Source: a virus
DNA length: 38,285 nucleotides
IMG/VR virus record: IMGVR_UViG_3300010883_000123
Location: 1-38,285 of that record
Reading direction: 5' to 3' (one strand)
Positions within the stretch are counted from its first letter, which is position 1. Every line of letters begins with the position of its first letter. The position numbers and the translations under genes are program-made. Positions 1 through 38,285 of this stretch are shown piece by piece. Under the pieces are notes generated by a model. It was not told the origin of the DNA, ran no database searches, and saw only the letters and a program-made list of their open reading frames with translations.

Positions 1-1047
1 ACAAACTTCCTCTTTTTCTTCTCTACAACAATTATAGTCTATATTAGTGTGGTCCAACCCTCTACTCATTGCTGAATACGCTGTTGTACCACCACTATAA
101 TCAATATAATTAATTTCATTTAAAGTGTAAGCTGTGTACCAGGAAGAAATTGTTGTGATTACTCCGGTACCTGACAATCCTACATTTACCACACTACCTG
201 TTGGTGGGTAAGGGTTAGGTCCGTATTGTTTAAGTACCTTTAATTGACTGGTGTACGAATGCCCTGTTACCGCAAAAGGTGTTTCTACCCAATTACTACT
301 TAACGTGTCCCAAACATCAGGATTACTATCACCCCAAAATATCCAATCTTGTGTTACTGCGTCACACCCTATCGGGTCTCCAATGTTAGGTGCTAGAAGA
401 GAAAAATTACCAAATGGGTTAGGTATTGTTGGTGTGTTAAAGTACGGGATAGGTATAGTCTTAGAGATAAATGTCGTTCCCCAAGGGTTTATTTGACTTA
501 CTGTTATAGTGTATCCTGTACTGGGTGTCGGGTATGTATGACTTGATGCCGTTTGTAGTGGGGGTGTAAGTTGACTTGTATTACCATCGCCCCAATCCAC
601 ATCATAAGGTGCAACCCTTAAAAATTTTTTAAATTCTACATCAGAAGTATTAAATATCGTTATAGTATTATTGTTACCAGTATAAACAAAATTAACTAAC
701 ACATCTCTTTGTATGGCTAACCCATCAAACGGAGTATACACACCAATATCATTAAAGTCTTGGGTTAGTAAGATTGGGATAGTTATCCCAGTTAAACATG
801 GTGGTTCTGGTGGTAGGGGAGCTGTAGATGTTAGACTTCTCCACAAATCACACCTATAATCGTCTTTTACTTTTGCTTTCCAATAAGTACACTTACCCAC
901 TTGATTAAAAAAACAATTATTACAATTCTGTCCTTGATTTAAAAGATGTTTTTGGTCAGAGACGTAAGAATGTGGCAATTGTGCTGGTATAGCGTCCAAC
1001 TGTCCAGGGTATAACCTTCTTCTAATTTGTATTGATTGTGTTTCCAT
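1..1047 (-). CDS. Probable virion structural protein with HiPIP-like Cys motif (3' end outside window)
   Basis: An uninterrupted minus-strand reading frame of 349 codons starts at ATG 1047 and runs off the left edge, so the C-terminus is missing. The start lies 3 bases after the stop of the 316-aa gene, in the same structural gene string. Near the N-terminus is the pattern C42-x2-C45-x7-C53-x12-C66-x2-W69, with phenylalanines after C45 and a glycine before C53. This looks like the [4Fe-4S] cluster motif of high-potential iron-sulfur proteins. The rest is rich in Pro, Thr, Gly and Asn. A V-D-W-G-D-G-N stretch and two further W-G-D/W-G-T turns suggest PKD/Ig-like beta-sandwich repeats, as in tail fibre or baseplate decoration proteins. 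More Cys (a CC pair and one further Cys) sit at the cut edge. No family was confidently recognised. The structural role is inferred from position and composition; the cluster is inferred from spacing alone. Confidence 0.72.
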   Translation of the reverse strand, partial: METQSIQIRRRLYPGQLDAIPAQLPHSYVSDQKHLLNQGQNCNNCFFNQVGKCTYWKAKVKDDYRCDLWRSLTSTAPLPPEPPCLTGITIPILLTQDFNDIGVYTPFDGLAIQRDVLVNFVYTGNNNTITIFNTSDVEFKKFLRVAPYDVDWGDGNTSQLTPPLQTASSHTYPTPSTGYTITVSQINPWGTTFISKTIPIPYFNTPTIPNPFGNFSLLAPNIGDPIGCDAVTQDWIFWGDSNPDVWDTLSSNWVETPFAVTGHSYTSQLKVLKQYGPNPYPPTGSVVNVGLSGTGVITTISSWYTAYTLNEINYIDYSGGTTAYSAMSRGLDHTNIDYNCCREEKEEVC

Positions 1048-1050
1048 ATA

Positions 1051-2001
1051 TTATGTTGGGTTTACGTACTCCCAAAACTCTATGGGGCTACTTATACTGG
1101 TACCTACTCTTGTTCCTGCTAAATCTTCAATCCAATATGTGAAGTTATTTTTATCTATTAATAATTTATAATACATATTATTAGCTGCGTCAAAACTTGT
1201 CTGGTTTGGTAGGGTTGTAGGTAATACGTTTGTAAATCTTACCACCTTACCATCTCTTCCATTATAAAACTTAGCAGACATAAAAAAAGTATTAATGTTT
1301 AAATACGTACTCTCTTTTAACCAATAAAAAAAATAACCAATACTTTTATTGTCCATATCAAATTGGTATCTTGGTATTGGGACATCTTTAGTCGTATCTA
1401 ATATTGTGTTGGTTCCACTAGCGTCTAATATCGGTCCATCAGGTACATTCATATTTAGAGCCCCCCAATCAGTTGTTATGTTAGCTGGTCCACTACCATC
1501 ACTAACGTTTCTACAATCAGCATCTATTGCACATAGTGGTAATCTGGTACCATTTACCGGACTTAACAAATTAGACATGTAGAATTTTTGTCTAGTTTTA
1601 ATATTACTATCGTAAAAATCTAATTTAAAAAAACTTTTTAATAAATCAGATGTGTTTTCGGCTAAGTCAGCATTCGTATACCCTTTAAAATTAAACCCAA
1701 ATGGTAGGGGTTGGGTTGGTGCTATTGCTGGGAGTGGGTTGGACCAGGTAGTGTTAAAACTATCAAAAAAATTAAACTGATAAAATATGTCTGGACTTTC
1801 TTCGGTGTTGTTAGCTAAGGGTGCGTGTCTAAACCTAGTGACTTCAAAATCTTTAGTGGGATTTACTAATTGTCTAACCACGTCATCTTCGTATACCTTT
1901 ATTAAGTCTTCTCTACCAGCTTCGTCAAAAGTAGTTCCAAAACCTAACTGTATGGTTGGGTCTTTTGTGTTTATATTAAATGTAAATTTATTCACAGCCA
2001 T
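1051..2001 (-). CDS. Putative virion structural protein, 316 aa
   Basis: Complete 316-aa frame whose ATG overlaps the end of the upstream 597-aa gene by 14 bases, suggesting translational coupling. No named family is recognised. The protein is rich in Asn, Thr, Phe and Tyr, lacks a signal peptide or membrane segment, and looks like an all-beta virion protein. Its last third (K-Y/F-Y-N-G-R-D-G-K-V-V-R-F-T-N, then a Y-Y-K-L-L-I-D-K-N-N-F-T-Y segment) reads like a beta-rich binding or attachment domain. Position in the run gp25-gp6-1172 aa-597 aa-316 aa-349+ aa corresponds to where T4 keeps baseplate wedge and short fibre genes (7 to 12). A baseplate-peripheral or fibre-attachment role is therefore reasonable but unproven. 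Two Cys lie in a C-A-I-D-A-D-C loop. Confidence 0.7.
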   Translation of the reverse strand: MAVNKFTFNINTKDPTIQLGFGTTFDEAGREDLIKVYEDDVVRQLVNPTKDFEVTRFRHAPLANNTEESPDIFYQFNFFDSFNTTWSNPLPAIAPTQPLPFGFNFKGYTNADLAENTSDLLKSFFKLDFYDSNIKTRQKFYMSNLLSPVNGTRLPLCAIDADCRNVSDGSGPANITTDWGALNMNVPDGPILDASGTNTILDTTKDVPIPRYQFDMDNKSIGYFFYWLKESTYLNINTFFMSAKFYNGRDGKVVRFTNVLPTTLPNQTSFDAANNMYYKLLIDKNNFTYWIEDLAGTRVGTSISSPIEFWEYVNPT

Positions 2002-3781
2002 CTATTAAAAGGTCATTTACTATCTCTGTTATCCCTGTAACTGACAGGTCTGATTCCGCTCTAACTTGTTTTTGCACATAAAACGGAATTATTTTACTTG
2101 GGTACTGTGCATTATTCATAAATGGGTAGTCCACACCATGTCCTCCATCAATAAACCCTATTTCCCACAAATCTCTCCATCTCCAAGTTTTTTCTTTTTC
2201 CCAATATTCTGCCCAATCTGGTACGTCAATTACTTCTTGTGGGTCACCAAATTCAATATAAGTTGAAAATCTTCTAATTGGGACTTCGTGGTGTGGTTTA
2301 TAAATATAACCCTTAATCCCATCTATTGTATTTTGACCGTGATTAAATACTGTTGGATTCCACGAGAACTGATGCATTGGTTCACTTATAACTCTTTCTT
2401 TTAACTCTTCTGCGTTATATTCACAAAAATCCCCCCTTAATAAATCCCCAACTCTTAATTCGGTTCCCCTCATTAATCCGGTACCACCTGGTAATGTGTC
2501 CACTATTGCTCCTGAAGGTTGTTCGTCCCCAACACTCCCTCTTACTATATTAGGACCTACAGGCCCAAAAGGTAATGGGACCGATGCCGCGTCTGAAACC
2601 CCATCAATCGAGGTATCCATATAAGTTAAAGGAAAATTCCACCCCCAACCATACTTGGGAGGATATATGAAGTATCCTAAATTATTTCTTAAAAATACTG
2701 TCACATATAAATTAGTTAGTGGTCTACCTAAATTATCTCTTAATGTTTTAACATCCACGTCTTTATTAAAAGAATATAGGTAAGATGGAAAACTATTTTT
2801 AATCGATACTCTACAATTTCCGGTTGGTGTTACTCTATCAATTTGTGTAACATCTGGAAATACACCTTGTTCGAATCCACAGTCGTCTAATACCGTATCT
2901 GAAACATTGGTGACAATCTTATTAACCCGGACGTAATAACTAGAAATGCTTTCAACACTAGATTTATTTGTTTGTCTTTTCATGGTTCCCATTGATAGGT
3001 TGGGTAAGGCTGGGAATCCTACTACAGTACCTTGTGGGATTAATAGATTAAATATTTTTTCATTAGACTTTCTAGTATTATCACCTAAACTATATACGGG
3101 CATCGTATCATCTCTTAGTGTATATGTAGTTCCTTTTCCATCATCCATGTTTAATACAACATACTCTCCTTTACTTAATCCGTGTGGTGCAGCACAATAA
3201 AATCTAACCATATCCCTACCATTAAGCACTGTTTGTTGTGTGTAGAAAGGAATTCCTTGATTTGCTAAAAAAGCGATTGAGTTTGTCGTAGGTGACTGTT
3301 CCATCTGAAACCACATTTTCTGGTCACTCATACATTCTGCTGGATAAGAAAGAAACATGTTCCAGTTAGTTGTGGTTGAAAGAAATTCGTCCACATCTTT
3401 TCTTTTCATATCAAACTCTTTAAACTGTGGATAACCAGCCCATGGTGAATATGCGGTACCACCTGATGTGTGGTTGTAATATAGTTGTTGAAATAAAAGT
3501 GTAGTAAATCCACTTGAACTGGATGAGGTATCCGTATTTATCGCCAGTCCATTATAGTTGTTATCCACAAAAGGAGATATCTTACCATAAACCCTATAAT
3601 TGCTTATATTTTGTCTTTCTTCGTTAAATCTTTCATTAATATTAAGACCAACAGTCCTGTCACCTTGTATTAAAGGTCTTGACGTATCATTTAATGTTAC
3701 TTGAAAAGTTAAATCTTCTTCAGTTGCTCCAGCAAATTTCTTGCTCGGTAGTACTTTTAATATGTTTTCTCTATTTCCCAT
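1988..3781 (-). CDS. Putative baseplate/tail structural protein, 597 aa
   Basis: Complete 597-aa frame starting at ATG 3781, 3 bases after the stop of the 1172-aa gene; its end overlaps the 316-aa gene by 14 bases. I recognise no named domain. It is rich in Tyr, Pro, Asn and Gly with many short beta-like segments, and no signal peptide or membrane segment. The C-terminal quarter has an aromatic and charged patch (D-W-A-E-Y-W-E-K-E-K-T-W-R-W-R-D-L-W) followed by G-G-H-G-V-D-Y-P-F. Tight spacing with its neighbours implies co-expression with the baseplate genes gp25 and gp6 upstream. It sits where T4 carries gp8- to gp10-type wedge proteins. Role inferred from synteny only; a receptor-binding or fibre protein is an alternative. 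Confidence 0.7.
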   Translation of the reverse strand: MGNRENILKVLPSKKFAGATEEDLTFQVTLNDTSRPLIQGDRTVGLNINERFNEERQNISNYRVYGKISPFVDNNYNGLAINTDTSSSSSGFTTLLFQQLYYNHTSGGTAYSPWAGYPQFKEFDMKRKDVDEFLSTTTNWNMFLSYPAECMSDQKMWFQMEQSPTTNSIAFLANQGIPFYTQQTVLNGRDMVRFYCAAPHGLSKGEYVVLNMDDGKGTTYTLRDDTMPVYSLGDNTRKSNEKIFNLLIPQGTVVGFPALPNLSMGTMKRQTNKSSVESISSYYVRVNKIVTNVSDTVLDDCGFEQGVFPDVTQIDRVTPTGNCRVSIKNSFPSYLYSFNKDVDVKTLRDNLGRPLTNLYVTVFLRNNLGYFIYPPKYGWGWNFPLTYMDTSIDGVSDAASVPLPFGPVGPNIVRGSVGDEQPSGAIVDTLPGGTGLMRGTELRVGDLLRGDFCEYNAEELKERVISEPMHQFSWNPTVFNHGQNTIDGIKGYIYKPHHEVPIRRFSTYIEFGDPQEVIDVPDWAEYWEKEKTWRWRDLWEIGFIDGGHGVDYPFMNNAQYPSKIIPFYVQKQVRAESDLSVTGITEIVNDLLIDGCE

Positions 3782-3784
3782 AAT

Positions 3785-6700
3785 CTAGTCTGTTGGTGGC
3801 ATGTAACCATTAACAAATTTGTCGTACGCGTTATTTCCTTGGTATAGTCCAAAATAATAATGGTAGTACCCCATAGAAACTTCACTAGTTGATGGTATGT
3901 CAACTATAGGACCTGTGGGTGGAACAATTATCGGACCTGGTTGGGATTTATTAGTTATTATTTTCATACTGGTACCGTCTGATGCATCCCAACTATTGTT
4001 CCTAGTACCAAAAGTAGGACTTGTTTTTTTCCATGGGTACATTGGGATGGTTTGTGAACGTGAGTAACCTCCAGAATTACCCATTACTTTATTTCTCAAA
4101 CCTAAATCTGCAACCTTAAAAGGTATATTACTATTAACAGCCTGAATTTTAGGGTCTATAATACTAAAAGGTAGGGGTCCGTAATTTGGGTCTTCAGGAT
4201 AATAAAAAGGACTCATGTATTTATGAATTCCTAATTCATTATTAAAAGATACTCCTTGAGATATGTCCCCATCTAACAACCTGTGTTGACCTCCCGCCAT
4301 ACCAGCGGTACTAGCCTTAATAACCCTATTATTTCTATTGGTGGCACCACCAGTTGATGGGTACCCAAATACTTGCCAACTTCTATACCCACCAAACCAG
4401 TTATTAATACCAGTAAATTGTATTTCCCAGAAACTGTATCTCATCAATTTTTGGTTAATAAAATAGTCTAGGATACCACCTGGGGATTTAGCTGAAGAAG
4501 ATTCTAGTTGGTCAATAAAAAAGTCGTCGTCTTTGGAGTCACCACAGTCCACACATGAGTTATTTGTGGTTAGGTCTTCAAAAGTACCTAACTCTAATAT
4601 CGTAGTGGGGTAGTTAATTCCTTTATACATTTGTCTATATGTTAGATTACCAGTTGCTCCACCACTATCTGGTAAAATATAATTAAATGTGTAAGCTGCA
4701 TTAATGTTGGATTTTTTAAAAGTTCCTGACGCCGCATTATAAGGACAACTTCTATAGTAGTATTCTTTTGGTCCTAGTCCATCGTCTGGACCAACTAAAA
4801 TATCTCTACAGAAATAGTCTGTTGTGGTTTCTGTTAGTGTTGTTGGGTCTGTTGTTTTTATTTTTTTATTATCAAATCTAAAATGGTAAAGTGTTCCTCT
4901 AATCCATGATGCCCAAAAACCCATATTAAAAATACCTTGACATAGACCATTATATATATTCTTTCTTACTCTCCACTCATTAAGACCAAAAAATATTTTA
5001 ACTAGTCTTAACAATAAAAAAGTAGCGATAAGTATTATAAATAAATCTATGATTACTCCAAAAATTACAGGCCCTAAAGCAGCTCCGACACCTGGTATCC
5101 ATGCCACAGCAAGTCCTACACCTACCATAGTCCACATTGCCGTAGTAAACGCCCCTTTAAAACCTGAACCATCAAAACTAATAATGTAACAACCTTTCAT
5201 ACTTGTATTGTTTTGACCTTGGTTGTCCCATTTTTCATTATGTTCTTCACTATAATATAGTGTACTACCTTCTGTTAAAGCTGGAATTTGACAATTAGGG
5301 TCGTCGACATTTGGATTACCCGAAGTTTCATCCAAATCACCAATACCAAAAATACCAGGCATACTTAAAGTAAAAAATGAGCCACAATTACAATCTTCGC
5401 ATTCATCGTACTTGGTTAAGGGTAGTCTATATTTTGTAGATGTTAGCATACCAGCAAGTAAATTAGCTAACGTTATATTAAGGGCTACCTCCAGTATTGC
5501 AAATGCAAGAGCTCCTACAGCTCCAAGAATTGCACCCAGTGGGAGCATTGCACCTAAACCAATCACAATATTTAACATTTGTGTCATTGATATGGCTAAA
5601 TCGTTTATTGAAATTGCAACATATAATAAAAGACCGTAAGATTCCAGAATTACCATTACGGAGAGTATCATAATTGGTACGAATATAGACAATACAGTTA
5701 AAAATAGTGTAAGTTGTGACATTAAGAAAATATATGTCCCACCCCTAAACCCATCATTGGCTGGAAATTCTTTTATACTACCACTACAATCTTGTTCTTT
5801 AGGTGGGTTGGTACTTTTTATACCTATAAAACTAAACCTGTCTCTTTTTGCACTATATCCAGCATACATTTCACCTTTGCCCGGTATTTGAGTATTAATA
5901 GCACTAGCATCAAAAGGATTGTTGGTGTAGTCATTTCTATATAAGTCTATAAATTGTGAAAGTGTGTAGACTCTGTCTGGAAACATTTCATAAAAATAAT
6001 CTTCACCTAAAAATGCTGGAGAACTAAGGTAGTTGTCACACCTAATTGTTGTACTAGAACCCAAATCATGTGGGTAATCCAATAAGTCTGTGGAAAACGA
6101 ATAACTAGACATGAAACTTCCATTATCGTCATATTCTCTAATGTTAGGTACCAAATATTTTGCTTTACGGGTCTCAGAAGTATATTCGTTATCAAAACTA
6201 ATTCTAAATCTATATTTTCCTCTTGTGGGTACACCAATTGCTGGATTGTCCGATATTTGTTGTGTTCCAAATTCATCAGTATATACATAATCAAGATTCA
6301 TAGGAACCTTAGCTACAAATGAACCGGTACCATCTATACTATGTAAGTTAATTTTTTCTAGTTTGGGTCTACAAGAACAATTGGGGTTTGCGTCGTCATT
6401 CTCTTTGAACACCGTAAATCTAACCGCTTCTATTTTACCACTACCTGTAGTTAATTTGCAGACATCACCCTGAGTTCTACCTGGGCCACATTTCCAACCT
6501 AAACTACCACTATTATCGTCACTAAGAATACTACCCATAAATAAAGCGTTAGGTCTAAATTCTACATTTGAGTCTCTTAAATCAAAATCAACCCTAGATA
6601 TACCTGAATTACACATTTCGTCATCACCCCAAAAAGAAACAGACTCTACTGTTTTATTTTGTATTACAATTTGTGGTAAAGTGTCTAAATTCTCGGATTC

Positions 6701-7303
6701 GTTGAATACTGCTGAGTTTTTAAATTTTTCTATTGATACTCCTTGTGAAACAAAGTCAAAGGGTTTCATTGAGTAGCATCCAATATCACTAACGTCTACA
6801 GACATGTGTATTTGATGGACACCTAAAGGAACTCCCCAAATCATAAAATCACCATTTTCATTAGTTTTTGCACTAAATTTATAGTATTTTTCGTACACTT
6901 CTAGTTTAAGAGGGTTGGATATTGTCTCGTCTGCTGTTAAAAAACTGCCAGTAGGTGTGTGTCTATTATGTTGTTTGGTGGTTGGGAGTAGGTTGTATCT
7001 ATATCCTTCTTCGTTTTTATCTGTTACGTCTTTAAACGGATACATTTCTTTTATTGCGTCATCTTTTTCATCCTCCGCACTTAAAGGTATGAAAATAGAA
7101 ATCTTAGAGTTAGGGACCCCTAACCCACTATTCGCTACTACTCTACCTACAATTACACCATAGTCAGCACACATTCTTGCGTAAACTTCTGACTGAGTCA
7201 ATTTTAGACTTAGTATCTCTAAAAGGTCGAAATCTTGTTGTAAGTCTACCTTAACAAAACTGTCTTCCCCTACTTTAGTTCTTATTCTATATGATTTAGA
7301 CAT
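3785..7303 (-). CDS. Large virion-associated protein with carboxypeptidase-regulatory-like N-domain and two hydrophobic clusters
   Basis: Complete 1172-aa frame, ATG at 7303, stop TAG. Residues about 45-175 (V-I-V-G-R-V ... T-N-E-N-G-D-F ... G-V-P-L-G-V-H-Q-I) resemble the beta-sandwich carboxypeptidase regulatory-like fold found in adhesin and virion proteins. Two strongly hydrophobic clusters follow, at about 523-625 (several potential helices) and 718-773. Between them is a Cys-rich, hydrophilic segment (C-E-D-C-N-C near 634-639). The C-terminal 400 residues are Gly/Tyr/Asn-rich. Its place directly after gp6 is that of T4 gp7 (1032 aa), but gp7 has no membrane segments. The protein could therefore insert into the host envelope during DNA entry, or could be a membrane-anchored assembly factor. 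A TATTTAT element lies 15 bases upstream of the start. Function uncertain; coding status clear. Confidence 0.78.
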   Translation of the reverse strand: MSKSYRIRTKVGEDSFVKVDLQQDFDLLEILSLKLTQSEVYARMCADYGVIVGRVVANSGLGVPNSKISIFIPLSAEDEKDDAIKEMYPFKDVTDKNEEGYRYNLLPTTKQHNRHTPTGSFLTADETISNPLKLEVYEKYYKFSAKTNENGDFMIWGVPLGVHQIHMSVDVSDIGCYSMKPFDFVSQGVSIEKFKNSAVFNESENLDTLPQIVIQNKTVESVSFWGDDEMCNSGISRVDFDLRDSNVEFRPNALFMGSILSDDNSGSLGWKCGPGRTQGDVCKLTTGSGKIEAVRFTVFKENDDANPNCSCRPKLEKINLHSIDGTGSFVAKVPMNLDYVYTDEFGTQQISDNPAIGVPTRGKYRFRISFDNEYTSETRKAKYLVPNIREYDDNGSFMSSYSFSTDLLDYPHDLGSSTTIRCDNYLSSPAFLGEDYFYEMFPDRVYTLSQFIDLYRNDYTNNPFDASAINTQIPGKGEMYAGYSAKRDRFSFIGIKSTNPPKEQDCSGSIKEFPANDGFRGGTYIFLMSQLTLFLTVLSIFVPIMILSVMVILESYGLLLYVAISINDLAISMTQMLNIVIGLGAMLPLGAILGAVGALAFAILEVALNITLANLLAGMLTSTKYRLPLTKYDECEDCNCGSFFTLSMPGIFGIGDLDETSGNPNVDDPNCQIPALTEGSTLYYSEEHNEKWDNQGQNNTSMKGCYIISFDGSGFKGAFTTAMWTMVGVGLAVAWIPGVGAALGPVIFGVIIDLFIILIATFLLLRLVKIFFGLNEWRVRKNIYNGLCQGIFNMGFWASWIRGTLYHFRFDNKKIKTTDPTTLTETTTDYFCRDILVGPDDGLGPKEYYYRSCPYNAASGTFKKSNINAAYTFNYILPDSGGATGNLTYRQMYKGINYPTTILELGTFEDLTTNNSCVDCGDSKDDDFFIDQLESSSAKSPGGILDYFINQKLMRYSFWEIQFTGINNWFGGYRSWQVFGYPSTGGATNRNNRVIKASTAGMAGGQHRLLDGDISQGVSFNNELGIHKYMSPFYYPEDPNYGPLPFSIIDPKIQAVNSNIPFKVADLGLRNKVMGNSGGYSRSQTIPMYPWKKTSPTFGTRNNSWDASDGTSMKIITNKSQPGPIIVPPTGPIVDIPSTSEVSMGYYHYYFGLYQGNNAYDKFVNGYMPPTD

Positions 7304-7318
7304 GCATTACTTTAACAG

Positions 7319-7325
7319 ATAAATA
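7319..7325 (-). promoter_or_regulatory. TATTTAT element upstream of the 1172-aa gene
   Basis: On the coding strand TATTTAT ends 15 bases before ATG 7303, inside the 73-base gap after the gp6 gene start block. The same heptamer lies at similar distances before seven other starts, so a promoter or leader element is likely; the role is not proven. Confidence 0.4.
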
Positions 7326-7376
7326 TTTGTTCTATTGAAATTAAAAGTAATATAGACTACCTATTTGTAAATCTAA

Positions 7377-9215
7377 TTATGTGATGGATGGTTGGGTTAA
7401 AGTTTTAATCCTTACAGCGATATCTTTATTTGGCATTTTAACTTGAAATATCTGATTTGGTTGTGCGAATAGTGTCCCGTCAATTAAAGCTATTTCTTTT
7501 GTTGTTGTGTTTTTATATGGTTGTGATACGGTATTTTCCGAATATTCACCCCCCACATTATTTATTAATCTTAGGTCAACTAAATTAATAACTCCTGGTT
7601 GATTAACTATGTCTTTTGTTAATTCGCCGGTAAAAACATCTTTACCCATTTCTTTATTATCTGGACTAAAAAAAGTTGTAGTTTTATCAATAATGTTAGT
7701 TATTATGTCAGCTTGGTTAAATCCTGGGTCGATTATTAAGTCCATTTCTATACTTAAATCTATAACTTCTGCTGAAGTAACACTTATATAATCATTTAAC
7801 ATTCTATAATCTGAAAGATATTCAGCTATATTTTTCATCATGGTAGTACTTACTTTGGAGGTTAGTGACCCGTCTTCAGAATAAGATAATAAATTAATAA
7901 AAATCTTATTTTCTACTTCCATAACACCTACTTTTGCTGGTGAACCAAATAAACTAGGCATTGTTTGTATTCTGGAAACATAATCGTTAATTGTCACTGC
8001 TCTTTCTTGAGCAGAAAAATTAAAGGAGATATAGTTTCTTATTTCTTCGACACTTGGTTGGTTTGCCCCACCAATTGCTGAGGTTACATTGTTGACTGTT
8101 AAAGAATCTCTTACCGCTGAGTTAATGGTACTTATTGGTCCATTAATTGCAAAATCTATACTAGACACAGTATTGATACTATTCGGACCTACATTCGTCC
8201 CTTTACCACCACCTACCCTATACTGTATAAAGATAGTAGTGTTAGCTTGTGGTGACCTTCCCAAAGATAAGTTGTTCATATATTGGTTTAGGTCTAACTT
8301 GTATCCAGTAGATGAAAGTTCGTCAAGTGAGTCTTCAGCGGAACTACTTCCACCACCAAGGGTAAGAAAAAAGAATCCTTCTGGTGTATACTCACTAATA
8401 AATCTATTATCTGTATTTTGCCACTTACCAATCTTAATACCTGGTTTATCAGACCTTTTACTACTATCTTCGACAAATACTTTATCTTGCACTAAGGCTT
8501 CCACCTCATACCACTTACTAGTGGCGTTAATAAAGTCTGTGTTTTTTGGTAGGGATTGTATACTTGTACCGTCTTTTTGCATTACTGCAGTGACCCCAAG
8601 TACGTTTTTTTCTGGTAAAAATACTTTAAGAAAAGGTTTAACGTCAGTACTTGTTATTACTTTTTTAAATACTTTAGTTACACCATTAACAACCACTTCT
8701 CTTTTGGTTATTGTGTAATTAATTACGTTTCCATTTGCATCAAAGTTAGGTGTTTTAGTTCTATTTGGGAATCCCTTACTATCAAATGCGTTTGCAAAAT
8801 CAACATCGTTTACTAGTTCAAAAACTTCACCAGCACCTTTAAATTGTGAATTTCTACGTAGTAGTCCCAAGTATCTTGTATTTTCCTTATCACCCATAAC
8901 AGGTACAGTAACGGATAAATCAACTACCGCTACCGAAGGACGATTACCCGGTATTTTAAGACCATAAGTTCTTGCTATGTTAAATAGTGAAGACCTTTGT
9001 TGTGCGTATTGTAAAACTGTTTCTTGTAGACTTCTATCAATATGGTAATTAAGGTTATCCCCTATTGCCGCATTTAAGTCTAATAATACCGAAAATATAG
9101 AAGCGTCGTTAGCGTTCTGAATTAATTCAGGATATTGTTGTTTAACATATTTTAATAAATCGGTTCTTAAACCAACAAAATCTCTTTCTGTGTATGATAT
9201 TTTATTATTTGCCAC
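7377..9215 (-). CDS. gp6: Baseplate wedge protein, T4 gp6-like / baseplate J-like
   Basis: This 612-aa protein would form the iris-like ring of wedges around the contractile-tail baseplate hub. The N-terminus is the usual gp6/J signature: Y-T-E-R-D-F near residue 8, then an L-K-Y-V-K-Q-Q-Y-P-E segment, N-D-A-S-I-F-S-V-L-L-D-L and Y-H-I-D-R-S-L-Q-E-T, an A-R-T-Y-G-L-K-I-P-G turn and a beta domain. A central S-A-Q-E-R-A-V-T-I-N-D-Y segment matches baseplate J. The start is GTG at 9215, overlapping the TAG stop of gp25 (TAGTG), a typical coupling arrangement. The length is close to T4 gp6 (660 aa). The gp25-gp6 order is the conserved baseplate pair of contractile tails. I am confident in the family. 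Confidence 0.93.
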   Translation of the reverse strand: MANNKISYTERDFVGLRTDLLKYVKQQYPELIQNANDASIFSVLLDLNAAIGDNLNYHIDRSLQETVLQYAQQRSSLFNIARTYGLKIPGNRPSVAVVDLSVTVPVMGDKENTRYLGLLRRNSQFKGAGEVFELVNDVDFANAFDSKGFPNRTKTPNFDANGNVINYTITKREVVVNGVTKVFKKVITSTDVKPFLKVFLPEKNVLGVTAVMQKDGTSIQSLPKNTDFINATSKWYEVEALVQDKVFVEDSSKRSDKPGIKIGKWQNTDNRFISEYTPEGFFFLTLGGGSSSAEDSLDELSSTGYKLDLNQYMNNLSLGRSPQANTTIFIQYRVGGGKGTNVGPNSINTVSSIDFAINGPISTINSAVRDSLTVNNVTSAIGGANQPSVEEIRNYISFNFSAQERAVTINDYVSRIQTMPSLFGSPAKVGVMEVENKIFINLLSYSEDGSLTSKVSTTMMKNIAEYLSDYRMLNDYISVTSAEVIDLSIEMDLIIDPGFNQADIITNIIDKTTTFFSPDNKEMGKDVFTGELTKDIVNQPGVINLVDLRLINNVGGEYSENTVSQPYKNTTTKEIALIDGTLFAQPNQIFQVKMPNKDIAVRIKTLTQPSIT

Positions 9216-9673
9216 TATAAATTAATTATTACGAAATCTTTAGTTTGAAATGCACTACTAGTGGTAGTGAAATCAACTCTTATTTTAGCTGTATATTCTT
9301 CTGCTGCTCCACCAGCAACCCGATATACTCTATCGTCATTTGTGGTAACTAACGTACCTTCCGATTCTTCAGCTTCCAAAAGTGGCGTTACCTCTATATT
9401 GTCTATTCTTAGGTTTGGTATGTATTTGTCAACTTGTTCCCTTATCTCCGCTTCAATAGAATCAAATGTTGGTGTGTCCATAGGTTCAAAAATATACTCA
9501 TACAGTCGTGTACCAAAGTCAGGTAAAAAATACCTCATTCCTTTTCTAGTTAGGAGTAAGTGTATTAAATCTGCTTTAATCTCATCTTCTGGAGTGTCTG
9601 TCAAATCAAACATATACCCCAACCTACTCTTATTTAAAGGAAAATTTATCCCGTATGTTCCAAATTCTGGCAT
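9215..9673 (-). CDS. gp25: Baseplate wedge protein, T4 gp25-like
   Basis: This 152-aa protein belongs to the gp25/GpW baseplate family, which starts sheath assembly and clamps the wedge core. Recognisable parts are an I-K-A-D-L-I-H-L-L-L-T-R-K-G segment near residues 32-45, then R-Y-F-L-P-D-F-G-T-R-L-Y-E-Y-I-F-E-P near 47-64 (the hallmark G-T-R-L) and an A-E-I-R-E-Q helix near 80, then a C-terminal beta sheet. Length is near T4 gp25 (132 aa). Its ATG at 9673 overlaps the TAA of the preceding 43-aa gene (TAATG), and its TAG overlaps the GTG of gp6, so three genes are chained by stop-start overlaps. A TATTTAT element lies 14 bases upstream. Confidence 0.93.
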   Translation of the reverse strand: MPEFGTYGINFPLNKSRLGYMFDLTDTPEDEIKADLIHLLLTRKGMRYFLPDFGTRLYEYIFEPMDTPTFDSIEAEIREQVDKYIPNLRIDNIEVTPLLEAEESEGTLVTTNDDRVYRVAGGAAEEYTAKIRVDFTTTSSAFQTKDFVIINL

Positions 9674-9804
9674 TATAAGTTTTTTATATAAATACTTGTA
9701 AGATTACTTTGTTTGGTTTTTTTAGGGGTAGGTTTTATTTTATTACCCTTTACCACATATTCTTTTACAAAAAGTTCGTATATCCAATCATGACTTTTTA
9801 TCAT
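9673..9804 (-). CDS. Small basic protein, 43 aa, between nrdJ and gp25
   Basis: A 43-aa frame starts at ATG 9804, two bases after the nrdJ stop, and ends with a TAA sharing its last A with the gp25 start (TAATG). It thus fills the gap exactly. The product begins M-I-K-S-H-D-W-I-Y-E-L-F, is Lys-rich with a K-P-T-P-K-K-T-K middle, and ends S-I-Y-I-K-N-L. No domain is recognised. Exact fit and stop-start overlap argue that it is translated, possibly to couple RNR and gp25 translation, although the TATTTAT element within its last codons could equally mean the region serves gp25 transcription. It is too short for a functional prediction. Confidence 0.55.
   Translation of the reverse strand: MIKSHDWIYELFVKEYVVKGNKIKPTPKKTKQSNLTSIYIKNL
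9688..9694 (-). promoter_or_regulatory. TATTTAT element upstream of gp25
   Basis: Coding-strand TATTTAT, 14 bases before the gp25 ATG and inside the last codons of the 43-aa gene. It could let gp25-gp6 and the structural genes below be transcribed separately from the replication/RNR genes above. Confidence 0.4.
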
Positions 9805-9806
9805 TA

Positions 9807-11708
9807 TTAACCTTGTGTTTCACTTACTTCTTCCACTTTCTTTAAGTCAACATCAATTTCACAAGTACCACCCGCACAAGCTAATTCACCTGACAAGTCA
9901 GTATTATCATCTAACTCTATTACCCCAGAAAGGTTTATTTCTTTTAATGAATTTAACATTTCATGATACCTTTCTTCCGTAATATCTTCAAATGGTGCTT
10001 GTATGTAGCTTCCACCATCATAAGGAAGAACAGCCAATCCGTTATAATGTGATTTATTTTCCCACATCCATTCTCCTGCAGCGTCCCACTCATGTTCTCT
10101 TAAACTAATTGTAGCTGATACATTATGTGAGTTTGAACCTTTTCTATGCCCAGAATTAACCCATTCTTGTGCAACTTTTTTAACTCTTTCTAGAAGTTGG
10201 AAGGCTGACTCAGTTCTTAGTATAGAACCTTTGGGAGCTGATTGTGGTATCTCAATAACGGCAGTATCGTGAGGTCTAAAATATTCGTCTTGGACAAGTT
10301 CTGGGTGGTGTATTTGTAAGTGACTATATATAGCTTCATTCTTACCTACTCTAATCCTTCTAATGTAGAAATCGTTATGCCATGCATGAATACCTGAGGA
10401 TGTCCCTAATGTTAATGATGTTGTCCCTGCAGGTTTAACACAAGTAGTTCTAGCGGCTTGATTAATGTCTAACAATTTAGAAACTCTAGTGTTTTCTCTT
10501 TTAACTAAACTTGCGGCTTTTTTCATATCGTAATTTAAAACTTTTCCAGAACCTATACCTGTCATTGAGACACCAATAAGAGCATCTTTTTCGGTTGTCT
10601 CTCTCCATATCTCTCTTAGGTAGTGGAATGAAGTGTATCCCGCTTGGAGTGTTCCTATAAATGCTGCAACCTTTACTCTTTCATTTAAGTCTTCTTGTGA
10701 TTCAATATTGGAGACGTTTACTTCACATAGATTACAGAATTGGTATGGTCTTAGTGCAATTTCACAACATGGGTTAGTCCCCCAATCTTTGTCGTTGTTT
10801 AAATAAATTCCCGGTTCTCCAGCTCCTGATAATTCAACTCTTTTCCATAAGTCCATGAAAAACTCTTTAGTTATTTTGTGTCTCATCAACACTGCTGAGT
10901 TATTAGCTCTACCTCTTTGTGCGTTCAACTCCCACCAATTACCTGTTTTACATGAAATCATAGAATCGTCGTCAGCACTAAATAAACTGATAAGGGCTGC
11001 TCTCCTAATACCACCCGCCAATACCGCGTCTGCTATATAACAAACAATGTCATGTACTTCTAAAGTAGTTAATTGGTCACCATTGTCTTTTTCAGACAAT
11101 ATTCCTTCTATCTTAACCAAACATTCTTTTAGTGGTTGTGGTCCTGGAGCTTTACCTCCTGAAGTTACTAATCTTGCTCCTTTTTGCCTAATATCTGAGA
11201 AATCAAATTCTACTCTACTACCACCACCATTCATGTAAGATTTAATTAAAACCTTAATTGAGTCTGCCCATCCTTCGATAGAGTCTCCAATGAGAAACCT
11301 TCTTTTTCTTTTTGGGTATGGTTTTTGAATTACTGGTAATTTTGCAACATGATGTTTCTGTACTGAATATCCAACTCCGGTACCACCTAATAATAAAAAC
11401 ATTGTTTCTGAAAAAGAGTCAACATGGTCAATAGGTAAATAAGCACAATTGTAAATTCTATTTGGGCTTATCTCAATTGGTTTTCCACCGAATTGCATAC
11501 TCCTCATTGATGGTAACACTTTCTTATCATACACTAATTTATACTTGTTGTCTATTTCTTCTTTTAGGTTTGGATATGTCTTTATATGCATATTTTTATT
11601 CCTAGTTACTAATTCTTCCCACGTCTCTCTTCTATTTAATTCCGGTATATATTTTGCGTATTTCATGTAGACTGTTATGTCTGACAAAATTTTATTAGAT
11701 ACTTCCAT
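9807..11708 (-). CDS. nrdJ: Class II (adenosylcobalamin-dependent) ribonucleotide reductase
   Basis: This 633-aa enzyme would reduce ribonucleotides to deoxyribonucleotides for phage DNA synthesis, using coenzyme B12 as radical source. The catalytic set matches the monomeric class II enzyme of Lactobacillus leichmannii: a redox Cys in Y-N-C88-A, the thiyl Cys in N312-P-C314-C-E316, and the partner Cys C325 eleven residues later (the same spacing as C408/C419). There is also a C-terminal shuttle pair C611-x4-C616 in C-A-G-G-T-C. F-L-L-L-G-G-T-G-V-G-Y near 104-114 is also typical, and P-A-G-T-T-S forms the phosphate-binding loop. It is about 100 residues shorter than the Lactobacillus protein. 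No small subunit or activase is nearby, as expected for class II. B12 must come from the host. It lies between the helicase and gp25. Confidence 0.95.
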   Translation of the reverse strand: MEVSNKILSDITVYMKYAKYIPELNRRETWEELVTRNKNMHIKTYPNLKEEIDNKYKLVYDKKVLPSMRSMQFGGKPIEISPNRIYNCAYLPIDHVDSFSETMFLLLGGTGVGYSVQKHHVAKLPVIQKPYPKRKRRFLIGDSIEGWADSIKVLIKSYMNGGGSRVEFDFSDIRQKGARLVTSGGKAPGPQPLKECLVKIEGILSEKDNGDQLTTLEVHDIVCYIADAVLAGGIRRAALISLFSADDDSMISCKTGNWWELNAQRGRANNSAVLMRHKITKEFFMDLWKRVELSGAGEPGIYLNNDKDWGTNPCCEIALRPYQFCNLCEVNVSNIESQEDLNERVKVAAFIGTLQAGYTSFHYLREIWRETTEKDALIGVSMTGIGSGKVLNYDMKKAASLVKRENTRVSKLLDINQAARTTCVKPAGTTSLTLGTSSGIHAWHNDFYIRRIRVGKNEAIYSHLQIHHPELVQDEYFRPHDTAVIEIPQSAPKGSILRTESAFQLLERVKKVAQEWVNSGHRKGSNSHNVSATISLREHEWDAAGEWMWENKSHYNGLAVLPYDGGSYIQAPFEDITEERYHEMLNSLKEINLSGVIELDDNTDLSGELACAGGTCEIDVDLKKVEEVSETQG

Positions 11709-11756
11709 ATTTTTTATTTTTTATTTGAAATTATTTCACTAATTTCTTTAGTTATT

Positions 11757-13127
11757 TTATTTTGTGATTGATTGATTTCTTCTATCGAGAGCTGCTCGAA
11801 CTCTTTGAGCGTTTCTTACTTCTCTATTGTTTTCTAGGTCTAGTAATGTTTGGGATTGTTCAGTGTCTATTTCTAAAAACTCATTATCAAATTTACAGTT
11901 TTCAAACACTATACCATCTTGACCAATTCTAGACTTGGTGATTGCTATAGTAGCTAGTCCCAATTCTTTTTGTTGTAGACTTTTGGCGATAGATATGATT
12001 ACATGACCTACTTGTGCTTTTTTTATAGACCCACCCATCATATCAGTTGTTACCACATCAGAACTTATAGATGTCCTATTTCCTTGTGCTGCTGTCCACC
12101 CAACTAAATCTAGTTCACTACACATACCTTCAAATTTTCTCATAACAGAACCCTCACCTTTCCATTCATCATTAAAAGCTCTGTCCGGTAAAAGACAATC
12201 GATATAATCTATAAGTACCACGTCTATTTTTTTCCCTTCGGCGATTAGTTTCCTAACTCGGTTTTTAATTTGATTCATATTCATTGTATCGGATGGAAGT
12301 TTTTCTAACAATAGTGTACCCCTTCCTTTATATTTTTCCAGTTTTTCTAAAACTTCTGGTTTTCTAGAGGCTTGTTCTTTTGATGAGATTCCAGTCCAAC
12401 AAGTTATATGTTTTCTTTGGATTATTTTTGGGTTGTCTTCAAAAAATATTTGTAGTACGTTAAACCCTAAATTGTAAGCCGTGTTAGCAACTTTAGTTAG
12501 TATGGTACTCTTACCCACACCTGTTGGTGCTAAAAACACACCTATTTCACCTTTTGCAAGACCCCCATCTAATAGGTTGTCTATGCCTGTAATACCTGTA
12601 GGTACAGGTTCTCTAAAATCGTCCCTTAAGACGTCTTCTAGGCCACTAAACACATCTATTTGTGTGTCATCCATCTCTCCCACCTGTATAGCCTCTCTAA
12701 TGTAAGACTCACATTTATCGTAAGATTCAAAATCACCATCTTCTAAAATCTTATTAACTTTAGTTATAGCTTTCTTTAATTCTTGTTGTTTACAAAACTT
12801 TAAAGATTTTTCTTGTACCCATAAGTGGTCCTCAAATGGGCAATCTCTAACTTCAATTAACATATCAACCACATTTTGTCTTGCCATGTCAGAAGTGACC
12901 TCTATCCTACTTATTTGGTCTAAGGCATCAAATGATGGGGGTAGGTTATATTTGTCATGATATTCTTTTATCATCTGCATGATAAGTTTAAAATATTGAT
13001 TATCGAAATATCTAGCCTCCATCACATCAATGATTGCAGACGCGAACTTTTTATCAATAATTAATTGATTTAAAAGTTTTATTTGAAAGTTATGCCCTAG
13101 GTATCCGAAACTGTTTTTTCCGCTCAT
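11757..13127 (-). CDS. gp41: Replicative DNA helicase, DnaB/T4 gp41-like
   Basis: This 456-aa hexameric helicase would unwind DNA at the phage fork. Residues 1-150 form a helical N-domain that includes a Y-H-D-K-Y-N-L-P-P-S-F segment. The RecA-like motor follows: G-I-T-G-I-D-N-L-L-D-G-G-L entry (about 178-190), Walker A A-P-T-G-V-G-K-S-T at 200-208, and Walker B V-V-L-I-D-Y-I-D-C-L-L. An A-A-Q-G-N-R sensor and the Q-x-x-x-G-H-V-I-I-S-I arginine-finger region follow. Length is close to T4 gp41 (475 aa). It is preceded by a 151-aa unknown gene, and a TATTTAT element lies 22 bases upstream of ATG 13127. No primase gene is visible in the window. Confidence 0.9.
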   Translation of the reverse strand: MSGKNSFGYLGHNFQIKLLNQLIIDKKFASAIIDVMEARYFDNQYFKLIMQMIKEYHDKYNLPPSFDALDQISRIEVTSDMARQNVVDMLIEVRDCPFEDHLWVQEKSLKFCKQQELKKAITKVNKILEDGDFESYDKCESYIREAIQVGEMDDTQIDVFSGLEDVLRDDFREPVPTGITGIDNLLDGGLAKGEIGVFLAPTGVGKSTILTKVANTAYNLGFNVLQIFFEDNPKIIQRKHITCWTGISSKEQASRKPEVLEKLEKYKGRGTLLLEKLPSDTMNMNQIKNRVRKLIAEGKKIDVVLIDYIDCLLPDRAFNDEWKGEGSVMRKFEGMCSELDLVGWTAAQGNRTSISSDVVTTDMMGGSIKKAQVGHVIISIAKSLQQKELGLATIAITKSRIGQDGIVFENCKFDNEFLEIDTEQSQTLLDLENNREVRNAQRVRAALDRRNQSITK

Positions 13128-13149
13128 ATTATAATTTTTTTACACATCA

Positions 13150-13156
13150 ATAAATA
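13150..13156 (-). promoter_or_regulatory. TATTTAT element upstream of the helicase gene
   Basis: Coding-strand TATTTAT, 22 bases before ATG 13127, within the 38-base gap after the 151-aa gene. This is the one clear member of the motif set in front of a replication gene rather than a virion gene or the tagged cluster. Confidence 0.35.
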
Positions 13157-13165
13157 TAGTTAAGT

Positions 13166-13621
13166 TTATCTTAATACCTCTATTGGTGTTGAATTTCTGA
13201 GTGACAATGTGTCACTTAGTTCTGATAAAATTCCTGGTATTAACGGTCTTATATCAACTGTGTACCTTACTCGTGTTGGGTAGTTGTGAGAGGGTAAAAT
13301 AGTACTAATTATGTTTCTACCATTCTCTTTAATTTCTACCTCAAAAACTTCATCTTCCGAACCTTCCAGGTCTTGCTCTGACAAATTAACCACATTTGTA
13401 TATTGATTATATTGTTCATATAAGTAATCCAAGCTTCTACTTTTTAAGTAATACTTCAACTTTGTCCTTATCGCGTCAACTTGTTCATAAAGCTCTAAAG
13501 ACGCTAAAGTTCTAGGGTTATGTTTTCTAACATTAAAGTATCTCTGACAAATAATATTTCCATTTATCTTTAGTAGGAATTCAAATTTTGAGATTAGTTT
13601 TTTATCTATCTTATTTTCCAT
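13166..13621 (-). CDS. Unknown protein in the replication gene set, 151 aa
   Basis: Complete 151-aa frame overlapping the end of the exonuclease gene by 11 bases and followed by the helicase gene. The first 75 residues look helical and basic (I-C-Q-R-Y-F-N-V-R-K, then Y-E-Q-V-D-A-I-R-T-K-L-K-Y-Y-L-K-S-R). The second half contains an acidic stretch (E-Q-D-L-E-G-S-E-D-E-V-F-E-V-E-I-K-E-N-G) and beta-like segments. I do not recognise the family. Its place between exonuclease and helicase suggests a replication accessory protein; helicase loader or primase-associated roles are possible because T4 keeps such genes near 41, but no motif supports either. Confidence 0.75.
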   Translation of the reverse strand: MENKIDKKLISKFEFLLKINGNIICQRYFNVRKHNPRTLASLELYEQVDAIRTKLKYYLKSRSLDYLYEQYNQYTNVVNLSEQDLEGSEDEVFEVEIKENGRNIISTILPSHNYPTRVRYTVDIRPLIPGILSELSDTLSLRNSTPIEVLR

Positions 13622-14633
13622 TTCTTTTGTTTTTAAAATTATACGTTTCTTTTTTTATTAATTCAATAAATGGTTCGAAAAAATCTAACCAGTCATTGTC
13701 CTTTTGTGGTAAAAATTTATTTAAACCATCTCTTAATGTCATTTCAATAACATTTTCTATCTTTCTATCTGTTGGGTCTAGTGGTAGGTGGGAAATTGAT
13801 TTTATATCTTCCCTCGCCTCATCTGTCAGGAAGGGAATCGATAGGTCTACCAATCTTTTGTTAGTTTTGTAGAATTCATCACCTCTTTCCCCACTTTTTG
13901 TAACACCTTCCAAGATATTACTGATAGCTTTTTTATTTTTATTGTTAGACTCTTTTTTAAGTTGTTTTGTCTTTTCCAATATAAATTCTAAGCTTACCTC
14001 TTTTTCAGTTAATTCTGGAAATAAACTAAATAACGTTTTTTCTCCCAAATAACTTATCCCTTCTATGTTGTCACTTTTATCACCGGTTAACACTTTAAGT
14101 AATACAATGTTTGTTACCGGAATTTCTTGTTGCCCAATCTTAACCATACTATCGTGTTCAATGTATTGTTTTTTTCTGGGTAGGTACTGTGTTACTTTTT
14201 TATTTATAAGTTGTATTAAATCTTTATCTGAACTTATTATTGTTTTTTCTTCTTTAGGAGTGATTTGACAATAATAAGCAATTCCATCATCAGCCTCACA
14301 ATTCTTAAATTGACATTGTCTTATAAACAATTCTTCTAGATATTCAGATATTCGATTTTTTTGTTCCATCATAGACTGAAACCTATCATCATCCATCCTC
14401 TTTTTTCTATTTTGTTTATAAGCTGGATATATTTCTTTTCTAAAGTGATTGCTCTTTGGGCCGTCCCAAAAAACAACAACTTTATCATAGTTTTTTTCTA
14501 ATAAATGTTTCTGTAATGTAACTATAAAATGATATAGGGCACCTAAATGTTTATCTTTATTATAAACATTCTTTACACCATGAAAGCCAATCTGTAATAC
14601 GCAATTGCCATCAACAACTAAAGTCTTTTTCAT
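13611..14633 (-). CDS. rnh: 5'-3' exonuclease / flap endonuclease, T4 RNase H-like
   Basis: This 340-aa PIN/FEN-fold nuclease would remove RNA primers and flaps from lagging strands. Metal-binding acids are in place: D8 (V-V-D-G-N), D57 (V-F-W-D-G), E113-A-D115-D116, D136/D138 (S-S-D-K-D-L), and D185/D188 in the helix-3-turn motif L-T-G-D-K-S-D-N-I-E-G-I. A basic Y-K-Q-N-R-K-K-R loop near 72-79 is the usual DNA-binding arch start. Length is near T4 Rnh (305 aa). On the coding strand a TATAAATA octamer lies only 6 bases upstream of ATG 14633. That would place a transcript start at or past the ATG, so it may be coincidental. It sits after uvsX and overlaps the next gene by 11 bases. Confidence 0.9.
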   Translation of the reverse strand: MKKTLVVDGNCVLQIGFHGVKNVYNKDKHLGALYHFIVTLQKHLLEKNYDKVVVFWDGPKSNHFRKEIYPAYKQNRKKRMDDDRFQSMMEQKNRISEYLEELFIRQCQFKNCEADDGIAYYCQITPKEEKTIISSDKDLIQLINKKVTQYLPRKKQYIEHDSMVKIGQQEIPVTNIVLLKVLTGDKSDNIEGISYLGEKTLFSLFPELTEKEVSLEFILEKTKQLKKESNNKNKKAISNILEGVTKSGERGDEFYKTNKRLVDLSIPFLTDEAREDIKSISHLPLDPTDRKIENVIEMTLRDGLNKFLPQKDNDWLDFFEPFIELIKKETYNFKNKRNGK

Positions 14634-14663
14634 TTATCATATTTATAGGGTTAAAAATTCGTT

Positions 14664-15674
14664 TTAAAACAATTCGCCTGTATCTTCTACAGCTAAATTA
14701 TAGTCCCCTTCAGAACCTATAAGTTTGCCCCAATACTCAGAGTTGTGTGTTTTGTAATCTAATACTGATTTTTTTTCTTCTGTTTGGTCTTTTCCTTTCA
14801 AAAAACCGTGTGGTGTTACTAATATCTTTCCATCTTCATAACCTAAACCATTAACGTGATTCTTTAAGATAGATATTTTAGTTCGTGTAGCAAATTTAAC
14901 TTTTCTTTTATCTTTAGTTGCAGTTATTTTACTTACTCCTGCGTTCTTTTGGTTTCCGAACAAGAAAACTAATGTGGAATTTAACCATAGTGACTCACCA
15001 CCTTTCGCTTTAATTTTAGGTTGACTAAAAGGGTTGTCCGCTAACTCCACCCATGGTTGATTAACAACTACTAGTGTGTTAGTTCTATTTGACGTATCTT
15101 TTCTACTACCTGAAATTCTTTGATTGATACCCATACCTATTTTATCTGCTAAGGCAGCCGCATTATGCATTTTACCACCTTTACCTTCAAAAGTCATTTT
15201 ACACGGTACAGAACCAACTGAATCCCACATAAATAACAAGTCATATTCTATCTCACCTTTTTCTTGTGCGTCTAATAACTCATTAATGTAGTCTGTAATT
15301 TGTTCTATGTATTGGAAATCGTTATTGAAAAGAAAAAATCCGTCCCATGCGACTTCACCTGTTTTTGTATCTACAGTACCATCACAATCTAATCCCATTA
15401 ATTTAGCGTGGTCAAAATCCCATTTTTGTTCAGTAATCATGAACACCGGTAAAATGCCTTTCCTTTGTGCGTCTACAGCTGTTTTTACCAAAGCGGTAGT
15501 TTTACCTGTGTCTGAATGACCTAAAAACATATTAATGTGTCCCATAGCTGGACCTGGAATACCAGAGGCATCCAAGAAAGCGTCACCTAAATCAAAAAAT
15601 CTATCTTGTTTAAATGATGCTTTCTTAGAGAATTTCTCTTTTACATCCTTAAAACTTTTCTTTTTTATTGACAT
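14664..15674 (-). CDS. uvsX: UvsX/RecA-like strand-exchange recombinase
   Basis: This 336-aa ATPase would form filaments on ssDNA and drive recombination-dependent replication and repair. Walker A is G52-H-S-D-T-G-K58-T-T, the T4 UvsX-type variant of the RecA P-loop. Walker B is L-L-F-M-W-D151-S-V-G-S. The L2-like region includes N-Q-P-W-V-E and the following K-A-K-G-G-E-S-L-W-L. Length is near T4 UvsX (391 aa), with a shorter C-terminus. It lies 9 bases after the ssDNA-binding protein gene. The order SSB-recombinase-exonuclease-helicase makes a compact recombination/replication set, most likely one transcript starting upstream of the ssDNA-binding gene. Confidence 0.92.
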   Translation of the reverse strand: MSIKKKSFKDVKEKFSKKASFKQDRFFDLGDAFLDASGIPGPAMGHINMFLGHSDTGKTTALVKTAVDAQRKGILPVFMITEQKWDFDHAKLMGLDCDGTVDTKTGEVAWDGFFLFNNDFQYIEQITDYINELLDAQEKGEIEYDLLFMWDSVGSVPCKMTFEGKGGKMHNAAALADKIGMGINQRISGSRKDTSNRTNTLVVVNQPWVELADNPFSQPKIKAKGGESLWLNSTLVFLFGNQKNAGVSKITATKDKRKVKFATRTKISILKNHVNGLGYEDGKILVTPHGFLKGKDQTEEKKSVLDYKTHNSEYWGKLIGSEGDYNLAVEDTGELF

Positions 15675-15683
15675 AGTGTTATA

Positions 15684-16547
15684 TTAAAATGGTAAATCTT
15701 CGTCCTGTGGTGTGTTTGCCTGTGGGTCTGTTTGTGGTGTGACAACTTTTCCCATATCAATACTAGCCGTTTCACTATCGCTATAGGTATATTTTTTAAG
15801 GTTACTATCCCATTCTGGAGTTTCTCCTTTGGATATAGCTTCTAAATATTCTATCGGTTTTTGTGCGTACACGTCTTTCCACACTTCTAAGTTACCTGTC
15901 CAATCTTTTACTGTAGATTCAATACCGGATAGTGGTGATGGGTCATCTGCCATAATCATACTAACTGAAGTATACGTTCCACTACCGTTTGGTGTTGGTA
16001 CCGCTTTTAATATAAGACTAAGGTCTCTTCCTTCTGTAATGTTTGTTACATCACCTCTTTTTTGGAATAATGGTATTAATTTATCCATAATACCGTCTCC
16101 TCTGAAGTTATGTTTGAATCTCCAGAATTTTACACCATCTTCTTCATTGTTTCTGTCAATTACTTTAACAATGTAGAATTTTCTAGAACGATATTGTCTA
16201 GCTAAATCCCTATCTTGTTGGTTTCCTGTTAATTTTAAAGCCTCCTCAACTTCATTTAAAGGGCTTTTTTCTCCTGAAGGACTTCCATCAGAATTTTTAC
16301 CTGGGTCATAGATTTTCATCCACTTTCCTTGTACCTGCATTTCATGAAACCACACTTCAGTAAATGGTGATGTACCGTCTGCGGTAGGTAAAATTCTAAT
16401 ATTTGATTCACCATCAGTTTGTCCTTTTGGTAAATACGCCGCGAAATACTTTTTTAATCTGTCTTCGTTACTAACGAATTTCTTTTTTTCTGAATCAGGT
16501 TTTGAATTTTTTTCATACTGACTCAAGATTGCGTCTAAACTACTCAT
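15684..16547 (-). CDS. gp32: Single-stranded DNA-binding protein, gp32-like
   Basis: This 287-aa protein would coat ssDNA at phage forks and load recombination and replication proteins. The N-terminal segment (F-A-A-Y-L-P-K-G ... N-I-R-I-L-P) and the V-W-F-H-E-M-Q-V-Q-G-K-W segment with its aromatic/basic strands fit the OB-fold core of T4-type gp32. The position ahead of uvsX agrees. Two features are unusual. There is no Cys at all, so the gp32 zinc site is absent. The tail after about residue 255 is disordered-looking and ends D-E-D-L-P-F, very like the D-D-D-I-P-F tip of bacterial SSB that docks partner proteins. Identification rests on overall pattern and synteny rather than a single decisive motif. 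Confidence 0.82.
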   Translation of the reverse strand: MSSLDAILSQYEKNSKPDSEKKKFVSNEDRLKKYFAAYLPKGQTDGESNIRILPTADGTSPFTEVWFHEMQVQGKWMKIYDPGKNSDGSPSGEKSPLNEVEEALKLTGNQQDRDLARQYRSRKFYIVKVIDRNNEEDGVKFWRFKHNFRGDGIMDKLIPLFQKRGDVTNITEGRDLSLILKAVPTPNGSGTYTSVSMIMADDPSPLSGIESTVKDWTGNLEVWKDVYAQKPIEYLEAISKGETPEWDSNLKKYTYSDSETASIDMGKVVTPQTDPQANTPQDEDLPF

Positions 16548-16588
16548 ACTATTTTTATTTTTGGTTAATAATTAATTTTATACATCTA

Positions 16589-16617
16589 ATAGTACAACAT
16601 ATATTCAATTAAGTAAA
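16589..16617 (-). promoter_or_regulatory. Candidate promoter for the ssDNA-binding/uvsX/replication operon
   Basis: On the minus strand TTTACT (16617-16612), 17 bases, then TACTAT (16594-16589) gives a 4/6 and 4/6 match to -35/-10 consensus, about 40 bases upstream of the gene start and just past the 16.67-kb terminator. In an AT-rich gap such a match is weak evidence; position after a terminator is the better argument. Confidence 0.28.
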
Positions 16618-16664
16618 GTACCGTAGATTTTATTTTCACACCAAATATAAGTAAAATTAGAGCA

Positions 16665-16692
16665 TAAAAAAAAGCGTAAATCGCTTTTTTTT
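16665..16692 (-). terminator. Rho-independent terminator, symmetric
   Basis: An 11-bp stem (A8-GCG paired with CGC-T8) closes a 5-base loop (positions 16677-16681), so T-runs lie on both strands and either direction could terminate. It falls just after the 266-aa gene and before the replication operon, where it would end the tail/baseplate transcript. Confidence 0.85.
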
Positions 16693-16758
16693 ATTTAATT
16701 ATATTGTTTGGTCAGGATACCACTCATCCCACTCTTTTTCTGTACCCATTCTGACTAT

Positions 16759-17559
16759 CTATTTCTTAGGTTTATTACCAAGTACTCTAAACTCTTCTTC
16801 AGCGTCCTCTTCTTGTTCTTCAGTTGGGGCGTCAAATGAACCTTCTATGTCAACACTATTATAATCTTGTGCGTCATCCTTAGTTAAAACGTATTCAGCT
16901 TTTCCAGTTTCCTTAGAACTTTCTTGACTTTTTTCTTCCCAATAATCTAATGGTTTCTGTGTGTAAGGTCCACTATCTATAGATATCATTTCTAATCTTT
17001 CTTCTTGTGTTGGTGGTGTTGCTTGTTCAATTTTTTCACCTAACTCGTCAATCGATGTTGTTATTGTATCTATACCCGTTAATTTAGTTTCTAAATCGTT
17101 TAATTTAGATAGTAGGTCTTCAATTTTATTAGTTTGTTGGTCTACAGTGTCTTTAGTTTCTGAGGCTTTTTCCTCAGCTCCTTTTGCCATTGTAACTATA
17201 TCTGTAACGTCCAATTCTGTTGCGTCAGAAGAAGTTTCATCACCCATATCTTCATCACCCAATCCAAAGTCGTCATCACTCTCTAGTTCAGTGTCACCTT
17301 CTATTTCATCATCACCGTCTATTTCAGCATCAACATCTATTTCACCCTCTAATTCGTCATCAGTTACTTCAATAGTTTCATCGTCTTCTATAGCTTCTGG
17401 GTCTTCTTGTTCTTTAAATCCAAATCTTGATGGTTGGTTTTTAACAAACCCACTACCACTACCAATTCCTCCCACCATCTGTTCAGACAAAGTTTCCACA
17501 TAGTTACCTATTTGGCTAAATCTTTCTAATTCTTTTTTTAATTTATCTTCTTTTTTCAT
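16759..17559 (-). CDS. Acidic, coiled-coil phage protein, 266 aa (possible scaffold or virion assembly factor)
   Basis: Complete 266-aa frame, ATG 17559 overlapping the TAA of the 71-aa gene (TAATG). Residues 51-110 are an extremely Asp/Glu-rich low-complexity segment (D-D-E, D-G-D-D-E, E-S-D-D-D repeats). Residues about 125-180 form a likely coiled coil (K-I-E-D-L-L-S-K-L-N-D-L-E-T-K-L). A short ordered motif P-Y-T-Q-K-P-L-D-Y-W-E-E-K follows near 198-210, and the tail is acidic before a basic K-P-K-K end. No enzymatic motif is seen. The composition resembles prohead core or scaffold proteins, but the gene neighbours are tail genes, so this is inference. The TAG stop is followed in frame by 19 sense codons ending at TAA 16699-16701, just before the terminator. 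Confidence 0.72.
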   Translation of the reverse strand: MKKEDKLKKELERFSQIGNYVETLSEQMVGGIGSGSGFVKNQPSRFGFKEQEDPEAIEDDETIEVTDDELEGEIDVDAEIDGDDEIEGDTELESDDDFGLGDEDMGDETSSDATELDVTDIVTMAKGAEEKASETKDTVDQQTNKIEDLLSKLNDLETKLTGIDTITTSIDELGEKIEQATPPTQEERLEMISIDSGPYTQKPLDYWEEKSQESSKETGKAEYVLTKDDAQDYNSVDIEGSFDAPTEEQEEDAEEEFRVLGNKPKK

Positions 17560-17774
17560 TATCCCATTAGTAATGTACGGCCATCTTCTGTAACCATTCT
17601 TTTATTCACTTTTTCAACTAACCCATCTTTACTTCTTAACGTGTAACATTCTCCCGTTTGCATATCACAAACTTCTTCTTCTTCTACCCCATTAGTACTT
17701 TGTACTTTTTTTGGTGTTGGTTTAGTATCTCCCAGATAACTATCTAAAGCGTTCCCTATATTTTCATTTTTCAT
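17559..17774 (-). CDS. Small protein of unknown function, 71 aa
   Basis: Complete 71-aa frame, ATG at 17774, with a TATTTAT element 17 bases upstream, coupled by TAATG to the 266-aa gene. The first 34 residues are polar and acidic (E-E-E-E-V). A C-D-M-Q-T-G-E-C pair then leads into a compact Y-T-L-R-S-K-D-G-L-V-E-K-V-N-K-R segment and a T-E-D-G-R-T-L-L end, which may be a small beta domain. The C-x6-C pair could bind metal or form a disulfide. The family is not recognised. Tight coupling suggests that it acts with the 266-aa protein. Confidence 0.65.
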   Translation of the reverse strand: MKNENIGNALDSYLGDTKPTPKKVQSTNGVEEEEVCDMQTGECYTLRSKDGLVEKVNKRMVTEDGRTLLMG

Positions 17775-17791
17775 AATAATGTTGTTTACAT

Positions 17792-17798
17792 ATAAATA
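17792..17798 (-). promoter_or_regulatory. TATTTAT element upstream of the 71-aa gene
   Basis: Coding-strand TATTTAT, 17 bases before ATG 17774, in the 41-base gap after the hub gene. It may start a separate short transcript for the 71- and 266-aa genes that ends at the terminator at 16.67 kb. Confidence 0.4.
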
Positions 17799-17815
17799 TA
17801 ACTGATAATGTAAAA

Positions 17816-20800
17816 TTACGAACCAGAATTGTAAGATTGTGGTGTTCCTACAAAATCACCACTTATTAGAGTAGGTTTTATGGTTATATTTAATTTTTTA
17901 GCAATCATATCTTCAATTAAGTTAGGTTTTATGTAACTCATACCATCCTCTAGATTCCAAGTTGTAGATAGTCCCACATTGTTGATAGCAAAATTTAAAA
18001 GTTCTGGCCATACAAATTTTAGGTTGGTGTTTAACTTATCTTTAAGTTTGCCGTCCAATGCATTTTGTACTTTAAAGCACGGACATTTCTTATTTCCAAA
18101 ATCGTTATGTCCTCTTAGAATTTGTTTGTATGTTTCACCAGCTATTCCATTTAATGGTGACGGTACATTTTTAGGCCATACTGTCGTTCCCTCTGGTCCC
18201 ATTATAGCTAATTGTATTGCGACTGGAGAAACTGTAATATCTTTTGTAATTCTTAATATACCTAATTTAAAGAATTGTAATATAATAAACCTTTCTAGTA
18301 CTGTATTTTGTGATGCTGTTGATAGTTCTCCAGTTGTAGAACCATATGGTCTATCACTAGTACAGTTAGAAATAAGGGCTATACTTAGTGTATTAGCGTT
18401 AGCGTCTAACGTGTGTGCTCCTTGGTATGTGTCAGGTCTTGCTGTTAATATCGATGGGAGTTGTGTTGTATTTGGATTTCTATCTACTAGATAGTGAAAA
18501 GCTACTCCCGCAAAACCTAAATCTTTATGTGTAACATTTAAAGTAGCTACTGGATTATTACCCAACTCTACATTACCTGTTGAGTGTAGTATTATCATAG
18601 TTATTTTACCTGACATTGGTACTGCGGGTGGGTTTGGTCCTGTGTCTTTTTCTATGCCTTCTGGTCCAAATCCACTGACTTGTACGTCGGTAACAACTTT
18701 ACCTTTTACTCTTTCAATGAATGACTTATTAACTTTTGAAACTATGTCTTCTATGTTTGGTAAATCAAAAAATGGTGACCTAATACCGGTAAACGACGTT
18801 TCCATATTATTAGGTGTTATGTTGTGTTCTACGTCTGTAATTAAGTAGGGACCACTAAACATAGGTACGTATCGTAAATTAAAGTACATTGTAGGTTGTA
18901 TACAAGCGTTCCCCATAGCACTAATTTTTGCAGTGTAGGACCTACTTCTATATATGTTAAATAAATTTAATCCTTGTGTAGAAATTGTTTTATCATTAGA
19001 TGAGTCTGCTAGTTGTTGTGTTAGTCTAAATGATTCTGCTGTGTTTCTAAATTCGTTTTGGTCTAAACTAACCCCTTTAAACACTCCTTGGTTTTGTACA
19101 CCAAAATCTACATTAAAAGCTACAACTTTATTACATTTTGTAGGGTCTGAACAATTAGAAAATAATGGATTGTCTGAAGTTCTACCCAGTAAAAACGAAT
19201 CGGTATCGTAACGATATATGTCGGACTGTACGTTTATGTGTTGTGAAGGTTCTCCAACATACATACATAAAAATTTAGGAGCAGAATCTAAATAGTCCAC
19301 TTCCATGTGAGTACCAAATAAAGCATTTGCTTCGTCACTGGTATTGAATTTTGAAACTTCTTCACCATCTATATTGGTTACACCATAAAAATTAATATAA
19401 CTAGGTAGTGGTAGAAAATGAAAGTTATTCTCTTTTAGTACCGCTCCTATGAACCCTAATAACGTTGTGTTGGCATTACTTTCCATGGATAACAATTTAA
19501 ATGGTTCCACATCTATAATTGCCTTATCACCTATATCTCTATTTGCTCTATCAAAAAATAAAAAGTCTTGGAATAGTGTTTTATCTCCAAACTCTTCACC
19601 AGCAATCCATTTATCGTTCAATGTTTTAAATGTTTGGTATATTTCTAATTTTTGTACATCAGTTTTAAATACTGGGTCTACATCATCTATTTGTGCTCTA
19701 ACTGGTACCTTATCAAATATAGTTTTACTTTGTAAAAATACTTCATTAATGTGTACGGCTTGGGAACCCTCTAGACCGTTGATTAATTGTGTTATTTTTT
19801 CTTTAAATAAGGCTAGGAACCCTGTAGGTTCTGAGTAAGGTGTTACAGTATTTGCATTAACCACGGCACTAGATACTCTGGTTGAGGATACTGGTTGTTG
19901 TCTTATTCTTTCTGTAACATACATTCTAATTACCTTCCTTAATAATCTAATATTTGTTTGTGTGAAATCTACGTCTAACGATATAAAGAAATCTGTTATT
20001 TCGGAACCTAAATCGTTATAGTGTAAAGTTGGTAGTTCTGGGTCGTCAAAGAATCCCACTTGTAAGGCTAAACTATCCCACTCTGCTGGGTAATTTGCTT
20101 GTGAGGTAGCTACCGTTACGTTAGGTGGTAGGTTACCCTGGTACGAACCAAAGTCATAATAATTTCTTTCACCACTTATTGTACGAAATACTTTTAAATC
20201 AATATCGTTTTGATTGTAGAATTTAAAAGATAGTTTTTTATTTAAAAGTGTTCGTAGTGTAGAAGAAATCTTACTGTTTTGAGCTTTTGCCATATTCACA
20301 CCGAAATCACTATTATTATTAGCTGGTGTCACAGAATGTTGTGGTACTACCAACAATTCTCTAACTACTGACTGAAAGGTCATTCCATTAGTTGTAGTAA
20401 GATTAGAAGAATTTAGACTATTATCACTATTTTCACTATTAAAATACTCTAAACCATCTAAGGTATCGTCAAAATTATTTTCATTTTCACAAAAATTTAA
20501 AAAGTATTCTTCAAACTTATCTAAAATGTCTGGTGAAAATATATCAAACAATTCTTCTATACTGTTATAAGTACCATCATTCACTATTGTAAAAGGACTT
20601 TGTGAGTCGGTATTTGGGTCTACTTTATCTATGTACTGCCAGGGTTTTGGTTGTGAACGATTATCGTGTTCAAAATAACCATATTGTGACATAGGCCACA
20701 AGAATCTTACGTTCCCATTGTGGGTACTTTTTTTATTTAAGTAATCACCTTCTAATTCAAATTTGAGTTGAGTCCTTTTTAGACCCCCACTAGAAGGATA

Positions 20801-23800
20801 AATTATATAGTTTGGTTCTGTATATCCCGAAGTGGTTAAGTCTGCGGTTGTATCGTAAAATGCATTCCAAAACTCGACACTTAAATCTTGCCCATTAGTC
20901 ACGGGCGGTGTTAAAGTGATGTCGGTATTTTTTTGTAGGTTTAGTGCCCCACCTAATATGTATTGGTTTATTTCCGGACTTGTAACAGCTAACCCGGTAA
21001 TTGTTGTGTTGTTATATAATAAGTCACCCGTTACAAAATAATGAGTTAGATTAACCAACTCTGGATAGAACCCTAAATTTATTTTAGTAAATCCACCACC
21101 TACCGGTTGTTCGGCTCCTAATGCAACAGGACTATTGTTTTCACCAATATTTAGATTGTATAGGTAATTTAAACTGTTTGTGCTTGGGTTGAATCCTTGT
21201 CCTGCGTTATAATCTGTCCATACATTGGCTAAAGTATCCGTACCTGTTTGTACGTAAGTTTTATACCTATTCCATATACTACCATATTTTAAAATCCACG
21301 CATATGGTAAAGGGTGTATTGCTGAAACTTGGTTTAGTGTGGCAAAAATATAATCACCATACTGTGTGGTTCCATTATTAACATCTAATAATGTTTTATC
21401 CCTTAAAGACGCTAAAGGTAATGAGTTTAATAAGAGATAAGCTGCGTTTATATAAGGGTTAGACACACTATTAAAATCATTTAGGACACCTTCTCTAAAA
21501 GCGTTAACAAAATAAGGTGTGTTTAACATTGAGACAATTTGTTTATTGTCTGGTGTTATATTACTTTTTTCACCACCATATGTTATGGTACTTTCCGTTA
21601 GAAGTAATTTATTGTTATTTAATATCTCTGATTGTGGTTGTGACGCATCGTCATAAAATCCCTGCCACGATGGTTTATTGTCTATAATAGTTTGATACCT
21701 AGTAATTAACATGTTATCATACGTTGTAATAAAATTAGGTAGTAGGACTTTTGGGTTTGAGTAAAACGGTGCTGCCCCAAAACTAGATAGTTCACCTTCT
21801 GTTTTTATCTGGGAAGTAAATGTTCTTAAGTTTTCAGACACTGTTAAACTTTTGGATATATTGTACAGTTCTTGGAAAGAGCTTATGGACGAACCCCCAG
21901 CTAAATTTCTTTTTACCCAAGGTATTGAGTTACCGTCAATCCCTTCACTAGAATTAAAGTCTCTGAATGGGAAGGTATCCAATATTAAATTATCTGTGTC
22001 GTTTTTAGGGTAAGTTAAATATTCTTTTAATCTAATAATTGCCCTATCTGTAGCGGTATCTTCATTTCCATAGTTAGTGCTTATTAAATCTATAAAAGGA
22101 TAGAAAGATGCTCGTGCATCATTAATCATCGTTCTAATGTATGGTGTATTTATTTCGTCTCTAAGCAGCAATTGCCATTTAGTAAGTGGTGCAAGACTTT
22201 GTAAAAAACTTTGATTGTTACCCTCATATCCTGCGGTTGAGAAACTATTGTACTCTAGTGATTGGTTTTTTAATTGTTCTTGTAGGTCAAATGAACCGGT
22301 TGTTTTGGTTTTCATATCTACACATTCAATAGTGGACATAGCTTGGAATGTGGGGTAACTTGTCTCGTCCATAAACCTAGTATAAATACCGGAATAGAAG
22401 GTGTGTAATACTGACCTATCCCACAATTCATAATAAAAAGGCACATAACTAGTATCAGCATACAGTTCGTTTTCTTGGAAATCAGCAGCTGTAACTGGTG
22501 ACCAGTCTTCTCCTAAAGCTGAGTTTTCACCACTAATTTGTGGAAATCTTTCTCGAATGGTCATAGAACGAAGATATTCTTCAACAAACTCCACTTCCGG
22601 CCATACATCTGGTAGGTAAGCTTTTGTTTGTGTGGTAACTGATGGTGCTCCGGGGTATGTCGATACAAAGTTTTGTCCTCCGTATTCGTTGTCTTGTCTA
22701 ACGTAATAAGCAGGCCATGGATAAACAAATTGGTCGGCTTGTAATTGAGCGTCTGGTGCTCCCGAACCTTTTAAAGCGTTAAGTCTGTCTTCATTTTCTC
22801 TTAAAGACATAGACTTTAAGTGTGTTTCATTCATTAACCTTAAAAAAGTATCTGTACCAGCTAAAACAACAGCAAATAAATTTCTAATTGTAGGTCTAAA
22901 CCCTAGACCTTCATTTCCACTAACAACTCTGTTTATAATACTAGATAGATTTTTTTCTATTTTTATTTTTTTCTGATTAAACTTAGTTTGTATTACCCCT
23001 AATTTTTCCTCAAAAGAATTAGTAGGTCCTTTGAATATGAACCATTCATTTGTGGTTTCTGGCATGCCCGCGACTTTATCAGCCACAAAATATTCATATT
23101 TTATGTCCACCGGAATAAATTCTTCTTTATCCTCCCCAAATGTCATATTCTTTAATAACCCTAAGTTACCCTCTTTAATGTATTTCTTAAGAGAATCGAT
23201 AGCTTCTTGTTTTTTATCTTCATTTTCAGCTACTGCTTTTTTCCAAGTATAATACATGTAGTCTGTCCCACCTCTATCGACATAAATACCGTTTTGGGTC
23301 ATGTCTAAGAATTTATTCCTCCATCCGGCTTGACCCAATATTCTAGTTGTGTAGTTGTCTAAAAATTTGGTGTACGAGTCTATGTCGTCTAAAGCGTCTA
23401 AATTATAATTTTTTAATGCGTTTTCAATTGCAGTTTCTAAAGTACTAATTTTTATAACTAGTTCTCTTACCGTCATATCTTTGAAATTCTCATCTACTAG
23501 TCCTTTTCGTCTGTAGATATTGAACACTTCATTTTGTACTTGAGCACCTCGTGTTGTGGTAATTTTCTGAACTCCCCCATCTTGACTATTGCTTTCATAT
23601 TGTCTTGGGTACATATATGGGGCATTCATTATTTCTTGTATGGTTATGTCAGCTAGTAAAGCTGATACTCTACCAATAAAATTACAAGTTACGTTATAGT
23701 TTCCAGATGCTGGGTCAAAAGTGGCATTAAATTTATGCATCATTAATTGATACTTAACTGCCTTACCATAAAACCCCTTTACAGTCAACATGAACAATGG

Positions 23801-24358
23801 GTATGGTAGTTGGAAGAACGCTGCGTATGGTGAATTTTCACCTTGTTCAAATAAAGTCTTACCTCTGACATCCACAAAATTAATAGTCACTGTAGGTATA
23901 TATGCAGAATTTAAACTTATCTGGATATTTTCAATACCAAACGACTCCGGGTCTCTTTTATTTATTATTGTTTCTTTTGAGTAATCTTTACCTGTAAGTG
24001 GGTCCCGTGTTGCTGTGTTTACTTTTTGGTTAAATGGTCCGTTTTCGTCACCACCACCAGTCATTGTGTCGGTCCAGTCCGATGTTAAATAATCCTTACC
24101 TCCGGGTTTCATAAAATTAATATCACCCTCAAAAATGTCAACAAGTGCTTCTGTCTCTACACCAGCACCACTTATCACCTTACTTCTAGGTACTACTCTA
24201 GCCTGCAAGTTAACGTACATAGTAAGGTTTTCATGTTTTACTAACCGTTCTTGTGGTTCACCATTACCGTCTAATATTTTATTTGGGTCAACTAGTACTA
24301 CATTTTGTTCCGCAAACTCTACTAAAATATTTTCTGTCCCCGTTATTTCATTTGCCAT
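17816..24358 (-). CDS. Giant baseplate hub protein with C-terminal N-acetylmuramoyl-L-alanine amidase
   Basis: This 2180-aa protein appears to combine a tail hub with the cell-wall enzyme used during DNA entry. The N-terminal 250 residues are a beta-rich structural domain (F-G-I-E-N-I-Q-I-S-L-N-S-A-Y-I-P, then G-K-T-L-F-E-Q-G). Just before the enzyme (about 1800-1870) there is a hub-like segment (Y-L-I-T-D-V-E-H-N-I-T-P) typical of gp27/late-control-D proteins. From about 1918 to 2100 is an Amidase_2/T7 lysozyme-type domain: I-I-L-H1925-S-T, A-F-H1955-Y-L-V, G-A-H1982-T and G-H2084-N-D-F-G-N-K2090-K-C2092-P-C-F. The H2084 to C2092 spacing and K2090 match T7 lysozyme H122, K128 and C130. The residue before H1955 is Phe where T7 has catalytic Tyr46. 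T4 instead puts a lysozyme in gp5. About 80 residues follow the domain. Confidence 0.85.
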   Translation of the reverse strand: MANEITGTENILVEFAEQNVVLVDPNKILDGNGEPQERLVKHENLTMYVNLQARVVPRSKVISGAGVETEALVDIFEGDINFMKPGGKDYLTSDWTDTMTGGGDENGPFNQKVNTATRDPLTGKDYSKETIINKRDPESFGIENIQISLNSAYIPTVTINFVDVRGKTLFEQGENSPYAAFFQLPYPLFMLTVKGFYGKAVKYQLMMHKFNATFDPASGNYNVTCNFIGRVSALLADITIQEIMNAPYMYPRQYESNSQDGGVQKITTTRGAQVQNEVFNIYRRKGLVDENFKDMTVRELVIKISTLETAIENALKNYNLDALDDIDSYTKFLDNYTTRILGQAGWRNKFLDMTQNGIYVDRGGTDYMYYTWKKAVAENEDKKQEAIDSLKKYIKEGNLGLLKNMTFGEDKEEFIPVDIKYEYFVADKVAGMPETTNEWFIFKGPTNSFEEKLGVIQTKFNQKKIKIEKNLSSIINRVVSGNEGLGFRPTIRNLFAVVLAGTDTFLRLMNETHLKSMSLRENEDRLNALKGSGAPDAQLQADQFVYPWPAYYVRQDNEYGGQNFVSTYPGAPSVTTQTKAYLPDVWPEVEFVEEYLRSMTIRERFPQISGENSALGEDWSPVTAADFQENELYADTSYVPFYYELWDRSVLHTFYSGIYTRFMDETSYPTFQAMSTIECVDMKTKTTGSFDLQEQLKNQSLEYNSFSTAGYEGNNQSFLQSLAPLTKWQLLLRDEINTPYIRTMINDARASFYPFIDLISTNYGNEDTATDRAIIRLKEYLTYPKNDTDNLILDTFPFRDFNSSEGIDGNSIPWVKRNLAGGSSISSFQELYNISKSLTVSENLRTFTSQIKTEGELSSFGAAPFYSNPKVLLPNFITTYDNMLITRYQTIIDNKPSWQGFYDDASQPQSEILNNNKLLLTESTITYGGEKSNITPDNKQIVSMLNTPYFVNAFREGVLNDFNSVSNPYINAAYLLLNSLPLASLRDKTLLDVNNGTTQYGDYIFATLNQVSAIHPLPYAWILKYGSIWNRYKTYVQTGTDTLANVWTDYNAGQGFNPSTNSLNYLYNLNIGENNSPVALGAEQPVGGGFTKINLGFYPELVNLTHYFVTGDLLYNNTTITGLAVTSPEINQYILGGALNLQKNTDITLTPPVTNGQDLSVEFWNAFYDTTADLTTSGYTEPNYIIYPSSGGLKRTQLKFELEGDYLNKKSTHNGNVRFLWPMSQYGYFEHDNRSQPKPWQYIDKVDPNTDSQSPFTIVNDGTYNSIEELFDIFSPDILDKFEEYFLNFCENENNFDDTLDGLEYFNSENSDNSLNSSNLTTTNGMTFQSVVRELLVVPQHSVTPANNNSDFGVNMAKAQNSKISSTLRTLLNKKLSFKFYNQNDIDLKVFRTISGERNYYDFGSYQGNLPPNVTVATSQANYPAEWDSLALQVGFFDDPELPTLHYNDLGSEITDFFISLDVDFTQTNIRLLRKVIRMYVTERIRQQPVSSTRVSSAVVNANTVTPYSEPTGFLALFKEKITQLINGLEGSQAVHINEVFLQSKTIFDKVPVRAQIDDVDPVFKTDVQKLEIYQTFKTLNDKWIAGEEFGDKTLFQDFLFFDRANRDIGDKAIIDVEPFKLLSMESNANTTLLGFIGAVLKENNFHFLPLPSYINFYGVTNIDGEEVSKFNTSDEANALFGTHMEVDYLDSAPKFLCMYVGEPSQHINVQSDIYRYDTDSFLLGRTSDNPLFSNCSDPTKCNKVVAFNVDFGVQNQGVFKGVSLDQNEFRNTAESFRLTQQLADSSNDKTISTQGLNLFNIYRSRSYTAKISAMGNACIQPTMYFNLRYVPMFSGPYLITDVEHNITPNNMETSFTGIRSPFFDLPNIEDIVSKVNKSFIERVKGKVVTDVQVSGFGPEGIEKDTGPNPPAVPMSGKITMIILHSTGNVELGNNPVATLNVTHKDLGFAGVAFHYLVDRNPNTTQLPSILTARPDTYQGAHTLDANANTLSIALISNCTSDRPYGSTTGELSTASQNTVLERFIILQFFKLGILRITKDITVSPVAIQLAIMGPEGTTVWPKNVPSPLNGIAGETYKQILRGHNDFGNKKCPCFKVQNALDGKLKDKLNTNLKFVWPELLNFAINNVGLSTTWNLEDGMSYIKPNLIEDMIAKKLNITIKPTLISGDFVGTPQSYNSGS

Positions 24359-24668
24359 AATAGAAAAAATAATTATCCGCCCTTTGTTTATAATCTTGTA
24401 ACGAAGCTATTAAAGGATACGGCACAGTCAATAGTCTACCGTCGGGAATGTCCCACTCTATACTTCCAAGACCTGGATTAGCTTCCATTATTAACCAACC
24501 AAAATATGGTGAGTTATAATATAGTTGGCTAAGTTTGTCTAATCTAGACTTACCTGTTTTATAAACTACTTTTTTATCGCTAGGTTTAGATGGTAAACCT
24601 AAAAATGGTACTGTTATATTTTGTCCATTAATAGTGAACTGTTTATATCTATTATAATATTGTGACAT
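24348..24668 (-). CDS. gp53: Baseplate wedge protein, T4 gp53-like with LysM-like fold
   Basis: This 106-aa protein resembles the gp53/LysM-like baseplate component that joins neighbouring wedges. The core Y-K-T-G-K-S-R-L-D-K-L-S-Q-L-Y-Y and the following Y-F-G-W-L-I-M-E-A-N-P-G-L near residues 41-68 is the recognisable pattern. The end, I-P-D-G-R-L-L-T-V-P-Y-P, is typical of LysM-like folds with the D-x-x-x-L-x-I-P rhythm. It is shorter than T4 gp53 (196 aa). It starts 2 bases after the 1673-aa gene and overlaps the hub gene by 11 bases, so the three are one translation unit. Confidence 0.75.
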   Translation of the reverse strand: MSQYYNRYKQFTINGQNITVPFLGLPSKPSDKKVVYKTGKSRLDKLSQLYYNSPYFGWLIMEANPGLGSIEWDIPDGRLLTVPYPLIASLQDYKQRADNYFFYYGK

Positions 24669-24670
24669 AA

Positions 24671-27600
24671 TTATTCTCTATTAAATTTCCAATTAAAATT
24701 GTTATCTGGGTTATTGGTCTGGTAACTTAAAGTAAGTAGACTATTATCACAAATAGAACCAACATAAGCTGGTAATTTTTCGTAGTAAGTTTTTCTATCC
24801 TTATCTTCTGAAATAAATTGTGTTGTTAAATTGTCTCCCGCTGTAGTTAACCCTTCTGTTATTGTTCCTTCCTCTGATACAAATCTTTCTTTTACTTGTT
24901 TAGTTATAGCTTGTAAATTTTTAAGGTAGTAATTTTCATTCTTAACAAAAGCAAGACTTAAAGTTTTTCTTGCATTTACCCACCACTCTTCATCTGTATC
25001 CATATTTAATTTTTCGTAAATGTCTGTCCATAAAGTACCGGTAGTGTTATTTAAACTAAACACATCTTGGTAGTAATAAAAATTTTCGGTTGATTCCATG
25101 TCTACAACATCTTTATCTATTATTTCTTGTGAAAATATTAAATACTCCACAGACATTGTTGTTGGGTCAAGGGTTCCACCTGGTGCAACCTCAAAAGAGT
25201 TTGGCGAAACGTATTTTCCTAGTTTGGTTAAGCTTCCAGATTCACTAGAACTTAAACTGCTAGAAGCATTTTCACATGGAAGTTCATTTACAGTACAAGC
25301 TACACCAGCATCTCCATTTAATGAATCAACATAATAATTCATTGTGTTAATCATATATAGGTAATCATTTCCAAGTTCTTGTAGTGTGTCTGTTGGTGGT
25401 GGAGTTTGTTGTGCTGAGGAACTATGTACTTCAGTTAATCCTGTAAGAGCGAAGGAAACAGGTTTTCCACTATCAACATATCCATCACATGAGTTTGCAA
25501 CGGTATTAAGTCTTTGTATAAAAGGACTTAATTCCACTACTTTTTCTCCTAAATTTGTTGCTATTTCTTCTAATTCATTAGTTATCGAGTCTCTTGATTC
25601 TTCTAATTTTTGTTTTAGTAATCTTCTAAGTTTTCTTTTTCTTGCGTTAGTGGGAAATGCTTCAACGTCGTGTTTTCTTTGTATGTATGTATTATCGTTG
25701 TCAATTTCATTTTCACACCAATCATATAAAGCGTTAATTCTAGTTGACACCTCAACTGGTTGACCTAATAAGTTACCCGGTACACTGGTTAGAGAACCTG
25801 GGGTGGTTGGATAAAAATAAGCCCCTTCTGTCCATTGTCTTTCGGACATAACCAATTGTAATAACCCATAATTTCTATTAGTCATTAATAATTGTAACTC
25901 AGATAATGTACCGGTTATGTACACACCATTTTGTTTAGTATAGTCATTAAATACTGATTTAAAAGAAATAAACCCGGTTTCACCTGAGGTTGTTGTTTGC
26001 ACTGTTGTTCTATCACCAATGGTTTGACCATCATTTGCTGATGTGTTCATATCTTCCTCTTTTGCAGCTTCTTCTTCTAGATTTGCCCCCACTTGGTTTA
26101 TTAGGTCTTGGTTTTCTTGTAGCCATGTTTGTTCGTCTGGGTCGTCGTCAGTAACCGTATATACAGCTCTTGGGTCGTACACTTCGGTATTACCGTAAAA
26201 GTTAAAGGATAGTGCGTTCTGTAATCTTTCTACAGGCCCTTTTAGTCCTTGTCCACCAACATAATTAAATATAAGGTTTACCGACGCTATCATCGGTTGT
26301 ACCCCAATACCTTCTGGATTAAAATCTAGTAGGTTATCATCGTAACTTATACTAAGATTTTGTATTATAATTTTTGTGTGGTAAAAATCACCTATTCTAA
26401 GAACACACACTGGTGGTGCTCCAAATGAAGTGTTTTTTGCGTCTGTGTTGTAGTCTAACTCACCATTCCCTTTTTTTGTTGGTATGGTGGAACCTGGTCT
26501 TAAGCATTGATTTAAAAATGTTAATCTACTATTCAACCCTTCTGGTGTAATAGCGTGAAACGCTGGATGAAAATATTTAAATTTATCTTTAAGACTGTCA
26601 AAAATAAATGGGTCTTCCTCTTTTAACATATCAAAATAATCACACTCTGTTACCATTTCCCTTAACACCTTATTTGCTATCTCCCTTCTTGTATTCATCT
26701 GTTTTTGTGTCCTTTTCTTTACGATGGGTGGTGTTGGGTCTGGTCTATCATATCTAAAACCGGTTGCTGTTGGTGGTGTTGTGTAACTTTCTGTGTCCTC
26801 TTCTCCTGGAATTGCTTCAACATCTATTCCAACTAAAGCAACAAATCTACAATTGGCTGCGGCAGCGTTATAAACTGACGCAGCTCTATCACCAGCATCG
26901 TCAGACACACTTTGTACACATTCACTTTCCCCCAACGCGTCACCTTCTGGAAAAATTAAAAAACCTTTTTCCAAATAAGATATAAATGGTTGTTCACCAG
27001 CTAAAGTGTAGTTTTGTACCATTTGTCTAACAGAATCTAATCTTCTTTGTGATAAATTTACATTATATCCACTAGGTGCTAAATTACTAGCTCCACCTAC
27101 AAAAGTTAACGTAACCCTATTTTTTCCATCTTTTAAAGCGTTATTAGCTTCAGTCATAAATTGATGGAATCTATCAGCTTCTTCACAACATTGTGAAGTT
27201 GCCTCATTAAAGAAAGAATTTAATCCTTGTTTTAAGGATGCGTTAGGTTGTTGGTCTTGATAGTTTTGTTGGTTACTTTCTGAATAATAAACATCTGCCA
27301 ATGCATTATATGGTGAACTAGATTTTAATAATCTGGTATTTGGGTCTGGGGAATCATTTTCAAAATAAAAACTTAGTGATGGTGACGCAAAAGCTATTAA
27401 TGGTCCAGAGTCGTAAACATCTTCAATTATTTGTGGGTCACTTGTATTAGTACCGTCACTAATTTCTGATATTGTTGCTTGGTCCACATCTGCAGAATTT
27501 ATAATAGTTTCAATTTCTTGTATTACCGTAATCCCTAAATTCCATTTTCTTGCTAAATCGTATATGTCATATTTTTTACAACCAGCATGAAATGAATCTA

Positions 27601-29692
27601 CAATTCCGTTAACTTCTTCGTCGGTTAGTTTTTTTAATTCTCTCCTTACTAACATATTTAAAACACTAGCGTGGTCAACAACTATTTTAAATCTTAAAGT
27701 TCCTGTTCTGTCTGTGTTATTGTAACTATATATCGGTTCTGGTCTCCCTAAAAAATTGTTAGTTGTCCAATTTGCTGTACTTGCTTCGTCTACTTGTAAA
27801 TCATATGGTGGAAACCACATTACTCTTCCTCCGTTGGAACCTTTTTCACAAGCTGGTAAATCATCGTAAGTGAATCCTTTTTCTCTACTAGTTCTCCAAG
27901 CTAAATTTTCTAAAGAAAACATATATTTTTTAGCTTTTCCGTTGACTATGTTACTAGACCCACTACCACCCTCATTAGTCCTCCAAGGTGCGATATTTAG
28001 ATTAAATGGGCTATCTAAAACAGAATATGTCTCTTTTCTGTGATTCATCTCTGTTTTTTGTAACCTTCCATAGGTCCAATAAGGTATATCTTTAGTCCAT
28101 AATCTACAATATTCTTTTGCTACTTCTACCCCTCTTCCAGATGTAGCGTCTGTATTTTCATATCTTCTAACTCTAGAACCTTTTGTTAATTCTTTATAGC
28201 CATCATTAAAAACCTTACTTGATTGGTTTATGGCGTGACCAACATGTTTTAATCTTTTTCCACCAACGTTTGGTACAGACTCTATAATTTGTTGTGTGGC
28301 ATTCATTATACTACCCTCAACAAAGTCATAATTTGTAGATTTAGTAGCGTTATATTGTGGTGGTATTTCTTTATCTGTATATATTTTAGTTCCGTCTGTG
28401 CTTCCTTCTGGCCCTTGTGTTGTACCAGGTACTGTTCCAGCTACACTACCGTACCACGTAAAACCACCTTCTACAGTACCTTTATTTATTAAAGCCTTAC
28501 CTTTTAATCCAAACCTATAATCGTTATTGTCAAAATCTTTTGCAACTTCATCGGGACCATATACCGGAACATAATTTTCACCAGCATAATTATTATCTGG
28601 TGGACTAGTCATGTCACTTACTTTATTTCTATTACTACCAACATATTGTGGTGGGTTAGGTGGGTAATTACCCGCTCCCAATATACCGCCACCCACAAAA
28701 TCTATAACCTCACCAAAGACAGCACCGATAGCTGTTTGTGCTTGTGCTCCTTCTCCGTATTGGGGACCGTATTTATTATACCTTATGTGTTTAAACAATT
28801 GTGATTTGGTACCTCCTCCGGTAAATTCTAAAAATCTTTGTGACGGTGATTGTCTTCTTCTTGGTATACCAATTAAACTACCTAATATTCCGGTTATGTC
28901 TGATATTATTTTTCCACCCATAGAAAGTCCTCTTGGTGGTTCTAATTCAAAGTAATCTCCAGGTATATAGGAAAATGGTAACCCTACTCCGGTTAAACGA
29001 GAAATAAAATCTAATCCTTTACCTATAAGAGATTTTGGGACTGTTATTTGCCAGTCTCTTTCTATCATAGATTGGTCACCCCTAAGAATATCTATTGCTG
29101 TGTATGGGTCCTTAAAACCTTCTAAAAGATTAATTCTACCTATAGTTTGTTGTTCTAATTCTTGACCTATCCTATACTGAAACTCTTTTTTTAGTTGTAT
29201 AGCACCTATCTGTTGTAATAGACTATCATCTATTAGATTTGCATTTGTTAGTAGTCCTTCAGCTGAAACACCTAAAAGTATCTGACCTGGTGTGTATAAT
29301 TGACCTATACTGTTGTGACTAGTAATTCCACCACCTTCCGGTGCTTCAAAACTAGTTGTGTAAATTCCAGCGTTGGTTGTGTCTAAAATAATGGTGTTGA
29401 TGTCTGTCATATCATCATAACCACCCACTGGTCCATATTTGTTAGCAAGGAATATTTGGTCAATAAAAAACTCATTCATATACTCACTAGATGGTAGGTC
29501 TACAACCGACATATCCCTCATTTGGCTTACAATTACCTTACCTGGTTTTTCCACACCACCTTGATTAATTAAGATTGTTCCAGTAGGTGTAAACTCTTGG
29601 GCAACACCCCCGAATGGAGACCCTTCAAGATTTTTGGCTAAGATTTGGCTTCTTATGTATTCTGTTGCTGAAAAAGTTAATTCACTTGACAT
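24671..29692 (-). CDS. Large baseplate protein with internal OmpA-like domain
   Basis: This 1673-aa protein sits between the tape measure and gp53. Residues about 590-690 hold a motif seen in large-phage baseplate proteins (E-N-L-A-W-R, G-G-R-V-M-W-F-P-P-Y-D-L, F-L-G-R-P-E-P-I-Y-S-Y-N-N-T, V-V-D-H-A-S). Residues about 773-960 look like an OmpA/MotB peptidoglycan-binding domain: a first strand L-S-F-Y-F-E-N-D, then R-V-T-L-T-F-V-G-G-A-S-N870 and N-V-N-L-S-Q-R-R884. The helix Arg is kept, but the usual Asp in the loop appears as Asn870. Residues about 1110-1180 (L-R-I-G-D-F-Y-H-T-K, then Q-N-A-L-S-F-N-F-Y-G-N-T-E-V-Y) are another tail-protein pattern. The rest is coiled or low complexity. A TATTTAT element is 15 bases upstream. 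Confidence 0.78.
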   Translation of the reverse strand: MSSELTFSATEYIRSQILAKNLEGSPFGGVAQEFTPTGTILINQGGVEKPGKVIVSQMRDMSVVDLPSSEYMNEFFIDQIFLANKYGPVGGYDDMTDINTIILDTTNAGIYTTSFEAPEGGGITSHNSIGQLYTPGQILLGVSAEGLLTNANLIDDSLLQQIGAIQLKKEFQYRIGQELEQQTIGRINLLEGFKDPYTAIDILRGDQSMIERDWQITVPKSLIGKGLDFISRLTGVGLPFSYIPGDYFELEPPRGLSMGGKIISDITGILGSLIGIPRRRQSPSQRFLEFTGGGTKSQLFKHIRYNKYGPQYGEGAQAQTAIGAVFGEVIDFVGGGILGAGNYPPNPPQYVGSNRNKVSDMTSPPDNNYAGENYVPVYGPDEVAKDFDNNDYRFGLKGKALINKGTVEGGFTWYGSVAGTVPGTTQGPEGSTDGTKIYTDKEIPPQYNATKSTNYDFVEGSIMNATQQIIESVPNVGGKRLKHVGHAINQSSKVFNDGYKELTKGSRVRRYENTDATSGRGVEVAKEYCRLWTKDIPYWTYGRLQKTEMNHRKETYSVLDSPFNLNIAPWRTNEGGSGSSNIVNGKAKKYMFSLENLAWRTSREKGFTYDDLPACEKGSNGGRVMWFPPYDLQVDEASTANWTTNNFLGRPEPIYSYNNTDRTGTLRFKIVVDHASVLNMLVRRELKKLTDEEVNGIVDSFHAGCKKYDIYDLARKWNLGITVIQEIETIINSADVDQATISEISDGTNTSDPQIIEDVYDSGPLIAFASPSLSFYFENDSPDPNTRLLKSSSPYNALADVYYSESNQQNYQDQQPNASLKQGLNSFFNEATSQCCEEADRFHQFMTEANNALKDGKNRVTLTFVGGASNLAPSGYNVNLSQRRLDSVRQMVQNYTLAGEQPFISYLEKGFLIFPEGDALGESECVQSVSDDAGDRAASVYNAAAANCRFVALVGIDVEAIPGEEDTESYTTPPTATGFRYDRPDPTPPIVKKRTQKQMNTRREIANKVLREMVTECDYFDMLKEEDPFIFDSLKDKFKYFHPAFHAITPEGLNSRLTFLNQCLRPGSTIPTKKGNGELDYNTDAKNTSFGAPPVCVLRIGDFYHTKIIIQNLSISYDDNLLDFNPEGIGVQPMIASVNLIFNYVGGQGLKGPVERLQNALSFNFYGNTEVYDPRAVYTVTDDDPDEQTWLQENQDLINQVGANLEEEAAKEEDMNTSANDGQTIGDRTTVQTTTSGETGFISFKSVFNDYTKQNGVYITGTLSELQLLMTNRNYGLLQLVMSERQWTEGAYFYPTTPGSLTSVPGNLLGQPVEVSTRINALYDWCENEIDNDNTYIQRKHDVEAFPTNARKRKLRRLLKQKLEESRDSITNELEEIATNLGEKVVELSPFIQRLNTVANSCDGYVDSGKPVSFALTGLTEVHSSSAQQTPPPTDTLQELGNDYLYMINTMNYYVDSLNGDAGVACTVNELPCENASSSLSSSESGSLTKLGKYVSPNSFEVAPGGTLDPTTMSVEYLIFSQEIIDKDVVDMESTENFYYYQDVFSLNNTTGTLWTDIYEKLNMDTDEEWWVNARKTLSLAFVKNENYYLKNLQAITKQVKERFVSEEGTITEGLTTAGDNLTTQFISEDKDRKTYYEKLPAYVGSICDNSLLTLSYQTNNPDNNFNWKFNRE

Positions 29693-29707
29693 AGGTATGT
29701 TTTATAC

Positions 29708-29714
29708 ATAAATA
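29708..29714 (-). promoter_or_regulatory. TATTTAT element upstream of the 1673-aa baseplate gene
   Basis: Coding-strand TATTTAT, 15 bases before ATG 29692, in the 38-base gap after the tape-measure gene. Same spacing as at the 1172-aa and tape-measure genes. Confidence 0.42.
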
Positions 29715-29730
29715 TTTTCGTTTGTTGTTA

Positions 29731-32052
29731 TCACACTAATACACCACCACCTTTTTGTAATGATTTATATCCTGCTTTACCGTCTAACGAAGTTTCTTCT
29801 AGTTTATCTTTTAACCACATAAGAACTAAATTCTTATCTAAAAGTTGTTTTGCATCTATATTCATATTAAGTCCTGCCGCATTTAGTGTAGCTGTACCAC
29901 CTAAATTAACATCAACTTTCACTTTAGTTTCTACAGCTCCACCACCACCACGTTGTCCTTGTATTTGTCCTCTTACAGCGTCCATGTCTGAAGAACCTAT
30001 AGAACCTGATGGTAATGCACTATTCATTTTGGTACTATCAAAAGCTGCGATAATATCTGTGGATTTAGTTCTTACTCTTCCTGATGAGTTGGATATGTCT
30101 GTAACACCTTGGGTTAGGTAATCGTCTACAGATTCGGGGGCACCTCCTTTGAAGAAATTAATCCCAGCTTGTAAATAAGTCTGCCAGTCGGCACCAAAGG
30201 TAGTACTGAAACTTGTCTCTAAGTCTGTTTGTACTGCTTTCCAGGACTCATTTACATTGGAGTTACTTCCATTCCCAGGTGTTATTACATCTTTTAAAAC
30301 TTCTCTAATGGTTACAGCGGATGCTTTCATTCCAGATTGTAGAGCATCTACTATAGGACTCTTTAACATTTCTATTGTACCTTGTGCTAATGCTTGACCA
30401 TCCGCCCCTAATTCCATTTCAAATCCTAACTGACCTTTTGTTGCTTGTGCTTGAATTGCTTCTAAAGCGGTCATGGACCTAAACATTATTTCTTTTTCAG
30501 AAGAGGAGTCTATTGCTTTAGCGGCATCTTCATCTGATTTCATTGAAGTTCTCAAAAGGTCCATTTGACCAGCGGTTAAGTCTTCTAGGGCCGTCCACTC
30601 GGACCCTGGTTCTAATTGTATTTGGTATTTTCCGTCTTGGAACTGTGCCATACTAGCAGCGAATGTTTTTAATTCCTCCGCGTCTTTTGAACCTGCAAAT
30701 GCAGATAAGTTCATCTGAGACATAGCTAATGTCTCTTTTTTTGCCATTTTAACTGAACCAACGTATTCCTCATAACCAATACCTAATTGTTCTGCCATAC
30801 TTCTCATTCTCCTCATTTCTGTAGGAGAAATTCCCATGTCACCAGTTTCCTCATTAAATGTAATAGCTGACTCACCCGCTTTCACCATGGCATCTTGTAA
30901 TCCTTCTAAATCTGAACTAGCCATATACATTAACTTAAATGGGTCAGCTAAATCACCAACAGCACCACCAATAACTTGTAAATTTGCTGCTAAATCTATA
31001 GCTCCTTCAGGGTCTAAAACTTTTTCCATTAGACCTTTAACACTTGACATACTAAGACCTAATCTCTGTGCTTGTGCGGCCATCCTTGTAAATCCTTGGA
31101 CACCATCTTTAAAGTTGTATGCGTTAACCATGGACATGTTCTCAGCAACTGTTTTCATAAATTTACCTACGTTCAGTCCCATACTTTGAGCAACGTCTCT
31201 CATCTGAATACCTTTATCTAAGGCAGCGTCAACACCAATACCCATCTTATCAAAACCTTGTACTAATCTTGCTGTTGCATCGGCTCCTAATTCTGTAGCT
31301 TCTGCAAAAATAGCAAGTCTTGCTATTGTATCGTCATCAATAGACAAATTTCTACCAATAACTTCACTTAAAGTGGAGACAGCTCTTAGTGTTTCTTCAA
31401 AATCTACACCATATTCTGACGCTTGTATCGATGCGGTTGCAATGTTTTTTTGGGATATGGTCTGCATTTCCCCTTGTTGACCCATAGACTTAACTACAGT
31501 TTTCCTAATTTGACCTTCCTTCTCTAACGCACCATTTGCTACTCTTAATAGTGCATTAATTCTTTCTTGATTTTCTACACCTGGTTTGATTAGGTTACCT
31601 ATGTCATCATAGAATGATTTACTTTTTCCTAATAATAGAGTGGTTGCGGTCTGTAACTCAACACCTTTACTAAGTTCCGTGTTTATATCTTTAGTCGTAC
31701 CATACATTTCATCGTATAGATTCTTTTGTTTTCTGGTTAGTTCGTGCTTTTTCATAAGACCTGCATTTACAGCCTTTATAGCTTTAAGTTCATCTTCTGA
31801 AAAATCTTTAGGGTCGGAGGCGAGGTAGGAAGGTAAAGGCATACTAATACCAAAAAACTTAGCAAGTTTACTAGAAAAGGGATTACCTTCTTTACCGTAC
31901 TTTAAAATGGAATTTACTCTGGATTGGTGGTTTGGTTCGTCTTTTCTGTTAAATATTCCTAATGGAACACCTAATTCAGGGTGGGATGCGAAGTATGGCT
32001 GTCCACCGGACAGTAACTTCTCAATATATAATTGTATTAATAACTTAAACAT
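29731..32052 (-). CDS. Tail tape measure protein
   Basis: This 773-aa protein is long, helical, and rich in Ala, Met, Gly and Leu. The middle (about 230-420) shows the tape-measure pattern of repeated amphipathic helices (A-E-A-T-E-L-G-A-D-A, then D-V-A-Q-S-M-G-L-N-V-G-K-F and A-A-Q-A-Q-R-L-G-L-S-M). It ends with a short beta/Gly segment and K-G-G-G-V-L-V. It follows tail tube and chaperone genes, the usual order. At about 0.15 nm per residue a tube of roughly 110-120 nm is expected, close to T4. The coding strand has AAAGGA directly abutting the ATG, too close for a normal Shine-Dalgarno, and TATTTAT 15 bases upstream. The first 100 residues include a hydrophobic start M-F-K-L-L-I-Q-L-Y-I that could pass for a signal but more likely packs in the virion. 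Confidence 0.8.
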   Translation of the reverse strand: MFKLLIQLYIEKLLSGGQPYFASHPELGVPLGIFNRKDEPNHQSRVNSILKYGKEGNPFSSKLAKFFGISMPLPSYLASDPKDFSEDELKAIKAVNAGLMKKHELTRKQKNLYDEMYGTTKDINTELSKGVELQTATTLLLGKSKSFYDDIGNLIKPGVENQERINALLRVANGALEKEGQIRKTVVKSMGQQGEMQTISQKNIATASIQASEYGVDFEETLRAVSTLSEVIGRNLSIDDDTIARLAIFAEATELGADATARLVQGFDKMGIGVDAALDKGIQMRDVAQSMGLNVGKFMKTVAENMSMVNAYNFKDGVQGFTRMAAQAQRLGLSMSSVKGLMEKVLDPEGAIDLAANLQVIGGAVGDLADPFKLMYMASSDLEGLQDAMVKAGESAITFNEETGDMGISPTEMRRMRSMAEQLGIGYEEYVGSVKMAKKETLAMSQMNLSAFAGSKDAEELKTFAASMAQFQDGKYQIQLEPGSEWTALEDLTAGQMDLLRTSMKSDEDAAKAIDSSSEKEIMFRSMTALEAIQAQATKGQLGFEMELGADGQALAQGTIEMLKSPIVDALQSGMKASAVTIREVLKDVITPGNGSNSNVNESWKAVQTDLETSFSTTFGADWQTYLQAGINFFKGGAPESVDDYLTQGVTDISNSSGRVRTKSTDIIAAFDSTKMNSALPSGSIGSSDMDAVRGQIQGQRGGGGAVETKVKVDVNLGGTATLNAAGLNMNIDAKQLLDKNLVLMWLKDKLEETSLDGKAGYKSLQKGGGVLV

Positions 32053-32067
32053 TCCTTTCGTTTAAAT

Positions 32068-32074
32068 ATAAATA
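32068..32074 (-). promoter_or_regulatory. TATTTAT element upstream of the tape-measure gene
   Basis: Coding-strand TATTTAT, 15 bases before ATG 32052, overlapping the last codons and stop region of the chaperone extension frame. Confidence 0.4.
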
Positions 32075-32079
32075 TCTAA

Positions 32080-32289
32080 CTAAAGATTTCTTTTGTTCTT
32101 TGCATTTTCAATACTCTCTTGTTTTTGTTCAGCTTCTTTGACCATCTTATCAACAAAAAATCTTCGTTCATAAACGGGCATACTTAAGCTGTCCTGATAG
32201 GAGAAGTTTGCGTGCTTTACTAAATAATATATTTCCTCAAGTAGTGAAAGCCTATACTCCGAAGAAAGGGCGAAAAAAGGCGACCCCAA
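32080..32289 (-). CDS. Tail-chaperone extension frame, probably translated by frameshifting
   Basis: A 69-codon frame overlaps the end of the 255-aa gene by 38 bases in the +1 frame. Its only possible independent start is TTG at 32289, with no Shine-Dalgarno. The next in-frame ATG is at residue 37, and a TGA closes the frame just upstream. The product (L-L-E-E-I-Y-Y-L-V-K-H-A-N-F-S-Y-Q-D-S, then M-P-V-Y-E-R-R-F-F-V-D-K) is a coherent helical domain, a style I associate with small phage proteins downstream of gp26-like genes. Position between tail tube and tape measure is that of the T part of G/GT tail chaperones. I infer that it is made as a fusion to the 255-aa protein; independent translation is the alternative. 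Confidence 0.65.
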   Translation of the reverse strand: MGSPFFALSSEYRLSLLEEIYYLVKHANFSYQDSLSMPVYERRFFVDKMVKEAEQKQESIENAKNKRNL

Positions 32290-33019
32290 ATGAAATGCGT
32301 GTGCTCACTTGGTTGCCTGACGGCGCTGTTACGGTTCTTTCTAAATCTAAACCTGGTTTATTTTCCTGAATGTATTTTCTTAAAGCTTGAGAGTCCTTTA
32401 TTGGCATCTGTTGTATTCTTGTAGCTATAACACCTAAGTCTTTTTCTCCTTCTATTTCCACTATATGTTTTTCTAACCTTTTAGTTATTGTTGGGACAAC
32501 TTGGACACCACTATAGTGTTTGGATAGGTCTTGTAATTCACTTTCTTCTTTACCATTTAAAAACCTAAATTTTATATTCTTATTAGATGTTGGTAACGTG
32601 TATTCAAAATTATAATCGTTATCTGGTTTTAAAACAAACTCTTTGGTTCCAACGGAAGATAAATCTACTTTGTGTTGGAATTTTGTATTGTCTTTACTGT
32701 CTACTAAGGTTATTTCGTATTCTGCTCCATACGCTGTATTTCTAAGGAACAGTAGGACAGCTTCCTTATCACATTCTAACATTTCATCCATTTTAAAGTC
32801 TGGTTCTAATATTTTTCTTCTTAGTAGTACATCTACCATTTCACCGGATTGAACTAAATTCTGAGACATAATGATATTTTCGTCTGCTGCGGTTAAGTAG
32901 GAAACTTTAATACTAGCTTTTTTATTTCTGTAGAACATCCCTTTAGATGGTAACTCAATAACATCATAAGGTACATTACTTTGTAGGTCTGCTTGTGCGT
33001 GTACGTTTGTTGGGTCCAT
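32252..33019 (-). CDS. gp26: T4 gp26-like baseplate/tail assembly chaperone protein
   Basis: This 255-aa protein fits the T4 base-plate family that includes gp26: an L-P-S-K-G-M-F-Y motif near residues 23-30, then K-V-S-Y-L-T-A-A-D-E-N and an L-L-R-R-K-I-L-E-P segment, and L-L-F-L-R-N-T-A-Y-G-A-E-Y near 110-121. The zinc-type C-P-x-C seen in some relatives is absent. It stands directly between tail tube and tape measure, where phages usually encode tail assembly chaperones that coat the tape measure. The last codons (GCC TTT TTT CGC) lie in the overlap with another frame and could be a slip site. ATG 33019 follows a candidate -10 (TATAAT) about 40 bases upstream. Confidence 0.78.
   Translation of the reverse strand: MDPTNVHAQADLQSNVPYDVIELPSKGMFYRNKKASIKVSYLTAADENIIMSQNLVQSGEMVDVLLRRKILEPDFKMDEMLECDKEAVLLFLRNTAYGAEYEITLVDSKDNTKFQHKVDLSSVGTKEFVLKPDNDYNFEYTLPTSNKNIKFRFLNGKEESELQDLSKHYSGVQVVPTITKRLEKHIVEIEGEKDLGVIATRIQQMPIKDSQALRKYIQENKPGLDLERTVTAPSGNQVSTRISFGVAFFRPFFGV
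32270..32281 (-). other. Candidate +1 (or -2) frameshift site
   Basis: Within the 38-base overlap the 255-aa frame reads GCC TTT TTT CGC. Slipping one base forward changes the last TTT to TTC, which a Phe tRNA with GAA anticodon reads better, and enters the 69-codon frame. The result would be a fusion of about 310 residues. The zero-frame TAG follows six codons later at 32254-32252. The slip site and mechanism are inference. Confidence 0.4.
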
Positions 33020-33056
33020 TTTAATTTATATTTTGTATAAAGGTTCTTTGTATTTT

Positions 33057-33062
33057 ATTATA
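33057..33062 (-). promoter_or_regulatory. Candidate -10 box for the chaperone/tape-measure transcript
   Basis: A perfect TATAAT on the minus strand, about 38 bases upstream of ATG 33019 and past the tail-tube terminator. No good -35 is seen 16-18 bases upstream. An imperfect inverted repeat (33071-33081 with 33093-33104) covers the region where a -35 or operator would lie. Confidence 0.35.
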
Positions 33063-33070
33063 TGTAAACA

Positions 33071-33104
33071 TTTGTTACTAGCATAAGTATATCTAGTAAA
33101 CAAA
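33071..33104. repeat. Imperfect inverted repeat in the 33.0-kb gap
   Basis: TTTGTTACTAG at 33071-33081 faces CTAGTAAACAAA at 33093-33104 (one extra A) across 11 bases. GTAAACA also occurs as a direct repeat near 33064 and 33096. Together with the -10 box this fills most of the 209-base gap between tail tube and gp26-like gene; the remainder is AT-rich with no gene seen. Confidence 0.4.
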
Positions 33105-33177
33105 TCTTTAATTTTATTGCTGGCTTGTTTGCATAAAGGTAATAAATTATTTGTAAAAGAAAATAATAGCACATAAA

Positions 33178-33202
33178 AAATCCATACCTAAGATATGGAT
33201 TT
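33178..33202 (-). terminator. Rho-independent terminator after the tail-tube gene
   Basis: On the minus strand AAATCCATA (33202-33194) pairs perfectly with TATGGATTT (33186-33178) around a 7-base loop and continues into a T-run to 33175. It lies 27 bases after the tail-tube stop, so the tube gene is its own transcription unit, as expected for a protein needed in many copies. Confidence 0.85.
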
Positions 33203-33228
33203 AATAATATACGTCTTGTTTTTTTAGT

Positions 33229-33717
33229 TTAGTAAACTAATATACATCTATCTGGTCTTAAAGTTGCTGCGATATTCGCAATACCTTCATCACCATAAGA
33301 TAAGTCGTTAAAGTTAACATCAGTTAAGAATGTCCCTTGTAGTATCCATTTTTCCACCACAACACCTGTAGGGTCTAACATCTCTAGGTCTATGTCTTTT
33401 TTGTAACCTGCAGCGTATCCCATTCTTCCGGTAACCGACTCCGCATGTAATCTAGTCCATTCCATCAACGCTTGTGCTGCGGAAGGACCGATAGGGTCTC
33501 TAAATGTTACGTTAATTGTATTCCAAACAAATCTACCAGCAACATAAGTAGATGTATTTAAAAAAGGTATCTCCACAGAACCAATACTAATATTAGGTCT
33601 AGATGTACTTTCCACATACCATTCGTTAATTCCCAAAGACGATGGGAACCGTAATATAAACCTATTCTTTTTCTTAGGTTCGTAAGGTATGGGCATTTTC
33701 ATTAATAAGTCAGCCAT
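33229..33717 (-). CDS. gp19: Tail tube protein, T4 gp19-like
   Basis: This 162-aa protein would stack as hexameric rings to form the inner tube of the contractile tail. It has the gp19 layout: an N-R-F-I-L-R-F-P-S-S-L-G segment near residues 18-29, W-Y-V-E-S-T-S-R-P-N near 33-42, then a V-E-I-P-F-L-N strand and W-N-T-I-N-V-T-F-R-D-P-I-G-P-S-A-A-Q near 65-82. A Y-K-K-D-I-D-L-E-M-L-D-P-T-G-x-V-x-E-K-W segment and the usual closing I-A-A-T-L-R-P-D-R-C follow. Length matches T4 gp19 (163 aa). It has its own terminator and a TATTTAT element upstream, suiting strong late expression. Confidence 0.95.
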   Translation of the reverse strand: MADLLMKMPIPYEPKKKNRFILRFPSSLGINEWYVESTSRPNISIGSVEIPFLNTSTYVAGRFVWNTINVTFRDPIGPSAAQALMEWTRLHAESVTGRMGYAAGYKKDIDLEMLDPTGVVVEKWILQGTFLTDVNFNDLSYGDEGIANIAATLRPDRCILVY

Positions 33718-33752
33718 AATTTTTTTTTCTTTTTTGTAGTTCTTATTTTATA

Positions 33753-33759
33753 ATAAATA
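33753..33759 (-). promoter_or_regulatory. TATTTAT element upstream of the tail-tube gene
   Basis: Coding-strand TATTTAT followed closely by TATAAAAT, 35 bases before ATG 33717. It is farther from the start than the other copies, giving room for a longer leader. Confidence 0.4.
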
Positions 33760-33835
33760 TAAACAACTTTGAAAATTTCTCATCTTTTGTGTTTACTTGC
33801 TTTATTAGTTTTAGTTATATATAATATAGCCGCTT

Positions 33836-34486
33836 TTATATCTTAGCTTTCATAACAAATAGCTTATTAGCTTTACTGCTTTCTAAAGTGCTTTTTAATC
33901 GCTTTACTGCTTTTAAGTTTTTTATATCATCATCTAGAAATATAATTTCATCATACTCATCTAACAACATATTTATTATTTCCGCTTTCTTATCAAAATC
34001 AGCTACAGCGGCTAGTTTAGATGAAGTTACCGTATCATTAACAGCGTAAACTAAATTTCTGTCTAATCTGTCCCCTATTGGGACTAATCTACCATCTTTA
34101 CCTCTATACATTAACCACTCTCTTAAAGTCTCGTAGACAGTGTCCTCATGACCTCTGGCAGTTAATATACCAATCTGATAACCCCTATTGATTAGTTCGT
34201 CCATAACATTAAGATTTGCCACAATTGGTTCACCTTTCATAATTGAGTCCGTAACTCTTTTAGGGTCTGCGAAATCTCTATAGTCGTAATATTCTTTAGT
34301 TTCATCAGTAACTTTTTCATTACGATACTCAGCCGGTGTTAGAGCTGTCTCCTCCTCACCTGGAAATTGTTTGTAAATGTATATGTCGTCCGCTTCAACT
34401 ACAGTATCGTCCAAATCTAACAATACAAGTTTATTTACATTTGCAACTTCATTTAAAACGTATTTATTAATTTTATTTTTAATCAC
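33836..34486 (-). CDS. HAD-superfamily phosphatase with N-terminal tag
   Basis: This 216-aa protein starts at GTG 34486, 6 bases after the deoxyribosyltransferase-like gene. Residues 1-13 (M-I-K-N-K-I-N-K-Y-V-L-N-E) are a basic amphipathic peptide ending in L-N-E, like those of its five neighbours. The HAD core follows: motif I D24-L-D-D-T, motif II I-L-T-A-R near 108, a Lys in the K-A-E-I-I-N segment and motif IV F-L-D-D-D near 185. This makes an aspartate-nucleophile phosphatase likely; substrates could be nucleotides or polynucleotide 3'-phosphates (T4 Pnk-type), and the sequence does not decide. Context with deoxyribose enzymes favours a nucleotide or sugar phosphate. The 118 bases between this gene and tail tube hold no clear gene. 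Confidence 0.85.
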   Translation of the reverse strand: MIKNKINKYVLNEVANVNKLVLLDLDDTVVEADDIYIYKQFPGEEETALTPAEYRNEKVTDETKEYYDYRDFADPKRVTDSIMKGEPIVANLNVMDELINRGYQIGILTARGHEDTVYETLREWLMYRGKDGRLVPIGDRLDRNLVYAVNDTVTSSKLAAVADFDKKAEIINMLLDEYDEIIFLDDDIKNLKAVKRLKSTLESSKANKLFVMKAKI

Positions 34487-34492
34487 TAATTT

Positions 34493-35482
34493 TTATTTAA
34501 AATTTTCTAAAAAAGACCATATTTCATCGCCTACTATAATTTTAGTTATGGAAGGCATCATCCATGGAGATACGTTGGACAACTTTTTTCCGTTAGTTAA
34601 CCATACTATCACTTGTGAGTTTTTTAATGCACTGACCTGGGCCTCACCAAATGTACCAGCACCAGCAGTACCGTCGAAATTTATTAGATTAGTATCACAA
34701 ACTTTTAACATATACAAATCTTGTACCACTATTTTATCTCTTATTTTCTCTCTAAATATTTTAAATGATTCGTCATCTAGTTCATCTGATTTCCAACTCT
34801 TGAATAGTTGTTGGAACTCAACATCCTCATCTCTTACTGTTTCAGCTCTTAAAGGGTTTAGTATAGCTGGAGAATCAAGACCTTTAAAGTCCATAACACC
34901 ATCTGTAACTAATTCTAGAAGTCTTTCACCTTTAACGACATGGTCAGGACCAAAAAATTCTTCTACCTTAGTTCTCCATGAAAGTGCATCGTCCGCAAAA
35001 TCAATACCCCCACCTAAATAAATTGCTTTAGGTTTAAAAACACCACCCATATCATTAGGGTCTAAAACGTTTATTAAGTGTATTGTGTCTTTCATTTCAT
35101 CCGCACTTGCATTAATAAGAAAATCTGAAGCTTTATCTGTTAAATACCTTTTTAACCATTTTTGTATTTTAGAAAAAAAACCACCAGCTTTAAGTTCTGG
35201 TATTCCACCGTAGGAAATCTCGTTTAAATCTTCAGATTCGTCCCCATCCCTTTGTTTTGCAAAAAGAGAGTCTTCATCATAAAAATATTCCGGATTATAC
35301 CCAGGTAATTCTTTCCAATTATGTGGTTTATCCTCATCCTCGTCAGTATCGTTATTAACGTCAATCAAGTTTCTTAAAACTGTTTTTACCTCATCTCTTT
35401 TTTCTGGTGATAATGATACTATCTCATCATAAAGATTAGTCTTGTCTTCTACAAACTCTCTTATAATTCTTTTAGTGTTCAT
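34493..35482 (-). CDS. Nucleoside 2-deoxyribosyltransferase-like protein with tagged N-terminal extension
   Basis: This 329-aa protein starts immediately after deoC (stop 35483-35485, ATG 35482). Residues 1-9 (M-N-T-K-R-I-I-R-E) are the tag. Residues 10-150 are an acidic linker with a second amphipathic helix (F-F-S-K-I-Q-K-W-L-K-R-Y-L near 102-114). From about 150 the deoxyribosyltransferase fold appears: A-I-Y-L-G-G-G-I-D-F with W169 nearby, then V-V-Q-D-L-Y-M-L-K-V-C-D, and N-F-D-G-T-A-G-A-G-T-F-G-E-A-Q near 270-285 carrying the expected catalytic Glu. The family moves deoxyribose between bases or hydrolyses nucleotide N-glycosidic bonds. With deoC and class II RNR it may serve base salvage; nucleotide or NAD hydrolysis against the host or as counter-defence are alternatives. 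Confidence 0.75.
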   Translation of the reverse strand: MNTKRIIREFVEDKTNLYDEIVSLSPEKRDEVKTVLRNLIDVNNDTDEDEDKPHNWKELPGYNPEYFYDEDSLFAKQRDGDESEDLNEISYGGIPELKAGGFFSKIQKWLKRYLTDKASDFLINASADEMKDTIHLINVLDPNDMGGVFKPKAIYLGGGIDFADDALSWRTKVEEFFGPDHVVKGERLLELVTDGVMDFKGLDSPAILNPLRAETVRDEDVEFQQLFKSWKSDELDDESFKIFREKIRDKIVVQDLYMLKVCDTNLINFDGTAGAGTFGEAQVSALKNSQVIVWLTNGKKLSNVSPWMMPSITKIIVGDEIWSFLENFK

Positions 35483-36289
35483 TTAATAATCTGTTTTTTC
35501 TATTTTATTACCTTGCATTATATCTTTTGCTGCGGATGTACCCAACCTGGTAGCTCCAGCACTAATCATTTTTTCCGCATCTTCAACACTATAAATACCA
35601 CCAGATGCTTTAACTTGTAAAGGACCAGAATTTGATTTCATAATACTGACAGCTTCAGGTGTTGCTCCAACAGGGCCACCATCTGAAGATTTGTAAAAAC
35701 CTGTCGATGTTTTAACGAAAACATTTTTAGCACTTTCTTCTCCCACTGTCTCTATAACTATTTTACTAATTAAACTTGTTAGTTCCGAAATCTCTTCATT
35801 ATTTAAAGCTGCTGACTCTATAATCCACTTAACCGACTTACCTTCATCTACCCCTATAGCCGTTCCTTCACTAACCTCTTTCATAACTTTATCTAAGTCA
35901 CCATTTTTAAAAGCTTTATAATCCACTACAAAATCTAATTCATCTACACCATTTTGTATAGCCCGTAAAGCTTCGTCCATTTTTTCTCCGTGACTATTAT
36001 CTCCGTTTGGGAATCCTATTACAGTACCGACTAATACGTTGGCTCCTTTACTATCTATAAATTGTCTTGCTGTATCAACATACTCAGGTCTTAACATAAC
36101 TAACTTCATATTATGTTCTATAGCGTCTTGTATCGTATTAAAAACAATAGTGTCTGTTTCTTCTTCTCCTATACCAGCTTGTTCTGGTGTTTTTAAATAT
36201 GTAGAATCTAAATACGAGGCTAGATTAGTGTCAACTTGTTCCCTTATTAACATTAAATCTTTAATTCTTTTTATTTGTTCGTTTATCAT
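35483..36289 (-). CDS. deoC: Deoxyribose-phosphate aldolase with N-terminal tag
   Basis: This 268-aa class I aldolase would split 2-deoxyribose-5-phosphate into glyceraldehyde-3-phosphate and acetaldehyde, or run in reverse. Catalytic residues are in place: D119 in E-L-D-F-V-V-D, the Schiff-base lysine K193 in F-V-K-T-S-T-G-F, and K227 in V-K-A-S-G-G-I. G-A-T-R-L-G-T-S-A close to 246-254 completes the phosphate site. It is slightly longer than the E. coli enzyme (259 aa) because of a 20-residue N-terminal peptide (M-I-N-E-Q-I-K-R-I-K-D-L-M-L-I-R-E) that ends in I-R-E. It heads a three-gene operon reading away from the divergent promoter palindrome at 36.3 kb. Confidence 0.93.
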   Translation of the reverse strand: MINEQIKRIKDLMLIREQVDTNLASYLDSTYLKTPEQAGIGEEETDTIVFNTIQDAIEHNMKLVMLRPEYVDTARQFIDSKGANVLVGTVIGFPNGDNSHGEKMDEALRAIQNGVDELDFVVDYKAFKNGDLDKVMKEVSEGTAIGVDEGKSVKWIIESAALNNEEISELTSLISKIVIETVGEESAKNVFVKTSTGFYKSSDGGPVGATPEAVSIMKSNSGPLQVKASGGIYSVEDAEKMISAGATRLGTSAAKDIMQGNKIEKTDY

Positions 36290-36305
36290 ACGGTAATTGT
36301 TTAGT

Positions 36306-36321
36306 TATAAATATATTTATA
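36306..36321. promoter_or_regulatory. Divergent late-promoter palindrome (two TATAAATA boxes)
   Basis: The 36-base gap between deoC and the 142-aa gene contains TATAAATATATTTATA, a perfect 16-bp palindrome. Each strand carries TATAAATA, the exact T4 late promoter -10 box read by gp55-type sigma. Rightward transcription would start a few bases before ATG 36326 (leader near zero to 6 nt); leftward would leave a leader of about 18 nt before ATG 36289. Known T4 late promoters need no -35. Function here is inferred. Confidence 0.6.
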
Positions 36322-36325
36322 TTAT

Positions 36326-36754
36326 ATGAAAAATATCATTAAAAGAATAATTAGGGAAGAAGTGGGAATTATCCAAGAAAAGGAATCAAATCCTTGTTGG
36401 GATAAGTACGAGATGATTGGTATGAAGACAAAGAATGGTAAGGAGGTTCCTAACTGTGTTCCAATAGAAGAAGATGTTCTACAAGAAGCGGAGTACCAAG
36501 GTAGAAAAGTGACTCTCAATAAACCAACAAGAGGTGATGTTAAAAAATCCAAAGTATATGTTAAGAATGACAAGGGCAATGTTGTTAAAGTTAATTTTGG
36601 ACACGGTGGGACATCCGCTAAAAAGAGGGGTGAGAAGACCATGAGTATAAAAAAGAATAATCCTGAAAGAAGAAAGTCATTTAGAGCAAGACATAATTGT
36701 GATAATCCAGGACCAAAATGGAAAGCTAGATATTGGAGTTGTAAAGCATGGTAA
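36326..36754 (+). CDS. Tagged small protein with two Cys motifs
   Basis: This 142-aa protein opens the rightward operon. Residues 1-11 are M-K-N-I-I-K-R-I-I-R-E, the clearest copy of the shared N-terminal tag. Residues about 22-46 (N-P-C-W-D-K-Y-E-M-I-G-M-K, then K-E-V-P-N-C-V-P) and the C-terminal 32 residues (N-P-E-R-R-K-S-F-R-A-R-H-N-C-D, then A-R-Y-W-S-C-K-A-W) are two short patterns I recall from marine T4-like phage proteins, without a known function. Four Cys and one His in these motifs could bind zinc. The central 50 residues are Lys-rich with a beta look (V-Y-V-K-N-D-K-G-N-V-V-K-V). Stop TAA overlaps the SOD ATG (TAATG). Confidence 0.78.
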   Translation: MKNIIKRIIREEVGIIQEKESNPCWDKYEMIGMKTKNGKEVPNCVPIEEDVLQEAEYQGRKVTLNKPTRGDVKKSKVYVKNDKGNVVKVNFGHGGTSAKKRGEKTMSIKKNNPERRKSFRARHNCDNPGPKWKARYWSCKAW

Positions 36755-37407
36755 TGAAAAATTTAATTAAGAAAATATTAAGAGAAAATTTGTTAACTGA
36801 AGTTAAGAAGACATTCTTTAGGAGAATAACTTTACCTTATGATTACAAATCTATGAAAGATTTTGTGGGTTACGAAACAATGTGGGAACACTATAATAAA
36901 CACTACAAAGGTTATACGACCAAACTAAACGAATCCCTATCAAAAAGAAAAAACCCCCCTAAAGACATCGAAAAAATTATTAGGGGAATTAAAAACTACG
37001 ATACCTTTACGAGAAATAACGCTGGTGGTTACTATAATCACAGTTTATTTTTTAAAGATTATATAACACCAGATAAGACGGAACTATCTAAAGACCTAAA
37101 AATTAAAATAAATAAGGATTTTGGTAGTTTGGATAATTTTAAGAGGCAGTTTGATGAGGAGTCTGGAAAGGTTTTTGGTTCTGGTTGGTGTTGGTTAGTA
37201 TTGAAAAATAAAAGACTTAGTATAGTGTCAACTCCAAACCAAGATAATCCGTTAATGGATAATTTAGGTGAACCCTTATTAGGTTTGGATGTTTGGGAGC
37301 ACGCTTATTATTTAAATTATATGGCTGACAGAAAAAAATACATCACTAATTTCTGGAAGGTTGTTAACTGGGAAAGTGTTTCAAAAAAATATGAAGAACT
37401 TAATTAA
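36754..37407 (+). CDS. sod: Fe/Mn superoxide dismutase with N-terminal tag
   Basis: This 217-aa enzyme would convert superoxide to oxygen and hydrogen peroxide. All metal ligands are in place with start ATG 36754: H46 in M-W-E-H-Y-N-K-H-Y-K-G-Y, H96 in Y-Y-N-H-S-L-F-F, D179 and H183 in L-D-V-W-E-H-A-Y-Y. The substrate-gate Tyr (K-G-Y) is present, and G-S-G-W-C-W-L-V matches the core. I chose the second ATG (36754) rather than 36748 because it overlaps the upstream TAA as TAATG and gives the same tag as its neighbours, M-K-N-L-I-K-K-I-L-R-E. Bacterial Fe-SODs are about 193 aa, so the tag and linker (about 20 aa) are additional. Fe versus Mn cannot be settled from sequence. Confidence 0.93.
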   Translation: MKNLIKKILRENLLTEVKKTFFRRITLPYDYKSMKDFVGYETMWEHYNKHYKGYTTKLNESLSKRKNPPKDIEKIIRGIKNYDTFTRNNAGGYYNHSLFFKDYITPDKTELSKDLKIKINKDFGSLDNFKRQFDEESGKVFGSGWCWLVLKNKRLSIVSTPNQDNPLMDNLGEPLLGLDVWEHAYYLNYMADRKKYITNFWKVVNWESVSKKYEELN

Positions 37408-38044
37408 GGACATAATAAAAGAAGAATTATTGTTAGAAGAGAAAGTTATTAATTTCGACACACCTAATAATAACTTTGTTGTGGTAACTGGAGGACCTGG
37501 TGCTGGAAAAAGCTTTATAACAAGAAACTTAATTAATTTAAATAATGTTAAAGAATTTAATGTTGACCAGGTAAGGGTAATGACAGCAAAAAAATTGTGG
37601 GGTGATGAGTGGGAAAAAAACATATCTACAGAAGAAGGATATCAAGAAATACTAAATAAGACATACACAACCTCAGACCCAAGAAACCTAACAGTAAGAT
37701 TTCTTAAACAATTTTTACAACAAGAAAGAAATGAAGGGGTTAATGTTATTTATGATGCTGGTGGTGGACAGAAAGAAGTTATGGAGGATGTGTGGAGACT
37801 GGCTAAAGACTCTGGATTTAACACCACATTAATATATGTACGTACACCTTTAGAACTTGCTAAAATAAGAAACAACGAAAGACCTAGAAGTTTACCGGAC
37901 GATATGGTAGCTCAATACCACCAAAAAGTTAAAGATAACATGAGAAACATGTTTCAAATTTTTGATAATGTGTGGACTGTGGACAACAAGGAATTGATAG
38001 ACCTATCTGATAGACCTTCTGACAATATAGAAAAGATAAAATAA
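37391..38044 (+). CDS. P-loop kinase (AAA_33/zeta-toxin-like) with N-terminal tag
   Basis: This 217-aa protein has Walker A V-V-V-T-G-G-P-G-A-G-K40-S41 after a 30-residue N-terminal segment. Then come F-N-V-D-Q-V-R, where an acidic residue often positions substrate, V-I-Y-D-A-G-G-G, and a lid-like R-T-P-L-E-L-A-K-I-R-N-N-E-R-P-R. The layout fits small-molecule or polynucleotide kinases and zeta-type UDP-sugar kinases. Start ATG 37391 overlaps the SOD end by 17 bases and gives M-K-N-L-I-K-D-I-I-K-E-E, the shared tag; an upstream ATG at 37361 lacks this fit. The substrate is unknown; if paired with the HAD protein, a polynucleotide or nucleotide kinase-phosphatase function is possible. Ends 3 bases from a convergent gene. 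Confidence 0.82.
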   Translation: MKNLIKDIIKEELLLEEKVINFDTPNNNFVVVTGGPGAGKSFITRNLINLNNVKEFNVDQVRVMTAKKLWGDEWEKNISTEEGYQEILNKTYTTSDPRNLTVRFLKQFLQQERNEGVNVIYDAGGGQKEVMEDVWRLAKDSGFNTTLIYVRTPLELAKIRNNERPRSLPDDMVAQYHQKVKDNMRNMFQIFDNVWTVDNKELIDLSDRPSDNIEKIK

Positions 38045-38047
38045 AAA

Positions 38048-38285
38048 CTATATGGTTTTAATAACCTCTAATTTTATGTTGGGGTGGTCTTTCATAGTCT
38101 CCATTACCGATTCGATATGTTTGTCTTTATCTTCCCAGAACTTTATAGATGTACATTTAGGATATTTTTCTATAATTTGTCTTACTCGATTTCCCTTACT
38201 GCGGTCCCCGTCACTTATTAAATAATAATCTTCAAATAAGTAACCTAATTTAGATAGTAGTGAAGTTAAAGGTTTTTTAACTTCA
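38048..38285 (-). CDS. C-terminal part of a HAD-like protein (5' end outside window)
   Basis: A minus-strand frame of 78 codons enters from the right edge and ends at TAG 38050-38048. The visible part reads I-S-D-G-D-R-S-K-G-N-R-V, helices, then F-W-E-D-K-D-K-H-I-E-S-V and K-L-E-V-I-K-T-I. The pattern F-W-E-D-K-x-x-H-I resembles the last motif of HAD domains from RNA-repair (Swiss Army Knife-type) proteins, where acidic residues bind Mg. No start or full domain can be judged. It converges with the kinase gene with only 3 bases between them. Confidence 0.6.
   Translation of the reverse strand, partial: EVKKPLTSLLSKLGYLFEDYYLISDGDRSKGNRVRQIIEKYPKCTSIKFWEDKDKHIESVMETMKDHPNIKLEVIKTI

Follow-up and report, generated by a model that had tools for sequence, protein, structure and literature searches.

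Why do six proteins of unlike families, encoded side by side in a genome fragment of a marine bacterial virus, begin with the same kind of short peptide? The window, by which we mean the whole stretch of DNA analysed, is an entire IMG/VR record (38,285 bp) with tail, baseplate and replication genes; no head gene was recognised in this fragment, and no isolate relative was found for its 1673-aa protein. The cluster lies at the end of the window, at 33836-38044, and each gene starts with the peptide, referred to here as a tag:

33836..34486, minus strand: HAD-family phosphatase (DxDxT; PHROG 415 'polynucleotide kinase'); tag MIKNKINKYVLNE at 34486-34448
34493..35482, minus strand: nucleoside 2-deoxyribosyltransferase-like (NDT-like) protein; tag MNTKRIIRE at 35482-35456
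35483..36289, minus strand: deoxyribose-phosphate aldolase DeoC; class-2 tag MINEQIKRIKDLMLIRE at 36289-36239
36326..36754, plus strand: Cys-motif protein (RHNCDNPGPKWKARYWSCKAW); class-1 tag MKNIIKRIIRE at 36326-36358
36754..37407, plus strand: Fe/Mn superoxide dismutase (SOD); class-1 tag MKNLIKKILRE at 36754-36786
37391..38044, plus strand: P-loop kinase (AAA_33 / polynucleotide-kinase-like); class-1 tag MKNLIKDIIKE at 37391-37423

The family calls of the first-pass annotation were certain for SOD (Pfam Sod_Fe_C, 7.6e-40), DeoC (NCBIfam TIGR00126, 1e-42, domain beginning at about residue 30) and the kinase (AAA_33, 9e-13). The HAD assignment stands on the protein's own motifs and PHROG 415 (4e-11), while a deoxyribosyltransferase is a weak assignment (PF15891, E=0.046), and AlphaFold gave no usable model of that protein (mean pLDDT 37.5). 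PHROGs of unknown function were the sole matches of the Cys-motif protein. The HAD gene starts with GTG, the kinase gene with ATG 37391 and not TTG 37361, and for SOD the ATG at 36754 is a more likely start than 36748.

All six N-termini are short, basic and end in (I/L)-x-E, as had been described from the sequence, with the Glu in the announced span of residues 9-17. It is residue 13 in the HAD phosphatase (MIKNKINKYVLNE↓V, the arrow marking the junction), 9 in the NDT-like protein (MNTKRIIRE↓F), 17 in DeoC (MINEQIKRIKDLMLIRE↓Q) and 11 in the Cys-motif protein (MKNIIKRIIRE↓E), SOD (MKNLIKKILRE↓N) and the kinase (MKNLIKDIIKE↓E). The last three each carry a second such site a few residues on: IIQE↓K, LLTE↓V (ending at 36801) and LLLE↓E, respectively. 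A near-identical M-K-N-x-I-K style had been ascribed to four of the six, and its strict form occurs in three only. A simple criterion asked for (I/L)-x-E with its Glu among residues 8-18 and for a net charge of at least +1 ahead of that Glu; all six cluster genes were positive against 0/20 other window genes, which indeed lack the tag (Fisher p=4e-6, a post hoc value because the motif had been picked on the same window). However, (I/L)-x-E is short and common, and the same criterion matches 5-8% of genes in control phages. The background of 5-10% and the low GC content of the genome (34%) would favour chance likeness of Lys/Ile/Glu-rich N-termini in an AT-rich genome. A signal peptide or secretion signal was considered and rejected: judged by eye, the tags lack a hydrophobic core of at least 7 residues and a signal-peptidase site and are amphipathic with a charged residue every 3-4 positions.

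We examined how far such peptides spread among viruses. When viral contigs were searched with a degenerate DNA pattern encoding MKN(L/I)I(K/R)(K/R)IL(K/R)E, 119 stretches were obtained; this class-1 peptide opens many unrelated proteins there, often several on one contig. A narrower class-1 pattern gave 26 stretches in IMG/VR against 0 for a permuted decoy, and a single match in 84,980 bacterial and archaeal genomes, which is itself a phage contig (63,985 bp, from a Prochlorococcus single-cell genome, and equal in length to an IMG/VR virus contig). Other recurrent N-termini are class 2 (MKKxIxEIKRxxxLMGxxxE, as in the window's DeoC), class 3 (MKIxLTESQxxxLIxxxxxE) and, in the cultured relative Flavobacterium phage immuto (NC_055915), MENFDLKKFLVENKLTxNSxLLxE. 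Immuto encodes a gp21 (KNV73_gp070) and has tagged proteins that start at 1803, 25061, 102294, 102880, 103806, 111675, 117631 and 118632. Class patterns, which are regular expressions written after the data were viewed, tagged 223/2068 accessory genes of 17 relatives but 0/124 core orthologues, tail and baseplate included; the tag is thus not scattered at random over many proteins. They tagged 1/203 genes in Cellulophaga phages, used as controls without a T4-type head, and none in the first 50 kb of Mel-JY01, which is positive for the protease family S77; some S77-positive genomes are tag-poor. The tagged proteins of other genomes include a few peptidoglycan hydrolases or LysM proteins. Recurrent N-termini of phi4:1, of phi38:1 and of some immuto proteins resemble tail-fibre modules or signal peptides and were not retained as tags. 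Similarly, a shared N-terminal motif of RaK2 was discarded as a parallel, because tail-spike proteins share it and it is believed to attach to the baseplate.

A second test, independent of the class patterns, counted genes that resemble a non-homologous gene in their first 24 residues, compared with internal or shuffled segments (the threshold was raised once between runs, from 33 to 36). Most long T4-type genomes were far above both backgrounds, for example G021 with 74/197 genes versus 8.1 (internal) and 10.3 (shuffled) and G029 with 27/66 versus 1.0 and 1.6. In three Cellulophaga phages that are not of T4 type, 2 or 3 such genes were counted. The window and its nearest short relatives, which are small samples, gave 3/25, 0/57 and 3/64. 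Chance likeness is refuted by the shuffled, internal-segment, decoy and control-phage comparisons, and we regard its probability as negligible.

Orthologues of SOD, the kinase and the Cys-motif protein exchange one tag class for another, and the (I/L)-x-E junction ahead of the enzyme domain is retained in nearly all copies; across families, a hydrophobic-x-E just before the domain is kept despite a replaced N-terminus, distant relatives of the Cys-motif protein being not judgeable. The window's SOD, with MKNLIKKILRENLLTE↓V, and that of relative G038, with the class-3 MKIRITESQYNLILE↓G, are 72% identical in the domain and have the same ten residues between the Glu and the LPY core. Among nine SODs with three kinds of N-terminus, E16 alone is invariant ahead of this core, and so is E9, apart from M1, among the first 18 residues of the NDT-like alignment. 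HAD orthologues carry VLNE, ILKE, LSE or ISE at the junction, and all DeoC relatives a hydrophobic-x-E site before the domain. The upstream sequence is quite different in the G031 DeoC and the G035 kinase, yet LKE↓Q and LLRE↓E are retained; the G031 kinase orthologue has a class-3 tag ending ILMTE↓A, and Cys-motif orthologues bear class-1 or class-3 tags. Judged by HMM matches, SOD and DeoC have their natural start downstream of the tag. In the AlphaFold model of the window's SOD the tag is a separate helix of low confidence, residues 6-23 being the only segment with pLDDT below 50.

Tags could also be functionless passengers, if a 5′ cassette spanning the promoter, the leader and the first codons moved between genes by recombination. 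Some tags are near-identical within a single genome, and codons 7-9 of class 1 show a diversity below background, which makes some copying at the DNA level likely as well. Nevertheless, identical class-1 peptides differ at a mean of 1.5-3.4 synonymous sites per 33 nt (96 non-identical proteins), and one enzyme can bear tags of several unlike classes in different relatives with the cleavage Glu unchanged. We therefore consider a functionless cassette very unlikely.

The first-pass annotation compared the peptide with the capsid-targeting sequence (CTS) of T4, whose first 10 residues suffice, positions 4 and 7 for targeting and 8 and 10 for processing, and which the prohead protease gp21 cleaves after L/I-x-E (PMC9026906). 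The N-terminal position and the (I/L)-x-E end are shared with the CTS of IPI-III and the Alt propeptide, as is the occurrence on unrelated non-core proteins. In contrast, the targeting residues Tyr4 and Phe7 of T4 MKTYQEFIAE are missing: positions 4 and 7 are non-aromatic in every window tag, and the tags are more basic, often 11 residues long, with hydrophobic residues at 4, 5, 8 and 9. The tag is for this reason to be seen as a functional analogue and not as a T4 CTS by sequence. Unlike T4, these phages have several interchangeable classes, metabolic and repair enzymes as putative cargo, and tagged genes that can number dozens in one genome.

Prohead machinery was sought, and a gp21-type protease (Peptidase_S77) is found in near relatives with the same cluster. 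In relative G034 (137 kb), all six orthologues are clustered at 39950-44390, and gp21-type protease, gp22-type scaffold and T4-type major capsid protein (MCP) genes lie on the same contig at 102-107 kb, the combination known from T4. All three are likewise present on the 15.6-kb contig G036, whose metagenome also yields a contig with DeoC and SOD sequences identical to those of the window; it is plausible that G036 and the window come from the same phage. Peptidase_S77 was detected in 13/30 tag-bearing records, many of them fragments, and in 12/18 further records, most of which have SOD relatives. MCP propeptides of relatives end in LINE↓A, LLNE↓A/S, LISE↓T or IVSE↓A, mostly L-I/L-N/S-E, at the position that corresponds to the T4 gp23 cut (FLTE↓A); in the cyanophage S-CREM2 the end is LLTE↓A. 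Capsid propeptides and tags of these phages thus share one (I/L)-x-E cleavage motif, and a protease of this type can be predicted for the window phage from the sequences of its relatives.

Published virion proteomes of T4-like cyanophages allowed a comparison with actual particles. S-CREM2 has 52 virion proteins of 219 (PMC10665884), and its CTS-like N-termini open a SAM hydrolase, an APH-like kinase, a cytidylyltransferase, a Cas9-like nuclease and two unknowns, all virion-detected. A strict CTS-like pattern gave 5/6 matches among virion proteins (p=0.003), and a looser one, fitted after the N-termini were viewed, 7/8 (p=2e-4), one of the seven being a baseplate protein. ORF160, the only S-CREM2 protein with the CYHKVKARYDVWPSAYASG motif, is also a virion protein; this PSAYASG-type domain occurs on orthologues of the window's Cys-motif protein and is lost from the window copy. 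In the parts of PMC10665884 available to us, the authors regard virion enzymes as possibly encapsulated or as carry-over contamination and name no targeting peptide. S-SCSM1 was picked as a follow-up before its N-termini were viewed. NMNAT, its only named virion enzyme neither structural nor lysin (PMC9602691), begins MKSFLQFLKEA, the only match among 65 CDS examined, a single case with p=0.24 alone. In both cyanophages, virion-detected non-structural enzymes except lysins begin with a T4-CTS-like peptide. These accessory enzymes resemble those of the window in their N-terminal (F/L)-x-E peptide; however, the cyanophage peptides fit the T4 spacing MKxFxxFLxE, with the aromatic pair at 4 and 7 present or nearly so, and window tags do not. 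The comparison supports an association of CTS-like N-termini with virion presence in other T4-like phages. We found no published proteome for the window phage or any phage with the MKN(L/I)IKKIL(R/K)E class, nor a proteome paper for immuto or Mel-JY01, and support for packaging is therefore indirect.

These data also bear on whether the tags direct proteins elsewhere, to the inner membrane, the tail tube or baseplate, or an infection compartment, with (I/L)-x-E as a part of the helix instead of a cleavage site. Basic amphipathic helices bind membranes too, and the tagged hydrolases and LysM proteins would suit such a destination. Against this, the junction Glu is kept across unrelated tag classes and agrees with the capsid propeptide found in these genomes, core tail and baseplate proteins are untagged, and CTS-like tags accompany virion presence in cyanophages. 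Targeting to another place thus appears unlikely.

Thus, the shared N-terminus is most likely a propeptide that targets proteins to the prohead and is then removed, functionally analogous to the T4 CTS, and the enzymes would be head cargo that is probably injected. In this scheme, the basic amphipathic helix would bring each enzyme into the scaffold core during prohead assembly, and the S77 protease of gp21 type, which also processes the capsid protein, would cut after (I/L)-x-E, freeing the folded enzyme inside the head. The enzyme would stay there with the DNA and probably be injected at infection. The several tag classes are interchangeable on the same enzyme, so that an accessory protein could become head cargo by gaining one. 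Packaging of the six enzymes is well supported, if indirectly; their cleavage, their injection and a role at the start of infection are what we infer. The earlier interpretation as a whole is partly supported.

The enzymes could instead be packaged and cut but passive, or have their activity confined to the head or to a late stage of the producing cell. T4 nevertheless ejects Alt and many internal proteins, and its DNA is protected by IPI once injected (PMC9026906, PMC3012670); the catalytic motifs of SOD, DeoC, HAD and kinase also look intact by eye. We judge such passive cargo improbable and favour injected effectors. In SPN3US, a phiKZ-like giant phage set beside the window tags by published description only, a prohead protease likewise frees internal ejection proteins, which have propeptides and enter the host, although the protease is diverged and the cargo is different. 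Judging from family alone, our guesses are that SOD would act against superoxide, that DeoC and the NDT-like protein would serve deoxyribose salvage, and that HAD and kinase would form a split polynucleotide-kinase-type pair for nucleic acid repair. Detoxification and counter-defence, as earlier proposed, would be possible roles.

Shine-Dalgarno motifs are scarce in these genomes: they occur at 2-9% of genes, a share like that of Flavobacterium and Cellulophaga phages, whereas S-CREM2 reaches 22%. This scarcity and the nearest isolates point to Bacteroidota as hosts; one contig is that of the Prochlorococcus single-cell genome. An earlier paper (PMC9026906) had suggested that T4-like phages can load a variety of proteins by means of CTSs; new here are the set of unlike interchangeable tags, the scale and the enzyme cargo. 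On balance we lean towards a cargo code in a large marine and freshwater T4-like group, probably phages of Bacteroidota, with at least four unlike, prohead-protease-cut tag classes freely exchanged and about one tenth of the accessory proteome, including SOD, DeoC and repair-like enzymes, loaded into the head and delivered ready-made. Since tags stand on about one tenth of accessory proteins in many relatives, whole ready-made enzyme sets may be delivered.

If this is true, head-loading peptides would extend beyond those of T4, and puzzling enzymes in published cyanophage virion proteomes would be explained. Several tag classes beside a shared scaffold raise the question of how one scaffold reads unlike peptides. 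From the first residues one could read which accessory proteins these phages carry into the cell; many 'hypothetical' genes would thereby gain a class of function, and effectors that act early, perhaps against host defences, could be listed.

Phage SOD loci confirmed in IMG/VR numbered 576, and the best 80 of these were inspected. In the majority of these 80, the encoded protein was about 510 aa long, with SOD near the N-terminus followed by an unknown C-terminal part, and L(L/I)(T/N)E was conserved ahead of SOD in these ~510-aa proteins. In the DeoC orthologue of the relative contig G031 (26690-27790), the upstream stretch is long and unrelated; despite this, TLKE|Q (bar, presumed prohead-protease cut after Glu) was retained ahead of the aldolase domain. 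The kinase orthologue of a second relative, G035, is embedded within a 1787-aa ORF (45839-51202), and ERLLRE|EKVVGF precedes the kinase part. Judging from this arrangement, cleavage out of the larger protein could be a route of release.

One motif was noted in an S-CREM2 virion protein:

OR473000, 128342-129235: S-CREM2 ORF160, virion protein carrying the CYHKVKARYDVWPSAYASG motif

The same motif recurs in Cys-rich proteins from the window's relatives. The phage contig G016 (QCKH01000009.1) carries many tags and is located inside a Prochlorococcus single-cell genome, reflecting either a host link or a co-sorted virus.

A further small ORF lies in the window:

32080-32289, minus strand: small ORF in a different frame from the baseplate hub gene (32252-33019), whose 3′ end it overlaps

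This is possibly a frameshift extension or a chaperone.

At the window end, the HAD protein (33836-34486) and the P-loop kinase (37391-38044) matched polynucleotide-kinase PHROGs (415, 505). A cut ORF (38048-38284) is similar to HAD_SAK_1 of RNA-repair proteins. Taken together, the three could act as a Pnkp-like set for nucleic acid repair that is split over separate genes.
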